Assembly: GCF_011694515.1 (NCBI RefSeq) | Contig: NZ_CP050192.1 | Location: 1,911,031-1,975,030, forward strand | From: Mycobacterium sp. DL592 | Lineage (GTDB): Bacteria > Actinomycetota > Actinomycetes > Mycobacteriales > Mycobacteriaceae | Direction: 5' to 3' | Length of the DNA: 64,000 bases | Part shown: positions 1-64,000 of the stretch, one piece after another | How the letters are laid out: every line of letters begins with the position of its first letter | How positions within the stretch are numbered: the stretch's first letter is position 1 | Notes under the pieces: model-generated | What the model saw: only the letters and a program-made list of their open reading frames with translations | The model's database searches: none | What the model was told of the DNA's origin: nothing | Made by a program: the position numbers and the translations under genes

Positions 1-785
1 TCAAACTCGCCGCCCTGACCGCAGCCTCGGGCCCGGCCCGAGCGCTGACCATCGGCGCGGGCATCGCCACCCTCGCCTACGGGGCGGTCATCATGCTCGT
101 CAAACCGGATATCAAAGGCGCACTGGCACATTCGACCATGGCCCAGATGGGCTTCATGATCCTCACCTGCGGACTGGGGCTCTGGGCCGCGGCGGTCTTC
201 CACCTCGTCGCCCACGGCTTCTACAAGGCCACCCTGTTCCTGTCGTCCGGATCGGCCATCGCCTACCGGCGCCGCAAGGTGATGCTTCCGCCGGCCCCGC
301 CCACGGCTGCCCAGCGCTGCGCGGCGCTCATCGCGGCCCTGGCGCTGCCGACCGCCGCGCTCGGCCTGGCGGTGGCGGTGGTCCCGACGGGGTCGGGTGA
401 CCACGCCGCCGAGCGGGCGCTACTGCTCTTCGCCTGGGTGACGAGTGCTGCCGCCATCTGGGGCTGGCTCAAGCGCCGCCCGGGGCCCGCGGGAGTCCTG
501 GCCGCCGCCGCCTTCCTGGCGCCGGCCAGCCTGGCCTACGTCTGGCTCATCACCACGGTCAGCGGGTTCCTCGCCCCGGCGCTGCCCGCGGCGGTGCTCC
601 CGGCCGGCGCAACCTGGCTCATCACCGGGGCCGCCCTGACCCTGCTCGCCGGCCTGGCCGCACTGCGCGCGGCCCCCGGCGCCGACCGGCTGCAGCGGGC
701 CCTCTACGCCCGCGCCCTGAGCGCCGGCCACATCGCAGCACCCACATCCCCGAGTTCCATCCGACTGACAGGAGCCCGTTCATGA
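1..785 (+). CDS. dabB: DabB-like NuoL/MrpA-family membrane subunit (5' partial)
   Basis: The reading frame is open from base 3 and the true start lies left of the window, so only the last ~260 residues are visible. The segment AHSTMAQMGFM followed by HLVAHGFYKATLFL is the conserved core of NuoL/MrpA-type proton-conducting membrane proteins; several hydrophobic helices follow. Its stop overlaps the start of dabA (ATGA at 782-785). In known DAB systems the NuoL-like DabB forms an energy-coupled bicarbonate-accumulating complex with DabA. NuoL itself is unlikely because no other nuo gene is adjacent and the next gene is DabA. Inference: membrane subunit powering inorganic carbon uptake. Confidence 0.85.
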   Translation, partial: KLAALTAASGPARALTIGAGIATLAYGAVIMLVKPDIKGALAHSTMAQMGFMILTCGLGLWAAAVFHLVAHGFYKATLFLSSGSAIAYRRRKVMLPPAPPTAAQRCAALIAALALPTAALGLAVAVVPTGSGDHAAERALLLFAWVTSAAAIWGWLKRRPGPAGVLAAAAFLAPASLAYVWLITTVSGFLAPALPAAVLPAGATWLITGAALTLLAGLAALRAAPGADRLQRALYARALSAGHIAAPTSPSSIRLTGARS

Positions 786-3352
786 CGACCGCACACCTGG
801 AATCGAGCCTCGCCGAACGCCGGGCCCAGCTGCGCAGCGACATCACGCTCGCCGCCCGCGTGCTGCCCACCCACTACCCGCTGGAGACCTTCATCGCGGT
901 CAACCCGCTGGCCGGCCTGGAGAATCTGCCCTTCGAGCAGGCGGTCCGGCGCGCCGGGGATCTCTACGGCACCCGCGGCACCCTGGCCGAGGACGGCTTC
1001 CGCGACCTCTACCGGACGGGACGGATCACCGACGCCGACCTCGACCGGGCGCTGGAACGGCGCTATCCGAGCCTGCTGGCCCAACCGGCACTGCGGCTCG
1101 GCGGGCGCGACGTCACTCCCGCCGAACTGCTGCGCGGCGACCTGCTGCACGGCACCGGCACGCCGCAACCCGAGCGCCGCTACCGCACCAACGCCGAGCA
1201 GTTCGCCCCCGAGGTCGCCCGGATCGTCGACGCGCAGACCGCCAAATGGTGCTCGGCCTTCTTCGGCGCTGCGGGCTGGCCGATGCCGGGCCGCGAGGCC
1301 GGCTTCTACGCCGCCTGGCGGGGGCTGGCAGCGGCCGACCCGACACTGTCCCGCAAGGCCAGGGCCGCGCTGCGCGCGGTCGCCGAGCGGCCCGACGACG
1401 CTGTGCTGCAAGCGCTTTCGGCACTGGACGTGGGAGACGCCGACCGCGCTGCCTACCTACAGGCGCACCTGACCCGGCTGCCCGGCTGGGCGGCACACAT
1501 CCAGTGGTGCGCCGGCCGCGACAGGGGAGTGGACCTGATGTCCTACCTGGCTGTGCGGTTGAGCTACGAGGCGGTGCTGCTGGCCGGGAACCGGGGTGAG
1601 CGCGCCGCCGAGCAGGCTGCCGAGCGGATCCCCTCGGCACGGCAGCGCGCGGCGCACCTGAGCCAGGTGTGGGGTGTGGGCGAGGTGGCCGAAGCGGAGC
1701 TGACCGCCGCCGCCCGGGTGCTTGCCGCGCTGCCGGTAACCGCACGGGAAATGCTGTGGCAGAACGCCTTCGAAGGCCACTACCGCGATCAGCTGCTCGA
1801 CGCGCTGAGCGCCGCCGACGAGTGCCCGGAGCCGGCCGCCCCGCACACCCAGGTGGTCACCTGCATCGACACCCGCTCCGAAGGGTTGCGCAGGCACCTG
1901 GAGTCCAACGAGGGATACCAGACCTTCGGATTCGCCGGATTCTTCGCGGTCGCCATCCGGTTCACCGACCTTCTCGGTGGCGCCTCCTGTGACCTGTGCC
2001 CGGTGCTGATCGAGCCCAGCCACGAGATCCACGAGACACCGGCGCCCGGGACGACCGCCAAGGCCACCCGGCGGGCGGCGGGGTTCCGCGGACTGGCCGC
2101 GGCCGAATCGGCCTTCCACGCCGCCAAAGACGCACTGGCAGCACCGTTCACGCTCGCCGAGGCGGCCGGCTGGGTGGCAGCCCCCCTGTCGGCGGCCAAG
2201 ACGCTGACACCGGCGGCAAGTGGACGGTTGCGCAAGCGGCTGCGTGACCTGGTGGCCCCGCCGGCGCCGACCGAGCTGAACGTCGCCGACCTGTCCCTGG
2301 ACCAGCGGGCCCTGTTCGCTCAGGTGGCACTGACCACGATGGGCCTGACGGACCGGTTCGGCCGGCTGGTCGTACTGTGCGGGCACGCCAGCACGACCGA
2401 GAACAACCCGTACCAGGCAGCACTGGACTGCGGCGCCTGCGGCGGTCAGGCCGGCGGTCCCAACGCCCGCACCGCCGCGGCGATCCTGAACCAGACCGAC
2501 GTCCGCGACGAGCTGCGGCCGCTGGGCATCGACATCCCGGACCACACCTGGTTTCTGGCAGCCCAGCACGACACCGCCACCGACCAGGTGACGGTGCTCG
2601 ACGCCCACCTGATCCCCGCCTCGCACCGGGATCAGGTCGCGGGGCTGCAGGATGCGCTGGCCGGCGCCGGTGCCGCCCTGGCCGCCGAACGCGGCGCACT
2701 GCTACCCGGCGCGCCGCGGGACATGTCGCCGATGCGGGCCGCGCGCCACGTCGTGGGCCGCTCGCTGGACTGGGCCCAGGTCTACCCGGAGTGGGGACTG
2801 GCAGGCAATGCCGCCTTCGTGGTGGGCCCACGCGAGATGTCCCGCGGAATCGACCTGCAGCGCAGGACATTCCTGCACTCCTACTCCGCCGAGGTCGACC
2901 CGGACGGCAGCGCACTGGAGACGATCCTGACCGCACCGCTGGTGGTCGCACAGTGGATCAACTGCCAGTACTACTTCTCCGCGGTCGCACCCGAGGTGTT
3001 CGGTGCCGGCACCAAGACCATCCACAATGTGGTCGGCACCGCCGGTGTCATCGCCGGACACGAAGGGGACCTGCGGCTCGGGCTGCCCTGGCAGTCGGTG
3101 GCCACCGGCCAGGGGCTGACCCACGAGCCCCTGCGGCTGCTCGCGGTCATCCAGGCCCCGCTCGAGCGGATCGACATGGTGGTCGAACGCAACCCGATCC
3201 TGCAGCGGCTCTTCGGCAACGGCTGGGTCAGCGTGGCCGCCCGCGAGACCCCTGGGCAGGAATGGCAGAGATGGACGATCGCCGGATGGCGATCCTGGAC
3301 CGAAAACAACAGCACCCCAGAAGTTCTCGACGAAGAGGAGATGGTTCCATGA
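782..3352 (+). CDS. dabA: DabA inorganic carbon transporter subunit (UPF0753/DUF2309)
   Basis: An 856-residue protein of the DUF2309/UPF0753 family. DabA is the cytoplasmic zinc subunit of the DAB dissolved-inorganic-carbon accumulation complex and carries a beta-carbonic-anhydrase-like site. The expected ligands are visible: C361-x-D363-x-R365 (CIDTRSE) and H535 with C550 (CGHAST...DCGACGG). It starts inside the dabB stop by an ATGA overlap and ends in another ATGA overlap with a PII-like gene, so all are co-translated. Length is typical. With DabB it should hydrate CO2 vectorially to bicarbonate for carboxylases. No Rubisco is in the window, so the role may be anaplerotic carbon supply at ambient CO2. 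Confidence 0.93.
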   Translation: MTTAHLESSLAERRAQLRSDITLAARVLPTHYPLETFIAVNPLAGLENLPFEQAVRRAGDLYGTRGTLAEDGFRDLYRTGRITDADLDRALERRYPSLLAQPALRLGGRDVTPAELLRGDLLHGTGTPQPERRYRTNAEQFAPEVARIVDAQTAKWCSAFFGAAGWPMPGREAGFYAAWRGLAAADPTLSRKARAALRAVAERPDDAVLQALSALDVGDADRAAYLQAHLTRLPGWAAHIQWCAGRDRGVDLMSYLAVRLSYEAVLLAGNRGERAAEQAAERIPSARQRAAHLSQVWGVGEVAEAELTAAARVLAALPVTAREMLWQNAFEGHYRDQLLDALSAADECPEPAAPHTQVVTCIDTRSEGLRRHLESNEGYQTFGFAGFFAVAIRFTDLLGGASCDLCPVLIEPSHEIHETPAPGTTAKATRRAAGFRGLAAAESAFHAAKDALAAPFTLAEAAGWVAAPLSAAKTLTPAASGRLRKRLRDLVAPPAPTELNVADLSLDQRALFAQVALTTMGLTDRFGRLVVLCGHASTTENNPYQAALDCGACGGQAGGPNARTAAAILNQTDVRDELRPLGIDIPDHTWFLAAQHDTATDQVTVLDAHLIPASHRDQVAGLQDALAGAGAALAAERGALLPGAPRDMSPMRAARHVVGRSLDWAQVYPEWGLAGNAAFVVGPREMSRGIDLQRRTFLHSYSAEVDPDGSALETILTAPLVVAQWINCQYYFSAVAPEVFGAGTKTIHNVVGTAGVIAGHEGDLRLGLPWQSVATGQGLTHEPLRLLAVIQAPLERIDMVVERNPILQRLFGNGWVSVAARETPGQEWQRWTIAGWRSWTENNSTPEVLDEEEMVP

Positions 3353-3672
3353 CCGCACCGCCACTGACCAAGATGACCAAGATTGAGGTCGTCGTCGCCG
3401 GAAGCGACGCGCCCGCGGTGCGCGAGCTCATCCAGAGCGTCGGCGCCACCGGATTCACCAGCCTGTCCGGGGTCTCCGGCCTCGGCCACAGCGGATACCA
3501 CCAGGGCCGGCTGCTGTTCAACCAGCAGGCCGCGCTGGAACTGCTGATCACCGTGGTGCCCGAAGACAAGGTCGACGCACTGCTGGCGGGGCTTCGGCCC
3601 CTGCTCGATGCCTCGTCCGGCGTGATGTTCGTGACCGAGACCTATGTCAGCCGACCCGACTACTTCTCCTGA
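3349..3672 (+). CDS. PII-like signalling protein of the DAB operon
   Basis: A 107-residue protein starting at the ATGA overlap with dabA (MTAPPLTKMTKIEVVV). The ferredoxin-like PII pattern is recognisable: an N-terminal beta strand, a VRELIQSVGATGFT helix-turn, a GYHQGRL T-loop-like segment, LLITVVPEDKVDALL and a C-terminal GVMFVTETYV strand. The canonical GlnB uridylylation tyrosine context is absent. Small PII-like proteins occur beside DAB and other bicarbonate transporters (SbtB-type), where they sense nucleotides or bicarbonate and gate transport. Inference: regulator of the DabA/DabB complex. Its ligand cannot be told from sequence. Confidence 0.8.
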   Translation: MTAPPLTKMTKIEVVVAGSDAPAVRELIQSVGATGFTSLSGVSGLGHSGYHQGRLLFNQQAALELLITVVPEDKVDALLAGLRPLLDASSGVMFVTETYVSRPDYFS

Positions 3673-3701
3673 TTCGCCCACTGAAAGAAAGGTTCACCAC
3701 C

Positions 3702-4310
3702 ATGTCTGATCCGATGAGCGCCTGGCAGCGACTGCGTGCGGGCAACGAGTTGTTCTTCCGCCCGGTGCGCCCACAGCGGGACAATTTTCACCAGGGCCCA
3801 CCCGTCGCCGCGGTATTCCGTTGCGCGGACGCCGAAGTCGCCAGCGAAGTGGTGTTCGGCCAGAGCTGGGGCTCGCTGCTGGACCTGAGCACCTGGGGCC
3901 ACGTCGTCGACACCGGCGTCCTCGGAACCCTCGAGCACGCGGTCGAGGCGTACGAGGTGCCGCTGATCGTGGTGCTCGGCCATCACAACTGCAGCGCGAT
4001 GCGCGCCGCGCTGCGGGCCTGGGACACCGCCGAGATCCCCGACGGCGCCAGCCGGCTGGCTGTCGAGCAGGCGCTCACCTCGATCGTGCGGCGAGGATCG
4101 GCGGCAGACAGCGTCGACTCCGTGGCGGCCGCCCACATCGTGTCGGTAGGGATGTCGCTGCTGGAGAAGTCACCGGTGATCGCCCGGCGCGTCGATGCCG
4201 GGCTGTGCGGAATCGTCTGCGCCACAACCGACCACAACGGACGGATCCAGCCCTATGCCACCGTCGGTGCGCTCGGTGAGGCGGGTGACACGCTGCTCGA
4301 GTGCGTCTGA
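3702..4310 (+). CDS. Beta-carbonic-anhydrase homologue lacking the active-site Arg
   Basis: A 202-residue beta-class carbonic anhydrase homologue, 29 nt downstream of the PII-like gene and preceded by a purine-rich GAAAGAAAGG ribosome site. The zinc ligands are C41, H94 and C97 (VFRCADAE and GHHNCSAM). The family motif C-x-D-x-R reads C41-A-D43-A-E45, so the arginine that pairs with the aspartate is replaced by glutamate. The rest (HVVDTGVLGTLEHAV, PLIVVLGH) is close to CanB/Rv3588c-type enzymes. Context places it with DIC accumulation. It may have altered or lost hydratase activity, or serve as a bicarbonate-sensing partner. Confidence 0.85.
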   Translation: MSDPMSAWQRLRAGNELFFRPVRPQRDNFHQGPPVAAVFRCADAEVASEVVFGQSWGSLLDLSTWGHVVDTGVLGTLEHAVEAYEVPLIVVLGHHNCSAMRAALRAWDTAEIPDGASRLAVEQALTSIVRRGSAADSVDSVAAAHIVSVGMSLLEKSPVIARRVDAGLCGIVCATTDHNGRIQPYATVGALGEAGDTLLECV

Positions 4311-4314
4311 ACGG

Positions 4315-5466
4315 CTATAGCGACCGGCTGATGATCTGCTTCATCACCTCGTTGGCGCCGGCGTAGATGCGCTGAACCCGGGCATCCTCGTACATGCGGG
4401 CGATCAGGTACTCCCGCATGTAGCCGTACCCACCGTGCAGTTGCACGCAGCGGTCGATGACGGCGCACTGCTGGTCGGTGATCCAGTATTTGGCCATCGC
4501 GGCATCGCTGCCGTCGAGTTCGCCGCGTAAGTGCGATTCGACGCAGTGGTCGAAGAAGGTGCGGCAGGTACGCGCGATCGTGGCGCACTCGGCGAGTTCG
4601 AAGGCCGTGTTCTGGAAGTCGAACAGGCTGTGCCCGAAGGCTTCCCGGGACTTGGTGTAGGAGACCGTCTCGTCGACCGCGCGTTCCAGCCCGCCGATTG
4701 CCTGGGCGGCGACCACCAGTCGTTCCTGGCCGAGCTGGTCGATCATCTGGCCGAAGCCCTGGCCTTCCTCGGGTCCGAGCAGATTGGCCACCGGCACCGC
4801 GACATCGGTGAAGGACATCTCGGCGGTGTCCGCGCCGTGCTGGCCCACCTTGTCGAGCACCCTGGTCACCTGGAAGCCGGGAGCGTCGTGCAGGTCGATC
4901 AGCAGCAGGGAGATTCCCCGCGCCCCTGCCTTGGGGTCGGTTTTGACGGCGAGCAGGATCATGTCCGCCGAGCCGCCGTTGGTGATGAACGTCTTCGAAC
5001 CGTTGACGATGTACTCGTCGCCCCGGCGCACCGCCGTGGTGCGGATGGCTTTGAGGTCCGAGCCCGCGCCCGGCTCGGTCATGCCGATGGCGCAGAGCAT
5101 CTCGCCGGTGGCCATCGGCGGCAGCCAGGTGCGTTTCTGGTCCTCTGAGCCGTACTTGACGATGTAGTGCGGGACGATGCCGCTGTGCACGCCGATTCCC
5201 AGCGACAGGTCACCGGCGTACCCCTGCGCGTCGAGCACGGCGAGGTCGTGTGCGAACGTGCCGCCGCCGCCACCGTATTCCTCGGGAACCGAACACAGCA
5301 GCAGGCCCAGCTTGCCGGCCTCCAGCCAGACGTCGCGGTCGATGTGACGCTGGGCGTCCCACTTGTCGACGTGGGCCACCACTTCGCGTTCGAAGAAGCC
5401 CAGCGCCAGTTCGTAGAGCGCACCGACTTCGTCGTCGTGCCAGGAAGGTGTGTGCTTGCGGCCCAT
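4315..5466 (-). CDS. Acyl-CoA dehydrogenase
   Basis: A 383-residue acyl-CoA dehydrogenase when started at the ATG at 5466 (MGRKHTPSWHDDE); an upstream ATG would run into the doxX gene and adds a non-homologous Arg-rich leader. Family features are FAD/substrate segments MLCAIGMTEPGAGSDL and GSKTFITNGG, a helical C-terminal domain with QLHGGYGYMREY, and the catalytic-Glu region IYAGANEV. The reaction is alpha,beta-dehydrogenation of an acyl-CoA with electrons passed to ETF; the substrate chain is unknown. It lies 2 nt downstream of the DoxX gene in a two-gene operon and ends tail-to-tail with the carbonic anhydrase gene. Confidence 0.92.
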   Translation of the reverse strand: MGRKHTPSWHDDEVGALYELALGFFEREVVAHVDKWDAQRHIDRDVWLEAGKLGLLLCSVPEEYGGGGGTFAHDLAVLDAQGYAGDLSLGIGVHSGIVPHYIVKYGSEDQKRTWLPPMATGEMLCAIGMTEPGAGSDLKAIRTTAVRRGDEYIVNGSKTFITNGGSADMILLAVKTDPKAGARGISLLLIDLHDAPGFQVTRVLDKVGQHGADTAEMSFTDVAVPVANLLGPEEGQGFGQMIDQLGQERLVVAAQAIGGLERAVDETVSYTKSREAFGHSLFDFQNTAFELAECATIARTCRTFFDHCVESHLRGELDGSDAAMAKYWITDQQCAVIDRCVQLHGGYGYMREYLIARMYEDARVQRIYAGANEVMKQIISRSL

Positions 5467-5468
5467 GA

Positions 5469-5870
5469 CTAGGCTTTCCGCACGGCGAAGGCGCCGACAC
5501 CGGCGAACCCGATGAGCAGGAACGAGAAGCAGTAGAGGATCGCCAGTTCGCCACCATTGTCGATGGGCCACAACGCTTTCGGCTGGTGCTCGGTGAAGTA
5601 CGCGTAGGCCATCTGTCCGGAGCCGATGATCGCCGCGATTCGGGTGATCACACCCAGTCCCAGGATGACCAGAATGCCGACGACGAGTTCGATCACGCCG
5701 GCGTACCAGTAGGGCCAGGTGCCGACGGGCACGGCCCCGCCCTGGGAGATGGGCCAGGCGAACAGTTTGACCGTGCCGTGGATGGCGAACAGGAAGCCGA
5801 CGACGATGCGGAACACGCCGAGCACGGGGGAGTGGTAGGTGTTCAGGCGAGCGTCCAGTTTCTGAGACAT
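5469..5870 (-). CDS. DoxX family membrane protein
   Basis: A 133-residue protein with four predicted transmembrane helices and the DoxX/DoxD-like signature (VLGVFRIVVGFLFAIHGTVKLF near the N-terminus, then WYAGVIELVVGILVILG). Some family members act in membrane redox homeostasis (the MRC complex of mycobacteria) or quinone reactions, but many are uncharacterised. It is the first gene of a two-gene unit with the acyl-CoA dehydrogenase (2-nt gap). Start ATG at 5870; no strong Shine-Dalgarno is seen. Confidence 0.85.
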   Translation of the reverse strand: MSQKLDARLNTYHSPVLGVFRIVVGFLFAIHGTVKLFAWPISQGGAVPVGTWPYWYAGVIELVVGILVILGLGVITRIAAIIGSGQMAYAYFTEHQPKALWPIDNGGELAILYCFSFLLIGFAGVGAFAVRKA

Positions 5871-6008
5871 GGCTGAAAGCCTACTATTCGGACTGCGGTC
5901 CGGTCCGTGTCGCTCGTTGTGATCGGAGCGCAGGTCAGGCCGCCCAAGGGGCGGGACTGTGGATCCGGCCGGTGTGCCCGGGATCGGTCGGTTGACAGTG
6001 TCTGCCTG

Positions 6009-6346
6009 TTAGGAGGCCGAGTTCGCCCCCGGCAGACCCGCCTGGGTGCCGCTGCCGCCGCTGCCGCCGACACCGACAGCGCCCCCCTGGCCGCCCTGCG
6101 TGTTGGTAGAACCACCGGCTCCGAGTCCGCCGGTGCCGCCGGCGGAACCGCTGTCACCTGCAGCACCATTACCAGGGTCAGCGCCGGCGCTGGCACCGCC
6201 GCCACCACCGCCGCCGGTGCCCGCGCCGCCCATGCCGCCGTCGCCGCCAGCACCCGAATTTGCAGGGACGGTGCTGTTCGCGTTGCCGCCGGCGCCACCG
6301 TTGCCCGCACTGCCGGTGGTCGAGCCGGCCCCTCCGCCACCACCGC
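6009..6346 (-). pseudogene. 3' fragment of a PGRS-type Gly-rich protein gene
   Basis: On the minus strand this stretch reads as Gly/Ala/Asn-rich repeats (runs of GGGG, GNGGAGGN, GGTGGLGAGG) and ends LPGANSAS with a TAA stop at 6009. It is in a different frame from the 5' portion at 6504-7417 and has no start or signal peptide of its own. It is most simply the C-terminal part of the same gene, separated from it by the non-genomic segment at 6347-6503. Repeat units between the two parts may also be missing. Confidence 0.6.
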
Positions 6347-6503
6347 CAGTGCGGGCAACGGTGGCGCCGGTGGCAACGAGAGCAGCACCTTCCCTGTTTC
6401 TTTAGTATAAGGATGGATTGTGTTTTTTTTTTTAATCATACGGCGATCACGAGAATCTCACCTCTCCTCTTCGTCGGCAGCGTCAGATGTTTCTAAGAGA
6501 CGG
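6347..6503. other. Fold-back plus Illumina/Nextera adapter chimera (assembly artefact)
   Basis: Bases 6347-6396 are the reverse complement of 6263-6312 (about 46 of 50 match, 34-nt loop). An AT-rich low-complexity tract follows, with a run of 11 T at 6423-6433. From 6434 the sequence tracks the Illumina P5 oligo (AATCATACGGCGA at 6434-6446, one difference from P5). The exact Nextera 14-mer TCGTCGGCAGCGTC sits at 6471-6484, and a Tn5 mosaic end with three mismatches (AGATGTTTCTAAGAGACGG) at 6485-6503. Genomic GC-rich PGRS sequence resumes at 6504. This is library sequence assembled into the contig, not biology. Confidence 0.92.
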
Positions 6504-7417
6504 ACGCCGTAGAGGGAGAACTGCCCGGTGGACCCCCCGTTACCGCCAGTGCCGCCGGCCTGGCCCGCGGTCACCGCCGCCCCGCCGTTACCGCCGCGAC
6601 CCCCGGATCCGGAGAACACCCCGCCACGGCCACCGGTGCCGCCGGCCTGGCCGGCCAGCCCGGTCCCGCCGTTACCGCCGTTACCGAACAGTCCGCCGTC
6701 ACCGCCGGCGCCGCCGTTGTAGCCGTTGCCGCCGTTACCCAACAGCCCGGCGTTGCCGCCGTTGCAGGCCACCCCACCGGTGCAGGAGGTGGCGTCGTAG
6801 GAGAAGCCGTTGCCGATCAACAACCCGGCATCAGGGTGGGTGGCGGTGCCGTTGCCGATGAAGATCGCGATGAAATCAGTGACCGGGTTACTCGTCAGCG
6901 CCGCACTCGAGGCCAGGGCGGTCGGAGTGACCGTCGCGGTACGCGCCGTGCTCTGGCGGCGGGTAGCGACCAGCGTCGAGGACAGATACACCGCTGCGGC
7001 CGGAGCCACCGGCCCCGGCACCGACGAGGAGCGCCCGGACTGGCCCACCGCGACCGCGCGCACCGAACTCACCGCCGCGACCGTGTCGGTCGTGGCGACC
7101 GAGGATACCGACGACGCTGCGCCCGCCACCGTGGACGCCGTGCCCGCCGGGGCCTTACTGGCTCCCGGCGTCACACCGGCCCGCGCACTGCTGCCCGCGG
7201 TCGTGGTGCGGGCCGTATGCCCTGCACTGCGTGCCGGCCCCGCAGCCGACGACGAGTCCGAGCTACCCGACCCGCTATCCGCCCACGCCAGCGCCGGCAG
7301 GGCCGCAATCCCGACCCCCACCCCCAACGCAATCGCCAAACCACCCACGCGGCCCACATACCGGGCGTAGCCCTGGCGCCGGTGATTCCCATCAATGAGG
7401 CTGTTCGCTGCGTCCAC
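6504..7417 (-). CDS. PGRS-like exported Gly-rich repeat protein, 5' portion
   Basis: I place the start at GTG 7417, giving DAANSLIDGNHRRQG and then the leader YVGRVGGLAIALGVGVG ending ALAWA-DS, a signal peptide typical of mycobacterial PGRS-family proteins. The upstream ATG adds an improbable 59-residue Cys/Arg-rich extension. After the leader come a Ser/Ala/Thr-rich linker, a conserved segment (NPVTDFIAIFIGNGTATHPDAGLLIGNG) and GGxGG repeats (LLGNGGNGYNGG, GGTGGRGG). There is no PE domain. The open frame runs on to 6458, but the residues after 6504 are adapter-encoded. Function unknown; surface or cell-wall location inferred. Confidence 0.75.
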
Positions 7418-7795
7418 TCGACACCCCTGCCACACGACGCGGCCCCGACACCGCGCATTCGTGGACAATGCAAACACAACAACGCACCCACCGAAGCGAC
7501 TTAACGCCGTTTGCGAGGAATCACCCACCCGTACGACACATCCCTCAGCAGACAAGCTCACCAGGGCGTGTGCCCTCGGCCCTGACGTGGGCAACGCGGC
7601 CGCTCGGCAGAGTGTTTCGGCAACTCACAGTCATCCGCACGCCGCTCAGTCCCAAAGTTCGCCAGCACTCCACCAGCGGGCTCATGGCCAGATACCAACG
7701 AGTCCACCTGCTCGACGACCGGGTTAGTGATCGCCGAGCAGATGGACTCGGTCAGGCAGCTGGGCAGGTCGGCGCGTTAGCCGACTTACACGTCC
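7418..7795. other. Intergenic region between the PGRS-like gene and glnA
   Basis: No convincing gene is seen in these 378 bases. They should hold the promoter of the PGRS-like gene (minus strand) and the 3' end of the glnA transcript. A short hairpin GTCGGC-GCGTTA-GCCGAC lies at 7768-7785, just past the glnA stop, without a T tract. The last bases of glnA contain a tandem GACGTGTAAG duplication, so the stop codon appears twice. Confidence 0.5.
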
Positions 7796-9232
7796 TTACA
7801 CGTCGTAGTAGAGCGCGAACTCGTACGGGTGCGGCCGGATCTGGATCGGCAGGATCTCGTTCTCACGCTTGTAGGAGATCCAGGTCTCGATGAGGTCCTC
7901 GGTGAACACGCCGCCTTCGGTCAGGTAGTCGTGATCCTGCTCCAGCCGGTCGATCACCGCCGACAGCGAGGTGGGCGCCTGCGGGATGTTGGCGGCCTCG
8001 TCCGGCGGCAGCTCGTAGAGGTCCTTGTCGACCGGGGCCTGAGGCTCGATCTTCTTCTTGATGCCGTCGATGCCGGCCAGCAGCATCGCCGCGAACGCCA
8101 GGTACGGGTTACCCGAACTGTCCGGTGCGCGGAACTCCAGGCGCTTGGCCTTCGGGTTGTTACCGGTGATCGGGATGCGGACGGCGGCCGAGCGGTTGCG
8201 CTGGCTGTACACCAGGTTGATCGGAGCCTCGTAGCCAGGCACCAGACGCTTGTAGGAGTTCACCGTGGGGTTGGTAAACGCCAGCAGTGATGGGGCGTGG
8301 TGCAGGATGCCGCCGATGTAGTGGCGTGCCAGATCCGACAGCCCGGCGTAGCCCGACTCGTCGTGGAACAGCGGCTTGCCGTCCTTCCACAGCGACTGGT
8401 GCACATGCATACCGGACCCGTTGTCACCGAACAGCGGCTTGGGCATGAAGGTCACCGTCTTGCCGGCGGCCCAGGCGGTGTTCTTGACGATGTACTTGAA
8501 CAACAGCACGTCATCGGCCGCGGCCAGCAGCGTGTTGAACTTGTAGTTGATCTCCGCCTGGCCGGCGGTACCCACCTCATGGTGGCCGCGCTCGATGGTG
8601 AATCCGGCGTTCTGCAGATTCGTGGTGATGTCGTCGCGCAGATCGACATAGTGATCGTACGGGGCAACCGGAAAGTAGCCACCCTTCGTCCGTACCTTGT
8701 AGCCGCGGTTTGCGCTGCCGTCGGCCTCGAACGGCTCGCCGGTGTTCCACCAGCCCGACTCCGAATCCACCTCGTAGAAGGTGCCGTTGATCTTGGAATC
8801 GAAGCTCACCGAGTCGAAAATGTAGAACTCGGCCTCGGCGCCGAAGTAGGCGGTGTCAGCGATACCTGTACTGACCAGGTAGTTCTCCGCCTTGCGTGCC
8901 ACGTTTCGCGGGTCGCGGGAGTAGGCCTCGCGGGTGAAGGGGTCATGTACGAAGAAGCTGACGTTGAGTGTTTTCGCAGCCCGGAACGGGTCGATGCGCG
9001 CTGTTCCCGGGTCGGGCAGCAGCAGCATGTCCGACTCGTGAATCGACTGGAAGCCGCGCACTGAAGAGCCGTCGAACGCCAGACCGTCCTCGAAGACGCT
9101 CTCGTCGAACGCGGCGGCGGGGATCGAGAAGTGCTGGACCACACCGGGCAGGTCACAGAATCGGATGTCGACGTATTCGACCTTCTCGTCCTTGATCTGC
9201 TTGAAGATGTCGTCAGCGTTCTTTTCTGCCAC
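7796..9232 (-). CDS. glnA: Glutamine synthetase type I (GlnA1)
   Basis: Ammonia-assimilating glutamine synthetase, 478 residues from GTG 9232 ([20 protein letters not shown]). This start has AAGGAG seven bases upstream and matches the N-terminus of mycobacterial GlnA1; an upstream ATG at 9277 adds 15 unrelated residues. Signatures include FDGSSVRGF, the ATP-site region [31 protein letters not shown], the Glu-flap/active-site segment [13 protein letters not shown], and [10 protein letters not shown], the adenylylation-tyrosine region of beta-type GSI. The C-terminus [13 protein letters not shown] is diagnostic. The dodecameric enzyme is normally controlled by adenylylation (GlnE) and GlnR. Neighbours keep the Rv2220-Rv2219A order. 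Confidence 0.97.
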
Positions 9233-9283
9233 TTGTGAACTCCTTCTTTGCTTTGCAGCCGATGCATGTCCAGGCACACATTC

Positions 9284-9299
9284 TTAACCCGGAGGTGAC
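9284..9299 (-). promoter_or_regulatory. Weak GlnR-box-like sequence upstream of glnA
   Basis: On the glnA strand this reads GTCAC-N6-GTTAA. The first half fits the actinobacterial GlnR consensus GTnAC-N6-GnAAC and the second half only partly. It lies 52 bases upstream of the glnA GTG. The position is sensible but the match is poor. Confidence 0.25.
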
Positions 9300-9386
9300 G
9301 CTAAGCAGCTGATGTTGCACGCCAGTCAAGCTCGTGTTGCGCCGACGTTACGCATCGGCGGTCCGCGGCCTCACGTCAGGGCCACC

Positions 9387-9392
9387 TATCCT
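9387..9392 (+). promoter_or_regulatory. -10 element for a leaderless RDD transcript
   Basis: TATCCT (TAnnnT type) ends six bases before the ATG at 9399, the spacing expected if transcription starts at the start codon. No Shine-Dalgarno is present, which supports both the start choice and leaderless translation. Confidence 0.5.
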
Positions 9393-9398
9393 GGGGCC

Positions 9399-9863
9399 AT
9401 GGCGCGTGAAATCGGTTCGTGGCTGTCCGGACCCGAATCGGTCGAGCCCGGTGGGCGGACCGGATACCCGGGCCAGGCGCTGGGACTACCCGAGACGGGT
9501 TCGCGGTCGCTGGCAAAGATGGGCAGGCGATTCGGCGCACTGCTCATCGACTGGTTCATCAGCTACGGGCTCGCCGGGCTGGCGATCGCGGCCGGCTGGG
9601 TGAGCACGGCGACGCTGTCTACCGCGGTGCTGGTGATCTGGTTTGTGCTCGGGGTGATTTCGGTGCGGCTGTTCGGGTTCACCCCAGGCCAGTACGCACT
9701 GGGGTTGACAATGGTGCCGGTCGACAATCGCCTGCACGTGGGAACCGGACGGGCCATCGTCCGGGGTCTGCTGATCGCGCTGGTGATCCCGCCGCTGTTC
9801 ACCGACTCCGACGGACGCGGCCTGCACGATCGTCTGACCGCAACAGCCGTCGTCCGGCGCTGA
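9399..9863 (+). CDS. RDD family membrane protein
   Basis: A 154-residue protein starting at ATG 9399 (MAREIGSWLSGPES). The RDD signature is present: R-x-GALLIDW at the first helix (residues ~48-56), a second helix LVIWFVLGVISVRLFGFTPGQYALGL and a C-terminal GRGLHDRLTATAVVRR. Family members are small inner-membrane proteins of unknown or transport-linked function. It matches the position of Rv2219A beside glnA1 as I recall it. It is read divergently from glnA and convergently with the amidohydrolase. Confidence 0.88.
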   Translation: MAREIGSWLSGPESVEPGGRTGYPGQALGLPETGSRSLAKMGRRFGALLIDWFISYGLAGLAIAAGWVSTATLSTAVLVIWFVLGVISVRLFGFTPGQYALGLTMVPVDNRLHVGTGRAIVRGLLIALVIPPLFTDSDGRGLHDRLTATAVVRR

Positions 9864-9924
9864 AGAGTCTCTCGCCTCGCCCGGGCGCCGATCCTTGGTT
9901 ACGCAGCCCAACGCCACCACCGCT

Positions 9925-11661
9925 CTAGATTCGGTGGCGGACCTGCCCGTTCATCATCGTCATCGTCACGGTCGCACGGTGAATGTCGTGTGGGTCGACC
10001 TCGAAGATATCGGTATCCAGCACGATCAGATCAGCCAGTTTGCCCACCTCGACCGAGCCGACTTTGTCGTCCAGCCGGATCTGGTAGGCGGCGCCCAAGG
10101 TGTTGGCGTGTACCGCCTCGGCGACGCTGAGTCGCTGATCGGCCGGCGCCAGCACAGCGGCGTCCGGCTGGCCGATCAGCTGACGGGTAACCCCGATCTG
10201 GATGGAATCCAGCGGCTTGTAGGTGGAGAAGTACCCTGCGGCAGGCCAATCGGTTCCCAGCGAAATGCGACCGCCCGAGCGCAGGATGTCCTGTGCGCGA
10301 TAGAACAAGTCCTGACGAGGCCGCCCGTAGCGTGCGGCCATATTCAACACCGTGTCGGGGTCGGCGGACATCCAGTTAGCCGAAAACTGGCCGATCACAC
10401 CGAGTTTGCCGAACCGCCGGCTGTCGGGATCCTCGACGTACACCAGATGGGCGATGGTGTGCCGGCGGTCGCGGGCCGGGTTGGCTGCGATCGCGGCCTC
10501 GATGGAATCCAGAGCCGTGCGCGCCGTGTGTTCACCGCAGGCATGGACGTGCACGTCGAACCCGGCCGCGTCGACTTCGCGGACCAGTTGGCGCCACTGC
10601 TCGTCGGTGAACGGCGACCCACCGATCGAATCGGGCTTGTCCGCGTACGGCTCGATGAGCCACGCCGTGTACCCGCCCTGCGTGCCGTCACCGATGACCT
10701 TCACCACGCCGATGTCGACCAGCTCGGTCGAGGTCCGGTTGCGGATGTCGGTCAGCCTCGCCACAGCGTCGTCGACCGGCGGGGACTTCACGCTGTAGGA
10801 GGCGACCACCCGGAATGGCAGCGCCCCGCGTCGCTCCAAGTCGGTGTACAGCCCGATCAGCGCACCCTGGTCCTCGCCGATCGGGGGCACACCGGCGTCG
10901 AACACCGAGGTGATCCCCGCGGCCGACGCGTTCGGCAGCCTCCTCTCCAGCAGCGTCTGCATCGAGTGCGGCGATATCGGGTCGACCGCGTTCACCAGGC
11001 TCAACACGGCGTCGACCTCGAGGACATAGCCGGTGGGCTCGCCGTGCTCGTCGCGGACGTAGTAGCTGAAACCGGGAATCGGATCAGGGGTGTCCCGGCT
11101 GACGCCGGCCTTCTCCAATGCCTTGCTGTTGGCCCACATGCTGTGCCCGTCGATCGCGAAGAAGAACCCGGGCCGGTCGGGCAACACCCGGTCCAGCTCG
11201 CCGCGATTGGGCCCGTTGGGCCCGAACATGTCTACGCGCCAACCGAATCCGCGCACCGGGCCGTCGGTGTGTTCCTTCGCGTACGCGGCGATCGCGGCCA
11301 GCGCGTCCGCGCCGGTAGGCACCTGCAGGTCGACTCCGCTGGTCAGGAACGAGCCGAGGAACGGGTGGATGTGTCCCTCAACAAAACCCGGCAGCAGCAG
11401 GTTGCCCTTGAGGTTTATGACGTGGGTGTCGGGTCCTTCGAGCGCTCTCGCGCCAGCGTCGTGCCCGACATAGGTGATCGTGTTGCCCGTGACGGCCACC
11501 GCCTGCGCCCACGGCTGGGCGGGGGACACGGTGTAGATCCGGCCGTTGCGGAACACGAAGTCGGCGGTCGTGCGGTCCACCGCCGCGGGCGGCTTCGCGC
11601 AGGCGGCTGCTGTCGAGACGGCCGTCACAGCCGCCGCTCGCGGCGCTGGCCGCCTCGTCAC
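9925..11661 (-). CDS. Amidohydrolase family 3 (YtcJ-like) putative exported lipoprotein
   Basis: A metal-dependent amidohydrolase, 578 residues if started at GTG 11661 (TRRPAPRAAAVTAVSTAAAC). That start gives a twin-Arg leader and a possible, weak lipobox cysteine at 21; an ATG at 11715 gives a less signal-like N-terminus. Metal-site motifs are G-H97-I-H99-P, HVHACGEHT, HTIAHL and SLGTDWP, in the usual order. YtcJ-like proteins hydrolyse N-acyl or amide bonds; the substrate is unknown. It sits between the RDD gene and the DUF4191 gene, which are adjacent in M. tuberculosis, so it appears to be an insertion into a conserved block. Confidence 0.85.
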   Translation of the reverse strand: MTRRPAPRAAAVTAVSTAAACAKPPAAVDRTTADFVFRNGRIYTVSPAQPWAQAVAVTGNTITYVGHDAGARALEGPDTHVINLKGNLLLPGFVEGHIHPFLGSFLTSGVDLQVPTGADALAAIAAYAKEHTDGPVRGFGWRVDMFGPNGPNRGELDRVLPDRPGFFFAIDGHSMWANSKALEKAGVSRDTPDPIPGFSYYVRDEHGEPTGYVLEVDAVLSLVNAVDPISPHSMQTLLERRLPNASAAGITSVFDAGVPPIGEDQGALIGLYTDLERRGALPFRVVASYSVKSPPVDDAVARLTDIRNRTSTELVDIGVVKVIGDGTQGGYTAWLIEPYADKPDSIGGSPFTDEQWRQLVREVDAAGFDVHVHACGEHTARTALDSIEAAIAANPARDRRHTIAHLVYVEDPDSRRFGKLGVIGQFSANWMSADPDTVLNMAARYGRPRQDLFYRAQDILRSGGRISLGTDWPAAGYFSTYKPLDSIQIGVTRQLIGQPDAAVLAPADQRLSVAEAVHANTLGAAYQIRLDDKVGSVEVGKLADLIVLDTDIFEVDPHDIHRATVTMTMMNGQVRHRI

Positions 11662-11733
11662 AACCCCGGTTCCGAGGGCGCTGAAGTGCGGCGCCCACTC
11701 ACATGCAGTACACAAAGCGGCCCCCCAAGCCGG

Positions 11734-12486
11734 TCAGCGGCGGCGCACGGTGCGCTGCACGCCCTTCATCTTGGCCTGACCCGGCAGCGGGCCCTTCGGC
11801 ATCGCGGCAGGGCCGATCCGCGAGCCCAGGGCGACCAGCTTGGACTCCAGGGCATCCATCTGCTTGACGGTGATGTTCGCCGGCAGCTTGGTCAGGTGCC
11901 GTTCCAGCTTCGACAGAGGTACCTCGCCCTCGCCGTTACCGACGATGACGTCGTAGATCGGCACATCCCCGACCAGGCGAGCAGTGCGCTTCTTCTCCTG
12001 TGCCAGCAGCGGCTTGACCCTCGACGGCGCGCCCTCGGCGACGAAGATCACCCCGGGCCGCCCGATCACCCGGTGCACCGCGTCGAAATGCCCGGTCGCC
12101 GCGACGCCCGGTGTGACCCGCCACTTGCCGCGCAGGTTGTCCAATGCCCACGCCGCGGCGCCAGCCTGGCCCTCAGCCTTGCTGTACACCGACTTCTGCG
12201 CACGGCGGCCGAAGATGATGAACGCGACGAGGGCGCCGAGCACTACGCCGAGCAGGATCATCAGATACATCGTGAACCCGCCGGCGTAGATGCCGACGGC
12301 CACCGACGCGGCCACGATCAGGACAAACGCGCCGATCATGTACGGCAGCAGCCGCTTGTCCTCTTTGCGCTGCATCTGGAAGGCCTGCCACAGCTGAGTG
12401 CGGCGCTGCTTGGACGCTGCCTTGCGGGCGGCCTTGGCCTCGGCCTTGGCGGCCTTGGTCTCGGCGGTGGTGCGGGATTTCGCCAT
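11734..12486 (-). CDS. DUF4191 membrane protein (Rv2219-like)
   Basis: A 250-residue protein: a Lys/Ala-rich basic N-terminus (residues 1-30), two adjacent transmembrane helices (~45-95), then a soluble domain with GRPGVIFVAEGAPSRVKPLLAQEKKRTARLVGDVPIYDVIVG. This is the DUF4191 family, restricted to Actinobacteria and next to lipA. It stands 24 bases downstream of lipA on the same strand, so it is probably co-transcribed. Function unknown; a link to lipoylation is only contextual. Confidence 0.9.
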   Translation of the reverse strand: MAKSRTTAETKAAKAEAKAARKAASKQRRTQLWQAFQMQRKEDKRLLPYMIGAFVLIVAASVAVGIYAGGFTMYLMILLGVVLGALVAFIIFGRRAQKSVYSKAEGQAGAAAWALDNLRGKWRVTPGVAATGHFDAVHRVIGRPGVIFVAEGAPSRVKPLLAQEKKRTARLVGDVPIYDVIVGNGEGEVPLSKLERHLTKLPANITVKQMDALESKLVALGSRIGPAAMPKGPLPGQAKMKGVQRTVRRR

Positions 12487-12510
12487 AGCTAGCAGGATAC
12501 GGAAGTCGAA

Positions 12511-13491
12511 TCAGCGCGGAGCCGGGGTCGCCGTGTCCAGCCGGTGCGTGCTGGCGGCCTGCTTGTAGAGCCGGCCCGCGCGGTACGACGAACGCACTAG
12601 TGGCCCGGCCAGCACACCGGCGAAACCCAGCCCCTCGGCGTAGGCGGCGAGTGCGACGAACTCGTCGGGATGAACCCAGCGCTCGACCGGGTGGTGGCGC
12701 AGCGACGGGCGCAGGTACTGGGTGATGGTGACGATGTCGCACCCGGCGCCGTGTAGGTCGGCCAGCGCGACGTGCACCTCGTCGATGGTCTCGCCCATCC
12801 CGAGGATGAGATTGCTCTTGGTCACCAGACCGAACTCGCGGGCAGCGGTCAGCACGTCGAGGCTGCGCTGGTAACGGAACGCCGGCCGGATCCGCTTGAA
12901 GATGCGCGGCACGGTTTCGACGTTGTGCGCGAACACTTCTGGACGAGACTCGAAGACCTCACGCAGCAGCGCGGGCACGCCGTTGAAGTCCGGCGCCAGC
13001 AGCTCGACACCGGTTGAGGGGTTGAGCGCCTTGATGGCGCGCACCGTCTCGGCGTACAGCCACGCCCCGCCATCGGGCAGATCGTCTCGGGCCACACCGG
13101 TGACCGTCGCGTACTTCAGGCCCATCGCGGCCACGCTCTCGGCGACCCGGCGCGGCTCGTCGCGGTCGAGTTCGGCGGGCTTTCCGGTGTCGATCTGGCA
13201 GAAGTCACAGCGCCGGGTGCACTGCTCGCCGCCGATGAGGAACGTGGCCTCGCGGTCCTCCCAGCATTCGTAGATGTTGGGGCAGCCGGCCTCTTCGCAG
13301 ACGGTGTGCAGACCTTCGCGGCGCACCAGGCCCTTCAGTTGGGTGTACTCAGGGCCCATCTTGGCCCGGGTCTTGATCCACGGCGGCTTGCGTTCGATCG
13401 GGGTCTCGGCGTTGCGGACCTCCAGACGCAGCAGCTTGCGGCCTTCCGGAGCCGCCGGGCCGGCGACATTGGACTCCGGAGTGACGCTCAC
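12511..13491 (-). CDS. lipA: Lipoyl synthase LipA
   Basis: A radical-SAM enzyme inserting two sulfurs into octanoyl-lipoyl domains. 326 residues. The auxiliary cluster cysteines are C65, C70 and C76 ([12 protein letters not shown]) and the SAM cluster is C91-xxx-C95-xx-C98 (CTRRCDFC). Further motifs are [14 protein letters not shown] and GMGETIDEV, and the SSYRAG C-terminal region is intact. Its ATG overlaps the lipB stop by 4 bp, so LipB and LipA are translationally coupled, making octanoyl transfer and sulfur insertion one operon. Substrates would include DlaT/SucB, encoded (truncated) downstream in this cluster. Confidence 0.97.
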
Positions 13492-14174
13492 CGTGTCGAT
13501 GCTACGTGAGTCGACACTGGTAGGCGGCCGTCGAGTGCGTCACACACCGCCTGCGCCACCCGCTCACGGACGTCGTCGATCCCGACGCGCCTGCCCAACT
13601 CGGCGCTCAGCGACGTCACCCCCGCATCGGCGATCCCGCACGGCACGATCGCGGTGTAGGCCGACAGGTCGCAGTCACAGTTCAGTGCGAAGCCGTGCAA
13701 GGTGGTGCCGCGCGCGACCCGGATACCGATGGCCGCGACCTTGCGCTCCCGGCGGCCGTCGCCGGCGGGCAGCCACACCCCGGATCGGCCCTCGACGCGG
13801 ACAGTCTGCAGTCCGAAGTCGGCACACACCGCGATCAGCGATTCCTCAAGGCGCCGAACATAATTCACCACGTCCAGTGGTTCAGCCATGCCGATCACGG
13901 GGTAGCCGACGAGCTGGCCCGGCCCGTGCCAGGTGATCTTGCCGCCGCGGTCGGTGTCGACGACGGGGGTGCCGTCAGCAGGACGTTCGTGATCCTCGGT
14001 GCGTTTTCCCGCGGTGTAGACCGCCGGATGCTCGAGCAGCAGCAGGGTGTCCGGACCGCCGGCCACCCGGGCGTCGGCGAGCTCGCGCTGCAGTGCCCAC
14101 GCGCTGCGATAGTCCACCGCGCCGAGCTGTCGCACCTCGACGGGCGTGGAGCTGGACCGGATGGACTGGCGCAC
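13488..14174 (-). CDS. lipB: Octanoyltransferase LipB
   Basis: Transfers octanoyl from acyl-ACP to lipoyl domains. 228 residues. The catalytic pair is K145 (RKVAAIGI) and C179 ([15 protein letters not shown]), matching the Lys/Cys dyad of LipB. Conserved [15 protein letters not shown] and [16 protein letters not shown] are present. It is 13 bases downstream of the epimerase gene and overlaps lipA by 4 bp. Start ATG at 14174; a few N-terminal residues (MRQSIRSSS) are poorly conserved in the family, so a start slightly downstream is possible. Confidence 0.96.
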
Positions 14175-14187
14175 CTTATCGACGCTA

Positions 14188-15123
14188 CTAGCCCTGCGCC
14201 GAGGAGGTGGCGTAGGCCAGCGCCTCGCCGATGGTGTTGTGGTGGAACACGAAGCCGGCCCGTTCGAGCGCGGCCGGGATGGCGCGCTGGCCGCCGAGCA
14301 GACCTTCCTCGGCGAACTCGCCGAGAAGGGTGCGCAGCGCGATTCCGGGCACCAGCCACGGTGTCGGGCGGTTGAGTGCCCGACCCAGCGCAGCGGTGAA
14401 CTCCGAATTGGTCACCGGCGCGGGCCCGGTGAAGTTCACCGGCCCGGACAGGTCCTCGGAGTTGATCGCGAACAACAGCGCGCGAACCTCGTCCTCCAGG
14501 CTGATCCACGGCATGTACTGCCGGCCGCCGCCGAGCCGCCCGCCCAATCCGAGCGCGAACAGTGGGCGCAGCCGCCCCAGCACCCCGCCGCCACCGGGCG
14601 ACAGCACCAGACCGGTCCGGGCCAGCACCACCCGCACTCCGGCGTCCTCGGCGGGCAGCGTCGCCGCCTCCCAGTCAACGCAGAGCTGAGCCAGGAAACC
14701 CGCTCCGGCAGGGGCGGTTTCGTCGACAACCCGGCCGCGGGTGTCGCCGTAGAAACCCACGGCGCTGGCGTTGACGAGCACGGGCACTTCGGCGTCGACC
14801 ACCGCGGCCGAGATCACATCGGTCGGGTCGATACGGCTGTCGCGCAGCGTCTGCTTGAACGAACCCGACCAGCGTTTGTCGCCGACGCCGACCCCGCACA
14901 CGTTCACCACGGCGTCGACGCCCTCCAGCCCGGCCGGGTCGAACTCGCCGCTCTCGGGATTCCAGTGCAGTTCGTCACCGTTGGCCGGGGCGCGGCGCAC
15001 GATGCGGATCACCCGGTTGTCTGCGGCGCGCAGCGCCGACACCAGTGCCGAGCCGATCAGCCCCGACGAGCCGGCGATGGCGAGGACCTTCCCGCCACCC
15101 CGCCCGAAGACCGAGTCGCCCAT
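14188..15123 (-). CDS. TIGR01777-type NAD(P)-binding epimerase (Rv2216-like)
   Basis: A 311-residue extended-SDR protein of the SulA/YfcH-like epimerase family. It shows the Rossmann motif [11 protein letters not shown] (residues ~17-27), the family segment [16 protein letters not shown] [26 protein letters not shown], and the C-terminal [20 protein letters not shown] region. The canonical SDR YxxxK is modified, as is usual in this family. Activity is unknown. It lies between dlaT (4-nt gap) and lipB (13-nt gap), the same order as I recall for Rv2215-Rv2216-Rv2217. Confidence 0.88.
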
Positions 15124-15127
15124 TGCC

Positions 15128-16166
15128 TCAGAGCCCCAAGTCGGCCTCGAACGCTCCTTCTTCGAGCCGCCGCTTCACCGTGGTGAGGAATCGGCCGGCG
15201 TCGGCGCCGTCGATGAGCCGGTGGTCGTAGGTCAGAGGCAGGTAGCAGATCGACCGCACGCCGATCGACTCGTTGCCGGATTCGTCGATGATGACCCGTG
15301 GACGCTTGACGATCGCGCCCGTCCCCAGCATCGCCGCCTGCGGCGGCACCAGGATCGGGGTGTCGAACAGCGCGCCCTGGCTGCCGATGTTGGTGATGGT
15401 GAACGTGCCGCCGGACAGTTCGTCCGGCTTGAGGTCGCCGGAGCGGGCCCGTGAAGCGATGTCGTTGATCGCCCGGGCCAGCCCGGCCAGCGACAGATCA
15501 CCCGCGTTGTGGACCACCGGGGAGAGCAGGCCCTGATCGGTGTCGACGGCGAAGCCGAGGTTCTCGGCGTCGTAGTAGGTGATCTCCTTGGTGTCCTCGT
15601 TGTAGCTGGCGTTGATGTTCGGATGCGCCTTCAGGGCGTCGATCACCGCGCGTGCGATGAACGGCAGGTAGGTGAGGTTCACGCCTTCGCGCTCGGCGAA
15701 CTTGTTCTTGGCCTTGGCCCGCAGCGCCACGATCTTGGTCATGTCGACCTCGTGGGTCTGGGTCAGCTGCGCGGTGGTCTGCAGCGACTCGCGGGTCTTC
15801 TTCGCGGTGAGCTGCCGGATGCGGTTGGCCTTCTGCGTCGTACCGCGCAGGTGGGCCAGCGGCGAGGCGGCCGCAGGGGCAGCCGCAGCCGCGGCCGCCG
15901 CCGGCGCGGCGGCCGGTGCAGCTGCGGGCGCGGGCGCCGGGGGAGCCTTCTTGGCCTCCGCGGCGGCCAGCACATCCTGCTTGCGGATGCGCCCGCCGAC
16001 GCCGGTGCCCTTGACCGTCGCGAGATCGATCCCGTTCTCGGCGGCCAGCTTTCGCACCAGCGGTGTGACGTAGGGGCTGCCGTCGCCGGCGTCGCTTTCG
16101 GCGGCGGCAGGGGCTGGTGCGGCTGCGGGAGCGGGGGCTGCTGCCGGTGCGGGTTCGGGTTTCGGC
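15128..16166 (-). pseudogene. dlaT: DlaT/SucB dihydrolipoamide acyltransferase, 5'-truncated
   Basis: The E2 catalytic part is intact: the E3/E1-binding domain ([26 protein letters not shown] with [11 protein letters not shown]), an Ala/Pro linker, and the CoA-dependent acyltransferase domain ending [19 protein letters not shown] and FEADLGL. The two N-terminal lipoyl domains of mycobacterial DlaT (about 250 residues, DKVDTEI motifs) are absent. Homology stops in the Pro/Ala linker at about 16166, where sequence switches to the mce operon. An open frame continues to 17044 but is only the antisense of yrbEA. Without lipoyl domains it could not serve pyruvate or oxoglutarate dehydrogenase. Confidence 0.9.
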
Positions 16167-16200
16167 CAGATCGGTGGTCTCCGGGGATCGCTATTCGTAG
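16166..16200. other. dlaT / yrbEA junction
   Basis: Both flanking genes lose their 5' ends here, head to head, with no promoter, IS element or repeat. The junction bases beginning AGATC-GGTGGTC-x-CCG (from 16168) resemble the reverse complement of the Illumina P5 oligo with gaps. The match is much weaker than the adapter at 6434-6503. A chimeric assembly join is suspected; a real rearrangement is not excluded. Confidence 0.5.
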
Positions 16201-16216
16201 TGGTGTGTCGGGGCCG

Positions 16217-16960
16217 ATGCAGGCTATTGGTGGGTTGTTTGCGATGTCGGCTGATGCGGTGCGGTTTATTTTCCGTAAGCCGTTTCAGTGGCGGGAGTTT
16301 TTGGAGCAGGCGTGGTTTGTGGCGCGGGTGTCGTTGGCGCCGACGTTGTTGGTGGCGATTCCGTTCACGGTGTTGGTGAGTTTCACGCTCAATATTTTGT
16401 TGCGGGAGTTGGGGGCGGCGGATCTGTCGGGGGCGGGTGCGGCCTTTGGTGCGGTGACGCAGGTGGGTCCGTTGGTGACGGTGTTGATCGTGGCCGGTGC
16501 GGGGGCGACGGCGATGTGTGCGGATCTGGGGTCGCGCACGATTCGTGAGGAGATCGACGCGATGGAGGTGCTGGGGATCAACCCGGTGCAGCGTCTGGTT
16601 ACGCCGCGGATGTTGGCCTCGGGGTTGGTGGCGTTGTTGCTCAATTCGTTGGTGGTGATCATCGGGATCTTGGGTGGCTATGTGTTTTCGGTGTTCGTTC
16701 AGGATGTGAATCCGGGGGCGTTCGCGGCGGGGATCACGTTGTTGACCGGGGTGCCGGAGGTGATCATCTCGTGTGTCAAGGCGGCGTTGTTCGGGTTGAT
16801 CGCGGGGTTGGTGGCTTGTTATCGGGGGTTGACGATCTCTGGTGGGGGTGCCAAGGCGGTGGGTAATGCGGTCAATGAGACGGTGGTGTACGCGTTCATG
16901 GCGTTGTTCGTGGTCAACGTGGTCGTCACGGCCATCGGTATCCGGATGACCAGCCGATGA
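16217..16960 (+). CDS. yrbEA: YrbEA-type Mce permease (5' end uncertain)
   Basis: MlaE/YrbE-family integral membrane permease of the Mce lipid importer, about 247 residues from ATG 16217 ([17 protein letters not shown]). GTG 16205 is an alternative, and the true N-terminus may have been lost at the junction. Conserved features are [52 protein letters not shown] (the EExDAM cytoplasmic loop contacting the MceG ATPase) and GNAVNETVV. It is closest in look to Yrbe1A. Leu codons are unusually TTG-rich here compared with the CTG-rich neighbours. It starts a yrbEA-yrbEB-mceA-F operon; the MceG ATPase is not in the window. Confidence 0.9.
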
Positions 16961-16970
16961 AGCGGGTGCA

Positions 16971-17819
16971 GTGATGGCACTGCGGGGTGCGTATCCCAAA
17001 CTGGCCAAGCAGATCGACAGGCCGGTCAACTTCTTCGCCCGCATCGGCGATCACACACTGTTCTACGCCCGTGCCATCGGCGGAACACCCCATGCGGCAA
17101 TACATTTCCGTAAGGAGATCATTCGGTTGATCGCCGAGATCTCGATGGGTGCCGGGACGTTGGCGATGATCGGCGGCACCGTGGTGATCGTCGGGTTCTT
17201 GACGTTGGCCGCCGGTGGGACGCTGGCGGTGCAGGGGTATTCCTCGCTGGGCAATATCGGGATCGAGGCGCTGACAGGGTTTTTGGCGGCGTTCATCAAT
17301 GTGCGGATCTCGGCGCCGGTGGTGGCCGGGATCGGGTTGGCGGCGACCTTCGGTGCCGGTGTGACCGCGCAGTTGGGTGCGATGCGGATCAACGAGGAGA
17401 TCGACGCGCTGGAGTCGATGGGTATCCGGCCGGTGGAATATCTGGTCTCCACCCGCATCGTGGCCGGGATGATCGCGATCACCCCGCTGTACTCGATCGC
17501 GGTGATCCTGAGCTTTGTGGCTTCGCAGTTCACCACGGTGGTGTTGTTCGGTCAGTCCGGCGGGCTCTATGACCACTACTTCAATACGTTCCTCAATCCG
17601 ATCGACTTGTTGTGGTCGTTTCTGCAGGCGGTGTTGATGGCGATCACGATCTTGTTGATCCACACCTATTTCGGCTACTTCGCCACCGGCGGACCCTCCG
17701 GGGTGGGCGTCGCCGTCGGTGACGCGGTGCGGACCTCACTGATCGTCGTCGTCTCGGTGACGCTGCTGGTCTCGCTGGCTATCTACGGCTCCAACGGCAA
17801 CTTCAACCTGTCCGGATAG
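16971..17819 (+). CDS. yrbEB: YrbEB-type Mce permease
   Basis: The second MlaE/YrbE permease, 282 residues, starting at GTG 16971 or the adjacent ATG 16974. Signatures are [20 protein letters not shown] at the N-terminus, [35 protein letters not shown] (cytoplasmic coupling loop) and [16 protein letters not shown] near the C-terminus. YrbEA and YrbEB should form the heterodimeric channel base on which the MceA-F hexamer sits. It is 10 nt from yrbEA and 12 nt from mceA, so part of one operon. Confidence 0.95.
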
Positions 17820-17831
17820 GCGAGGAACCCG

Positions 17832-19019
17832 ATGAGATCAGGTATCACGCGCCCGCTGGCAGGCCTGGCGACGGTGATCGCACTCGCCGCGATCGTCGCT
17901 GTCGCTGTCGGGCTCTTTAACGACAGTTTCACCAAAACTGTTCCGGTGACTGTGATTTCGGACCGCGCCGGCCTGGTGATGAATCCCGAGGCCAAGGTCA
18001 AGATCAACGGCGCCCAGGTCGGCAAGGTCGCCTCCATCGATTCACTTCCCGACGGGCGGGCCGCACTGCACCTCGCGATCGACCCCAAAATGGTCGACGT
18101 CATCCCGGCCAATGTCGGCGCCGACATCACCTCCTCGACGGTGTTCGGCTCGAAGTTCGTCGAACTGGTCGCCCCGGCTGACCCCTCGGCGCAGACCCTT
18201 CGGTCCGACCAGGTGATCCAGGGCAACCACGTCACCGTCGAGGTCAACACAGTGTTCCAGCAACTGGTCTCGGTGCTCTCCGCGATCGAGCCGGCCAAGC
18301 TCAACCAGACCCTCGGCGCGCTCGCCAAGGGCTTCAACGGCCGCGGGCAGAAGTTCGGTCAGTCCCTGGTCGACCTCGACTCCGCGCTGGCCAAGCTGAA
18401 CCCCAGCCTGGACACCCTGAACCACGAGATCGCAATCGCGCCACCGGTGTTCGACGCCTACGCCGCGGCATCCTCAGATCTCGTCTCGACGGTCGAGAAC
18501 GCCAGCAAGATCAGCGACACCGTCGTCGACCAGAACGACAACCTCGACGCCCTGCTGGTCAGCGCCATCGGCCTGGCCGACGTCGGTACCGAGGTGCTGT
18601 CGACGAACCGCCAGCCGCTCACCAACGTGCTGCACCTGCTGGTCCCCACCACTGACCTGCTCAACCAGTACAACGCGGCACTCAACTGCGGAATCGCCGG
18701 TCTGGTCCCGCTGGCCACCGGCCCCGGCACGCCACTGCCCGGCGTGACCCTGCTGCAGTCGTTCTTCCTCGGCCGTGAGCGCTACCGCTATCCGCAGGAC
18801 CTGCCGAAGGTCGCCGCCAAGGGCGGGCCTCAGTGCACGGACCTGCCCAAGGTTCCGTACGAGAAGAGTGCGCCGTTCGTGGTCGCCGACATCGGAACCA
18901 ACCAGGCGCAGTACGGCAACCAGGGCATCCTGCTGAACTCCGACGGTCTCAAGCAAGCCCTGTTCGGACCGATCGACGGACCGCCCCGCAACACCGCACA
19001 GATTGGACAGCCCGGATGA
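17832..19019 (+). CDS. mceA: MceA family lipid-transport protein
   Basis: 395 residues: a short cytoplasmic tail, one N-terminal transmembrane anchor (LAGLATVIALAAIVAVAVGLF), the MCE/MlaD domain (~residues 35-115: VPVTVISDRAGLVMNPEAKVKINGAQVGKV...STVFGSKFVELV), then a long helical domain and a Cys-containing C-terminus. It is the first of six MCE proteins forming the periplasm-spanning hexameric conduit. The stop overlaps the mceB start (ATGA). Six Mce proteins with two YrbE proteins is the standard complete set. Confidence 0.95.
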   Translation: MRSGITRPLAGLATVIALAAIVAVAVGLFNDSFTKTVPVTVISDRAGLVMNPEAKVKINGAQVGKVASIDSLPDGRAALHLAIDPKMVDVIPANVGADITSSTVFGSKFVELVAPADPSAQTLRSDQVIQGNHVTVEVNTVFQQLVSVLSAIEPAKLNQTLGALAKGFNGRGQKFGQSLVDLDSALAKLNPSLDTLNHEIAIAPPVFDAYAAASSDLVSTVENASKISDTVVDQNDNLDALLVSAIGLADVGTEVLSTNRQPLTNVLHLLVPTTDLLNQYNAALNCGIAGLVPLATGPGTPLPGVTLLQSFFLGRERYRYPQDLPKVAAKGGPQCTDLPKVPYEKSAPFVVADIGTNQAQYGNQGILLNSDGLKQALFGPIDGPPRNTAQIGQPG

Positions 19020-20041
19020 CCGCGCTGTGGAAGACCGTCGTCAAGGTCGGCATCTTCGGGGTGGTGATGCTGCTGCTGACCGGAGCTCTCTTCGCGATCT
19101 TCGGCCAGTACCGTTCGGGATCGGACAACAGCTACTCGGCGGAGTTCGCCGATGCGTCCAGCCTGAAATCCGGTGATTCGGTGCGCGTGGCAGGTGTGCG
19201 CGTCGGCACCGTCAAAGACGTTGCCCTGCAGCCGGACAACAAGGTCATCGTCGATTTCGACGCCGACCAGAAGATCGTCCTGACGGCAGGTACCAAGGCT
19301 GTGGTGCGGTACCTGAACCTGGTCGGTGACCGGTATCTGGAACTGGTCGACAGCCCCGGCTCGGGCAAGATCCAGCCCGCCGGCTCACGGATTCCGCTCG
19401 ACCGCACCGAGCCCGCGCTGGATCTGGATCTGCTGCTCGGTGGGCTCAAACCCGTTGTCCGTGGCCTCAATCCGCAGGACGTCAACGCGTTGACGAACTC
19501 GCTGATCCAGGTCCTACAAGGCCAGGAAGGCAATATCGAGTCGCTGTTCTCCAAGACGTCGTCGTTCTCCACGGCACTGGCCGACAACGGTCAGACGGTG
19601 CAGCAGCTGATCGACAACCTCAACACGGTGATCACCACGATCTCCAAGGACGGCGACAAGTTCTCCGGTGCCGTCGACAAGCTCGAGAAGCTGGTTACAG
19701 GCCTTGCCGCCGACAAGGACCCGATCGGCGAGGCGGTCACCGCACTGGACAACGGCACCGCGTCGCTGACCGACCTGCTCGGGCAGTCGCGCGCACCGCT
19801 GGCCGGGACCATCGGCCAGCTCGGCCGGCTCGCGCCGCTGCTCGACCAGGACAAGGAGCTGCTGGACATCTCAATCCAGAAGGCGCCCAAGAACTACCGC
19901 AAACTGGTGCGGCTCGGCGCCTATGGCAGCTTCCTCAACCAGTACCTGTGCGGGCTGTCGTTCCGGGTCAGTGACCTGCAGGGCCGGACCGCGTACTTCC
20001 CCTGGATCATCCAACACAGTGGAAGGTGTGGGGAGCCCTGA
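19016..20041 (+). CDS. mceB: MceB family lipid-transport protein
   Basis: 341 residues from the ATGA overlap with mceA (MTALWKTVVKVGIFGVVMLLL). An N-terminal membrane anchor is followed by the MCE domain (YSAEFADASSLKSGDSVRVAGVRVGTVKDVAL, VRYLNLVGDRYLEL), coiled-coil-like helical repeats, and a C-terminal LNQYLCGLSFRVSDLQGR. The overlap fixes the start; the longer frame to the left overlaps mceA and is rejected. Its TGA shares a base with the ATG of mceC. Confidence 0.95.
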   Translation: MTALWKTVVKVGIFGVVMLLLTGALFAIFGQYRSGSDNSYSAEFADASSLKSGDSVRVAGVRVGTVKDVALQPDNKVIVDFDADQKIVLTAGTKAVVRYLNLVGDRYLELVDSPGSGKIQPAGSRIPLDRTEPALDLDLLLGGLKPVVRGLNPQDVNALTNSLIQVLQGQEGNIESLFSKTSSFSTALADNGQTVQQLIDNLNTVITTISKDGDKFSGAVDKLEKLVTGLAADKDPIGEAVTALDNGTASLTDLLGQSRAPLAGTIGQLGRLAPLLDQDKELLDISIQKAPKNYRKLVRLGAYGSFLNQYLCGLSFRVSDLQGRTAYFPWIIQHSGRCGEP

Positions 20042-21138
20042 TGCTCAAATACCGCGGTTCCTCTCTCATCAGATCGGGTTTCATCGGCCTGATGCTGATC
20101 GTGCTCGTCATCACCGTCGGCCTGGCGCCCGAGCGCATCGTGACGTGGGCGACGTCGGTCAAACATCAAGCCCTGTTCACCGAGGCCGGCGGCCTGCAGT
20201 CCGGCAATGCCGTCAAGGTCTCCGGTGTCAAGGTGGGCACCGTCTCCGACGTGTCACTCGACCACGGCAAGGCGCTGGTGACCTTCGTGGTCAAGGGCAG
20301 CGTCCGGCTGGGTGCGGACACCACCGCCCACATCCGCACCGGCACTCTGCTCGGCCAGCGGATCCTGACGCTGGAGTCCGACGGCAAGGGGGTCCTGAAG
20401 TCCTCTGAGGTGATCCCGGTATCGCGTACCGGGGCGCCGTACTCGCTGTCCGACTCGCTGTCGGAGTTCACCGCGAACACCGCCGACACCGACACCGCGG
20501 CGCTCAACCAGTCGCTGAACACGCTTTCGGACACCCTCGACCGGGTGTCGCCCCAGATCGGGCCGACGTTCGACGGGTTGAGCAGGTTGTCGCGAATGAT
20601 CAACGAGCGTGACGATTCCCTGGCCAACCTGCTCAAGAGTGCGGCCAACGTCACCGGCATACTCGGGCAGCGCAGCCAACAGGTGAACACGCTGTTGCTC
20701 AACGCCAACGACCTCGTCGGCGTCCTGCAGGAACGTCGCTACGCGATCGTGAACCTGCTGGCCAACACCTCGGCCCTGTCGAAGCAACTCACCGGCATCG
20801 TCGCCGACAACGAGAAGGCGTTGGCGCCCGCCTTGGAGAAGTTGAACTCGGTGACCGCGATGTTGGAGAAGAACAACGACAACATCACCGCCGCCATGAA
20901 GGGTTTGGCCAAGTACCAGATCACCCAGGCCGAGGCGGTCAACAGTGGGTTCCTCTACAACGCGTTCGTGGCCAACCTGATACCGGCGCAGACATTGCAG
21001 CCGTTCTTCGACTACGCGCTCGGGTTCCGCCGCGGTATCGACGCCGGCCAGCCGCCGGACAACGCCGGGCCGCGCGCCGAGATTCCGTTCCCGTACAACG
21101 GCATACCGCAGCCCAATGAGCGATGGGGGCAGCCATGA
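20041..21138 (+). CDS. mceC: MceC family lipid-transport protein
   Basis: 365 residues beginning at the TGATG junction with mceB (MLKYRGSSLIRSGFIGLM). Membrane anchor ~10-32, MCE domain (ALFTEAGGLQSGNAVKVSGVKVGTVSDVSL, TGTLLGQRILTLES), and a long helical segment of about 200 residues (NTLSDTLDRVSPQIG, INERDDSLANLLK). The C-terminus is Pro-rich (IPFPYNGIPQPNERW). Part of the hexameric Mce conduit. It overlaps mceD by ATGA. Confidence 0.95.
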   Translation: MLKYRGSSLIRSGFIGLMLIVLVITVGLAPERIVTWATSVKHQALFTEAGGLQSGNAVKVSGVKVGTVSDVSLDHGKALVTFVVKGSVRLGADTTAHIRTGTLLGQRILTLESDGKGVLKSSEVIPVSRTGAPYSLSDSLSEFTANTADTDTAALNQSLNTLSDTLDRVSPQIGPTFDGLSRLSRMINERDDSLANLLKSAANVTGILGQRSQQVNTLLLNANDLVGVLQERRYAIVNLLANTSALSKQLTGIVADNEKALAPALEKLNSVTAMLEKNNDNITAAMKGLAKYQITQAEAVNSGFLYNAFVANLIPAQTLQPFFDYALGFRRGIDAGQPPDNAGPRAEIPFPYNGIPQPNERWGQP

Positions 21139-22613
21139 CCCGCAAGCGGCTCACCGCCGTCGCCGCCGTGATCCTCGCCCTGCTGGTGGCCGGCGGCGTC
21201 GGCCTGCTGGTTCGGCAGGCGTTCTTCAAGCCGACCACCATCACGGCGTACTTCACCAGTGCCACTGCGATCTACCCCGGTGACGAGGTTCGGGTGGCCG
21301 GTGTGAAGGTCGGCAACATCAAGTCGATCGAAGCTCAGGGCACCAAGGCCAAGATGACGCTGGTCGTCGACCGCGACGTGCCGATCCCGGCCAACGCCGA
21401 GGCCGTCATCGTCTCGCAAAACCTGGTCGGCGCTCGCTACGTCCAGCTCACACCGCCCTACACCGATAGCGGCCCGAAGTTGGCCGACGGCGCGGTGATC
21501 GGCCTCGACCGCACCGCCGTGCCTGTCGAGTGGGACGAGGTCAAGACTCAATTGACCCGCCTGGCAGCCGATTTGGGCCCGAAGGACGCCCAGTCGACCA
21601 CGGCGGTCAGCCGCTTCATCGACAGTGCGGCCAACGCGCTGGATGGCAACGGCCAGAAGCTGCACGACACCATCGCCGAGTTGTCCGGTGTGAGCCGGGT
21701 GCTCGCCGACGGCAGCGGCAACATCGTCGACACCATCAAGAACCTGCAGACGTTCGTGACCGCATTGCGGGACAGCAATGTCCAGATCGTCGCGTTCCAG
21801 GACCGGTTGGCCAGTCTCACCAGCGTCGTCGACGGAAGCAGGTCTGATCTCGACGCGGCGCTGACCAACCTGTCCAGCGCCGTGGTGGACGTCCAACGCT
21901 TCATCGCAGGCAGCCGCAACCAGACCGCCGAGCAGATCCAGCGGTTGTCCAGCGTGACGCAGAACCTCTCCGACAACCAGATCGTGCTGAAGAACCTGCT
22001 GCACGTGGCGCCGAACGCCATCGGCAATGCCTACAACATCTACGACCCCGATACCCAGAGCGCGCTGGGCGGTTTCGCGTTGGCGAACTTCTCCAACCCG
22101 GTCAGTGTGGTCTGCACGGCGATCGCGGCGGTGAAGAACGCGACGGCGGCCGAGACCTCGAAGCTGTGCGCTCAGTACCTGGGCCCGGCGCTCCGGCTGC
22201 TGAACTTCAACTACCTGCCGATCCCGTTCAACAGCTACCTGGGCAAGTCGCCGAGCCCGGAGAACCTGATCTACACGGATCCAGCGATCGCGCCGGGCGG
22301 TTCGCGCTATGCCCCGCCTGCGGAGATTCCGCCGACGGTGTCGGCCTACACCGGCTACAACGGTGACGTGCCCGGCCCGGCCGGCTGGGGCGTTCCCCCC
22401 GCGGACCCCAACTTCCACGGGGCCTATGCCCCCAATGGGCTGCCCGCCGACCCGTCGCCTGCGCTGTTCCCGGGTGCTCCGATTCCGCCGGGGGTTCCGG
22501 CCGCGGCCACCGGACCTGCCGCGCCGCCGCCGTCGAGTGTGGAGGGCATGCTGCTTCCGGCCGAATCAGCGCCCCCGGCAGCGCAACCCGTCGAAGGGAC
22601 ACCGCCATCATGA
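21135..22613 (+). CDS. mceD: MceD family lipid-transport protein
   Basis: 492 residues from the ATGA overlap with mceC (MTRKRLTAVAAVILALL). Single anchor helix, MCE domain (ITAYFTSATAIYPGDEVRVAGVKVGNIKSIEA, SQNLVGARYVQLTPPY), helical shaft, then a Pro/Ala-rich disordered tail of about 130 residues (PPTVSAYTGYNGDVPG...GVPAAATGPAAPPPSS). The long Pro-rich C-terminus is typical of MceD/MceF. It overlaps mceE by ATGA. Confidence 0.95.
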   Translation: MTRKRLTAVAAVILALLVAGGVGLLVRQAFFKPTTITAYFTSATAIYPGDEVRVAGVKVGNIKSIEAQGTKAKMTLVVDRDVPIPANAEAVIVSQNLVGARYVQLTPPYTDSGPKLADGAVIGLDRTAVPVEWDEVKTQLTRLAADLGPKDAQSTTAVSRFIDSAANALDGNGQKLHDTIAELSGVSRVLADGSGNIVDTIKNLQTFVTALRDSNVQIVAFQDRLASLTSVVDGSRSDLDAALTNLSSAVVDVQRFIAGSRNQTAEQIQRLSSVTQNLSDNQIVLKNLLHVAPNAIGNAYNIYDPDTQSALGGFALANFSNPVSVVCTAIAAVKNATAAETSKLCAQYLGPALRLLNFNYLPIPFNSYLGKSPSPENLIYTDPAIAPGGSRYAPPAEIPPTVSAYTGYNGDVPGPAGWGVPPADPNFHGAYAPNGLPADPSPALFPGAPIPPGVPAAATGPAAPPPSSVEGMLLPAESAPPAAQPVEGTPPS

Positions 22614-23878
22614 CCCGTCGTGACTCGGTGCGCCGGGTGGCTGTGATCGCGTCGTGTATCGCTGTCAGCACCAGCGGCTGTGCGTTCGGCGGTCTCAATT
22701 CACTGCCGCTGCCCGGAACGGTCGGCCACGGTGAAGGCTCGAAGACATATCACGTTGAGATCGCCAATGTCGGTCAGCTCGAGTCGAATTCGCCCGTCCT
22801 GGTCGGCGATGTGGTGGTGGGCAGCGTCGGGAAGATGACGGTGTCCGACTGGCACGCCGATGTCGAGGTATCGGTCAAGCCGGGCATCGTGATCCCGGCG
22901 AACGCGGTGGCGACGGTGGGGCAGACCAGCCTGCTCGGCTCGATGCACCTTGCCCTCAATCCGCCGCTGGGCGAGGCACCGAGTGGGGTACTGCAGCCCG
23001 GTGCCACCCTCGGTCTGAACCAGTCCTCGACATACCCGTCGACCGAGCAGACGTTGTCGGCGCTGTCAGTCGTTGTCAACGGCGGCGGCTTGGGCCAGAT
23101 CGGGGACATCGTCCGGGAATTCAGCGCCGCACTGGGCGGCCGCGAGGACAAGATCCGGGATCTGCTGACCCAGCTCAACGACTTCGTCGGACTGCTCTCC
23201 GAACAGCGAGACAGCATCAATGCCGCGGTGACGTCGCTGAACAAACTGGCCGGTACGTTCGCGGGTCAGCGTGAGGTTCTCACCAGCGCGCTGAACCGGA
23301 TTCCGCCCGCCCTGGACGTGCTGATCAACGAGCGGCCCCGGATCACCACCGCGCTGGAGAAGTTCCGCGACTTCTCGAACCTGGCTACGGGTTTGGTCAA
23401 CGACGCCGGCGCAGATCTGGTCCGCAACCTGCAGAACCTGGAGCCGACGTTGAAGGCTCTCGCGGATGTGGGACCCAAGCTCGACACCGCGCTGGCCTAT
23501 TTCCCCACGTTCCCCTACACCCAGAGTTTCGTCGACCGGGCCATCCGCGGCGACTACATGAACCAGTTCATCATCTTCGACTTCACGGTGCCCCGGCTCA
23601 AGCGCGGCCTGTTCCTGGGGACGAGCTGGGGCGACGAGAACGCCAAACTGGTTCCCGCCCCCGGTGACCCGTGGTACGCGACCTACACCTACGACCCCCT
23701 GCAGGCGCCGCTGACGCCGACACCTGCTCAGGTCGCCGACATCCCGCCATTGGTCAACCCGGCACCGGTGTCGCAGTCGGCGCTGAACGTCGACACGCCT
23801 GCGGCACACGGCACGGGAACCGGCCCGCTGCCCGGACCGGCACCGGATGCGGCGCCGCAGGACGGAGGGGGCAACTAA
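22610..23878 (+). CDS. mceE: MceE family lipoprotein (LprK/LprN-like)
   Basis: 422 residues. The N-terminus MTRRDSVRRVAVIASCIAVSTSGC is a lipoprotein-type leader with the acylated cysteine at residue 24; the lipobox T-S-G-C is weaker than the usual L-x-G-C. An MCE domain follows (YHVEIANVGQLESNSPVLVGDVVVGSVGKMTV) and then the helical domain. MceE is the one lipidated subunit of Mce complexes (LprK in mce1, LprN in mce4). It starts within the mceD stop and ends 2 nt before mceF. Confidence 0.94.
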   Translation: MTRRDSVRRVAVIASCIAVSTSGCAFGGLNSLPLPGTVGHGEGSKTYHVEIANVGQLESNSPVLVGDVVVGSVGKMTVSDWHADVEVSVKPGIVIPANAVATVGQTSLLGSMHLALNPPLGEAPSGVLQPGATLGLNQSSTYPSTEQTLSALSVVVNGGGLGQIGDIVREFSAALGGREDKIRDLLTQLNDFVGLLSEQRDSINAAVTSLNKLAGTFAGQREVLTSALNRIPPALDVLINERPRITTALEKFRDFSNLATGLVNDAGADLVRNLQNLEPTLKALADVGPKLDTALAYFPTFPYTQSFVDRAIRGDYMNQFIIFDFTVPRLKRGLFLGTSWGDENAKLVPAPGDPWYATYTYDPLQAPLTPTPAQVADIPPLVNPAPVSQSALNVDTPAAHGTGTGPLPGPAPDAAPQDGGGN

Positions 23879-23880
23879 CC

Positions 23881-25488
23881 ATGCTGACGCGCTTCGTTCG
23901 CAACCAGCTGATCATTTTCACGATCGCCTCGATCGTGGGGATCGCGGTCATGGTGATGACCTATATGCAGGCCCCGACACTGCTGGGCATCGGCCGGATG
24001 ACGGTCAAGCTCGAACTGCCCACGACCGGTGGGCTCTATCAGTTCTCGAATGTCACCTACCGCGGTGTTCAGCTCGGCAAGGTCACCGAAGTGCGGCCTA
24101 CCAAGACCGGCGCCGAGGCCACCCTGTCGCTGGACACCTCCCCGAAGGTGCCCGCCGATCTGCAGGCCAGAGTGCTCAGCGTGTCGGCAGTCGGTGAGCA
24201 GTATGTCGACCTGGTGCCGCGCACCGACTCCGGGCCATACCTGGAGAACGGCGCGGTGATCCCGGCCAAGAACACCACCGTCCCGCAGGCGGTCGGGCCG
24301 ATGCTCGATCAGGTCAGTGCCTTGCTCAAGAGCATTCCCAAGGACCGGATTCCGGATCTTCTGCAGGAGTCGTTCAAAGCTCTCAACGGCACCGCGGACA
24401 ATCTGAGCACGCTGGCCGACTCGGCCTCCCGGCTGGCCGCTGACTTCAACGGTTCCGGGGACCAGGCCCGCACTCTGATCGAGGACAGCCGCCCGCTGCT
24501 CGACGGCCAGCTGGCGTCCACGGATTCGATTCGGACCTGGGCACGCAGCCTGGCCGGGATCAGCGGACAGTTGGTGACCGATGATCCGCAGTGGCGTGCC
24601 ATCCTGCAGAACGGCCCGGGTGCAGCCAATGAGGCCTCAGCGCTGCTGAATCAGGTCAAGCCCACCCTGCCGGTGTTGCTGGCCAACCTCACCACGGTGG
24701 GGCAGGTCGCGGTGACCTACCACGCCTCCCTCGAGCAGCTGCTGGTGCTGCTGCCGCCCTACATCGCGTCGCTGCAGTCCATCGGGCCGTTGAACAACCC
24801 GACCGGAATGGCCAAGGGCGACTTCACCGTCGGCATCAGCGACCCGCCGGCGTGCACCGTCGGCTTCCTGCCGCCGTCGTCGTGGCGTTCCCCCGCGGAC
24901 CTGTCCGATATCGACACACCGGACGGGCTGTATTGCAAGCTGCCGCAGGACTCGCCAATTGCCGTCCGCGGCGCGCGTAACTATCCGTGCCAGGCTGAGC
25001 CGGGTAAGCGGGCACCGACTGCCGAACTGTGTGACAGCGACAAACCATTCGAGCCGCTGGCGATGCGTCAGCACGCGACCGGGCCCTACCCGTTCGACCC
25101 GAACCTGGTGTCACAAGGCATTCCGCCGGATGACCGGACGACGTTGAACGACAACATCTACGGTCCGCTGCAGGGCACCCCGCGTCCGCCAGGGCCCGAT
25201 CCGGCGGCACCACCGCCGCCCGCGCAGGCGCCGGTGGCCCCCGCCGCGGCACAGGCTCCGGCACCCGGGGCGCCGCCCGCGATTCCCAATCCCGCGCCGA
25301 TCGACACCGGCGGTGCCGTGGCGCCGAGTGCGTACACCGGCGGCGCATCCGGTCCGTCGGTCGCCATTGCGACCTACGATCCGGCCACCGGCCAGTACGC
25401 CACCCCGGACGGCAGCGTCTTCCGGCAGTCGGACCTGGTCAAGCCGGGCGCTGATCGGTCGTGGAAAGACCTGTTGCCCACTACATGA
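23881..25488 (+). CDS. mceF: MceF family lipid-transport protein
   Basis: 535 residues from ATG 23881, 2 nt after the mceE stop. Anchor LIIFTIASIVGIAVMVMTYM, MCE domain (MTVKLELPTTGGLYQFSNVTYRGVQLGKVTEV, SVSAVGEQYVDLVP), helical shaft, a Cys-containing segment, and a Pro/Ala-rich tail ending TYDPATGQYATPDGSVFRQSDL. This last motif (YDPxTGxYxxPDGxxFxQ) is common at MceF C-termini. It closes the Mce hexamer. The secreted protein 14 nt downstream is probably co-transcribed. Confidence 0.95.
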   Translation: MLTRFVRNQLIIFTIASIVGIAVMVMTYMQAPTLLGIGRMTVKLELPTTGGLYQFSNVTYRGVQLGKVTEVRPTKTGAEATLSLDTSPKVPADLQARVLSVSAVGEQYVDLVPRTDSGPYLENGAVIPAKNTTVPQAVGPMLDQVSALLKSIPKDRIPDLLQESFKALNGTADNLSTLADSASRLAADFNGSGDQARTLIEDSRPLLDGQLASTDSIRTWARSLAGISGQLVTDDPQWRAILQNGPGAANEASALLNQVKPTLPVLLANLTTVGQVAVTYHASLEQLLVLLPPYIASLQSIGPLNNPTGMAKGDFTVGISDPPACTVGFLPPSSWRSPADLSDIDTPDGLYCKLPQDSPIAVRGARNYPCQAEPGKRAPTAELCDSDKPFEPLAMRQHATGPYPFDPNLVSQGIPPDDRTTLNDNIYGPLQGTPRPPGPDPAAPPPPAQAPVAPAAAQAPAPGAPPAIPNPAPIDTGGAVAPSAYTGGASGPSVAIATYDPATGQYATPDGSVFRQSDLVKPGADRSWKDLLPTT

Positions 25489-25502
25489 GAGGAGACGGGT
25501 GC

Positions 25503-26018
25503 ATGCGTACGTCACCGACGCTGGTCGCCGCAGCGGTGCTTACCGCAGCGGCGGTGGGCAGTGTGCTGAACCCGGCGACGGCCGATGCCTCCGACCGGTG
25601 GGCGCTCAACGGGACGTTCGTCGCGACGTCCAACGGTGAGTGGGCGACGAACAACGACGTGTTCCACGACGAGAAGAGCGTCCGCAGTATCTGGACCATC
25701 TCATCGCAGTGCAGCTATCCCACCGAGTGCACCGGAACGGTCACCAGCGACTGGGGCTGGACGGCGCCGATCTATCAGACCGGCGGCGAGTGGTACGTCA
25801 AGCGGATCATCCCGGACTGGATGCCCTGCTACGACGGCTCCACCGCGCCCGGACAGCAGGTCTACCGGTTCCACGGGATCTCGGCGGACGGTACGACCTC
25901 CGATGCCAGCTCGGGGATCTGGGCGGGGGAGGACGGCACGACCGGTGCCCCCGGTGCCTGCGGGCGCGGGGGCGTCCTCTACATCAGCATGCCGTTCAAG
26001 CTGGTCAAGCAGAGCTGA
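25503..26018 (+). CDS. Mce-linked secreted protein, function unknown
   Basis: 171 residues from ATG 25503, with GAGGAG about nine bases upstream (25487-25495 region). A clear Sec signal peptide (MRTSPTLVAAAVLTAAAVGSVLNPATADA) precedes a mature domain of about 140 residues with Trp/Tyr-rich beta character (WALNGTFVATSNGEWA, TSDWGWTAPIYQ) and Cys pairs that could form disulfides. I do not recognise a named family, although secreted proteins of this type accompany several mce operons. It overlaps the end of the convergent kstD-like gene by 14 bp. Inference: accessory to Mce-mediated uptake. Confidence 0.75.
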   Translation: MRTSPTLVAAAVLTAAAVGSVLNPATADASDRWALNGTFVATSNGEWATNNDVFHDEKSVRSIWTISSQCSYPTECTGTVTSDWGWTAPIYQTGGEWYVKRIIPDWMPCYDGSTAPGQQVYRFHGISADGTTSDASSGIWAGEDGTTGAPGACGRGGVLYISMPFKLVKQS

Positions 26019-27555
26019 CCGCCACGCCGGCCATGTCCAGCGCGGCCAGGTGGCTGAACAACATCGACGCTCCGATCGGGTTGCCGCCGCCGGGATAGGT
26101 GGTGCCGCTGACCGCGGCCATCGTGTTGCCCGCGGCATACAGCCCGGCGATCGGCACGCCATCGTGGTCGAGCACCCGCGCGTGGGCATCGGTCCGCACA
26201 CCACCCTTGGTGCCAAGGTCGGACAGCCCGAAGGCCGCTGCGTGGAACGGTGGCTCGACGATAGGCACCAGTGGTGAGCGTCCTTCCGAGAACGCCCGGT
26301 CGTAGGCCTCGTCACCGCGTCCGAAGTCGGTGTCGGCGCCGCGGGCGACCATCTCGTTGAAGCGTGCGACGGTCTGCTCGAGCGCCTCGGCCGGCACTCC
26401 GATCAGCTCTGCCAGCTCAGCCAGAGTCGCTGCGGTGCGCCACAATCCGGCGTCCTTGTAGCGTTCCGTCTCGACCATCGAGACGTTGGTGGCCTTGACC
26501 GGGGGAACCTCACCCTCGCGGTCGTCGTAGATCATCCACAGCGGCATGCTGAGCCTGCCGGCGTGCATTTCGCCGATGATCGCGCGGCCGATCCGGTCAT
26601 AGGCGGCCGATTCGTTGACGAAGCGTTGCCCGGCGTCGTTGACGAAGATCCCGCCGGTGAACCACAGCGCGAACGCCGACCGGCCGTCGGGATGAGTCAG
26701 ACCGGGTGACCACCACGCCTGGTCCATCAGATCGAGGCTCGCGCCGGCGCGAATCGCCGCCTGCAGGGCCGCGCCCGTGTTACCCGGGCAGCCCATCGAG
26801 TCCATCGGGTCACCGGGCACCCCGTAGGTCTGGCGCAGCTCGGGGTTGTGCTCGAACCCGCCTGCGGCGAGCAGCACGCCGCGGCGCGCGCCGATCCGGA
26901 CCTGCCCGCCATCGCGGCGCACCACTGCGCCGACCACCCGGCCGTCGTCGGTGATCAGGTCCACCAGTTCGGCGTTGCGGTGCAGCGCGGCATTCTGGAA
27001 ACCGCTGAGGGCGGCCAGGAATCGGCCGATGAGGGCGCGGCCGCCGAACAGCTTGCCCGGCGCCGGGACCCCGAGCCGTTCGGTATCCAACGGGCCGCCG
27101 ACCGAACCCGCGTACGGTCCGAGCTTGTCGTCGCGTATCGGCACGGCGACGATGTGGCGCAGCCCGTCGGTGCGCGCGTCGGGGGCCTTGCCGAAGTAGT
27201 CCGGCCAGGGCAGCACGGTGAAGACGAAGTTCTCGTCGGCTTCCAGGTATTCGATGAGTGCGCCACCGCCACGCACGTAGGCGTCCTGCAGGTCGCGTGG
27301 AGTGCGGTCGCCTACAACGGAATGGAAGTAGTTCAGCGCCCGCTCGATCGTGTCGTCGCTTCCCGCGCGTCGGAGCACCGGGTTACACGGGAACCACATC
27401 CCACCGCCGCCCGAGTAGGCCGTCGTACCGCCGAACTTGTCGGTCGCCTCCACGAGAACGACCGAAAGTCCTTCTCTGGCAGCGGTATAGGCACCGGTGA
27501 TGCCGCCACCGGATCCGGCGACGATGACGTCGACTATTTCATCGAAATCGGACAT
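26005..27555 (-). CDS. FAD-dependent 3-ketosteroid delta1-dehydrogenase-like protein
   Basis: 516 residues of the fumarate reductase/KstD flavoprotein family. N-terminal FAD fold VIVAGSGGGITGAYTAAREGLSVVLVEATDKFGGTTAYSGGG, a central segment RRGVLLAAGGFEHNPELRQ, and the C-terminal FAD motif GLYAAGNTMAAVSGTTYPGGGNPIGASMLF. DLGTKGGVRTD resembles the KstD active-site Gly-rich segment. The substrate could be a 3-ketosteroid or a related ring system. It is the last gene of hsaA-like/hsaC-like/kstD-like on the minus strand (6-nt gap), which favours a steroid role. Exact bond specificity is not deducible. Confidence 0.82.
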   Translation of the reverse strand: MSDFDEIVDVIVAGSGGGITGAYTAAREGLSVVLVEATDKFGGTTAYSGGGGMWFPCNPVLRRAGSDDTIERALNYFHSVVGDRTPRDLQDAYVRGGGALIEYLEADENFVFTVLPWPDYFGKAPDARTDGLRHIVAVPIRDDKLGPYAGSVGGPLDTERLGVPAPGKLFGGRALIGRFLAALSGFQNAALHRNAELVDLITDDGRVVGAVVRRDGGQVRIGARRGVLLAAGGFEHNPELRQTYGVPGDPMDSMGCPGNTGAALQAAIRAGASLDLMDQAWWSPGLTHPDGRSAFALWFTGGIFVNDAGQRFVNESAAYDRIGRAIIGEMHAGRLSMPLWMIYDDREGEVPPVKATNVSMVETERYKDAGLWRTAATLAELAELIGVPAEALEQTVARFNEMVARGADTDFGRGDEAYDRAFSEGRSPLVPIVEPPFHAAAFGLSDLGTKGGVRTDAHARVLDHDGVPIAGLYAAGNTMAAVSGTTYPGGGNPIGASMLFSHLAALDMAGVAVSSA

Positions 27556-27561
27556 GTCAGT

Positions 27562-28470
27562 TCAGGGCCGCATGGCAGCGGGCAGGTCGCTCACCCACTG
27601 GTGGCCCCAGTAGCTGTCAGCGGTGATCTCCTCTGCGGTGTAACGACTTTCGTCGATACGCAGCCCGCCGGTGCCGAACTCGATGTCCCAGTCGCCGGGA
27701 GCGCGGACGTAGAACGACACCATCTTGTCGTTGGTGTGTCTGCCCAGTGTTGAGGACAGCTGGAAGCCCTCCTTGTTGACCCTGTCGAGCGCCGCACCGA
27801 CCGCGTCGAGGGTGTCCACCTCCACCATCATGTGGATCAGGCCGGGGTCACGCAACGTCGTTGCCGGGGCGATCGCCAGGCTGTGATGACGCTCGTTGAC
27901 TCCCAGGAAGCGGATCCGGATCGGCCCGAACTCCTTGGGTAGCGGCACCCGGAATGCGCCGCGGGACAGGAAACCCAATGTCTCGGTGTAGAACTCGAAC
28001 AGGGCGGGGGCATCCACCGCGGGCAGGACGACATGGCCGAGACCCTGGTCACCGGTGACGAACCGGGCGCCGAAGGGTGTCACGACCGGGCTGTGGTCAA
28101 GCACCGCGCCGTGGAACACCTCCAGGGTGTTGCCTGCCGGGTCGTCGAAGGTGATGACCTCCTCCACCCGGCGGTCGTCGGCCTCGGACTGCGAGAGTTG
28201 TTTGTAGGGCACACCCGCCGCGTCAAGGGTCTGCCTGACCTGCTCGAGCCCGATCCGGTCGCGAACTTCCCAGCCCGCGGCCACAATTCGGTCGCTGTCG
28301 CCGGGTGTGACGATGATCCGGGCGGCCCGCTCGTCCATCCGCAGGTACAGCGATTCCGGATCGGGTCCCTTACCTTCGGCGAAACCGAGCAACCTGAAGG
28401 CGAACTGGCGCCACCGCTCGATGTCGGCGGTCTGGATCGTGACGTAGCCGAGGCTGGAGAACAAACTCAT
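27562..28470 (-). CDS. HsaC/BphC-like extradiol ring-cleavage dioxygenase
   Basis: 302-residue two-domain type I extradiol dioxygenase of the VOC superfamily. The Fe(II) ligands are present: H146 (GHVVL), H213 (LIHMMVE) and E264 (WDIEFG), with catalytic H195/H196 (RHHSL). The N-terminus LGYVTIQTADIERWRQFAFRLLG and TLGRHTNDKMVSFYV match HsaC. HsaC cleaves the catechol 3,4-DHSA during steroid degradation; here substrate assignment rests on neighbours. It sits 12 nt downstream of the HsaA-like gene and 6 nt upstream of the KstD-like gene. Confidence 0.88.
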   Translation of the reverse strand: MSLFSSLGYVTIQTADIERWRQFAFRLLGFAEGKGPDPESLYLRMDERAARIIVTPGDSDRIVAAGWEVRDRIGLEQVRQTLDAAGVPYKQLSQSEADDRRVEEVITFDDPAGNTLEVFHGAVLDHSPVVTPFGARFVTGDQGLGHVVLPAVDAPALFEFYTETLGFLSRGAFRVPLPKEFGPIRIRFLGVNERHHSLAIAPATTLRDPGLIHMMVEVDTLDAVGAALDRVNKEGFQLSSTLGRHTNDKMVSFYVRAPGDWDIEFGTGGLRIDESRYTAEEITADSYWGHQWVSDLPAAMRP

Positions 28471-28482
28471 CTGCGGCGCCCG

Positions 28483-29664
28483 TCAGATCATCGCCCGCAG
28501 CGGACCCTCGGGTTCGACGCCGAAGGAGCTGAGAGCTGACGCATGGAAGACGGTGCCCGGCACGTGGATGGCGTGTGCCATACCGGTATGGGCGTCACGC
28601 CAGTACCGCTGCAGGGGCTTGTCCATGCGCATGCCGTTGCCGCCGGAGCGGGAGAAGATCTGGTCGACGGCCATCACCGCGCGCCACACCGCACGAACCT
28701 GGGTTCGACGGCCGGCGGCCCGGTCGGCGAACGAGACCTCCTTGCCGGAGTCGACCATGTCGTAGATGCGGTCGACGTTGGCCAGGATCTCCTGGCGGGC
28801 GGCGTTGATGTCGGCGGCGGCCTCACCGATCGCGTACATCACGTACGGGTCGTCCTTGATGGCCGTCCCGGCGGCGCTGACCCGCTCACGCTGGTAGTCG
28901 AGGTGGGCGGCCAGTGCGCCCTCGCAGATCCCGATGGTGGCCGAGGAGATGCCGAGGGGGAACATCGTCGACCAGGGCATCAGGTACAGGGTGTCGGTCA
29001 TGCCGGCTTCCCGCTGGGCGGTGCCGTCCATCACCTTGAACGCGTCCATGGTCCGGTATTCGGGGACGAAGGCATTGCGCACGATCACGTCCTTGGACCC
29101 GGTGCCGCGCAACCCGACGACATCCCACGAGTCCTCGACGATCTCGTAGTCCTTGCGGGGCAGGATCATGTGCAGCATCTGCGGTGGCATGACGGGTCTG
29201 CCCTCGGCATTGCCCAGCAGAGCACCGAGGAAGATCCAGTCGCAGTGGTCGGTGCCGGAGCTGAACTGCCAGCGGCCGTTGAAGATGTAGCCGCCGTCGA
29301 CGGGCACCGCCACACCCTGCGGTGCGTAGGGGGATGCCACCCAGGTGTCGACATCGTCGGCCCAGATCTCGGCGGCCACCCGCGGATCGGCATAGGCCAA
29401 CTGGTACGGGTGCACGCCCACGACACCGTTGATCCAGCCGGCAGCCGGGTCCAGTGCCGCGGTCGCCATCACCGTTTCGGCGAACTCGCGCGGGTGCACC
29501 TCGAGCCCGCCGTGCTCCTTGGGCTGCAGCAGGCGGATGTTGCCCGCCGACTTCATGATCTTCACTGTCTGCTCGGTCAGTTTGCCGATCTTCTCGGCCT
29601 CGACCGCGTGATCGCGCAACTGATCCGCGGCGTCCATGACTTTGTCGATAACCCGGGTTGTCAT
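28483..29664 (-). CDS. HsaA-like flavin-dependent monooxygenase
   Basis: 393 residues, acyl-CoA-dehydrogenase fold, group D monooxygenase. The start ATG 29664 has GAGGGA upstream. Segments WQFSSGTDHCDWIFLGALL, YEIVEDSWDVVGLRGTGSKDVIVRNAFVPEYR and QRYWRDAHTGMAHAIHVPGTVF are characteristic of HsaA/HpaB-like hydroxylases, and the length equals HsaA (about 394). HsaA hydroxylates 3-HSA to a catechol using FMNH2 from HsaB, then HsaC cleaves it, which fits the gene order. No HsaB reductase gene is in the window, so the reductase must be supplied elsewhere. Confidence 0.85.
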   Translation of the reverse strand: MTTRVIDKVMDAADQLRDHAVEAEKIGKLTEQTVKIMKSAGNIRLLQPKEHGGLEVHPREFAETVMATAALDPAAGWINGVVGVHPYQLAYADPRVAAEIWADDVDTWVASPYAPQGVAVPVDGGYIFNGRWQFSSGTDHCDWIFLGALLGNAEGRPVMPPQMLHMILPRKDYEIVEDSWDVVGLRGTGSKDVIVRNAFVPEYRTMDAFKVMDGTAQREAGMTDTLYLMPWSTMFPLGISSATIGICEGALAAHLDYQRERVSAAGTAIKDDPYVMYAIGEAAADINAARQEILANVDRIYDMVDSGKEVSFADRAAGRRTQVRAVWRAVMAVDQIFSRSGGNGMRMDKPLQRYWRDAHTGMAHAIHVPGTVFHASALSSFGVEPEGPLRAMI

Positions 29665-29775
29665 GCGTTTTCCCTCATTTGTCGGGCCTGGTTAGGCCAA
29701 TACTGAACCAGCGTGCCTGGCGGCGCGAGGAGTTGTCCCAATGAGCGGACCAGGCCCTTTTGGCCCTTTACAAGT

Positions 29776-29801
29776 CTGGTCTGATTTGTCAATGTGACCA
29801 G
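29776..29801. promoter_or_regulatory. Inverted repeats upstream of the BVMO gene
   Basis: A perfect CTGGTC...GACCAG pair (6 bp, 14-nt spacer, 29776-29781 and 29796-29801) encloses TTTGTCA-AT-GTGAC at 29785-29798, itself a GTCA-N3-TGAC palindrome. It abuts the BVMO ATG and lies in the divergent promoter region with the hsaA-like gene. A similar TTTGTCANNGTGAC occurs at 52145. Candidate operator of an unidentified repressor. Confidence 0.45.
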
Positions 29802-29802
29802 C

Positions 29803-31419
29803 ATGCAGAGAACCGGGCTGGCCGACCTCGACGCCGTCGTCGTCGGGGCCGGATTCGCGGGTTTGTACGCCCTGCACCGGCTGCGCTCGCAGGGTCTGGC
29901 CGTGCGGGTGTTCGAGGCGGCCCCCGGAGTGGGCGGCACCTGGTATTACAACCGCTACCCGGGCGCGCGCTGCGATGTTGAGAGCGTCGACTACAGCTAC
30001 TCGTTCTCCGAGGAACTGCAGCAGCAGTGGAACTGGACCGAGCGCTACGCCACGCAGCCCGAGATCCTCGAGTACCTCAACTGGGTCACCGACACACTCG
30101 ACCTGCGCCGCGACATCACCTTCGGCACGCGAGTGACGTCGGCGGTCCTCGACGAGGACACCCTGCGGTGGACGGTGAGCACCGACTCCGGTGAGGTGGT
30201 CAGCGCGCGGTTCGCCATCATGGCCACCGGCGCGCTGTCGGCGGCGATCACACCGGACTTCGCGGGGCTGGACAGCTTCTCCGGTGATGTGTTCCACACC
30301 GCGCACTGGCCGCACCAGGGCGTCGACTTAACCGGCAGGCGGGTCGCGGTCATCGGCACGGGATCCTCGGGCATCCAGTCGATTCCGCTGATCGCCGAAC
30401 AGGCCGCCCAGCTGTACGTCTTCCAGCGCACGCCCAACTACAGCGTCCCGGCCGGCAACCGGCCGCTGACCGCCGACGAGCTGGCCGAGGTCAAGGCGAA
30501 CTACGCCGAACGGCGGCGGATCTCGTTCCGCAGCGGCGGCGGCTCGCCCTATGTCGGCACCACGACGCCGACCCTGCAGGTGCCGCCGCAGGAGCGCCGG
30601 ATGGCCTTCGAAAGGCGTTGGCAGCTCGGCGGCGTGCTGTTCTCCAAGACGTTCCCCGACCAGATGACCGACCTCGCCGCCAACGACGAGGCCAGGAAGT
30701 TCTGGGAGGACAAGATCCGCGCGGTCATCGACGACCCCGCCGTCGCCGAACTGCTGATCCCCGACGACCATCCGATCGGGGCGAAGCGTATCTGCACCGA
30801 CTCGCAGTATTTCCAGACGTTCAACCGGCCCAACGTCGAGTTGGTCAGCGTGCGCCGGACCCCGATCGAGTCGATCGATGCCACCGGGATCTCCACCACC
30901 GCAGCCCATTACGACGTCGACGCGATCGTGTTCGCCACCGGCTTCGACGCACTGACCGGGTCACTGGGCAAGATCAGCATTATCGGCCGCGGGGGACGGG
31001 CGCTGTCCGAGGACTGGGCCCACGGCCCGCGGACCTATCTGGGGCTGGGCTGCGACGGGTTCCCGAACCTGTTCATGATCACCGGCCCGGGCAGCCCGGC
31101 AGTCCTGGCCAACATGGTGCTCGGAGCCGAGGCGCACGTCGACTGGATCGCCGAGGCAATCGGCTACCTCGACGAAAACGGCTACGCCGCATTAGAAGCC
31201 ACGCCCGACGCTGTGGAGCGCTGGTTGGCCGAGCTGTCGCAGCGCGTGGAGACCACGCTGTTCACCAAGGCCAACTCGTGGTACCTGGGCGCCAACGTGC
31301 CGGGCAAGCCGCGGGTGTTCATGCTGTTTTGCGGCGGGTTCGGCGTCTACAACGACATCTGCGCCGACGTGGCGGCAAGCGGCTACAAGGGGTTCGAACT
31401 CCTTGCGCCGCAAGGTTAG
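29803..31419 (+). CDS. Baeyer-Villiger monooxygenase (class B flavoprotein)
   Basis: 538 residues from ATG 29803; GTG 29794 is an alternative but falls inside a palindrome. FAD motif G15-A-G-F-A-G20, type I BVMO fingerprint F159-x-G-xxx-H165-xxx-W169-P, NADPH Rossmann motif G185-T-G-S-S-G190, and ATGF region (VFATGFDALTG). It converts ketones to esters or lactones with NADPH and O2. Beside KstD/Hsa-like genes a steroid or cyclic-ketone substrate is plausible (for example D-ring lactonisation); this is inference. The gene overlaps the hsaD-like gene tail-to-tail by 4 bp. Confidence 0.92.
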   Translation: MQRTGLADLDAVVVGAGFAGLYALHRLRSQGLAVRVFEAAPGVGGTWYYNRYPGARCDVESVDYSYSFSEELQQQWNWTERYATQPEILEYLNWVTDTLDLRRDITFGTRVTSAVLDEDTLRWTVSTDSGEVVSARFAIMATGALSAAITPDFAGLDSFSGDVFHTAHWPHQGVDLTGRRVAVIGTGSSGIQSIPLIAEQAAQLYVFQRTPNYSVPAGNRPLTADELAEVKANYAERRRISFRSGGGSPYVGTTTPTLQVPPQERRMAFERRWQLGGVLFSKTFPDQMTDLAANDEARKFWEDKIRAVIDDPAVAELLIPDDHPIGAKRICTDSQYFQTFNRPNVELVSVRRTPIESIDATGISTTAAHYDVDAIVFATGFDALTGSLGKISIIGRGGRALSEDWAHGPRTYLGLGCDGFPNLFMITGPGSPAVLANMVLGAEAHVDWIAEAIGYLDENGYAALEATPDAVERWLAELSQRVETTLFTKANSWYLGANVPGKPRVFMLFCGGFGVYNDICADVAASGYKGFELLAPQG

Positions 31420-32306
31420 CCGCGCTGAAGGAAGCTCAGTGCGGTCGCTTCGAAGGCCTGCTTCTGCTCGATCATCACCCAGTGCCCGCAGTTCGGGAAG
31501 ACATGCAGTTCGGCGTCGGGGATGGTGCGCATCGGGACCAGTGACATATCCAGCGGGCTGACCCGGTCATCACGCCCCCAGGTCAGCAGGGTGGGTGCCT
31601 TGACCTTATGCATGATCGCCCAGGGCAGCGGAAAATCAGCGTTTCGCATCATCTTCGTCATCGCCGCGAAGGCGGCCTTGCCGTACATCCGGCGCGCGCT
31701 GGCCAGCGTCTCGGGATCGGTGGCCAGCTCCCAGCGTTCGTTGATCAGCGTCTCGGTGACCAGGTCCTGGTTGTAGACCATCGAGTTGAGCCAGTCGACG
31801 AGGCGCTGGCGGGTGGGATCCTCGGTGAACTCCTGCAGCAGCCGGATTCCCTCACTGGGGCCTGGGCTGTAGATGTTGGTGCCGATCCCGCCGATGGTGA
31901 TGAGCTTGCCGATGCGGTCGGGGTGATTGATCGCGAAGTTGATACCGACGCCGCCGCCCATCGAGTTGCCGATCACGTCGACCCGGTCGAGTCCCAGCGC
32001 GTCGACGAACACCGGCACGGCGGCCTGGGCGTCGAGCATCGGGTGACCGCCGAAGTCGTCACTGACGCCGAAGCCCGGGAACTCCAGCACCAGGCACCGG
32101 AAGTGTTCGGCGAAGAACGCCAGGTTGCCGCGGTAGTTGCGCCAGCCGGTCACGCCGGGGCCCGATCCGTGCAGCAGAAGCAGCGTGGGGCCCTCGCCGG
32201 CCTCGTGATAGCGCAGAACGCCCTTGTCGGTGCTGATTTCCCGCAGCGTGCCTTCGTAACTGGTGTCCACGTCTGCTATCCGATCATTTGCGGTCGTGTT
32301 GCTCAA
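31416..32306 (-). CDS. HsaD-like meta-cleavage product hydrolase
   Basis: 296-residue alpha/beta hydrolase of the C-C bond hydrolase (BphD/HsaD) class. Catalytic triad: S115 in GNSMGG, D247 in GRDDRVSPLD, H275 in CGHWVMIEQ. The oxyanion-hole region LLLHGSGPG and the lid segment MVYNQDLVTETLINERW fit the family. HsaD hydrolyses 4,9-DSHA made by HsaC. With the HsaA- and HsaC-like genes this gives three consecutive steps of aromatic-ring opening, although it is separated from them by the BVMO gene. Confidence 0.9.
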   Translation of the reverse strand: MSNTTANDRIADVDTSYEGTLREISTDKGVLRYHEAGEGPTLLLLHGSGPGVTGWRNYRGNLAFFAEHFRCLVLEFPGFGVSDDFGGHPMLDAQAAVPVFVDALGLDRVDVIGNSMGGGVGINFAINHPDRIGKLITIGGIGTNIYSPGPSEGIRLLQEFTEDPTRQRLVDWLNSMVYNQDLVTETLINERWELATDPETLASARRMYGKAAFAAMTKMMRNADFPLPWAIMHKVKAPTLLTWGRDDRVSPLDMSLVPMRTIPDAELHVFPNCGHWVMIEQKQAFEATALSFLQRG

Positions 32307-32385
32307 CGGCGGGTTCCGGTCAGTGAGCGGGCGACAGAGTCGTCGTATCAGTCATCACATCAGCAACACTGGTCACATCGTGCGG

Positions 32386-32391
32386 TATCCT
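32386..32391 (+). promoter_or_regulatory. Possible -10 element for the cyclase-like gene
   Basis: TATCCT fits TAnnnT and lies 48 bases before the chosen ATG at 32440, giving a short 5' leader containing the GAAGGG ribosome site at 32428-32433. No clear -35 element. Confidence 0.35.
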
Positions 32392-32439
32392 GCTCGAGGA
32401 AGCGTGTCTGTGCGCGCCGTGCCGGGCGAAGGGATGCCT

Positions 32440-34665
32440 ATGACGCAAGTGTCTGATTCAGACGCTGCGGAGGCCGTCACCGAACCTACGGGGGAAGCCA
32501 AACCGGCAATGACCAGGCTGGACCGGATCCGGCGCCGCCGCCCGCTCAGCCACGTAAGTATCCAGTCGAAACTCATCCTGATGATGGTGCTGTGCACCAT
32601 ACTGGCGGCGACGGTCGTCGGCGGCATCGCGTTCCAAGCCGGCCGCACCTCGCTCCGCAATGCGGTGTTCGACCGGCTGACCGAATTACGCGAGTCCCAA
32701 ACCCGGTCGCTGCAGGAGCAGATCTCCGACCTGAAGAATTCCCTCATCATCTACACCCACGGTGTGGTCGCGCGCGACGCACTGGAGGCGTTCACCGCCG
32801 GGTTCAACCAATTGGCTAACGCCCAGATCAGCCCGGCGCAGTGGCAGAACATCGGTGACTACTACAACAACTCGTTCATCAAAGAGACCGAGAAGTACAG
32901 CGGCACGAAACTGGACGCCGCCGCGCTCCTACCCGCTTCCAATGCCCAGCGTTACTTGCAGGCCAACTACACGGCCACGCGTCCGCACAACCTTGACGAC
33001 GGCGACGATTACGCGATTGCCCTTGACGACGCCCACGACGGCAGCGCGTGGTCGGCGGCGAACGCTCATTTCCAGGACTTCTTCCGGCAGATCACGACAA
33101 GGTATGAATTTCAGGATGCCTTGCTGATCGATGCCAGCGGCAACGTCGTTTACACCGCCTACAAGGACGTCGACCTCGGCACCAACATCGTGGCCGGCCC
33201 CTTTGCCGGATCCAAACTCCAGGAGGCCTATCTCAAGGCGATGTCGTCCAACGCCGTCGACTATGTCGGATTCACTGACTTCGAGTTCTATCAACCGGCC
33301 GAAAACTCGCCGACCGCGTGGATGGTGGCACCGTTGCGCCGGGACGGCCGCGCGGAAGGTGTTCTCGCGCTGCAGTTCCCCATCACGAAGATCAACCGCC
33401 TGATGACCTTCGATAAGAAGTGGCAGGATGTTGGCCTCGGCCAGACGGGGGAGACGATCCTGGCGGGGCCAGACGAGCTCATGAGGTCGGACTCTCGGGT
33501 CTTCCTGGAGGACCCGCAGCGCTACAAACGTGATGTCGTCCAAGCAGGCACTCCGCCCGACGTCGCCGACATGGCCATCCGTCAGGGTGGGACGACGTTG
33601 GTGCAGCCGCTGTCCTCGCCCGCCACCAGGAACGCCCAGAGGGGAGAGTCTGGCACCCTGGTCGCCGCCGATTACCTCGGCCAGGACACTCTGCAGGCCT
33701 ATGCGCCGCTCGTGGTCAAGGACTCCGAGCTGCACTGGTCGATCGTCGCTAAGGTCGATACCGCCGAAGCCTTTGCCAAGGAAGCCACGTTTACCAAGAC
33801 CATGGTGGTGGTGACCGCGGGCATGATCTTCCTGGTCTGTCTGCTGGCGATCATGCTGGCCCAGATCTTCGTTCGCCCCATCAGGCGCCTCGAGGCCGGT
33901 GCGCTGCGAATCGGCTCGGGTGACTACGAAGTTGCAATCCCCGTCACCACGCGGGACGAAATTGGCGACCTCACAACAGCTTTCAATGAGATGGGTCGCA
34001 GTCTCACTGTCAAGGAAGATCTCATCAACCAACAGCGGCGCGAGGCCGACGCTCTGCTGAAGTCACTGATGCCAGAGACCATCGCCGAACGGTTCAAGCA
34101 GGGTGAAGAGAGTATCTCCGTTGAGCACAAGAACGTGACGGTGATCTTCGCTGACATCATCGGGCTGGATCGGCTTCAGGTCGAGCTGTCATCGCGGGAA
34201 TCGCTGACAAAGGTCAACGAGCTCATCCGGCAGATGGACGCTGCCGCCGACAGTTTGGGTATGGAGCGGGTGCACACCGTTCGCAACGGCTACCTCGCCA
34301 GCTGTGGTCTGACGGTGCCCCGGCTCGACAACGTCCGCAGGACCGTCGACTTCGCCCTGGAGTGTCAGCGAATCGTCGAGCGATTCAACGCAGAGACCGA
34401 CAACAACCTCAGCCTGCGGGCCGGCATCGACACCGGGTCGGTCAGCAGCGGTCTGTTCGGCCAGCCGTCGGTGGTCTACGACATGTGGGGCGCGGCGGTG
34501 AATCTCGCCCACCAGATCAAGAACGGCTCGCCGCAGCCGGGGATCTACGTCACCTCGCGGGTATACGACAACCTGCAGGAAACCATGCAGTTCACGTCCG
34601 CTGGAACGGTGACAGTCGACGGCGCGTCCGAACCCGTGTGGCAGTTGTCGGAGCGTGAGCGATGA
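32440..34665 (+). CDS. Cache-HAMP receptor with degenerate class III cyclase domain
   Basis: 741 residues from ATG 32440 (GAAGGG six bases upstream). Transmembrane helix ~45-65, a large extracytoplasmic double-Cache-like sensor (~70-450), second helix (VVVTAGMIFLVCLLAIMLAQI), HAMP, then a class III nucleotidyl cyclase domain. Metal Asp D572 (FADIIG) and D681 (YDMWG) remain, but the usual K-x-x-G-D reads H612-T-V-R615-N616, losing the adenine-contact Lys and the second metal Asp. The transition-state Arg after N688 is Q692. Catalysis is therefore doubtful. It overlaps the next gene by ATGA. The pair resembles my recollection of M. tuberculosis Rv2435c/Rv2434c. Confidence 0.88.
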   Translation: MTQVSDSDAAEAVTEPTGEAKPAMTRLDRIRRRRPLSHVSIQSKLILMMVLCTILAATVVGGIAFQAGRTSLRNAVFDRLTELRESQTRSLQEQISDLKNSLIIYTHGVVARDALEAFTAGFNQLANAQISPAQWQNIGDYYNNSFIKETEKYSGTKLDAAALLPASNAQRYLQANYTATRPHNLDDGDDYAIALDDAHDGSAWSAANAHFQDFFRQITTRYEFQDALLIDASGNVVYTAYKDVDLGTNIVAGPFAGSKLQEAYLKAMSSNAVDYVGFTDFEFYQPAENSPTAWMVAPLRRDGRAEGVLALQFPITKINRLMTFDKKWQDVGLGQTGETILAGPDELMRSDSRVFLEDPQRYKRDVVQAGTPPDVADMAIRQGGTTLVQPLSSPATRNAQRGESGTLVAADYLGQDTLQAYAPLVVKDSELHWSIVAKVDTAEAFAKEATFTKTMVVVTAGMIFLVCLLAIMLAQIFVRPIRRLEAGALRIGSGDYEVAIPVTTRDEIGDLTTAFNEMGRSLTVKEDLINQQRREADALLKSLMPETIAERFKQGEESISVEHKNVTVIFADIIGLDRLQVELSSRESLTKVNELIRQMDAAADSLGMERVHTVRNGYLASCGLTVPRLDNVRRTVDFALECQRIVERFNAETDNNLSLRAGIDTGSVSSGLFGQPSVVYDMWGAAVNLAHQIKNGSPQPGIYVTSRVYDNLQETMQFTSAGTVTVDGASEPVWQLSERER

Positions 34666-36077
34666 CGGACATCTTCAGGTCGACATGGTTCTACTGGGCG
34701 GTCGGGATCGCCTTCGGTCTCCCCCTGGGACTGGTGATTCTCACCGAGTGGCAGCATATCCTGCAGCGTAAGCAGAGCTTCCTTGTTCGCCCTGTGACCA
34801 TACTGCGGAATTATCTGTTGCCGCTGACCGCACTCTTGTTGCTGATGTTGGAAGCCAATCAGATTCCACCACAAGAAACTTCGGTGCGGGTGGTGGGCAC
34901 CCTGGTCGCGTTCGTGGTGCTCGTGCTCATGCTGTCGGGTATCAAGGCGGCGCTGTTCCAAAGCGCTCCTGACGGATCGTGGCGCAAGAGGATCCCGTCA
35001 ATTTTCCTCGATGTGCTGCGCTTCGTGCTGATCGCGGTGGGGTTGGCGATGATTTTCGCCTACATCTGGGGCGCAAACGTCAAGGGCTTGTTCACCGCAC
35101 TCGGCGTCACGTCGATCGTGGTCGGTCTGACTCTGCAGAACTCGGTAGGCCAGATCATCTCCGGCCTGCTGATGCTGTTCGAGCAGCCTTTTCGGCTGGG
35201 GGACTGGATCGAGACCGCACAGGCAAAAGGCAAAGTCATCGAGGTCAACTGGCGGGCAACTCATCTCGAGACGGGCACCGGACTTCAGATCACACCGAAC
35301 TCGATGCTGGCCGCAGCCTCATTCACCAACCTGAGCCGGCCGGCTGGCAAGCATTCGTTGGCTGTCACCACTGTGTTCGCGGTAGACGATCCCCCAGAGA
35401 AGGTGTGTGCCCTGCTCGCCCGGTTGGCCGCTGCACTACCGCAGTGCGACCCGGACCGCTCGCCGTCGGCGGTGCCCTCGGGTGCTATGGAGTATCGCAC
35501 CAAGATTCCGCTGAATTCGCCGGCAGAGGACGGTAGGGCCAAAGCCACCTTTCTGCGGTGGTTGTGGTACGCCTCGAGGCGTGAGGGATTGCATCTGGAT
35601 GAGGCACAGGATGAGTTCTCGACGGAGGACAGGATCACCGAGGCCATCTCCAGGGTGGTCGGGCCCACGTTCCGGCTAAGCGGCGACGAGCAGCGGGCTT
35701 TGATCGCGCACGCCAAGCTCGAACGCTACGCGGACGGCGAGCGGATCCAGCGGATCGGAGAGGTCCCCGACGGACTGACCTTCATCCTGTCGGGGGAAGT
35801 GCAGATGACCGCGCCTCTCGAGGATGGTTCTGAGACGGTTCTGTGGTCGCAGGGGGAGGGCTCCTTCCTTGGCCAGTCCGCGTTGACACGACAGGCGGTG
35901 CTCGGATCGGCTTATGCCGACGGCGAAGTCACCACAGTGCACGTTGGCCGTGACAAGATGGCCGACCTTGTGCACCAGAACCCCCAACTCCTGCAGGAGC
36001 TGGGGCAGACCATCGAGGAGCGCCGTGCCCACGTCCGGCGGGCGATGGAACAGACCGCCGACGCCGATATCGATTGA
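34662..36077 (+). CDS. MscS-type channel fused to a cyclic-nucleotide-binding-like domain
   Basis: 471 residues. Several N-terminal helices, then the MscS pore helix and beta domain (LGVTSIVVGLTLQNSVGQIISGLLMLFEQPFRLGDWI, residues ~145-190; THLETGTGLQITPNSML), and a C-terminal CRP/cNMP-type jelly roll (~345-455: ERYADGERIQRIGEVPDGLTFILSGEVQM). The phosphate-binding cassette reads G404-Q405-S-A-L with no clear Arg, where cAMP binders have G-E...R-x-A. This is bCNG/MscS-CNBD architecture. The start overlaps the receptor gene by ATGA, so the two are co-translated, and a receptor-gated channel is inferred. Confidence 0.88.
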   Translation: MTDIFRSTWFYWAVGIAFGLPLGLVILTEWQHILQRKQSFLVRPVTILRNYLLPLTALLLLMLEANQIPPQETSVRVVGTLVAFVVLVLMLSGIKAALFQSAPDGSWRKRIPSIFLDVLRFVLIAVGLAMIFAYIWGANVKGLFTALGVTSIVVGLTLQNSVGQIISGLLMLFEQPFRLGDWIETAQAKGKVIEVNWRATHLETGTGLQITPNSMLAAASFTNLSRPAGKHSLAVTTVFAVDDPPEKVCALLARLAAALPQCDPDRSPSAVPSGAMEYRTKIPLNSPAEDGRAKATFLRWLWYASRREGLHLDEAQDEFSTEDRITEAISRVVGPTFRLSGDEQRALIAHAKLERYADGERIQRIGEVPDGLTFILSGEVQMTAPLEDGSETVLWSQGEGSFLGQSALTRQAVLGSAYADGEVTTVHVGRDKMADLVHQNPQLLQELGQTIEERRAHVRRAMEQTADADID

Positions 36078-36085
36078 GCCGCATC

Positions 36086-37285
36086 ATGGCTCGCACCGCC
36101 TATGACCTCGTCGTGGTGGGCGCCGGCATTGTGGGGCTGGCCGTCGCGCGGGAATGGCTGGCGCGACGTCCGCAGGATTCGGTGGCGGTGCTTGAACGTG
36201 AAGCCGGGCCGGCACGCCACCAGAGCGGGCACAACTCGGGAGTCATCCACGGCGGCATCTACTATCAGCCCGGTTCGCTGAAAGCACGGCTGTGTGTCGA
36301 GGGCGCGCGACTGATGTATGAGTTCTGCGAGCAGCACGGCATCGCCCATGAGCGCTGCGGCAAGCTGATCGTGGCGGTCTCCGCCAGTGAACTGCCGCGA
36401 CTGGACGACCTGGAGGCCAGGGGCCGGGCCAATGCCGTGCCAGGCCTGCGCCGGGTCCGCGCGGCCGAGATCACCGAGATCGAGCCCAATGCCGTTGGTG
36501 TGCAAGCACTGCACGCGCCCAACACCGGCATCGTGGACTATCCGGCGGTTGCGCGGGCACTGGTGCAGGAGCTGACTGCGGCCGGTGCGACGATCCGGTT
36601 CGGCACCGACGTCCGCAGTATCGACGGTGCGAAGTCACCGGTGGTGCTCACCGGTCATGGTCCGGTGCGGGCCGGGACTGTGATCGCCTGCGCCGGATTG
36701 TGGTCCGACCGGTTGGCCCGGCGTGCGGGAGCTCCGCGCGACCCCCGGATCATCCCATTCCGCGGCGCCTATCTAGGACTCACGCCGACCGCACAGCCGC
36801 GTCTAAACGGCATGATCTATCCGGTGCCCAACCCCGAACTGCCGTTCCTGGGCGTGCACATCACCAAGCACATCGACGGTTCGGTGAGCCTAGGTCCGAC
36901 CGCCATGATGGTGGCGGCCCGCGACGGCTACTCGCTGCGCCGTTGGAACTGGCGCGACGCGTGGGAGTCGGCGAGCTGGCCGGGCACCTGGCATGTGGCG
37001 CATAGATATTGGCGGGTCGGGTTCGACGAGATCCGGATGGCGGCGAGCCGGCGCGCATTCGTACGCGCCGCGGAGCGCTACATGCCGGGTTTGTCGGTGG
37101 CCGACCTCGACGGGACCGCGCACGCCGGGGTGCGGGCCCAGGCCGTCGGCCGCGACGGCACCCTTGTCGACGACTTCGTGATCTCCCGCATCGGTGCGGT
37201 GTCCCATGTGCGCAACGCCCCCTCGCCGGCGGCCACCTCGGCGTTCGCGTTGGCGCGCGAACTCGTCGACCGGGTCACTGCCTGA
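36086..37285 (+). CDS. lhgO: L-2-hydroxyglutarate oxidase LhgO-like
   Basis: 399 residues from ATG 36086; a TTG at 36074 overlapping the previous stop is less likely. DAO-type FAD flavoprotein: VVVGAGIVGLAVAREWLARRP at the N-terminus, the LhgO hallmark HQSGHNSGVIHGGIYYQPGS, CGKLIVA, TGIVDYPAVARAL, PFRGAYLGL and SLGPTAMM, ending GVRAQAVGRDGTLVDDFVI. It oxidises the metabolic by-product L-2-hydroxyglutarate to 2-oxoglutarate, passing electrons to quinone. It follows the channel gene by 8 nt, probably as a passenger in the operon. Confidence 0.92.
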   Translation: MARTAYDLVVVGAGIVGLAVAREWLARRPQDSVAVLEREAGPARHQSGHNSGVIHGGIYYQPGSLKARLCVEGARLMYEFCEQHGIAHERCGKLIVAVSASELPRLDDLEARGRANAVPGLRRVRAAEITEIEPNAVGVQALHAPNTGIVDYPAVARALVQELTAAGATIRFGTDVRSIDGAKSPVVLTGHGPVRAGTVIACAGLWSDRLARRAGAPRDPRIIPFRGAYLGLTPTAQPRLNGMIYPVPNPELPFLGVHITKHIDGSVSLGPTAMMVAARDGYSLRRWNWRDAWESASWPGTWHVAHRYWRVGFDEIRMAASRRAFVRAAERYMPGLSVADLDGTAHAGVRAQAVGRDGTLVDDFVISRIGAVSHVRNAPSPAATSAFALARELVDRVTA

Positions 37286-37370
37286 CGGTCAGTACTGCCG
37301 GTTCGGCCCGCAGCAGCTTGAGCATGGTGAGGTAATTGCCCCAGTCGAAGTAGAACCGTGCTGCGGTCAT
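37275..37370 (-). CDS. Possible 31-residue protein
   Basis: An ATG-initiated frame of 31 codons (MTAARFYFDWGNYLTMLKLL...) with high third-position GC fills the gap between lhgO and the palindrome at 37394. An in-frame TAG four codons upstream excludes a longer protein. There is no Shine-Dalgarno. An aromatic/Leu amphipathic core is visible, and no family is recognised. It overlaps the lhgO 3' end by 11 bp. Confidence 0.35.
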   Translation of the reverse strand: MTAARFYFDWGNYLTMLKLLRAEPAVLTVRQ

Positions 37371-37393
37371 CGCCGAAGGCTAAGTCGATAAAA

Positions 37394-37406
37394 TTGACAA
37401 TGTCAA
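37394..37406. promoter_or_regulatory. Palindromic operator TTGACA-A-TGTCAA
   Basis: A perfect 6-bp inverted repeat around one base, 22 bases upstream of the LLM gene start. TTGACA also fits a -35 box, with TAAGGT at 37415-37420 (15-nt spacer) as -10, which ends eight bases before the ATG at 37429. A repressor bound here would block RNA polymerase. Confidence 0.5.
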
Positions 37407-37428
37407 GCAAATGTTAAGGTGGGGCGCG

Positions 37429-38451
37429 ATGAAGGTTTACGCGGGAATGGATCCCCGGCTGCCGCTGCGCGACGTCGCCGGGTATGCACGCCGTGTCGAA
37501 CAGCTGGGATTCGACGGCCTGCACATCGCCGAGACCATTCACGACTCGCTGGCGGTGGCACTACTCGCCCTCGAACACACCGCCGCCATCACGGTTCGCA
37601 CGTCGATCACCCTGGCCTTCGTGCGCAGCCCCACCCTGGTGGCCTACACCGCATGGGATCTGGCGGTCATGTCGGGCGGCCGTTTCGAACTCGGGCTGGG
37701 CAGCCAGATCAAGCAGAACGTCCGCGACCGCTACGGCATGCCGTGGAGCGAACCGCGATCCCGGATGCGCGACTATCTCGGCGCGCTGGAGGCCCTCTTT
37801 ACGGCGTTTCGCACCGGCGGGCGGCTGGACTTCCAGGGGCAGTGCTACCAATTGACCCGTCTGCAGCCCTATTTCAACCCCGGCCCCGACGACGCCGTCG
37901 CCCCGCCACCGATCTGGCTGGGTGCGGTGAACGCCGGAATGTGTGAGCTGGCCGGCGAACTGGCCCTCGGCGTGGTCACCCACTCCACCAACTCCGACCC
38001 GGGCTACCTGCGCGACGTCGTCCGGCCGGCCCTCGACCGGGGCGCGGCGACGGCGAAACGCGCTGCCGCACCAGCGATCATCGCGTCCTGCGCGATGGCT
38101 ACCGGCGCCGGCGACGCGGCCGTAGCCCGCGCCCGGGAGCGGCAACGCGGCCTGCTCGCCTTCCTGTACTCCACACCGGCCTACGCGCCCGCGCTCGAAC
38201 GCCTCGGCCTGACCGATCTCGCCGGCCGGTTGCGCGCGGTGGTCAAGGACCAGCGCTGGTCCGAGCTGCCCGCCGTGCTCACCGACGCGGTGCTCGACAC
38301 CCTGCTGGTGTCGGGGCGCTACGACGAGCTGCCGGCGATCCTGCGGGCGCGCTACGGCGAGCTGGCCGACGGTGTCCAACTGCCCCAGATCGCCGATCCC
38401 GGCGACGACGAAGCCCTGCGCGCGTGCATCGCCGCCCTGCAGGCCCGCTGA
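37429..38451 (+). CDS. LLM-class (F420-dependent type) oxidoreductase
   Basis: 340 residues from ATG 37429 (MKVYAGMDPRLPLRDV); the ATG at 37411 lies on the putative -10 box and is less likely. Luciferase-like TIM barrel: GYARRVEQLGFDGLHIAE, SITLAFVRSPTLVAYTAWDLAVMSGGRFELGLGSQIK, ALFTAF, PPPIWLGAVN. In mycobacteria most such proteins use F420 rather than FMN. The SQIKQNVRDRYGMPW segment is shared with a TIGR03617-type subgroup. Substrate unknown. It ends convergently 4 bp from the marR gene. Confidence 0.85.
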   Translation: MKVYAGMDPRLPLRDVAGYARRVEQLGFDGLHIAETIHDSLAVALLALEHTAAITVRTSITLAFVRSPTLVAYTAWDLAVMSGGRFELGLGSQIKQNVRDRYGMPWSEPRSRMRDYLGALEALFTAFRTGGRLDFQGQCYQLTRLQPYFNPGPDDAVAPPPIWLGAVNAGMCELAGELALGVVTHSTNSDPGYLRDVVRPALDRGAATAKRAAAPAIIASCAMATGAGDAAVARARERQRGLLAFLYSTPAYAPALERLGLTDLAGRLRAVVKDQRWSELPAVLTDAVLDTLLVSGRYDELPAILRARYGELADGVQLPQIADPGDDEALRACIAALQAR

Positions 38452-38455
38452 GGGG

Positions 38456-38923
38456 TCAGTCGTCGATCGGAGTGCCCACCGAGTCGTCGAAGAACCGGGT
38501 CAGCAGCCGGTCGAACTCGTCGAGTTCGGCACGCGTCCAGCCCGACAGGGCACGCTGCAGATGACGGCGCCGGACCTCCTGCAGGGAACCGGCGACTCGC
38601 CGTCCGGTCCTGGTGACAGCGATGAGCGTCACCCTCGCGTCGGCCGGATCCGGCTCCCGCGTAGCCAGTTTCGCATCGACGAGGATGCTGACCTGCCTGG
38701 TCGCCATGCCGACGTCCATGTGTGCGGCGCGGGCCAGCGCACCCATCGACTGCGGGCCCCCGTCGATCAGGACGCGTAGCAGAACGTAGGACGGCTGGGT
38801 CAGGACGACGCCGGCGGCCGCGGCCTGCCGGGCGAACATCGACCGGCTGCCGCTGAGTCGCATCACCTGGGCCAGCGTGTGGCTGATCGAGTCGAGCGAC
38901 TCGTCCTTCGGTGAAGAACTCAC
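38456..38923 (-). CDS. MarR family transcriptional regulator
   Basis: 155 residues from GTG 38923 (VSSSPKDESLDS), chosen because upstream residues are low-complexity Arg-rich. Winged-helix core: LTQPSYVLLRVLIDGGPQSMGALARAAHMDVGMATRQVSILVDAKLATREPDPADARVTLIAVT, with the wing motif DPADAR conserved. It is divergent from the EamA transporter gene (45-bp gap), the classic arrangement for local control of an exporter. Confidence 0.88.
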   Translation of the reverse strand: MSSSPKDESLDSISHTLAQVMRLSGSRSMFARQAAAAGVVLTQPSYVLLRVLIDGGPQSMGALARAAHMDVGMATRQVSILVDAKLATREPDPADARVTLIAVTRTGRRVAGSLQEVRRRHLQRALSGWTRAELDEFDRLLTRFFDDSVGTPIDD

Positions 38924-38968
38924 TGAGCGTCCGTTCCGGCGTGGGGTGCCTGAGTGTCCTCTGCAATC

Positions 38969-39847
38969 ATGCCAACCATGCCCGCTCACTCTGCGAGGAC
39001 CGGTGCGGCCCTCGCGGTCGGAGCAATGGTGTGCGTCCAGCTCGGCCTGGCGGTCGCCGTCGGCCTGATTGGCCGGATCGGCACCGACGGTGCGGTCTGG
39101 CTGCGGCTGACGTGGGCCGGACTGCTGTTCCTGGTGCTGGTGCGCCCCCGCCCGTCGGCGTTCACCAGGACCACCTTCGCGACGTGCGTGGTGCTGGGCG
39201 CCGTGACGGCGCTGACCACGCTGCTGTTCATGGCCGCACTCGCGCGGATTCCGCTGGCGACCGCCAGCGCGCTGGAGTTCCTCGGACCGCTCGGTGTCGC
39301 GGTGGTCAGCGGCCGGGGCCGGGGGCGGCTCGTCTGGCCCGCGCTGGCCGGCGCCGGTGTCCTACTGCTCACCGAGCCGTGGCGCGGCACCGTCGACGTG
39401 ACCGGCGTGTGGCTCGCCCTGGGTGCGGCGCTGTGCTGGGCGGCCTACATCCTGCTCACCCAGCGCGTCGGCGACGGCGTCGACGGGCTGGCCGGCCTCG
39501 GTGTCTCGATGCCGGTCGCGGCGCTGGTCGCCACCGCGGCGGTCGGCCACGCCGTGATCCCCAGAATGACGCCGGGGTTGATCCTCGTCGGGTTCGGGCT
39601 GGCACTGCTGCTGCCGATGACGCCGTTCGTGCTGGAGCTACTGGCGTTGCGTCGCCTGAACGCCGCCGCATTCGGCACACTCATGAGCCTGGAGCCGGCG
39701 CTGGCGCTGCTGATCGGATTCCTTGTGCTGCAACAGGTTCCGACGGCGCTGGCGATCGTCGGTATCGGCTTCGTGGTGGCCGCCGGGATCGGGGCGGCCC
39801 GTGGTGGCACCAGGGCGCAGCCCGGCCCGGAGACGGCGGCGCGCTAG
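38969..39847 (+). CDS. EamA/DMT family transporter
   Basis: About 292 residues with ten predicted transmembrane helices and two EamA repeats (VWLRLTWAGLLFLVLVRPRP... and WLALGAALCWAAYILLTQRVG...). FGTLMSLEPALALLIGFLVL near the end is characteristic of RhtA-like members, which export amino acids or related small molecules. Start uncertain among GTG 38954, ATG 38969 and ATG 38978. It overlaps the MFS gene tail-to-tail by 4 bp. Probably regulated by the divergent MarR protein. Confidence 0.85.
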   Translation: MPTMPAHSARTGAALAVGAMVCVQLGLAVAVGLIGRIGTDGAVWLRLTWAGLLFLVLVRPRPSAFTRTTFATCVVLGAVTALTTLLFMAALARIPLATASALEFLGPLGVAVVSGRGRGRLVWPALAGAGVLLLTEPWRGTVDVTGVWLALGAALCWAAYILLTQRVGDGVDGLAGLGVSMPVAALVATAAVGHAVIPRMTPGLILVGFGLALLLPMTPFVLELLALRRLNAAAFGTLMSLEPALALLIGFLVLQQVPTALAIVGIGFVVAAGIGAARGGTRAQPGPETAAR

Positions 39848-41286
39848 CCCCACTCATGGTTCATCGCTCGCGAATCGGTGATGTCGTCCAGCGATTCCAG
39901 GCGCCGTAGCCGCGGCCGCGTGGTGGCGACGAGTACGAGCGCGCCGAGCGCGGTGACCGCGCCCAGCACGAAGATGGCGATGAAGCTGCTCTCGGCGGGA
40001 TAGCCGTCATGTGAGCGGCTCAGCAACACCGCGACGATCGCGGCGGCCACCGAACTGCCGATGGTCCGCGCGATCGCGTTCATGCTCGTCGCGACACCGG
40101 TCTCGCCGGCGTCCACCTCCTGGACGACGAGGGCGGGCAGCGCCCCGTACGCCAGGCTGATGTAGGCGTTGGCCAGCACGGTGGCGGCGATGACCTGCCA
40201 CGGCAGGTCGTGCAGGACGGCCAACAGGGTGAAGCCGATCACGCCGGCCACCGCGCCGACCACCAGCACGATGCGGGCCCCGTAGCGGTCGATGTAGCGG
40301 CCGCTGAGCACCGCGGTGACGAAGCCGGCAATCGCGCCCGGAAGCAGGAACACCACGCTGGCACCCAGGACCGAGGCGCCGAACCCGTATCCGCTGGCCA
40401 CCGGGGACTGAACGAAGTCGGTCAGGCCGAGGAAGCTCAGATACAGGCCCATCCCCACCAACACGGTGGCGATGTTGGTCAACAGGATCGGACGCCGGGA
40501 CAACATCGCGGTGGACACCAGGGGCTGCGCACAGTGGCGTTCCCACCACCACCACGCGCCGAGGGCCGTCAGGCCCGCGACGGCGCAGCCGATCGTGCGC
40601 CCAGACGCCCACCCCCAACCCGGGCCCTGGGTGATCGCCAGCAATACGGCGGACAGCCCGACGCCCAGCCCGAGCGCTCCTGCCCAGTCGATCGTGCCCG
40701 AGGCCGTGCGCGGCCGGGACGGCACGACGAGCAGCACCATGACGATCACCATCGCGGTGAACGCGGTGGTGAGCCAGAACACCCGGTGATAGCCGGCGTC
40801 GCCGCGCATCAGCAGACCGGTCACCACGAGCCCCATGCCGCCGCCGAAGCCGAGTGTCCCGGACAGCACCGCCATCGCCCGCATCAGCCGCTCCGGTGGC
40901 AGTTCGTCGCGCAGGATCGACACGCTGATCGGGTACAGCGAGTACGAGGCGCCCTGGAGGACTCGCGCGATGATCAGCAGCGGAAGGGACGCCGTCAGCG
41001 CGGCCAGCAGCGATCCGGCGAGCACGACGGCCAGCACGACCAGCAGGACCCGCCGCTTGCTGTAGAGGTCGGCCAGCCGGCCGATCAGTGGGGTGGTGGC
41101 CGCGGCGGCCAGCAGGTTGGCGGTGACGGCCCAGCTGACGTGAACCGTGGAGGCGTTGAGCTGGCGGGCGATCACACCCAGGATCGGCACCACCCCGGTC
41201 TGCAGGACCGCGACGGTCAACGCAACCACACTCAGCGTCGCCACAAGGACCGCCGGCCGAGGGTGACCGGAGCCCAGATCAGACAC
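39844..41286 (-). CDS. MFS drug transporter, DHA2-type (14 TM)
   Basis: 480 residues, 14 predicted helices. Motif A is visible as GRLADLYSKRRVLL after helix 2, and motif C-like segment GTLGFGGGMGLVVTG in helix 5. An internal motif A copy SGRYIDRYGARIVLVVG follows helix 9. The family exports drugs or metabolites by proton antiport. Start ATG 41286. It sits head-to-head with the thioesterase gene, 94 bp apart. No dedicated regulator other than the MarR protein nearby. Confidence 0.88.
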   Translation of the reverse strand: MSDLGSGHPRPAVLVATLSVVALTVAVLQTGVVPILGVIARQLNASTVHVSWAVTANLLAAAATTPLIGRLADLYSKRRVLLVVLAVVLAGSLLAALTASLPLLIIARVLQGASYSLYPISVSILRDELPPERLMRAMAVLSGTLGFGGGMGLVVTGLLMRGDAGYHRVFWLTTAFTAMVIVMVLLVVPSRPRTASGTIDWAGALGLGVGLSAVLLAITQGPGWGWASGRTIGCAVAGLTALGAWWWWERHCAQPLVSTAMLSRRPILLTNIATVLVGMGLYLSFLGLTDFVQSPVASGYGFGASVLGASVVFLLPGAIAGFVTAVLSGRYIDRYGARIVLVVGAVAGVIGFTLLAVLHDLPWQVIAATVLANAYISLAYGALPALVVQEVDAGETGVATSMNAIARTIGSSVAAAIVAVLLSRSHDGYPAESSFIAIFVLGAVTALGALVLVATTRPRLRRLESLDDITDSRAMNHEWG

Positions 41287-41380
41287 TCGTGGTGTTCCCT
41301 TCTCCTCGCCCCGACCCCTTGATTATGTCGACTAAGCATCCGGGCGCGGACACCGGAGTGCCTTGTGCGAGGATGCGCGG

Positions 41381-42193
41381 ATGGGGAACGGCCCGGCGCA
41401 TTTCACGGCGGAAGCAGACGGCACCTTCCAGCCGACCAAGTGGGCGCAGAGCCGCTGGGGCGAGGACATGCTCAACGGCCCCGCGGTCGTGGCTTTGGCT
41501 GCCTGGAGTCTCGAGCGTGACTACGGGGCGCAGGGGTTCCTTCCAGGCCGGCTCACCGTCGACCTGTTCAAAGCGGCCCGCAAACGGCCAACCCATGTGC
41601 GCACCCGCCTGATTCGCGACGGCCACCGGATCCGCAACTCCGAATGCGATGTGGTCCAGGGTGAGATCGTCGTGGCGCGTGCGACGTTGGTGCAGTACCG
41701 CACGTCCGAGCCGCCGCCTGGCGAGGAGTGGATTGGGGATGCCTCGTTCACCCCGCCGCTGCAGACCCACGAGAACGCCTACCTCATCGGCAGCGACGGC
41801 GCCGGCTGGGACACCCGCGGCGGGGCACACCAGAACACCACCCGAAAGCGCTTCTACCACAAGCCGATCGATGCGGTCGCCGGCCAGGTTCTAACCCCGT
41901 TCGTGCGTGCGGTGATCGTCGCCGAGGCCACCAGCCTGGTCTGTAATCTGGGAACCAAGGGGATCGGGTACATCAACGGCGACCTGACGGTGGCGCTCAC
42001 CCGCTTACCGCACTCGGACTACGTTGGCCTGCAAGCAGAATCGCACTGGGCGGCCGACGGTGTGTCGGTCGGCACGGCGACCCTGCACGACGGAGACGGC
42101 CCGTTCGGTACCGGGATGGTCACCGCGATCGCCAACCCGGCCGCCCAACTCGACTTCGGCGGCTTCAACGCCGTGCCCAATCTGCAGGTGTGA
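41381..42193 (+). CDS. Thioesterase-like hot-dog fold protein
   Basis: 270 residues from ATG 41381 (MGNGPAHFTAEADGTF), with GAGGA about eight bases upstream. Two tandem hot-dog-like halves: AEADGTFQPTKWAQSRWGEDMLNGPAVVALAAWSLE (N-terminal half) and LGTKGIGYINGDLTVALTRLPHSDYVGLQAESHW (C-terminal half). This is the acyl-CoA thioesterase/TesB-like superfamily common in mycobacteria and often annotated thioesterase family protein. No catalytic residue can be assigned with certainty. Convergent with the peptidase gene (8-bp gap). Confidence 0.8.
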   Translation: MGNGPAHFTAEADGTFQPTKWAQSRWGEDMLNGPAVVALAAWSLERDYGAQGFLPGRLTVDLFKAARKRPTHVRTRLIRDGHRIRNSECDVVQGEIVVARATLVQYRTSEPPPGEEWIGDASFTPPLQTHENAYLIGSDGAGWDTRGGAHQNTTRKRFYHKPIDAVAGQVLTPFVRAVIVAEATSLVCNLGTKGIGYINGDLTVALTRLPHSDYVGLQAESHWAADGVSVGTATLHDGDGPFGTGMVTAIANPAAQLDFGGFNAVPNLQV

Positions 42194-42201
42194 CCGGACG
42201 G

Positions 42202-43377
42202 CTACAGCAGAGCTCGCAGATCGTCGTGCGGTAGCGCGGGGGAGCGGTGCCCGTCGCGCCCGACCATATCGGTGTTGACCACCAGCGCGTTGAGCACAGC
42301 TTCCTCGACCGCTTGGACCACCGCGGTGTACATGACATCCATTCGGCCCCAGGGCAGGAACCTGAGGTGGCCGAACTCGTCGTCGGTGGGTTCACCAGTG
42401 GGGAAGCGGCTGGCCAGGCCGGGCGCCGGCGCGGTGGAGAACGCCAGGAAGATGTCGCCGGAGAAGTGGCTGCCGGTGGTGCCGGTGCGCGCCAAGCCCA
42501 ACGGGACGCGGCGGGCCAGCGCCCTGCACTGGCCTGGCAGCAGCGGGGCGTCGGTGGCGATCACCGCGATCACCGAACCGGCACCCGGCGGCGGACGGTT
42601 CAGGTCGCGCTCGAACCAGTCGCCGGCCAGTGGATTGCCCACGCCCAGTAGGGGTCCCACGTGCCGGCCAGCCACCGTGAGTTCCTCGCGCGAGCCGAAG
42701 TTGGCCTGGACGAAAGCGCCGACAGTGAAAGTGTGGCTGGCGTAGCGCACCAGACGTGACGCAGTTCCATTGCCGCCCTTGAACTCATAGCAGTTCATCC
42801 CGGTCCCGCCACCGACCGATCCTTCCGCGACCGGGCCGACCGTCGCGCCGTCGAGGGCCACCTCGGCATGTTCGGGGCGCACGTGCCCGCCGTTGATGTC
42901 GTTGAGGTAGCCGTCCCAGGTCTCGGCGCACACCGGAAGCAGCCACTGGCGAGCCAGGACCGGGTCGACCCGGTTCACCCAGGAGATCACCCCGGTGTGG
43001 CAGGCCCCGACGGCGTGCGTATTCGACAGCAGCACAGGGAGATTGAAGGAGCCGGCCTCTTCGATCCAGGTCGTTCCGGTCATCTCGCCGTTGCCATTGA
43101 GGGAATGCCAGCCCGCCGCGCACGGCTGACCGACGCCGGCGCGACCGCGCGGCAGGATGGCGGTGACCCCGGTGCGGACCGGCCCGCTGCCGACCACCAG
43201 CGGCCCCTCGCCGCTGACGAGGGTGACGGTGCCCACCTCGACTCCCGGCACGTCGGTGATCGCATTGAGCTCTCCGGGCTCCCCGGACACCGCGATACCC
43301 AGGCCCCGGGCGCGGGGTCGTCCGTCGGGGGCGTACGCCTGCGGCGAATTCACCCCGCCGACCCTACCGCCGGTCAT
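42202..43377 (-). CDS. P1/S58 family peptidase (DmpA-like aminopeptidase)
   Basis: 391 residues from ATG 43377 (MTGGRVGGVNSPQ); GTG 43353 is an alternative. N-terminal nucleophile hydrolase fold of the DmpA/BapA family: ITDVPGVEVGTVTL, GVTAILPRG, NGEMTGTTWIEEAGSF, the self-cleavage region GGGTGMNCYEFKGGNGTASRLV, and VIATDAPLLPGQCRALARR. Such proteins autoprocess and remove N-terminal D- or beta-amino acids. The neighbouring rhodanese gene is divergent with 62 bp between starts. Confidence 0.9.
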   Translation of the reverse strand: MTGGRVGGVNSPQAYAPDGRPRARGLGIAVSGEPGELNAITDVPGVEVGTVTLVSGEGPLVVGSGPVRTGVTAILPRGRAGVGQPCAAGWHSLNGNGEMTGTTWIEEAGSFNLPVLLSNTHAVGACHTGVISWVNRVDPVLARQWLLPVCAETWDGYLNDINGGHVRPEHAEVALDGATVGPVAEGSVGGGTGMNCYEFKGGNGTASRLVRYASHTFTVGAFVQANFGSREELTVAGRHVGPLLGVGNPLAGDWFERDLNRPPPGAGSVIAVIATDAPLLPGQCRALARRVPLGLARTGTTGSHFSGDIFLAFSTAPAPGLASRFPTGEPTDDEFGHLRFLPWGRMDVMYTAVVQAVEEAVLNALVVNTDMVGRDGHRSPALPHDDLRALL

Positions 43378-43439
43378 CGGCTGACACACCCGCACGCGAT
43401 TGGGCATGATCGTCTGCGAGACGACGGGAAGGGACAACG

Positions 43440-44288
43440 ATGACGAGCCGCTCCGGGGTGCTGACCACGGCTGAGGAACTTATCAGCCGGATCCGCGGCG
43501 GCGAGCCGGTGACGATCCTCGATGTGCGCTGGCAGCTTGCCGAACCCGACGGCCGCGCCGCCTACCTGTCGGGGCATCTGCCCGGTGCGGTCTACGTCTC
43601 GCTCGACGGCGAACTGAGCGATCACAGCGTCACCGGCCGCGGCCGTCACCCGCTGCCCTCGGGTGCCCCCCTGACCGCAGCCGCGCGGCGATGGGGTGTG
43701 CGTCAGGGCCGTCCGGTCGTGGTCTACGACGACTGGAATCGCGCCGGTTCGGCACGGGCCTGGTGGGTGCTGCGGGCCGCGGGCCTGGAAAACGTCCGCA
43801 TCCTCGACGGCGGGCTGGGAGCGTGGAAGGCCGCAGGGGGTCAGCTGGAGCAGGGCCCGGTCGACCCGGAACCCGGTGACGTGACGCTGCCCCACGACGA
43901 CCTGTATGCCGGGGCGATGCCCACCTTGAGCGCCGACGAAGTGGACTCGGTGCTGCTGCTCGACGCCCGTGCACCGGAGCGTTTCCGCGGCGACGTCGAA
44001 CCGGTCGACCCCGTGGCCGGGCACATCCCCGGTGCCCGCAACCTGCCGAGCACGTCGGTACTCGCCGAGGGCGGCACGTTCGCGACCGATCCCGCGGTCC
44101 GCGATCAGCTGGCGCTGTGCGGCGCTGACGGCAGCGCGCCGGTGGGCGTCTACTGCGGATCGGGCGTCACTGCGGCGGTGACGGTCGCGGCGCTCACCGC
44201 GCTCGGTCAGCCTGCGGCACTGTTCCCGGGGTCCTGGTCGCAATGGAGTTCCGAGGACGGGCGCCCGGTGGCGCGCGGGGCGCAGTGA
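43440..44288 (+). CDS. Tandem-rhodanese sulfurtransferase (SseA-like)
   Basis: 282 residues with two rhodanese domains. The first (~15-135) lacks the catalytic Cys (VVVYDDWN in its place). The second holds C239 in C-G-S-G-V-T-A, the loop of 3-mercaptopyruvate/thiosulfate sulfurtransferases. HLPGAVYVSLDGELSD and HIPGARNLPS are the paired CH2A-type motifs. Strong GGAAGGG ribosome site upstream. It transfers sulfane sulfur to cyanide or thiol acceptors. First gene of a tight operon (2-nt gap to the small membrane protein). Confidence 0.93.
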   Translation: MTSRSGVLTTAEELISRIRGGEPVTILDVRWQLAEPDGRAAYLSGHLPGAVYVSLDGELSDHSVTGRGRHPLPSGAPLTAAARRWGVRQGRPVVVYDDWNRAGSARAWWVLRAAGLENVRILDGGLGAWKAAGGQLEQGPVDPEPGDVTLPHDDLYAGAMPTLSADEVDSVLLLDARAPERFRGDVEPVDPVAGHIPGARNLPSTSVLAEGGTFATDPAVRDQLALCGADGSAPVGVYCGSGVTAAVTVAALTALGQPAALFPGSWSQWSSEDGRPVARGAQ

Positions 44289-44290
44289 CC

Positions 44291-44527
44291 ATGTCCACGT
44301 GGTGGACCTACTTGAGGATCCAGGGGTTGATCTTCGTCTTTGGCATCGTCGGGCCGATCTTCTTGATCCTCTACTTCGTGGTCCAACCCGACCCGACGGT
44401 CAAATGGATGTACTACACAGGTCTGGTGATCACCGCCGTCGACATCCTCATAGCGCTGTCGCTCACCGAACAGGCGCTGGCAGCGCGCCCGCCGGTGAAG
44501 ACCCGCGACACCGACGAGCAGACGTGA
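44291..44527 (+). CDS. Small two-helix membrane protein
   Basis: 78 residues (MSTWWTYLRIQGLIFVFGIVG) with two predicted transmembrane helices separated by QPDPTVKWMYY, and a polar tail. ATG 44291 is 2 nt after the rhodanese stop, and its TGA overlaps the GTG of the thiolase-like gene. I do not recognise a characterised family. Translational coupling on both sides says it belongs to this operon. Confidence 0.75.
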   Translation: MSTWWTYLRIQGLIFVFGIVGPIFLILYFVVQPDPTVKWMYYTGLVITAVDILIALSLTEQALAARPPVKTRDTDEQT

Positions 44528-45720
44528 GCAGAGGTCCGTTCGACGGCAAGGCCGTCATCACTGGTGCCGGTAAGTCCGCGGTCGGGCGCAGGCTGGGTCG
44601 CACCGGCTTGGACCTGACGCTGGAGGCGGTGTTGCGCGCGATCGCCGATGCCGGGCTGTCGGTCGACGACGTCGACGGCATCGCCAGCTATCCCGGCCCG
44701 GCCGCCGCGGGGGCCGGGTTCTCCGGGGCCAGCGTCACCGAGGTGCGCACCGCCCTCGGGCTGCGCAGCCGCTGGTACATGTCGTCGCTGGAGACCGCGG
44801 GCCAGATCGGCCCGGTGATCGAGGCATGCATGGCGGTGGCGCTCGGCCTGGCCAATCACGTCGTGGTGTTCCGGTCGGTCTGGGAGTCCACGGCTGCCGC
44901 GCACGCCGGCGGTGGCCACGCCTCGGTGCTGCTCGGCGGTGGCGGCAAGTTGCCCGTGCAGATGGAGTGGACGGCGCCGTTCGGGGCGCTGTCGGCCGCC
45001 AACTGGCTGGCCATGCCGGCCCAGCGCTACATGCACGATTTCGGGCTGACCCGCGAGCAGCTCGGGGCGATCGCGATCAACGCCCGCCGCAACGCCGGCG
45101 GCAATCCCGATGCGGTCTACCGCGATCCGATGTCGATGGAGGACTATCTTTCGGCGCGGATGATCTCCGAACCATTGTGTCTGTTCGACTGTGACGTTCC
45201 GTGCGACGGCGCCACCGCTGTCATCGTGTCGCGCCGCGACGCCGCGGCAGGCCTGCCACGCCACCCGCTGACCGTGGAGTCGGTGGGCCCCGGGATGTTC
45301 GAAAGGCCAACGTGGGAGCAACGTTTCGACATCACGACGATGGCGGCTCACGATTCGGCGGCGACGCTTTGGGACAACACCTCACTGCGGCCGGCCGACG
45401 TTGACATGGCCCAGTTGTACGACGGGTTCAGCTTCCTGACCGTGATGTGGTTGGAGGCGTTGGGATTCTGCGAACACGGCCGGGTCGGCGAGTTCATCGA
45501 AGGGGGAGAACGAATCGCGCTCGAGGGGCAGCTGCCGTTGAACACCAGCGGCGGCCAGCTCTCCGGCGGGCGCCTGCACGGGATGGGGTTCCTGCACGAG
45601 GCCTGTGTGCAGCTGTGGGAAGAAGGCGGTGAGCGTCAGGCCGTACGCACGCCGGACCTGGTGGCCGTCGGGGTCGGCGGCGGGCCGGTCGCCGGTTCGA
45701 TGCTGGTGAGCAGCCGATGA
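44524..45720 (+). CDS. Thiolase-fold Ltp2-like aldolase/lipid-transfer protein
   Basis: 398 residues from GTG 44524 in a GTGA overlap with the preceding stop. The SCP-x/thiolase fold is recognisable (AITGAGKSAVGRRLGRTGLDL, ITREQ-like LTREQLGAIAINARRNAGGNP, PLNTSGGQLSGGRLHGMGFLHEA). The position of the thiolase nucleophile Cys reads SSLETAGQIG, so no acyl-enzyme can form there. That loss is typical of Ltp2 retro-aldolases, which shorten steroid side chains in complex with a DUF35 protein. The DUF35 gene follows immediately. Inference: side-chain retroaldol cleavage of a CoA thioester. Confidence 0.85.
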   Translation: MSRGPFDGKAVITGAGKSAVGRRLGRTGLDLTLEAVLRAIADAGLSVDDVDGIASYPGPAAAGAGFSGASVTEVRTALGLRSRWYMSSLETAGQIGPVIEACMAVALGLANHVVVFRSVWESTAAAHAGGGHASVLLGGGGKLPVQMEWTAPFGALSAANWLAMPAQRYMHDFGLTREQLGAIAINARRNAGGNPDAVYRDPMSMEDYLSARMISEPLCLFDCDVPCDGATAVIVSRRDAAAGLPRHPLTVESVGPGMFERPTWEQRFDITTMAAHDSAATLWDNTSLRPADVDMAQLYDGFSFLTVMWLEALGFCEHGRVGEFIEGGERIALEGQLPLNTSGGQLSGGRLHGMGFLHEACVQLWEEGGERQAVRTPDLVAVGVGGGPVAGSMLVSSR

Positions 45721-46166
45721 GTGACAGGGGCTACCAGCGCCCCGCACTGCGGCTGGCCCCTAGTCCCACACCGGAATCCACCGCCTTCTGGACCGGTGGG
45801 CGCAACGGCGACCTACTGATCTCACGCTGTCACGCTTGCGGGCACTTCTTCCACCCGCCCGGCCCGGTCTGCTGGCGCTGCCGCAGCGCCAACGTCGCAC
45901 CGGAGAAGGTGTCGGGACGGGCAACGGTCGCGGCGTTCACCGTCGACCGGCAGCCCTGGATACCGGGATTCGAGCCGCCCTACATCGTGGCGATGGTCGA
46001 ACTCGCCGAGGAGCCGGACACCCGGCTGATCACCAACATTGTCGACATCGCACCCGAGGACATCCGGGTGGGGCTGGAGGTCGAGGTGTTCTTCGAAGAC
46101 TGGACCGCACTGTCCGGCGATGAGGACAGCCGGGTGTGGATACCGCTGTTCCGGCCGGTGCGATGA
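45717..46166 (+). CDS. DUF35 Zn-ribbon/OB-fold acyl-CoA-binding partner
   Basis: 149 residues with an N-terminal helix, a rubredoxin-like zinc ribbon (C38-HA-C41 ... C52-WR-C55, SRCHACGHFFHPPGPVCWRCRS) and an OB fold (GRATVAAFTVDRQPWIPGFEPPYIVAMVEL). DUF35 proteins are obligate partners of Ltp-type thiolases and aldolases. The ATG overlaps the stop of the thiolase-like gene (ATGA), consistent with equimolar synthesis and complex formation. Convergent with the small gene at 46171. Confidence 0.9.
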   Translation: MSDRGYQRPALRLAPSPTPESTAFWTGGRNGDLLISRCHACGHFFHPPGPVCWRCRSANVAPEKVSGRATVAAFTVDRQPWIPGFEPPYIVAMVELAEEPDTRLITNIVDIAPEDIRVGLEVEVFFEDWTALSGDEDSRVWIPLFRPVR

Positions 46167-46170
46167 CCGA

Positions 46171-46368
46171 TCAGTCGCGAACCCACACCGAGATGTAGCC
46201 GATCGGAATCCCGGTGTGCGTGGCGATGCATTCGCGGGCAGCGAGTTCGACTGCGGCGCGGGTGTTCGCCTCGGTCACCTCGTTGATCTCGGGGATGGCG
46301 ACGATCCACCGGTTGTTCTCCGGGCGGATGTCGATCTCGAAGCACTGACCGGCGACGGGGCGCAGCAC
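46171..46368 (-). CDS. HicB-like small protein
   Basis: Taken from GTG 46368 it is 65 residues (VLRPVAGQCFEIDIRPENNRW...). The frame is open up to an ATG at 46500 (109 residues) but the extension is Lys/Arg-rich and unconserved-looking. The FEIDIRPENNRWIVAIPEINEVTEANTR segment resembles the HicB antitoxin/DUF1902 ferredoxin-like fold. No HicA toxin is adjacent, so a toxin-antitoxin role is unsupported. Confidence 0.5.
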   Translation of the reverse strand: MLRPVAGQCFEIDIRPENNRWIVAIPEINEVTEANTRAAVELAARECIATHTGIPIGYISVWVRD

Positions 46369-46585
46369 ACGGTGGGAACGGACGCTACGTTGCGGACGAT
46401 TGGAGAAGCCGCGAGTTCTGTACAGGGTGCGCATCTTCTTGCTTTCCGAAACGTTTTTGGGCCGCCGGAAAAGATACAACCCGTCCGGCCGAATCTCCAA
46501 ATCCGTGTCAAGGGTTTATCGCAGCATTCGTCCAGGTAATTCATAATTGCGACAACCCGTTGACCGCCGACGAGAGCCAACCACC

Positions 46586-46960
46586 ATGGACGACAACGTT
46601 TCCCCAGCGCAGCGTATCGACGCGCGGATCGCCGAACTGGATGACTGGCGCGGTGAGATGCTGGCCCGGATCCGGGCGGTGATCAAGCAGGCCGACCCCG
46701 ACGTCGTCGAGGAATGGAAATGGCGTGGCGTTCCGGTGTGGTCGCACGCCGGCATCATCTGCACGGGGGAGACCTACAACAGCGTCGTGAAGGTGACATT
46801 CGCCAAAGGGGCGGCGCTGCCGGATCCGTCCGGATTGTTCAACTCGAGTTTGGACGGCAATACCCGGCGGGCCATCGACTTTCGGGACGGCGACGTCGTC
46901 GACGACGAGGCACTGACCGCGCTCATCCACGCGGCGGTGGCGCTGAACACGTCGCGGTAG
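46586..46960 (+). CDS. DUF1801 family protein
   Basis: 124 residues from ATG 46586 (MDDNVSPAQRIDARIAEL). The YdhG/DUF1801 core is visible: RIRAVIKQADPDVVEEWKWRGVPVWSHAGIICTGETYNSVVKVTFAKGAALPDPSGLFNSSL, a small alpha/beta fold. In this family the pattern EE-W-K-W-x-G-P/V is conserved. Function unknown. It runs convergently into the response-regulator gene (6-bp gap). Confidence 0.85.
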   Translation: MDDNVSPAQRIDARIAELDDWRGEMLARIRAVIKQADPDVVEEWKWRGVPVWSHAGIICTGETYNSVVKVTFAKGAALPDPSGLFNSSLDGNTRRAIDFRDGDVVDDEALTALIHAAVALNTSR

Positions 46961-46966
46961 CCGCGG

Positions 46967-47614
46967 TCATTCCAACAGACGCCGCCGCATCGCCTCGGCG
47001 ACCGCTGCGCCCCGGTCGGACACGCCGAGCTTCTCGTAGAGCTTCTGAATGTGGGTGCGCACCGTCGCCGGCGAGAGGTGGATCTGCTTGCTGATTTCGG
47101 GCACCGAGAAGCCCTCGGCGATGAACCGGACGACTTCCAGCTCGCGCGATGTCAGCACCATCATGTTGCCCTTGGCGCGCTTGCGGACCTCGCTGGCCAG
47201 ACCCCGGGCCAGCTCGGGCGGCACGACCTCCTCGCCGCGGGCGATGGCCCGCACGGCGTCGACTACCTGCTCCGGTGGGGCCTCCTTGCTGATGAAGCCC
47301 AGCGCCCCCGACGACAACGCCTCGTAGACGATGCTGCTGTCGTCGAACGCCGAGACCAGCAACACCTTGGTGGGAAGTTCGTCGCGGGACACCGCATTGG
47401 CCAGTGCCACCCCGTCGAGCCCCGGCATCTTGTAGTCGACCACCGCGACGTCGGGCGTCAGCTCCCGGATGGCGTCGAGCGCGGCGCGGCCGTCGGCGGC
47501 CTCGCCGACCACCTCGATGCCGCCGCTGGCCCGCAGCACCCGGACCATGCCTTCGCGGAACAGCGGGTGGTCGTCACACACCACCACGCGGGTGCGGGTC
47601 TCCGACGTCTGCAT
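46967..47614 (-). CDS. NarL/LuxR-family response regulator
   Basis: 215 residues: receiver domain (1-125) with acidic pair D14-D15, phosphoacceptor D60 (VAVVDYKMPG) and K109-type lysine (GFISKEAPPEQ), and C-terminal LuxR helix-turn-helix (LTSRELEVVRFIAEGFSVPEISKQIHLSPATVRTHIQKLYEKLGVSDR). It lies 56 bp downstream of the histidine kinase gene and is surely its partner. The likely target is the symporter operon upstream, by analogy with symporter-linked two-component systems. Confidence 0.94.
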   Translation of the reverse strand: MQTSETRTRVVVCDDHPLFREGMVRVLRASGGIEVVGEAADGRAALDAIRELTPDVAVVDYKMPGLDGVALANAVSRDELPTKVLLVSAFDDSSIVYEALSSGALGFISKEAPPEQVVDAVRAIARGEEVVPPELARGLASEVRKRAKGNMMVLTSRELEVVRFIAEGFSVPEISKQIHLSPATVRTHIQKLYEKLGVSDRGAAVAEAMRRRLLE

Positions 47615-47670
47615 GTCGCCACCCCGCCTTCCTTGCGACTGTGGATGGACTGTACCGCGACGAACGCGGA

Positions 47671-48921
47671 TCAGGTGGTGTGGTGCAGCGGAACTGTCAC
47701 CGTCACCAGGGTGCCGTGCGGTCCGGAGTCGACGTCGAACTCGCCTTCGGCAGCGCGGACCTTGGTGCGGATGGCGGCCAGGCCGATGTGGCCTTCTTCG
47801 ACGACTTTGGTGAGATCGACATCGGCCATCCCGTGGCCGTCATCGCGAACGATGATGCGTCCCAAGGTGTCTGTGAGTTCCAGGCCGAGCTGCACGGTGC
47901 GGGCGCCGGCATGTTTGACGATGTTGTTGGTCAGTTCCCGCGCGCAGCTGAACAGCAGGGGATCGGCGTCGGTGCGCACCCCCTCCGGCCACCCGTCGGC
48001 GTCGAGATCGACTGTCAGCCCGCCACGTTCGGCGACGGTGTGGGCAAGCTGTTCGACGGCGGTATGCAGGCCGGACCGGTTGAGCACCTCCGGGTGCAAT
48101 TCACGCACGACATCGCGCAGCAGGTGGACGGCGTCGGTCAACGTGGTGCCCATCCGGTCGATGGCCTCGGTGGATCCCGACCGGATCGCGGCGAGGTCGT
48201 AGCGTGCGGCAAGCACCGATTGCAGCGCGCCGTCGTGGAGGCGTTCGGAGAGTTCGGTCTGTTCCCGCATCTCCAGACCGACCATCTCGTCGAGCAGCTC
48301 AGTGCGCTGCACCAACAGGTTCCGGATGGTGGTGACGCGGGCCCGCTGGATGTAGGACAACATCACCGACCCGCAGGCTACGGTGGCCAGCAGCGTGGCG
48401 TGCAAGATGATCGGGGGCCAGGGCTCCTCGTTGGCGGCCTGGTTGATCCAGTTGGCCACCACCTGTGCGAGGACCACCAGGACCGCCATGACCGCGGTCA
48501 TGCGGACACTGAGTTGGGCGGCGGCGATGATCGGCACCAGGAACAGGCCTTCGCGCAGGAGATCGGAGGTCCAGCTCTCCGGGGACGCGATGCCGGTGAT
48601 CGCGGTGATCGACGCGACGACCGTGACGTCGGCGAGCAGAACCGCGAACGCGATGGGCGCCGAGAAGCTGTCGACCGTGCGGCGCGGGGTGAAGGCCCAC
48701 ACCGCCCATCCCGCCACGGTGGCGAGGTACACCCCGACGATCAGCATGCACAGCCCGAACTTGTCGTGCGGGCGTTCGATCACCAGTGTGACGATGATGA
48801 ACGCCGAGAGCAGCAGCCGCAGGCCCAGTTGCAGTCGTGAGCCGGCCAGCAGGTGCCGGTCGAGGCGGGAGGCGATATCGACTCGGGGCGCGGCGGGTGT
48901 GCGCTGTGCTGCTGGCGGCAT
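47671..48921 (-). CDS. Membrane histidine kinase (HisKA_3 type)
   Basis: 416 residues from ATG 48921, with GGAG upstream; ATG 48948 is an alternative that would overlap the symporter end. Six or so N-terminal helices (~25-195) form a membrane sensor without a large extracellular domain. HisKA_3 dimerisation box ELSERLHDGALQSVL has phospho-acceptor H229, followed by an HATPase domain (ELTNNIVKHAGA N-box, RDDGHGM G1, HIGLAAIRTKV). It pairs with the NarL-type regulator downstream and follows the symporter gene by 23 bp. Confidence 0.92.
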   Translation of the reverse strand: MPPAAQRTPAAPRVDIASRLDRHLLAGSRLQLGLRLLLSAFIIVTLVIERPHDKFGLCMLIVGVYLATVAGWAVWAFTPRRTVDSFSAPIAFAVLLADVTVVASITAITGIASPESWTSDLLREGLFLVPIIAAAQLSVRMTAVMAVLVVLAQVVANWINQAANEEPWPPIILHATLLATVACGSVMLSYIQRARVTTIRNLLVQRTELLDEMVGLEMREQTELSERLHDGALQSVLAARYDLAAIRSGSTEAIDRMGTTLTDAVHLLRDVVRELHPEVLNRSGLHTAVEQLAHTVAERGGLTVDLDADGWPEGVRTDADPLLFSCARELTNNIVKHAGARTVQLGLELTDTLGRIIVRDDGHGMADVDLTKVVEEGHIGLAAIRTKVRAAEGEFDVDSGPHGTLVTVTVPLHHTT

Positions 48922-48944
48922 CGGAGTCTCCTGTCGCTCGGGCT

Positions 48945-50414
48945 TCAACGATAGGCCCGGCTGATCCGTTCGGGTTGCGCGATCCGGTCCTCGGGGGTGT
49001 GGGCCGGGCGGATCGCGCTGATCGCGGCCACCGCGGCGAGATTGGCGGCCAGGGCGACCAGTCCCGCGTTGATCCCGTGGAACGGGTCACGGTCGGTGAA
49101 GACCAGCCAGCTCACCAGGCTCACGCCGATCACCAGGCCGCTGAGGATGGCGGTGGCGGAGATCTTGCGCCACAACAGGGCAAGCAACACCGCAGGCATC
49201 AGTTGCGCCATCCCTTCGTAGGAGATCAGCGACAGGCGCACCAGCGCGTTGGGCCAGACGTAGGTCATCGCCAGGGCGGCGATGCCGGCAAGCAACGCCA
49301 CTGCCTGTGACAGTTCACGCTGCCGTGGTGCCGTGCGCGGGTGGATGCCCAGAACTGAACGGCCCCACATGGTTCCGATGACGAGCATGAACATCGCCAT
49401 CGGGACGATCGCCGAGAGTGCGCCGGCCGCGCCGATCACCCCGAGCAGCCAGGCCGGCATCACGGATTCGATCATCGCGAACAGCGCCAGGTTGGAGTCC
49501 TTCAGCCCCGGCACGACGATCAGTGCGGCCAGGCCCAGGATCACCGGCACGAACAGCAGCACCTGATAAAACGGCAGGATGATGGCGTTCTTGCGCAGTG
49601 TCTGAGCGCTTTTCGCACCGAGGTAGGCCGTCACCTGGGTGGGAAACACCGTCAGCACGACGCCGTTGAGGACGACGGTGGACACGAACCAGCCGATGCC
49701 CAGGGTGTGGCCGGCCGGTCCCGGTAGCGTCAGCCAGTCCCGGTGGGCTTGGCTGATCCGGGCAAACATCTCGCGGTAGGACCCGAAGTAGTGCAGCGGG
49801 ATGTAGATGAACACCAGGCTCAGTGTGCTGACCGCGAGGATGTCCTTGAGCACCGAAACCCAGGCGCTGCCCCGTAATCCGCTAGCGAGGATGAACGCCT
49901 CGGAGACCACGAACGCCACCAGGTAGGCCACCGACAGCCCGATGGTGCCGTAGCTGACCGTCGTGACCACCACGCCCATTCCGGTGATCTGCAGTTGGAT
50001 GTAGGGCAGGACGAACACGGTGGCCAGTATCGCGGTGAGCGCGCCGAGCCAGGGTGCGGCGAATCGGTGCGCGACGATGTCGCTGATGCCGACCAGGTTG
50101 TGTCGGTGGGCGTAGGTCCACAGGATCGGCCCGACGAGATAGCTCACGCTCATGCCGATCGAGACGTAGGCGACGACGTAGAGCGCCGAAAGTCCATGGG
50201 TGTAGGACCATCCGGCGGCGCCGAGGTAGCTGAAGCTGGTGTAACTCTCGCCGGCCATCAGCACCAGGGTGAACAGCAGTCCCAGGCTGCGGCCGCCGAT
50301 CGACCAGCCGGTCAGATCGGCGGTGTGCGCGACGCTTCGGCGGGCGGCGACACCGAGTGCGACGGTGGCGGCCAGAAAGGCGGCGAGCACCGTCACGGAG
50401 ACGGCCGCATTCAT
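48945..50414 (-). CDS. Sodium:solute symporter (SSS family)
   Basis: 489 residues with about 13 transmembrane helices. SSF signature region: GWSIGGRSLGLLFTLVLMAGESYTSFSYLGAAGWSY (residues ~36-70) and GIGWFVSTVVLNGVVLTVFPTQVTAYLGAKSAQTLRKNAIILPFYQ. The sequence style is that of monocarboxylate/acetate-type permeases (MctP/ActP group). It overlaps the DUF3311 gene by ATGA and is followed by a kinase/regulator pair, a known theme for carboxylate-responsive uptake. Substrate not assignable. Confidence 0.9.
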   Translation of the reverse strand: MNAAVSVTVLAAFLAATVALGVAARRSVAHTADLTGWSIGGRSLGLLFTLVLMAGESYTSFSYLGAAGWSYTHGLSALYVVAYVSIGMSVSYLVGPILWTYAHRHNLVGISDIVAHRFAAPWLGALTAILATVFVLPYIQLQITGMGVVVTTVSYGTIGLSVAYLVAFVVSEAFILASGLRGSAWVSVLKDILAVSTLSLVFIYIPLHYFGSYREMFARISQAHRDWLTLPGPAGHTLGIGWFVSTVVLNGVVLTVFPTQVTAYLGAKSAQTLRKNAIILPFYQVLLFVPVILGLAALIVVPGLKDSNLALFAMIESVMPAWLLGVIGAAGALSAIVPMAMFMLVIGTMWGRSVLGIHPRTAPRQRELSQAVALLAGIAALAMTYVWPNALVRLSLISYEGMAQLMPAVLLALLWRKISATAILSGLVIGVSLVSWLVFTDRDPFHGINAGLVALAANLAAVAAISAIRPAHTPEDRIAQPERISRAYR

Positions 50415-50614
50415 GCGTCGTCACTCTCGTCTGCGCGGAACACCGGATCGCCGCGGGCGGCCAGGAAAACGAACAGCGGGGTCAGCAGTGTGGCAACCAT
50501 CAGCCACGGACCCAGCAGGTGGGGGTGGTTGACCAGGGGCAGGGGAGCCAGGAACAGAACCACCGGAGCCAGGAGCCACAGCAGCGACCACCGTCCGCGC
50601 AGGATCTCGAGCAT
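50411..50614 (-). CDS. DUF3311 small membrane protein
   Basis: 67 residues (MLEILRGRWSLLWLLAPVVLFLAPLPLVNHPHLLG) with two transmembrane helices, ending in an acidic tail. DUF3311 proteins are typically encoded immediately upstream of an SSS symporter, as here (ATGA overlap), and probably form a small subunit of it. A longer upstream frame exists but is antisense to the exported-protein gene. Confidence 0.85.
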   Translation of the reverse strand: MLEILRGRWSLLWLLAPVVLFLAPLPLVNHPHLLGPWLMVATLLTPLFVFLAARGDPVFRADESDDA

Positions 50615-50753
50615 GGGCTGAGCCTTTCTCACCTTGACCGGTTCGCATGAAGCATCCCAGGCAGGCGCCGCCGCGGTATCGGATCCGCGCGAAGCCCGCC
50701 TGCCGGCGATGGGTGGCGGATAGGCTCGGTCAACGGCATTCGGGGGTCCGGGT

Positions 50754-51647
50754 ATGGCAACAACAGCAGCGCTCGTCGGGCGTATCGGCGGGCTGGCGGT
50801 CGCGTTGGGGATCGGGGCGGCGATCGGCACGGCGCTGGCATCCTCGGCATCGGCGGACTCGCCCTCAGCCGGCTCCGAGCATGCCGCGTCGGCCACCGGT
50901 GGTGCGGGTCCCCGGTCCGGCGCTACTGCGCATGCGTCCCGTCCCGCGTCGTCGGGTGCCGCGGTGTCGGCGCGGGTCGTGCGGACGGCTGCGGCACCAG
51001 TGCACCGCAGCCTGCCGCCGACGACCACCGTCGATCCGATTCGCCTGCCGCTGCTCGGGACGGAGACCATTCCGTGGCCGTCGACCAATGTTCCGGACGG
51101 CACCGGAATCAAGGCGACTCCGCCGACTCCGGTGAAGGTTCATGTCGGCTTCAAGGGGCAGATCGCGATCTTTCAGAACCTGCCGTTCAGCCTGCCGAGG
51201 CTGCCAGCGTTCTTCGTCACCAAGGTGTCCGGCAGCGCGATGCTCACCGACAACACGGTCTACGACCTGCACAACGTCGACCAATACGACTGGAACAAGC
51301 TCACCGGCATCTCGTTCAACATCCTGCGGCCCGACCAGAACGCATTGATGGTGGCGTGGCGCTACAACGTCAATGCCAAGCAGTTCGAGATCGCGCCGTA
51401 CTACAACGTCGACCTGGCCCGGATCCTGCCGACGCAGTCCGAGATCATTCCGGTGCCGATCGGCCAAACCTTCACGTTCTCAGTCGATTACAACGGGATC
51501 ACGGTGTCGTACGCGAATTCCTCAGTGTTCAAACCGATTCCGGCGGATTTGCATCCCAATCAGCTGACCGCGTTTCGGGTGCAAACCTGGTTCGGCGGTA
51601 CGAGCCTTCCGCCGCGGAGCCTGACGTTGTACATGAACCTGAACTAG
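50754..51647 (+). CDS. Exported protein with mycobacterial PGRS-type leader
   Basis: 297 residues. N-terminus ATTAALVGRIGGLAVALGIGAAIGTALASSASA is the same leader type as in the PGRS-like gene at 7417. A Ser/Ala/Gly-rich linker follows (~35-85) and then a beta-rich domain of about 200 residues (VKVHVGFKGQIAIFQNLPFSLP, LTGISFNILRPDQNALMVAWRYNV, FGGTSLPPRSLTLYMNLN) that I do not recognise. There are no cysteines in the mature part. Surface or envelope location is inferred. Five bases downstream lies the PPOX gene. Confidence 0.75.
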   Translation: MATTAALVGRIGGLAVALGIGAAIGTALASSASADSPSAGSEHAASATGGAGPRSGATAHASRPASSGAAVSARVVRTAAAPVHRSLPPTTTVDPIRLPLLGTETIPWPSTNVPDGTGIKATPPTPVKVHVGFKGQIAIFQNLPFSLPRLPAFFVTKVSGSAMLTDNTVYDLHNVDQYDWNKLTGISFNILRPDQNALMVAWRYNVNAKQFEIAPYYNVDLARILPTQSEIIPVPIGQTFTFSVDYNGITVSYANSSVFKPIPADLHPNQLTAFRVQTWFGGTSLPPRSLTLYMNLN

Positions 51648-51651
51648 TGAC

Positions 51652-52071
51652 ATGGAACTCTCTGACAAAGTGATCGCGTTCTTGTCCGAAGGAACTCGCA
51701 CGGGCAAACTGGGGTATGTCGCGACGGACGGCCGGCCGCTGGTGGTGCCGGTCTGGTTCATCGTCGACGGTCAGCAGCTGGTGTTCAACACCGGTCGGGA
51801 TACCGCGAAAGGTCATGCACTGCAGCGTGATCCGCGGGTGGTCATCTGTGTCGACGATCAGACTCCGCCGTTCTCGTTCGTTCAGGTTCAGGGCGTGGCG
51901 GCTATCGGTGAGGATCCCGACGAGTTGCTCCACACGGCAACCCGGATCGGAGGCCGGTACATGGGCGCCGACCGGGCAGACGAGTTCGGTCGGCGCAACG
52001 CGGTGCCCGGCGAGCTCGTCGTCCGGATAACGCCGACGAAGGTGATCGCGGCATTCGATGTCGCGAACTGA
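51652..52071 (+). CDS. PPOX-class (F420-type) oxidoreductase
   Basis: 139 residues of the split-barrel flavin/F420-binding family. Typical segments are GKLGYVATDGRPLVVPVWFIVDGQQLVFNTGRDTAKGHALQRDPRVVICVDD and PFSFVQVQGVAAI, with a C-terminal RITPTKVIAAFDV. Mycobacterial members of this subgroup use F420 or bind FMN; the substrate is unknown. The ATG is only four bases after the exported-protein stop with no obvious ribosome site, so it is likely translated by coupling. Confidence 0.88.
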   Translation: MELSDKVIAFLSEGTRTGKLGYVATDGRPLVVPVWFIVDGQQLVFNTGRDTAKGHALQRDPRVVICVDDQTPPFSFVQVQGVAAIGEDPDELLHTATRIGGRYMGADRADEFGRRNAVPGELVVRITPTKVIAAFDVAN

Positions 52072-52144
52072 CGCGAAAACCATTGGTGGGGTTGCCTTCC
52101 CGGAAGCCAGCGCTTAAGCACCCCAGGGGCGATGCCTGTCCCGA

Positions 52145-52158
52145 TTTGTCACCGTGAC
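52145..52158. promoter_or_regulatory. Palindrome TTTGTCA-CC-GTGAC
   Basis: A GTCAC-C-GTGAC palindrome with flanking T/A runs, lying 40 bases beyond the stop of the gene at 52198-52908. It matches the BVMO-upstream site at 29785 in 12 of 14 positions and shares its core with 53014-53026. Candidate binding site for a shared regulator. Confidence 0.35.
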
Positions 52159-52197
52159 GAAATGGCGTGAGCGCCGTTGGGGGACCAAGGGGAGTCG

Positions 52198-52908
52198 TCA
52201 GTAACTCATCGCCGCGAGAAGCGGCAACAACGCTATGACCGTGGACTGCCGGGCCGAGGGGGCGCCGTGGACCACGGCCGTGTACTGCTGGGCGCGAGCG
52301 ATGCCCAGATGTTGAGCGTTGGCATAGGTCGCCACGGACAGACCCCATTGCGGGTCAATCCAGTCGGACCACTGCGGCGAGAGAGTCGGCCCGGGTATTC
52401 CGGTGAGCAGTTCTCCAGTGAGCGCACCCGTACCGTCCAGCACCTGCCACGGCAGGGCGGCCTCGCAGTCCACGCGGGCATCGACGTGGTCATCGGCATC
52501 GAGGACGGTGAAGGTGTCCGGATGCTTGACCTTCAACAAGAGTGTCTTCTCGCGGGTGCTCTTGACGACCAGTGAGCCCGCCTCGTCGTGAATGGTCACG
52601 GTTGCCGGTGCATCATTGGCCGAGGTGATGCGCGCCAAGACGCGCCCCCGGGCACCGCGCAGTTCTGCATGGATGTCATTGCCGGCGTCCATTCCGGTGA
52701 GGGTCAGCGCCTTCCAGAACATCTGTGCGCCGCGTCCGCCTTTGTGCACTCGCGCGGTGACCGCGAGGAGTTCACCTGCTGCCGCGCGCAGCTCCCAACG
52801 GTGTTCGCCTCCGGTCAGGCCGGCCCGAAAGACGGCTGCGATGCTGTTGTGGCGGGTGATGTCGCTCAGCGACTGAGCGATCGGTTCTTCGTCGGGCGAG
52901 CTCACCAC
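52198..52908 (-). CDS. Hypothetical protein
   Basis: 236 residues, soluble, no signal peptide. The layout of short beta strands (AAVFRAGLTGGEHRWELRAAAGELLAVTARV, RVLARITSANDAPATVTIHDEAGSLVVKSTRE, FTVLDADDHVDARVDCEAALPWQVLDG) suggests a beta-barrel resembling LURP-one/scramblase-like or tubby-like folds, but I cannot assign a family. Starts at ATG 52908; monocistronic. Similar palindromes lie on both sides, at 52145 and 53014. Confidence 0.65.
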   Translation of the reverse strand: MVSSPDEEPIAQSLSDITRHNSIAAVFRAGLTGGEHRWELRAAAGELLAVTARVHKGGRGAQMFWKALTLTGMDAGNDIHAELRGARGRVLARITSANDAPATVTIHDEAGSLVVKSTREKTLLLKVKHPDTFTVLDADDHVDARVDCEAALPWQVLDGTGALTGELLTGIPGPTLSPQWSDWIDPQWGLSVATYANAQHLGIARAQQYTAVVHGAPSARQSTVIALLPLLAAMSY

Positions 52909-53013
52909 GAGATTATGTCTGCCTTGTACCGGTCACTGCATCGATCTGGCGTAATAGGTTGGTAGGCACCGATATTCAACGGATTAGGAGCAACCAACGA
53001 CGCCACCCCAATA

Positions 53014-53026
53014 CGTCACTGTGACG
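53014..53026. promoter_or_regulatory. Palindrome CGTCAC-T-GTGACG
   Basis: A perfect 6+1+6 palindrome 105 bases upstream of the ATG at 52908, sharing the GTCA-N3-TGAC core with 29785-29798 and 52145-52158. Candidate operator for the hypothetical gene. Confidence 0.4.
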
Positions 53027-53117
53027 AATATCGGTCATTAAAGCGGAGTCCGGGGCGGGGCTTCGGTGTCGCGAGACTGGCGACACGAGGCCGGCTCGCA
53101 CGGTATGTCTGCGTCGT

Positions 53118-53174
53118 CGAGTCTGCGCACAGATCGCCAGCGGCCGCCCGGATGGCGATCTGTGCGCAGACTCG
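53118..53174. repeat. 22-bp perfect inverted repeat (hairpin, 13-nt loop)
   Basis: Arms 53118-53139 and 53153-53174 are exactly complementary; the arm starts CGAGTCTGCGCACAGATC. The loop is GC-rich. No T tract follows on either strand, so an intrinsic terminator of the standard type is not indicated. Could be a structured RNA end, a protein site or a small mobile-element relic. Confidence 0.85.
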
Positions 53175-53349
53175 GTGCGTGTTGATGATGAGGGTGCGGC
53201 GAGTGCGGCTCACAAAGAGTTGGAAGGCGTGCATCGAGCTGGGTGTGTGCTCGTTTGGGTGTGGCCTGGTGTTACGTTTTGCCGATAAGCCACATTATGT
53301 CAAGTAGAGTACATACGGCTTCGCCCTGGTAGATCGGTGATCTCCCCGC

Positions 53350-53850
53350 CTAGTGCGCCGAAGGCGCTTGGTCCCGCAGGGCAGCCTGGATATCTGCCGC
53401 TGTCACCGGATGGCCCTTGTCGCAACGTACCTCGACTTCGATGGGTGCACCGCAATCGATATGCGTCAGGCCTACGCGGCCGCCATCCGAGCGGGCCCAC
53501 CGGTCGCCCCATCGCATCAGGGCGAGCAGTACGGGAAGGAGTTCCTCCCCCTTCTCGGTGAGGTGGTATTCCTCTCGGGCGCGTTGCCCGGGTTCGTGGT
53601 ACGGACGCTTCTCCAGAACCCCTTCGTCGACGAGTTCACGAAGCCGGGTGGCGGTGATCTTCTCGCTGAGTTGCGCCCGGCGCACGAATTCGTCGAAGCG
53701 CCGGGCTCCGTAGAACACCTCACGCAGCAACAGCAGGCTCGCTCGGCGCCCGACTATGTCCAGCGCTGCCGCCATGGAGCAGTCATCTGCCCGCCAGGAG
53801 TCCCGATCGCCGAGTCGTCCGACCAGTGTCGCGGAAGTCATATCTGTCAT
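53350..53850 (-). CDS. HxlR family transcriptional regulator
   Basis: 166 residues. HxlR winged helix: CSMAAALDIVGRRASLLLLREVFYGARRFDEFVRRAQLSEKITATRLRELVDEGVLEKRPYHEPGQRAREEYHLTEKGEELLPVLLALMRWGDRW, with the single conserved Cys (C25) near the N-terminus that in some HxlR proteins senses electrophiles or aldehydes. A C-terminal extension after residue 115 carries a zinc-ribbon-like C/H pattern. Divergent from the carboxylic acid reductase gene, with a strong palindrome between. An aldehyde-sensing role would fit that target; this is inference. Confidence 0.9.
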   Translation of the reverse strand: MTDMTSATLVGRLGDRDSWRADDCSMAAALDIVGRRASLLLLREVFYGARRFDEFVRRAQLSEKITATRLRELVDEGVLEKRPYHEPGQRAREEYHLTEKGEELLPVLLALMRWGDRWARSDGGRVGLTHIDCGAPIEVEVRCDKGHPVTAADIQAALRDQAPSAH

Positions 53851-53893
53851 AGTGCCATGCTGACTTGCCTTTGGTAAAGCCAGCGCGCTACCG

Positions 53894-53919
53894 TCTGACT
53901 AGACGTAAGTCTAGTCAGA
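53894..53919. promoter_or_regulatory. 11-4-11 inverted repeat operator
   Basis: TCTGACTAGAC-GTAA-GTCTAGTCAGA, a perfect 11-bp inverted repeat centred between the divergent HxlR gene (start 53850) and the CAR gene (start 53933). Its size and position suit a dimeric winged-helix or TetR-like regulator controlling both promoters. Confidence 0.65.
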
Positions 53920-53932
53920 TGGACGGCGACGA

Positions 53933-56900
53933 GTGAGGGATGGCGTGTTGACCACTGAGACTCCGGCGAAACCGACCGTCGAATCGGCGCACGGCTCCCC
54001 CGACCGCGTGGCGCTATTGCTCGAGCATGACCCCCAGTTCCGGGCATCCCTGCCGCGCCAGGACGTCATCGACGCGGCCCGGCAGCCGGGTCTGCGCCTG
54101 TCTGAGGTGCTACAGACGCTGGTCGAGGGGTATGACGACCGCCCAGCCCTCGGCAGTAGATCGGCGACCACCGTTGCCGACGAGGTCACCGGTCGTCGCG
54201 TGACGCAACTCCTGCCGTCCTTCGACACGATGTCCTACCGCGAACTCTGGTCGCGGGTGCGGGCCGTGGCCGGTGCGTGGCACCACGACCCGCAGACTCC
54301 CATCGTGGCCGGCGACTTCGTCGCAACGATCGGATTCGCCAGCGCCGACTACCTCACCCTCGACCTGGTGTGCGGCTACCTCGGACTGGTCGCAGTTCCG
54401 CTGCAGCACAACACTTCTGCTACCCGGCTGGCGCCTATACTCGAGGAGACCACCCCGCGTGTCCTGGCGGTCAGCGCCGCCTATCTCGATCTTGCGGTCG
54501 AGGTGGCAGCGGACGCGCCGTGGCTGTCGCGTCTGGTCGTATTCGACTTCCGGCCCGACGATGACGACCATCAGGATCGCCTCCGCCGGGCCCGCCACCA
54601 ATTCGCCGATGCGCACAGAGACGTCGTCATCGAGACACTCCCCGACCTCATCGCGCGCGGCGCCGAGCTGCCGGAAGCTCCGTTGTTCACCGACGGGCCC
54701 GACGACCGGCTGGCGATGATCCTGTACACCTCGGGAAGCACCGGCGCACCCAAAGGTGCGATGTGGACCGAGCGGATGGTCGCCACACTGTGGACCATTC
54801 CGCTCAAGCAGCCCGACGCGGTGGTCATCAACCTCAACTTCATGCCGCTCAACCACATGGGCGGACGGCTCCCGCTGTCTGCGGCCTTCCAGGCCGGCGG
54901 CACAAGCTATTTCGTTGCCGAGCCGGACCTGTCGACGCTGTTCGAGGACTGGGCGCTGGTGCGTCCCACCGACCTGGGTCTTGTTCCGCGTGTGGTCGAC
55001 ATGCTCTACCAGCATTACCGGCAGATCGTGGACCGCCTGACGGTCGAGGGTCGCGACCTCGACGCCGCCGAGCAGGTGGCGATGACCGAGGTTCGCGACC
55101 AGTTGCTGGGCGGGCGGGTCGTCTCCGGCTTCGTCAGCACCGCACCGCTCGCCGCCGAGATGCGGTCCTTCCTGCAGTCCTGCCTGCAGGTGAACGTTGT
55201 CGACGCCTACGGCCTGACTGAAATCGGTGCGGTCACCACCGACGGCAACGTGGTTCGGCCACTTGTCATCGACTACAAACTCGTCGACGTCCCCGAGCTC
55301 GGCTATTTCGCTACTGACAAGCCGCACCCTCGCGGGGAGCTCCTGGTCAAGAGTGCGGCCGCGATGCCCGGCTACTACAAACGCCCGGAGATCACGGCCG
55401 AGGTCTTCGACGCCGACGGCTACTACCGCACAGGCGACATCGTCGCCGAACTGGCGCCGGACCGGCTGGCGTACGTGGACCGACGCAACAATGTCATCAA
55501 GCTCTCGCAGGGCGAGTTCGTCGCGGTGGCCAAGCTCGAGGCGGAATTCGCACGGACGCCGCTGATCCGGCAGATCTACCTCTACGGCAACAGTGAACGG
55601 TCCGCTCTCGTCGCGGTCGTCGTGCCGACCGACGATGCCTTGACGCGGCATGGCGAAGTGAGCGATGACCTGAAGGCGGCGATCCGCGGCGAAATCTCCC
55701 GCACGGCCAGCGATGTTGATCTGCAGCCCTATGAGATCCCCGTCGACTTCCTCGTCGAAACGGTGCCGTTCAGTGCCGCCAACGGGCTGCTGTCGGGGGT
55801 GGGCAAGCTGCTGCGCCCGAAACTGAAGGAACGCTACGGTGCTGCCCTCGAACGCCTCTACGAGGAGCTCGAGACGGCCCGCGCCGATGAAGTCCGTGCC
55901 TTGCGTGACAATGCTGCCCGTCAACCGGTCGTCGATACCGTCATCCAAGCGGCGGCCGCGCTGCTCGGCATCGCGTCTATGACCGTCGCGCGCGACGATC
56001 ATTTCATTGACCTTGGCGGGGATTCGCTTCTTGCGCTGACATTTTCCAACCTCCTTCAGGAGCTCTTCGGCGTCGAAACCCCGGTGGGGTTGCTGACCGG
56101 CCCGACGACCACCCTTGCCGACATTGCAGATCATCTCGAAAAGGAAAGGGAGGACGGGCCTTTCGGTCCGACGCCGGACAGCGTGCACGGACCGCACGCC
56201 ACCACCATTCGCGCCACAGACCTGACGCTGGACAGGTTCCTCCCACAGGATCTCCTCGCCCATGCCCGGACGCTGCCGCCACCGACGGAGCATGCGCCCG
56301 CCACCGTGTTGCTGACCGGTGCCAACGGTTATCTGGGAAGGTTCCTCGCGTTGGAGTGGCTGCAGCGGCTCGCCGACACCGGCGGAACGCTGATCTGCCT
56401 GCTGCGGGGTGCCGACGACGACTCGGCACGGGCACGGTTGGCGCAGATCTTCGATGACGGCGATCCGGCACTGAGCACCCACTTCCGTGCGTTGGCCAAC
56501 GAGCACCTCGAGGTCATCGCCGGCGACATCAGCAAGCCACAGTTCGGTTTGACCCCGCAGGTGTGGGACGCCTTGGCGACACGTGTCGACCTGATCGTGC
56601 ATCCGGCAGCCCTGGTCAATCATGTTCTGCCGTATCGCCAGTTGTTCGGTCCGAACGTCGTGGGAACCGCTGAGATCATCCGGCTTGCGCTCAGCGGCCG
56701 GCTGAAACCGGTCAACTATCTGTCGACCGTCTCGGTTGCCATGACCGTGGATGCAGAGGTCTTCTCCGAGGACGGTGACATCCGCGAGATCAGCGCAGAG
56801 CGCCCGGTCGACGACTCCTACGCCAACGGCTACGGCAACAGCAAGTGGGCCGGCGAAGTTCTCCTGCGGGAGGCGCACGACCTGTGCGGTCTCCCGGTCT

Positions 56901-57496
56901 CGGTGTTCCGCTCCGGCATGATCCTCGCCGACCGGCGGTATGCCGGGCAGCTGAACGTCCCTGACATGTTCACCCGCCTGATCTACAGCCTGTTGGTCAC
57001 GGGTCTGGCGCCGGGCTCGTTCTATCAGAGGTCATCTGGGGGCGGACGGTCACGTGCGCACTACGACGGACTGCCCGTCGATTTCATCGCCGAGTCGATC
57101 ACGACACTGGGCTCCGGTGAACGACGCGGCTTCCGTTCCTACGACGTGATGAACCCACACGACGACGGCGTCTCACTCGACGTCTTCGTCGACTGGCTCA
57201 TCGAAGCGGGTCATCGGATCGATCTCGTCGATGACTACGGAGAGTGGTTCCTCCGCTTCGAGACCGCTCTGCGTGCGCTGCCCGAAGAGCAGCGCCAACT
57301 CTCGGTACTCCCCCTGTTGTCCGCTTACCACCGTCCGGACGCACCGGTGCTCGGCTCGCTGGCTCCCGCGGACGTCTTCCGGGACGCCGTGCAAGCGAAC
57401 GCCATCGGCGCCGACGCCGACATCCCCCACCTGTCCCGGCAGTTGATCGACAAGTACGTCAGCGACCTCCGGGGACTCGGACTTCTGCCCGCCTGA
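53933..57496 (+). CDS. car: Carboxylic acid reductase (A-T-R, FadD9-like)
   Basis: 1187 residues. Adenylation domain (1-~640) with YTSGSTGAPKG (~265-275), YGLTEIG and YRTGDIV. Phosphopantetheine carrier with LGGD-S698-L, then a thioester-reductase domain with NADP motif GANGYLG (~795) and catalytic Tyr/Lys in Y-A-N-G-Y-G-N-S-K. It reduces carboxylic acids to aldehydes using ATP and NADPH and needs a phosphopantetheinyl transferase, which is not in the window. GTG 53933 is the longest start; GTG 53945 or TTG 53948 (after GAGGGA) are possible. It follows the palindrome and precedes an SDR gene by 31 bp. Confidence 0.95.
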   Translation: MRDGVLTTETPAKPTVESAHGSPDRVALLLEHDPQFRASLPRQDVIDAARQPGLRLSEVLQTLVEGYDDRPALGSRSATTVADEVTGRRVTQLLPSFDTMSYRELWSRVRAVAGAWHHDPQTPIVAGDFVATIGFASADYLTLDLVCGYLGLVAVPLQHNTSATRLAPILEETTPRVLAVSAAYLDLAVEVAADAPWLSRLVVFDFRPDDDDHQDRLRRARHQFADAHRDVVIETLPDLIARGAELPEAPLFTDGPDDRLAMILYTSGSTGAPKGAMWTERMVATLWTIPLKQPDAVVINLNFMPLNHMGGRLPLSAAFQAGGTSYFVAEPDLSTLFEDWALVRPTDLGLVPRVVDMLYQHYRQIVDRLTVEGRDLDAAEQVAMTEVRDQLLGGRVVSGFVSTAPLAAEMRSFLQSCLQVNVVDAYGLTEIGAVTTDGNVVRPLVIDYKLVDVPELGYFATDKPHPRGELLVKSAAAMPGYYKRPEITAEVFDADGYYRTGDIVAELAPDRLAYVDRRNNVIKLSQGEFVAVAKLEAEFARTPLIRQIYLYGNSERSALVAVVVPTDDALTRHGEVSDDLKAAIRGEISRTASDVDLQPYEIPVDFLVETVPFSAANGLLSGVGKLLRPKLKERYGAALERLYEELETARADEVRALRDNAARQPVVDTVIQAAAALLGIASMTVARDDHFIDLGGDSLLALTFSNLLQELFGVETPVGLLTGPTTTLADIADHLEKEREDGPFGPTPDSVHGPHATTIRATDLTLDRFLPQDLLAHARTLPPPTEHAPATVLLTGANGYLGRFLALEWLQRLADTGGTLICLLRGADDDSARARLAQIFDDGDPALSTHFRALANEHLEVIAGDISKPQFGLTPQVWDALATRVDLIVHPAALVNHVLPYRQLFGPNVVGTAEIIRLALSGRLKPVNYLSTVSVAMTVDAEVFSEDGDIREISAERPVDDSYANGYGNSKWAGEVLLREAHDLCGLPVSVFRSGMILADRRYAGQLNVPDMFTRLIYSLLVTGLAPGSFYQRSSGGGRSRAHYDGLPVDFIAESITTLGSGERRGFRSYDVMNPHDDGVSLDVFVDWLIEAGHRIDLVDDYGEWFLRFETALRALPEEQRQLSVLPLLSAYHRPDAPVLGSLAPADVFRDAVQANAIGADADIPHLSRQLIDKYVSDLRGLGLLPA

Positions 57497-57527
57497 CATC
57501 TCACCACGAACAAAGGAACACATTCGC

Positions 57528-58328
57528 ATGACTTCACCGAAACCGGTCGCACTCGTCACCGGCGCCAAATCAGGCCTCGGCAGATTCGCCGCCCGTGCCC
57601 TGACCGATGCGGGATTTCAGGTGGTGGGCACGAGCCGCACGGCCGACAGCCAGGACCTGTCCATCCTCGAACTCGATGTCACCCGCGACGAATCCGTGGC
57701 AGCCGCGGTCGACGCGGTGATTGCGCGGTTCGGGCGTATCGACGTACTGGTCAACAACGCCGGTATGGGCCTCAACGGAGCGAGCGAGGAGAACTCGATC
57801 GCCCAGTCGCAGCGGCTCTTCGACATCAACGTCTTCGGCGTCATGAGGATGACGAACGCTGTCCTGCCGCAGATGCGCAAACAGGGCAGCGGACGCATCG
57901 TGAACATCTCGTCGATCTTCGGATTGATGCCTGCTCCCTTCATGGCTTCCTACAGCGCGACCAAATTCGCCGTCGAGGGCTATTCCGAATCGGTCGACCA
58001 CGAAGTTCGCGAGGACAACATCCGCGTCGTTCTTGTCGAACCGGGCGGTACCAGAACCGGATTCGACGACAACACAGCTGAACCCGATAACCCGCTGCCA
58101 GCCTACGAGAATCGGCGGCGGCGCTCGAATCAGGCTGTGGCCGATCAAGTCAACAACGGCGACGATCCCGAGGTTGTCGCCAAGGCGATCGTGGCCGCCG
58201 CGACGGACAACAATCCGAAATTGCGTTATCCGGCCGGCTCCGCGCGACAGCTGAGCGCCATGCGCCGCTTCGTTCCTCGTGTGGCATTCGACAAGCAACT
58301 GCGTAAGTCCCTCGCTGTCGGGAACTGA
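57528..58328 (+). CDS. Short-chain dehydrogenase/reductase
   Basis: 266 residues, classical SDR: cofactor motif T11-G-A-K-S-G-L-G18, NNAG at 76-79, catalytic S128/S129 (NISS), Y142 and K146 (YSATK). The glycine motif followed by SRTAD suggests NADP(H) preference. An AAAGGA ribosome site lies upstream of ATG 57528. Placed directly after the CAR gene, it could reduce the aldehyde product to an alcohol or oxidise a precursor. The pair is probably one HxlR-controlled operon. Confidence 0.92.
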   Translation: MTSPKPVALVTGAKSGLGRFAARALTDAGFQVVGTSRTADSQDLSILELDVTRDESVAAAVDAVIARFGRIDVLVNNAGMGLNGASEENSIAQSQRLFDINVFGVMRMTNAVLPQMRKQGSGRIVNISSIFGLMPAPFMASYSATKFAVEGYSESVDHEVREDNIRVVLVEPGGTRTGFDDNTAEPDNPLPAYENRRRRSNQAVADQVNNGDDPEVVAKAIVAAATDNNPKLRYPAGSARQLSAMRRFVPRVAFDKQLRKSLAVGN

Positions 58329-58330
58329 CG

Positions 58331-58410
58331 ATGCACGCCGTGGGCTCGCGGCGTGCACTACGAGATCCTGGCCAGCGCCGCGTCAACCACGGGGCGGGCG
58401 GCCTACGCAG
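58331..58410 (+). repeat. Decayed copy of the 5' end of the gene at 60309
   Basis: About 50 bases (cgccgtgggctcgcggcgtg through gccgcgtcaac) match 60293-60344 with only a few differences. The match then resumes after a deletion of about 13 bases and ends near 58410. The -10 TAGGCT of the intact gene is TGGGCT here, and the frame is broken. A non-functional duplicated fragment lying between the SDR and LLM genes. Confidence 0.7.
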
Positions 58411-58524
58411 GTGTCAATCAATCTGGCGGCATTACACTTCGGCCGGGCGATACCGACCCGGAATAAACTCCGCGCCCCGTGGGCTTGGCCAAAGAGTCGC
58501 CCTCTCCCCGACTCAGGAGCATCC

Positions 58525-59334
58525 ATGACCCGACCCGTCCGTGTCGCTGTGCAGATCCAGCCCGGCGGCACGCCCGATTACCGCACATGGCGCGAGGCCG
58601 TAGTGGCCGCCGACGACCTCGGCGTCGACGTGATCTTCGGCTACGACCACTTCCACCGCCCGGCGATGAAAGCCCTCGTCGATGGCAAGCCGGTCCTGTT
58701 CGACGAGCAGCCCGACGTCGCCAACTTCGAGGGCTGGACCGCGCTCGCGTCGTGGGGCGAGATCACCTCACACGCCGAGATCGGGCTCCTCGTCACCGGC
58801 GTCGGCTACCGCAACGCGGACCTGCTCGCCGACATGGCGCGCACCGTCGACCACATCAGCGGTGGCCGGCTCATCCTCGGCCTCGGCGCTGGATGGTACG
58901 AAAAGGATTACACCACTTACGGTTACGACTTCGGCAGCTTCGGCTCTCGCTTCGATCTGTTCGACGAGAGCCTGATCCGCATCGAAAACCGGCTCGCCGC
59001 ACTGATTCCGCCGCCGGTGCGCAAGCTCCCAATCCTCATCGGAGGCACGGGGCCCAAGCGGTCGCTCCCCGCTGTTGCGCGGCACGCCGACATCTGGCAC
59101 GCATTCCAGGATCTCGAGGCGTTCCGCCGGTCCAGCGACCGTGTCGACGAGCTTGCATCGACTTTCGGCCGCAACGGTGCCGATATCGAACGCTCGACGC
59201 TCTGGGAGAACGCCGCCAGCGCCGATGGTTTCCGCGAGGCAGGAGTGACTTTGTTCCAGACCGAACTCACCGCCGACAGTGGTTACGACCTCACGTCCCT
59301 CAAGCAGGTCCTGGCGTGGCGGGACAACGGCTGA
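58525..59334 (+). CDS. LLM-class F420-dependent oxidoreductase
   Basis: 269 residues from ATG 58525 (MTRPVRVAVQIQPGGTPDY), with AGGAG six bases upstream. F420-type luciferase-like fold: VIFGYDHFHRPAM, ASWGEITSHAEIGLLVTGVGYRNADLLADMARTVDHISGGRLILGLGAGWYEKDYTTYGYDFGSFGSRFDLFDESL, LPILIGGTGPKR. It matches the TIGR03854/TIGR03560-like mycobacterial groups by appearance. Cofactor F420 is family-based inference; substrate unknown. Confidence 0.9.
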   Translation: MTRPVRVAVQIQPGGTPDYRTWREAVVAADDLGVDVIFGYDHFHRPAMKALVDGKPVLFDEQPDVANFEGWTALASWGEITSHAEIGLLVTGVGYRNADLLADMARTVDHISGGRLILGLGAGWYEKDYTTYGYDFGSFGSRFDLFDESLIRIENRLAALIPPPVRKLPILIGGTGPKRSLPAVARHADIWHAFQDLEAFRRSSDRVDELASTFGRNGADIERSTLWENAASADGFREAGVTLFQTELTADSGYDLTSLKQVLAWRDNG

Positions 59335-59376
59335 CGGGGTATCGCTCCCGCATCCCCCGTCGGGCAAGATCAACCC

Positions 59377-59610
59377 ATGCGAAAATTCTCTGGCCGTTCG
59401 GGCAGCGCCCTCCTTGCCGCCGCTCCCATTGCTGCCATGTCACTGTTCGGAGCCGGGATCGGTTCGGCAGAGCCCCTAAACTGCCCCAACGGACAGTTCT
59501 GGGACCCGATCACCAACACCTGCCAGACGCCGCGTCCGGCGGACAACTGTGCGCCCGGTGAGTACTGGAACCCGTTGTCCAACGTCTGCCGGCCCCTTGG
59601 GCAACTCTAG
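59377..59610 (+). CDS. Small secreted Cys-rich protein with two repeats
   Basis: 77 residues. A Sec signal peptide (RKFSGRSGSALLAAAPIAAM...GIGSA) leaves a mature chain of about 46 residues with two copies of a C-x-x-G-x-[FY]-W-[DN]-P-[IL]-[TS]-N-x-C unit (CPNGQFWDPITNTC and CAPGEYWNPLSNVC). Each unit can form one disulfide. The layout recalls chitin-binding-like mini-domains. Function unknown; secreted or wall-associated. Confidence 0.75.
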   Translation: MRKFSGRSGSALLAAAPIAAMSLFGAGIGSAEPLNCPNGQFWDPITNTCQTPRPADNCAPGEYWNPLSNVCRPLGQL

Positions 59611-59692
59611 GCCGCTTCGCTGCCCTCGGCGGCGAGGAGATACGACAGCGCCCTGACTACTCGGGGAACAGCACCAGGGTGGACACTATGAC

Positions 59693-60244
59693 GTGGCCCT
59701 TTCTGCAACAGTGTTCAAAGTCGAACTTGGCGTCTCCGATGTCGATCACGGTTACTACGCCGATCACACGCTGACCGTGGCCCGTCATCCCAGTGAGACC
59801 GACGAGCGGATGGTGGTGCGGTTGTTGGCATTTGGGCTGCGCGCGCACCGGCTCAGTGATGTCGACGGTGATTTGGCGTTCGGGGCGGGCCTATCCACCC
59901 CTGGCGTGCCGGACCTGCGACTCGCGGACTTCACGGGCCGGATCCTGGAGTGGATCACCGTTGGCCAGCCTGATGAACGTGTCTTGGGCAAGGCGGCCAG
60001 CCAGGCCGACGAGGTGCTGCTGTTCCCGTTCGCAGCCGGCGTGGCCACCTGGTGGCGCACCGTGGGACCTAAAGTGGCGGGGCTGCGGAACCTGTCGGTG
60101 GTGCAGATACCGCACGAACCGGTGCAGCAACTGGCCCAGAGTGTCGATCGACGGGTCTCGGCCCAGGTGATGGTGATGGAAAGCCAGGTGACGATGAGCG
60201 TGGGTGGTGTCGATGTCACCTTCACGCCCGAGCCCTTGGAGTGA
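59693..60244 (+). CDS. YaeQ family protein
   Basis: 183 residues from GTG 59693. The YaeQ family pattern is clear: ALSATVFKVELGVSDVDHGYYADHTLTVARHPSETDERMVVRLLAFGLRAH, then DFTGRILEWITVGQPDERVLGKAASQADEVLLFPF and QVMVMESQVTMSVGGVDVTF. YaeQ has a degenerate PD-(D/E)xK nuclease fold (here Asp of L-R-L-A-D-F, Glu of ILEWI, Lys of GKA). Biological role unclear. No strong ribosome site is seen. Confidence 0.9.
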   Translation: MALSATVFKVELGVSDVDHGYYADHTLTVARHPSETDERMVVRLLAFGLRAHRLSDVDGDLAFGAGLSTPGVPDLRLADFTGRILEWITVGQPDERVLGKAASQADEVLLFPFAAGVATWWRTVGPKVAGLRNLSVVQIPHEPVQQLAQSVDRRVSAQVMVMESQVTMSVGGVDVTFTPEPLE

Positions 60245-60308
60245 ACGGGCTGAGCTGGCGGTGCTTCCCAGGCGCAGCAATGCTCCGTTCGCGCCGTAGG
60301 CTCACGGC

Positions 60309-60518
60309 GTGCACAACGAGATCCTGGCCAGCGCCGCGTCAACGGCGGCGCTGACGACGGGGCTGGCGGCCTATGCAGCGTTGATCTTCGCCGGCATCGC
60401 GGTCGCGATCTACGACGTACGCCGGCACCGACGGGGGCGGGCGATCGCCGCCGCCGTGTTGGTCGGAGTACTTACCCTGATCGGGCTGGTTATCGCGATC
60501 ATCAGCAGCGTCGCATGA
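60309..60518 (+). CDS. Small membrane protein
   Basis: 69 residues from GTG 60309 (HNEILASAASTAALTTG): two transmembrane helices (LAAYAALIFAGIAVAIY and AAAVLVGVLTLIGLVIAII) separated by a basic loop DVRRHRRGR. TAGGCT at 60297-60302 ends six bases before the GTG, so a leaderless transcript is likely. No known family recognised. A broken copy of its beginning lies at 58331-58410. Confidence 0.7.
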   Translation: MHNEILASAASTAALTTGLAAYAALIFAGIAVAIYDVRRHRRGRAIAAAVLVGVLTLIGLVIAIISSVA

Positions 60519-60561
60519 GCCGTCACAAACATGCAGCCAGCAGTCAGCACCGCTCCCCCGG

Positions 60562-61187
60562 CTACAACAGCCACTCGGCCAGCGGGTGTACAAAGTAGCG
60601 CAATGAGAACGCCTCGTACACCGCACCGACGATGAGCAGAGCCAGGGCCGGAAGCGTCAGCCAGCCGAGGTCCCGCAGCCCTCGAAGGTAGCCTTGGCGG
60701 CGATTTTCGGCGCCGACGGTCCCGGGTGCGACCCAGCCCTTGCCGAGCAGATAGACACCCAACAGCAGCAGCAGGTAGGCTGCAATTCGACGATCACCGT
60801 AAGCGAGTGCGGTATCAGAGCCACCCAGCCGATGTCTTGCGCAGGAACGAGCGTCATCCCTGTGGCCAAGGCCCAGTAGGCGAAGAACGCAATGCCCGCG
60901 AACGGCACGATCAACGACGGCGCAACGATGGTCAGCGCTCCCATCTTGAGGGTGTTCACCGCGAGAATCGTCAGTGCGAACAGCCAGGGGTTGGCGATCA
61001 GCGACTGGACGAGATCGGCTGTCCCGTCATCCTGTAACCGCCTGTGCTGCGCCTGGCTGAGTTTTGGAAATGCCAGCCCTACGCCGAACCCGGCCAGAAG
61101 TGTCCCGTAGACAGCCACATTCGCCGCCCGGTAGGCCTTGGCGTTCTCAGCGATGATCCGGAACGGCGGAGTCTGTCTGATAGCCAT
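60562..61187 (-). pseudogene. SpoIIM/DUF95-like membrane protein, frameshifted
   Basis: Two overlapping minus-strand frames make up one protein. From ATG 61187 (MAIRQTPPFRIIAENAK) the first frame gives three or four helices to LIPHSLTVIVELQ. Homology then continues in the other frame as AYLLLLLGVYLLGKGWVAP to LAEWLL with its stop at 60562. Loss of one G near 60780 (CAGGCC read as CAGCC on the coding strand) explains the shift. The LPHS...E segment and following helices are those of stage II sporulation protein M-like proteins. It may be a sequencing error or a real pseudogene. Confidence 0.75.
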
Positions 61188-61358
61188 GCTGTCTCCTCAC
61201 CGAGGTGCAACTCGAGCTCGACGTCGCGTGTAACCATCCGAGGTTGACGCCAACCGATCGCCCAACCGCTGCGGAGCAGCTCGGGCGATTCCGCACCACC
61301 CGGCAACCGGGCCCGCCTAGGATCGCGAGATTGCACCGCTCGAATGATGGGGGCCGTG

Positions 61359-62168
61359 ATGACCTTTCGAACGCGCTCGCTCCTGATGATGCTGACCCTA
61401 TTGGTTACGACGGTCCTCGTGGCCCCTGGGCTCGGCAACGCCGACACCGGCGGCTATCCCTTTTCGTGCAGCTGGGATTCGCTGACATCTGACTTCGCGG
61501 CACGCGACGAGCTGGCGCAGTCCCCCGTCGCTACCGACCAGTGGTACACGACAACGCCCGCCGGACGGTACAAGAACGGTGGATGGGGACCGGCGGCGAG
61601 CACGTATCCGCCGCCGGTCATCCCCCAGGACTCCGGCTGCGACCCCGCGACGTGGAAGCAGGAGCGGGTCCTCGCGGTCGCGATGCGCTACCTCAACACT
61701 CCCGACAACCCGCTGGGCCTGCAGTACCGCCACCACCACATCCCGGGCTGGGATCCACCCACGTCGACGTATGCCGGTGACGCCGAAGAGAATCCGGACA
61801 CCGACGCGCCACGCAGCACCACCGCATGGGACGCCGGGCGAGGGCTGGACTGCTCGAATTTCACCGCCTGGGTCTACAACTACGGTCTGGGCATCAAGTT
61901 CGGCGGCGACGTCCACAAGCAGTTCGCCGGCAGCGCAGGGCCGATGGGCAGCCGCATCCCCGCAGAATGGCCGTTCCAGCCCGGCGATCTGATCTATCTG
62001 CATCCCAACGGAAACCCAAGCGTGGCTTCACATGTCGTGATCTACATCGATGATCAACACGTCATCGACAGCCGCGTCGACGCCCAGAACCTCCCCGGAG
62101 TCCAGATCCGCACCCGATCAGGCTGGTACCGGGACGCCGTTCTGGGCGCCTGGCGACCCATCGGGTGA
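61359..62168 (+). CDS. Secreted NlpC/P60-like protein
   Basis: 269 residues from ATG 61359 (MTFRTRSLLMMLTLLVTT), with upstream GGGGG; ATGs at 61344 and 61347 are alternatives. Signal peptide ending GLGNA-DT. The C-terminal ~115 residues resemble NlpC/P60 papain-like peptidases: C165 in G-L-D-C-S-N-F-T-A-W, then PGDLIYLHP and H225 in S-H-V-V-I-Y-I. NlpC/P60 enzymes cut peptidoglycan stem peptides, and the N-terminal region (CSWDSLTSDFAARDELAQ...) has no known domain. Convergent with the cysteine desulfurase gene. Confidence 0.82.
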   Translation: MTFRTRSLLMMLTLLVTTVLVAPGLGNADTGGYPFSCSWDSLTSDFAARDELAQSPVATDQWYTTTPAGRYKNGGWGPAASTYPPPVIPQDSGCDPATWKQERVLAVAMRYLNTPDNPLGLQYRHHHIPGWDPPTSTYAGDAEENPDTDAPRSTTAWDAGRGLDCSNFTAWVYNYGLGIKFGGDVHKQFAGSAGPMGSRIPAEWPFQPGDLIYLHPNGNPSVASHVVIYIDDQHVIDSRVDAQNLPGVQIRTRSGWYRDAVLGAWRPIG

Positions 62169-62184
62169 CGTGATCAGGACTGCG

Positions 62185-63999
62185 TCAGCCGACGTTGACT
62201 GCGCCCTCGGCGATTCTGCGTACGGCGTCGATGAAGATGTCGATTTCGTCGTAGGTGTTGTAGAAGGCGAAGGAGGGTCGGACGGTGGTTTCGACTCCCA
62301 TGCGGCGCAGGATGGGTTGGGCGCAGTGGTGTCCGGCGCGTACGGCGATGCCTTCGGTGTTGAGGGCTTTGCCGATTTCGATCGGGTCGTGGCCGGCGAG
62401 TACGAAGGACAGCACGCTGGCCTTCTCGTCGGCCGTGCCGATCAGCCGCACGCCGGGGATGGCGGCCAGTCGTGGGGTGGCGTATTCGAGTAGGGCGTGT
62501 TCGTAGGCGGCGATGCGGTCGATGCCGATTTTTTCGACGTAGCGTAGGGCTTCGCCGAGTCCGACGGCGTCGGCGATGTTGCCGGTGCCGGCTTCGAACT
62601 TGTTGGGTAGGCCCTGGTAGATCGAGCGTTCGATGGTGACGTCGGCGATCATGTTGCCCCCACCCTGCCATGGCGGGGTTTCGGCGAGTGCTTCTTCGGT
62701 GCCGTAGAGCACCCCGATGCCGGTGGGGCCGAAAATCTTGTGGCCGGAGAACACCAGGAAGTCCGCGCCGGTCTCGGACACGTCGATCGGGATGTGCGGC
62801 ACTGATTGGGCGGCGTCGATGAGGACGCGGGCGCCGTAGCGGTGGCCGAGTTCGACGATCTTCTCCACCGGGGTGACGGTGCCCAGGGCGTTGGAGACCT
62901 GGGTGGCCGAGACCAGCTTGGTGCGGGGACCGAGCAGGTCTTCGAACTCGCTGAGCAGCAGGTTGCCGGCATCGTCGACGGGGGCGACCTTCAGGATCGC
63001 GCCGGTCTGCTGGGCGATCATCTGCCAGGGAACGATATTGGCGTGGTGCTCCAGATTGGTGATCACGATCTCGTCACCCGGCTTGAGGTGCTTGCCGCCC
63101 CAGGCCTTGGCCACCAGGTTGATGGCTTCGGTGGTACCGCGCACGAAGATGATCTGCTCAGATTTCGGAGCTCCGATGAAGCGGCGCACCGTATCCCGGG
63201 CCTCTTCGTAGGCGTCGGTGGCGCGTGCGGCCAACTCGTGAGCGGCGCGGTGGATGTTGGAATTCTCGTGGGCGTAGAAGTAGGCCAGGCGGTCGATGAC
63301 GGCTTGGGGTTTTTGGGTGGTGGCGGCGTTGTCGAACCAGATCAGTGGTTTGCCGTTGACTGTTTCGTGCAGGATCGGGAAGTCCGCGCGGATGGCGTGG
63401 ACGTCGAAGATCTCGTGCTTGTCCGGAATCTGCGGCACCGGCTCGGCTAACTCGGGAGCTGCCGAGGTGAAGTAGTAGTTCGCCTCGTCTCCGGTTGGCG
63501 CCGAAGTCAATTCGGGTGCCGACAGGAAACTGAGGTCCGGAATCCCCGGAACTTCGTGGGGAAAGCCCGGCACCGACCCGCGCGGAGCGACCGGCACGGT
63601 GGGCGCCGCACCCGCCAGCACCCCCGGCACCGTCGGCAGGATGCCGTCGGGAACCGTGAACTCGCCCAGGTTGAACGGATTGAAGGCGCTAACCAGCCCG
63701 CTGCCGGCATGCCCGGCCGACGTTCCCGAAGTCAGATCGGGAGCGCTCCCCCGCGGTGCCACCGGTACCGATCCCGGCGGAATTGGTTCCGGCCCAGGTG
63801 AACTCGGGGCCGGAACCGCAAGCGACGGCGGCGGTGTGACGGCGGCCGGCGCGAGGTGGGTCTGCGACCCCACACCGGACTGCGCATAACTGGCAGCCGA
63901 CGTGGTGTCGGGGACTTCACCGCGGGGTGCCGGCGGCACCATCTGGGGCGGACTGTCGTTTCCGGGAATCGTTCCGGTGGAGAACAATTGTGTTGCCAT
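62185..63999 (-). CDS. Cysteine desulfurase with encapsulin-cargo N-terminal extension
   Basis: 604 residues; start ATG 63999 lies one base from the window edge. Residues ~198-604 are a SufS-type PLP cysteine desulfurase: AATTQKP, NLEHHANIVPWQ, Schiff-base K421 in SGHKIFGPTG, and catalytic C559 in RAGHHCAQPIL. Residues 1-197 are a Pro/Ala/Gly-rich, probably disordered extension with three VPxAPRGxxP motifs at 21-34, 78-91 and 135-148, each 57 residues apart. Such extensions are the shell-targeting regions of desulfurase cargo of family 2A encapsulins. The shell gene should be immediately upstream, right of the window. Confidence 0.93.
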   Translation of the reverse strand: MATQLFSTGTIPGNDSPPQMVPPAPRGEVPDTTSAASYAQSGVGSQTHLAPAAVTPPPSLAVPAPSSPGPEPIPPGSVPVAPRGSAPDLTSGTSAGHAGSGLVSAFNPFNLGEFTVPDGILPTVPGVLAGAAPTVPVAPRGSVPGFPHEVPGIPDLSFLSAPELTSAPTGDEANYYFTSAAPELAEPVPQIPDKHEIFDVHAIRADFPILHETVNGKPLIWFDNAATTQKPQAVIDRLAYFYAHENSNIHRAAHELAARATDAYEEARDTVRRFIGAPKSEQIIFVRGTTEAINLVAKAWGGKHLKPGDEIVITNLEHHANIVPWQMIAQQTGAILKVAPVDDAGNLLLSEFEDLLGPRTKLVSATQVSNALGTVTPVEKIVELGHRYGARVLIDAAQSVPHIPIDVSETGADFLVFSGHKIFGPTGIGVLYGTEEALAETPPWQGGGNMIADVTIERSIYQGLPNKFEAGTGNIADAVGLGEALRYVEKIGIDRIAAYEHALLEYATPRLAAIPGVRLIGTADEKASVLSFVLAGHDPIEIGKALNTEGIAVRAGHHCAQPILRRMGVETTVRPSFAFYNTYDEIDIFIDAVRRIAEGAVNVG

Positions 64000-64000
64000 T

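What the first reader, a model, noticed from the sequence alone, without database searches (positions are those of the whole stretch)
32440..36077. Receptor pseudo-cyclase coupled to an MscS/cNMP-domain channel
Two genes overlap by ATGA: a double-Cache/HAMP receptor with a class III cyclase domain, and an MscS-pore channel carrying a CRP-like domain. In the cyclase the adenine-contact Lys is H612, the second metal Asp is N616 and the transition-state Arg is Q692. In the channel domain the phosphate cassette reads G-Q with no clear Arg. Both sides of a cAMP circuit look disabled while the folds and the coupling are kept. The system may pass an extracellular ligand signal to the channel by direct protein contact or by another nucleotide. 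The gene pair resembles Rv2435c/Rv2434c from memory, so it may be an old, conserved mycobacterial module whose logic is unexplained.
Basis: partly seen in the sequence, partly recalled or inferred. Interest (0 to 1): 0.8.

Follow-up and report, generated by a model that had tools for sequence, protein, structure and literature searches.

The report
Dead-cyclase receptor paired with ion channel
In mycobacteria and some soil relatives, a membrane receptor whose cAMP-making domain has lost key active-site residues is almost always encoded right next to an ion channel whose cAMP-binding pocket has lost its key residues, which suggests that an outside signal opens the channel without cAMP.

Summary
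Observation confirmed. Receptor 32440-34665 (Cache/HAMP/class III cyclase homology domain, CHD) overlaps channel 34662-36077 (MscS pore, CRP-like domain) by ATGA; H612, N616, Q692 and the missing cassette Glu/Arg are real. They are family traits: 0 of 156 readable receptors has the canonical set; 0 of 157 channels has the cassette Glu, or Arg at the aligned column, while R410 (LTR) is nearly invariant. Thirty of 30 other cyclase domains read keep both metal Asp and the Gly. The receptor adjoins 174 of 176 channel hits, and pairs duplicate as units. The pair occurs in Mycobacterium, Microbacteriaceae and three other families. In 18 of 20 Microbacteriaceae genomes with the pair this CHD is the only class III match; none has class I; in 6 of 8 the channel holds the only real CNBD. 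CHD dN/dS is 0.04-0.14. Best reading: a cAMP-independent receptor-gated channel, coupled by CHD-CNBD contact (inferred). Rivals: another CNBD ligand; residual cyclase activity.

The parts
32440..34665 (+). Receptor gene, 741 aa: TM, extracellular Cache-type region, TM, HAMP, transducer helix, class III cyclase homology domain (CHD)
   Evidence: match in 30 of 35 genomes of the genus, own included
32560..32643 (+). first membrane helix (res. ~41-68)
   Evidence: helix 41-107; limits read from sequence
32644..33774 (+). extracellular double-Cache-like sensor region (res. ~69-445)
   Evidence: dCache_1 below cut-off; mostly well predicted
33856..34005 (+). HAMP domain (res. 473-522)
34006..34122 (+). 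cyclase transducer element (res. 523-561), well conserved
   Evidence: mean entropy 1.12; name recalled
34123..34644 (+). degenerate class III cyclase homology domain (res. 562-735)
34153..34155 (+). D572, first metal Asp (kept here; Glu in 26 of 133 Mycobacterium rows)
34273..34275 (+). H612 in place of adenine-contact Lys
34282..34287 (+). R615-N616 in place of the Gly-Asp turn (second metal Asp)
34480..34482 (+). D681, adenine Asp (kept)
34501..34503 (+). N688, transition-state Asn (kept here; Ser in 63 of 133 Mycobacterium rows)
34513..34515 (+). Q692 in place of transition-state Arg
34662..34665 (+). ATGA overlap of receptor stop and channel start
34662..36077 (+). Channel gene, 471 aa: four N-terminal helices, MscS pore helix, beta domain, alpha/beta region, CRP-like domain
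35079..35180 (+). MscS-type pore helix region (res. 140-173)
35682..36026 (+). cyclic-nucleotide-binding-like domain (res. 341-455)
35871..35918 (+). former phosphate-binding cassette (res. 404-419), no Glu, no canonical Arg
35889..35891 (+). R410 of the LTR motif, nearly invariant in the family
   Evidence: 134 of 134 Mycobacterium, 19 of 20 Microbacteriaceae and 1 of 3 distant rows; 240 of 240 proteins

Best explanation
The two genes encode one signalling unit. An extracellular ligand bound by the Cache-type region moves the HAMP/transducer helices of a receptor dimer. The cyclase homology domain, which by sequence should not hold two metals and ATP in the canonical way, no longer makes cAMP but passes the movement by direct contact to the CRP-like domain of the neighbouring MscS-family channel and so gates it, without any cyclic nucleotide. 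Shown: gene pairing, conserved loss of catalytic and cAMP-binding residues, purifying selection, a common origin of the module's CHDs in the tree, and life in genomes with no other recognised class III or class I cyclase. Inferred: lack of enzyme activity, lack of cAMP binding, physical contact, gating direction, and the ligand.
Against: No complex was modelled and no contact shown. D572, D681 and N688 remain here, and a few relatives keep both metal Asp (the second Asp in 2 of 20 Microbacteriaceae rows; the pair in L274, read by eye, which lacks Lys, Gly and Asn). Thirty of the 120 closest proteins and 17 of 20 Microbacteriaceae rows keep the Arg. An Arg stands one column after the canonical one in 4 of 20 Microbacteriaceae and 2 of 3 distant channels, which a shifted alignment could count as canonical. 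Being the sole class III domain could also mean that it is that genome's working, odd cyclase. R410 could bind an unknown ligand. One receptor (L152, a metagenome bin) has no channel found next to it.
Confidence: 0.55

Rival explanations
1. The channel domain answers to another small ligand (a nucleoside, a different nucleotide or a metabolite) held by the remodelled cassette with R410; the receptor CHD senses or scaffolds, or acts on that ligand's level.
For: R410 is nearly invariant and lies in the cassette. Trypanosomatid PKA regulatory subunits lost the cassette Arg and bind purine nucleosides instead (PMC10959531: start of abstract, passages); they are among the fold matches (6flo, 6h4g).
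Against: In the PKA case an added Glu holds the ribose, and the usual ribose Glu stays (recalled); here that Glu is lost and replaced mostly by Leu, Gln, Val or Ile, so the same mode is unlikely. No enzyme for such a ligand was seen in the pair itself; the wider neighbourhood was not searched for one.
Confidence: 0.22
2. The CHD is a divergent but working cyclase that makes a local cyclic nucleotide for the channel.
For: D572, D681 and N688 kept here; class III enzymes with a changed adenine Lys are known to be active (Rv1900c, Rv0386; recalled), and 2 of 8 other cyclase domains of this genome also lack the Lys. In 18 of 20 Microbacteriaceae genomes it is the only class III match. The pair fits the cyclase plus cNMP-channel logic that annotation assumes.
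Against: Second metal Asp replaced in all 133 Mycobacterium rows and 18 of 20 Microbacteriaceae rows; Gly lost in all of both; Arg lost in 122 of 133 Mycobacterium rows; first Asp changed to Glu, Gly or His in 28 of 133. The receiving pocket is degraded as well.
Confidence: 0.13
3. Two independent proteins: a tension-gated osmotic valve and a receptor of unrelated output, merely co-transcribed.
For: The MscS pore and beta domain are the best conserved part of the channel (mean entropy 0.80), so plain tension gating is possible; Ss-bCNGa is reported to gate with tension (title in a reference list).
Against: Adjacency in nearly all hits across several families, pair-wise duplication and congruent trees are more than a shared promoter needs.
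Confidence: 0.08
4. A Pycsar-like anti-phage system (cyclase plus CNBD membrane effector).
For: Same gene logic; PADLOC PycC models match the CHD at E 8e-7 and TIR-effector models match the CNBD at E 0.001-0.04.
Against: Such matches are what any class III domain or CNBD may give (inference); active-site residues are missing; extracellular sensor; present in 162 of 198 genomes of the genus.
Confidence: 0.02

Closest known systems
Rv2435c/Rv2434c of M. tuberculosis
   Same: Double Cache region reported for Rv2435c (PMC4822843, passage); a 2004 survey names both genes (10 and 3 mentions, search listing only)
   Different: The text of that survey is not readable here, so whether it noted the missing residues is unknown. 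Passages seen treat Rv2435c as an adenylate cyclase and Rv2434c as possibly in cAMP signalling. The sequences were not compared.
bCNG channels (MscS pore plus CNBD; Caldwell 2010, Malcolm 2012; titles seen)
   Same: MscS pore plus C-terminal CNBD
   Different: Cassette Glu and Arg absent in the family here; constant receptor partner. No bCNG sequence was compared directly.
Class IIIa cyclases, Rv1625c and mammalian AC/GC
   Same: CHD fold; nearest canonical relatives in the tree
   Different: Catalytic set incomplete
cAMP-independent PKA of trypanosomatids
   Same: CNBD that lost the cassette Arg and cAMP binding but kept its fold and role
   Different: There an added Glu holds a nucleoside's ribose; here the usual ribose Glu is lost and no ligand is known
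Pycsar (PycC plus CNBD effector)
   Same: Cyclase gene beside CNBD membrane effector
   Different: Inactive-looking cyclase on an extracellular receptor

Membership tests
Class III nucleotide cyclase (active enzyme) | CHD fold and homology | tested here: met
   Pfam 110 bits; fold match to Rv1625c
Class III nucleotide cyclase (active enzyme) | Two metal Asp, adenine pair, transition-state Asn and Arg | tested here: not met
   H612, N616, Q692; 0 of 156 relatives complete
Class III nucleotide cyclase (active enzyme) | Enzyme activity | not testable with these tools
   needs assay
MscS superfamily | Pore helix plus beta domain | tested here: met
   PF00924, PF21088 above cut-off; MscS/YnaI/MscK fold matches
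bCNG channel | MscS pore with C-terminal CNBD fold | tested here: met
bCNG channel | cAMP-binding cassette (Glu and Arg) | tested here: not met
   Glu 0 of 157 and 0 of 240; Arg at the aligned column 0 of 157; Arg one column later in 4 of 20 Microbacteriaceae and 2 of 3 distant rows
bCNG channel | Gating by cyclic nucleotide | not testable with these tools
   needs electrophysiology
Rv2435c/Rv2434c orthologues | Same domain order, gene pair and sequence | tested here: inconclusive
   M. tuberculosis locus not obtained; slow-grower neighbours fit the remembered gene order, the window's neighbours do not
Pycsar | Active pyrimidine cyclase with CNBD effector | tested here: not met
   catalytic residues missing; PADLOC matches generic; activity itself not tested

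The most novel reading that the evidence does not exclude
A bacterial metabotropic-like receptor that gates an MscS-family ion channel by direct contact through two retired second-messenger domains (pseudo-cyclase to pseudo-CNBD): the cAMP circuit has been replaced by a wire, and many Microbacteriaceae have kept the wire without any other recognised class III or class I cyclase.
Probability: 0.45. Interest if true: 0.9.

Novelty: new variant of a known kind. Interest (0 to 1): 0.74.

Why it matters
Rv2435c is counted among mycobacterial adenylate cyclases, and database names call the channel CRP-like cAMP-binding. If pairs of this kind work without cAMP, a member of mycobacterial cyclase censuses may be misfiled, and bacteria would have a ligand-gated channel built from a receptor and a separate pore protein. 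Microbacteriaceae that lack other recognised cyclases offer a clean background in which the question can be tested directly.

Tried and rejected
Not explained by decay: CHD and CNBD are under purifying selection in the close pairs tested, and the replacement residues N616, Q692 and R410 are themselves conserved. Pycsar was considered and set aside. WD40 matches of the CNBD fragment are repeated weak scores and were ignored. Identifying the M. tuberculosis locus by published primer letters failed (no match to the Rv2435c primers in the loci held then; 0 of 297 genomes). The 2004 survey (PMC2447327) is held only as abstract and references. No paper with a pseudo-cyclase or pseudo-CNBD reading of this pair showed up in the searches (one returned nothing), judged by titles and abstract starts of the listed papers; one search listed 30 of 1,320 and one search listed 25 of 29, and only open-licence papers are covered. 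AlphaFold models are monomers; the CHD loops 613-621, 624-627 and 671-680 are below pLDDT 50, so no pocket was judged. Coevolution of the two proteins was not computed: too few independent pairs.

Rows left out or weak: 1 Mycobacterium row and 3 second-receptor rows had no letters at these columns. In one search, truncated L193 and L208 were not read, L198 (a partial weak match) was not put in, L194 (second receptor of a three-gene locus) and partial L230 were not counted; one search gave loci for 30 of its 53 matches only. L002, L194, L230 and L231 were kept out of the tree, and L205 also out; both trees hold a sample of the module CHDs. One of the 20 Microbacteriaceae genomes is only 77% complete; the family name is taken from protein titles. 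In one search the judgement of the extra CNBD and cupin hits was by eye: the two extra CNBDs (L232, L240) keep the Glu and have an Arg beside a Pro close to, but not at, the usual place, so cAMP binding by them is not excluded. One search read minus-strand loci on the wrong strand and was repeated. One search printed only the commonest letters at column 415 for Microbacteriaceae (117 of 120 shown), and 3 of 120 have Arg one residue earlier; its whole-cassette pattern, which requires the Glu, gave 0 of 240. In 21 Mycobacterium rows an Arg stands elsewhere in the later part of the cassette, mostly at 418 or 412, once (L031) at 416; two of these rows are out of frame or cut.
Full report

The substitutions are family traits. 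An order-wide scan found the receptor in 31 of 298 genomes; in the 30 loci kept, own included, the adenine Lys is Arg or His in 30 of 30, the second metal Asp is Asn in 29 and Ser in 1, and the transition-state Arg is Gln in 27. In the larger set (133 readable Mycobacterium rows, 20 Microbacteriaceae, 3 from outside the class; rows from overlapping searches, not independent) Mycobacterium has no Lys, no Gly and no second Asp at all; the Arg is kept in 11. Microbacteriaceae have no Lys and no Gly, keep the Arg in 17 of 20 and the second Asp in 2. The three distant ones keep Lys and Gly and lack the first Asp, the Asn and the Arg; two of them keep the second Asp. No row of 156 has the full set. 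Among the 120 closest proteins of the large database the Lys, Gly and second Asp are never present, and the Arg is kept in 30.

Control. The same columns in 30 other class III domains from seven genomes, eight of them from the window's own genome, show the first Asp, the Gly and the second Asp in 30 of 30 and the Arg in 29. The Lys is absent in several of these, so loss of Lys alone says little.

Channel side. In 157 readable channels the cassette Glu is absent in all and no Arg stands at the aligned canonical column; instead R410 in an LTR motif is present in 134 of 134 Mycobacterium and 19 of 20 Microbacteriaceae rows and in 240 of 240 database proteins. Against a clean loss: 4 of 20 Microbacteriaceae and 2 of 3 distant channels have an Arg one column later, and this part of the distant channels aligns poorly.

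Pairing. The receptor lies directly upstream in 174 of 176 channel hits; in the 30 junctions printed a start lies, by eye, at or within some bases of the receptor stop in most. Both genes are present or absent together in the 26 genomes of the genus seen (22 with both, 4 with neither). A scan of the genus finds the channel in 162 of 198 genomes. Five named slow growers hold two tandem pairs whose copies are 63-69% identical, and receptor and channel trees split into the same two clades. One receptor (L152) has no channel beside it. Outside the genus: 19 of 150 genomes of one family, named Microbacteriaceae from protein titles such as Plantibacter, Microbacterium and Leifsonia; one further family of the same order (L274); and two families outside the class, where the order is receptor, channel, second receptor, both receptors degenerate. 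A class-wide profile scan finds the channel in 30 of 394 genomes, from 3 of 137 genera, and a phylum-wide one in 16 of 396, so the pair is frequent in few lineages, not general.

Origin and selection. A 48-row tree puts the 19 sampled module CHDs on one side of a branch (97/88), next to the Rv1625c-type canonical group; without the active-site columns the branch stays (97/91), and the kinship with that group is weaker (76/87). CHD omega is 0.04-0.14 and CNBD omega 0.12-0.20 in the close pairs tested, so neither domain is decaying there.

The strongest new point. In 18 of 20 Microbacteriaceae genomes with the pair, its CHD is the only PF00211 match in the genome (E up to 0.001); the other two have one or two more matches. 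None of the 20 has a class I cyclase (among the controls E. coli rings). In 8 such genomes the channel carries the only real CNBD in 6 (two extra weak hits look like cupins); the other two have one more each, a CRP/FNR-type regulator and a thioredoxin-reductase-like fusion, whose cassettes keep the Glu but have the Arg displaced, by eye. Cyclase classes II, IV, V and VI were not searched. So the pair persists where little or no recognised cAMP machinery exists apart from itself. This cuts two ways: it argues against a cAMP supply from elsewhere, but would also fit a divergent cyclase that is the genome's only one.

Mechanism. The simplest reading is a receptor that moves a pseudo-cyclase dimer against the channel's pseudo-CNBD. 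This contact is inferred; no complex was modelled. The main rival is a new ligand in the cassette: trypanosomatid PKA shows that a CNBD without the Arg can bind nucleosides through an added Glu (PMC10959531, passages); it keeps the usual ribose Glu (recalled), which is lost here. The second rival, residual cyclase activity, needs an assay.

Literature. Passages seen call Rv2435c an adenylate cyclase or list it as one and Rv2434c possibly part of cAMP signalling; antibodies to Rv2435c helped to separate active from latent tuberculosis in one study (PMC9066635, passages). A 2004 survey names both genes but could not be read beyond its abstract and references. I found no paper with a non-enzymatic reading in the searches, by titles and abstract starts of what was listed, among open-licence papers only.

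Noticed in passing
L275, L276: Two distant families carry a three-gene unit, receptor-channel-receptor, in which the second receptor's CHD looks even more degenerate, as if the two receptors formed a heterodimer beside the channel.
   Followed up: partly
L117, L118, L120, L127, L129; L122 and L133: Whole receptor-channel pairs are tandemly duplicated in M. simulans, M. szulgai, M. innocens, M. attenuatum and M. angelicum; M. persicum holds two on one contig.
   Followed up: yes
window 27562-41286: None of nine neighbouring genes of the window pair (upstream what reads like a ring-cleavage/acyl-CoA dehydrogenase/flavin monooxygenase/hydrolase cluster) was found near the pair in 80 named loci, so the pair has moved or the locus was rearranged.
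   Followed up: partly
window 36074-37285: An FAD oxidoreductase that reads like LhgO follows the channel within about ten bases on the same strand and could be co-transcribed; named by eye, no family search.
   Followed up: no
L152: Receptor in a metagenome bin with no channel found downstream.
   Followed up: partly
Microbacteriaceae genomes: Several of these genomes show no cyclase match beyond the pair and few or no other cAMP-binding-type domains, which may be of interest in itself.
   Followed up: partly
P0299, P0354: Close channel relatives are titled Occultella and Planococcus, either further hosts or mislabelled records.
   Followed up: no
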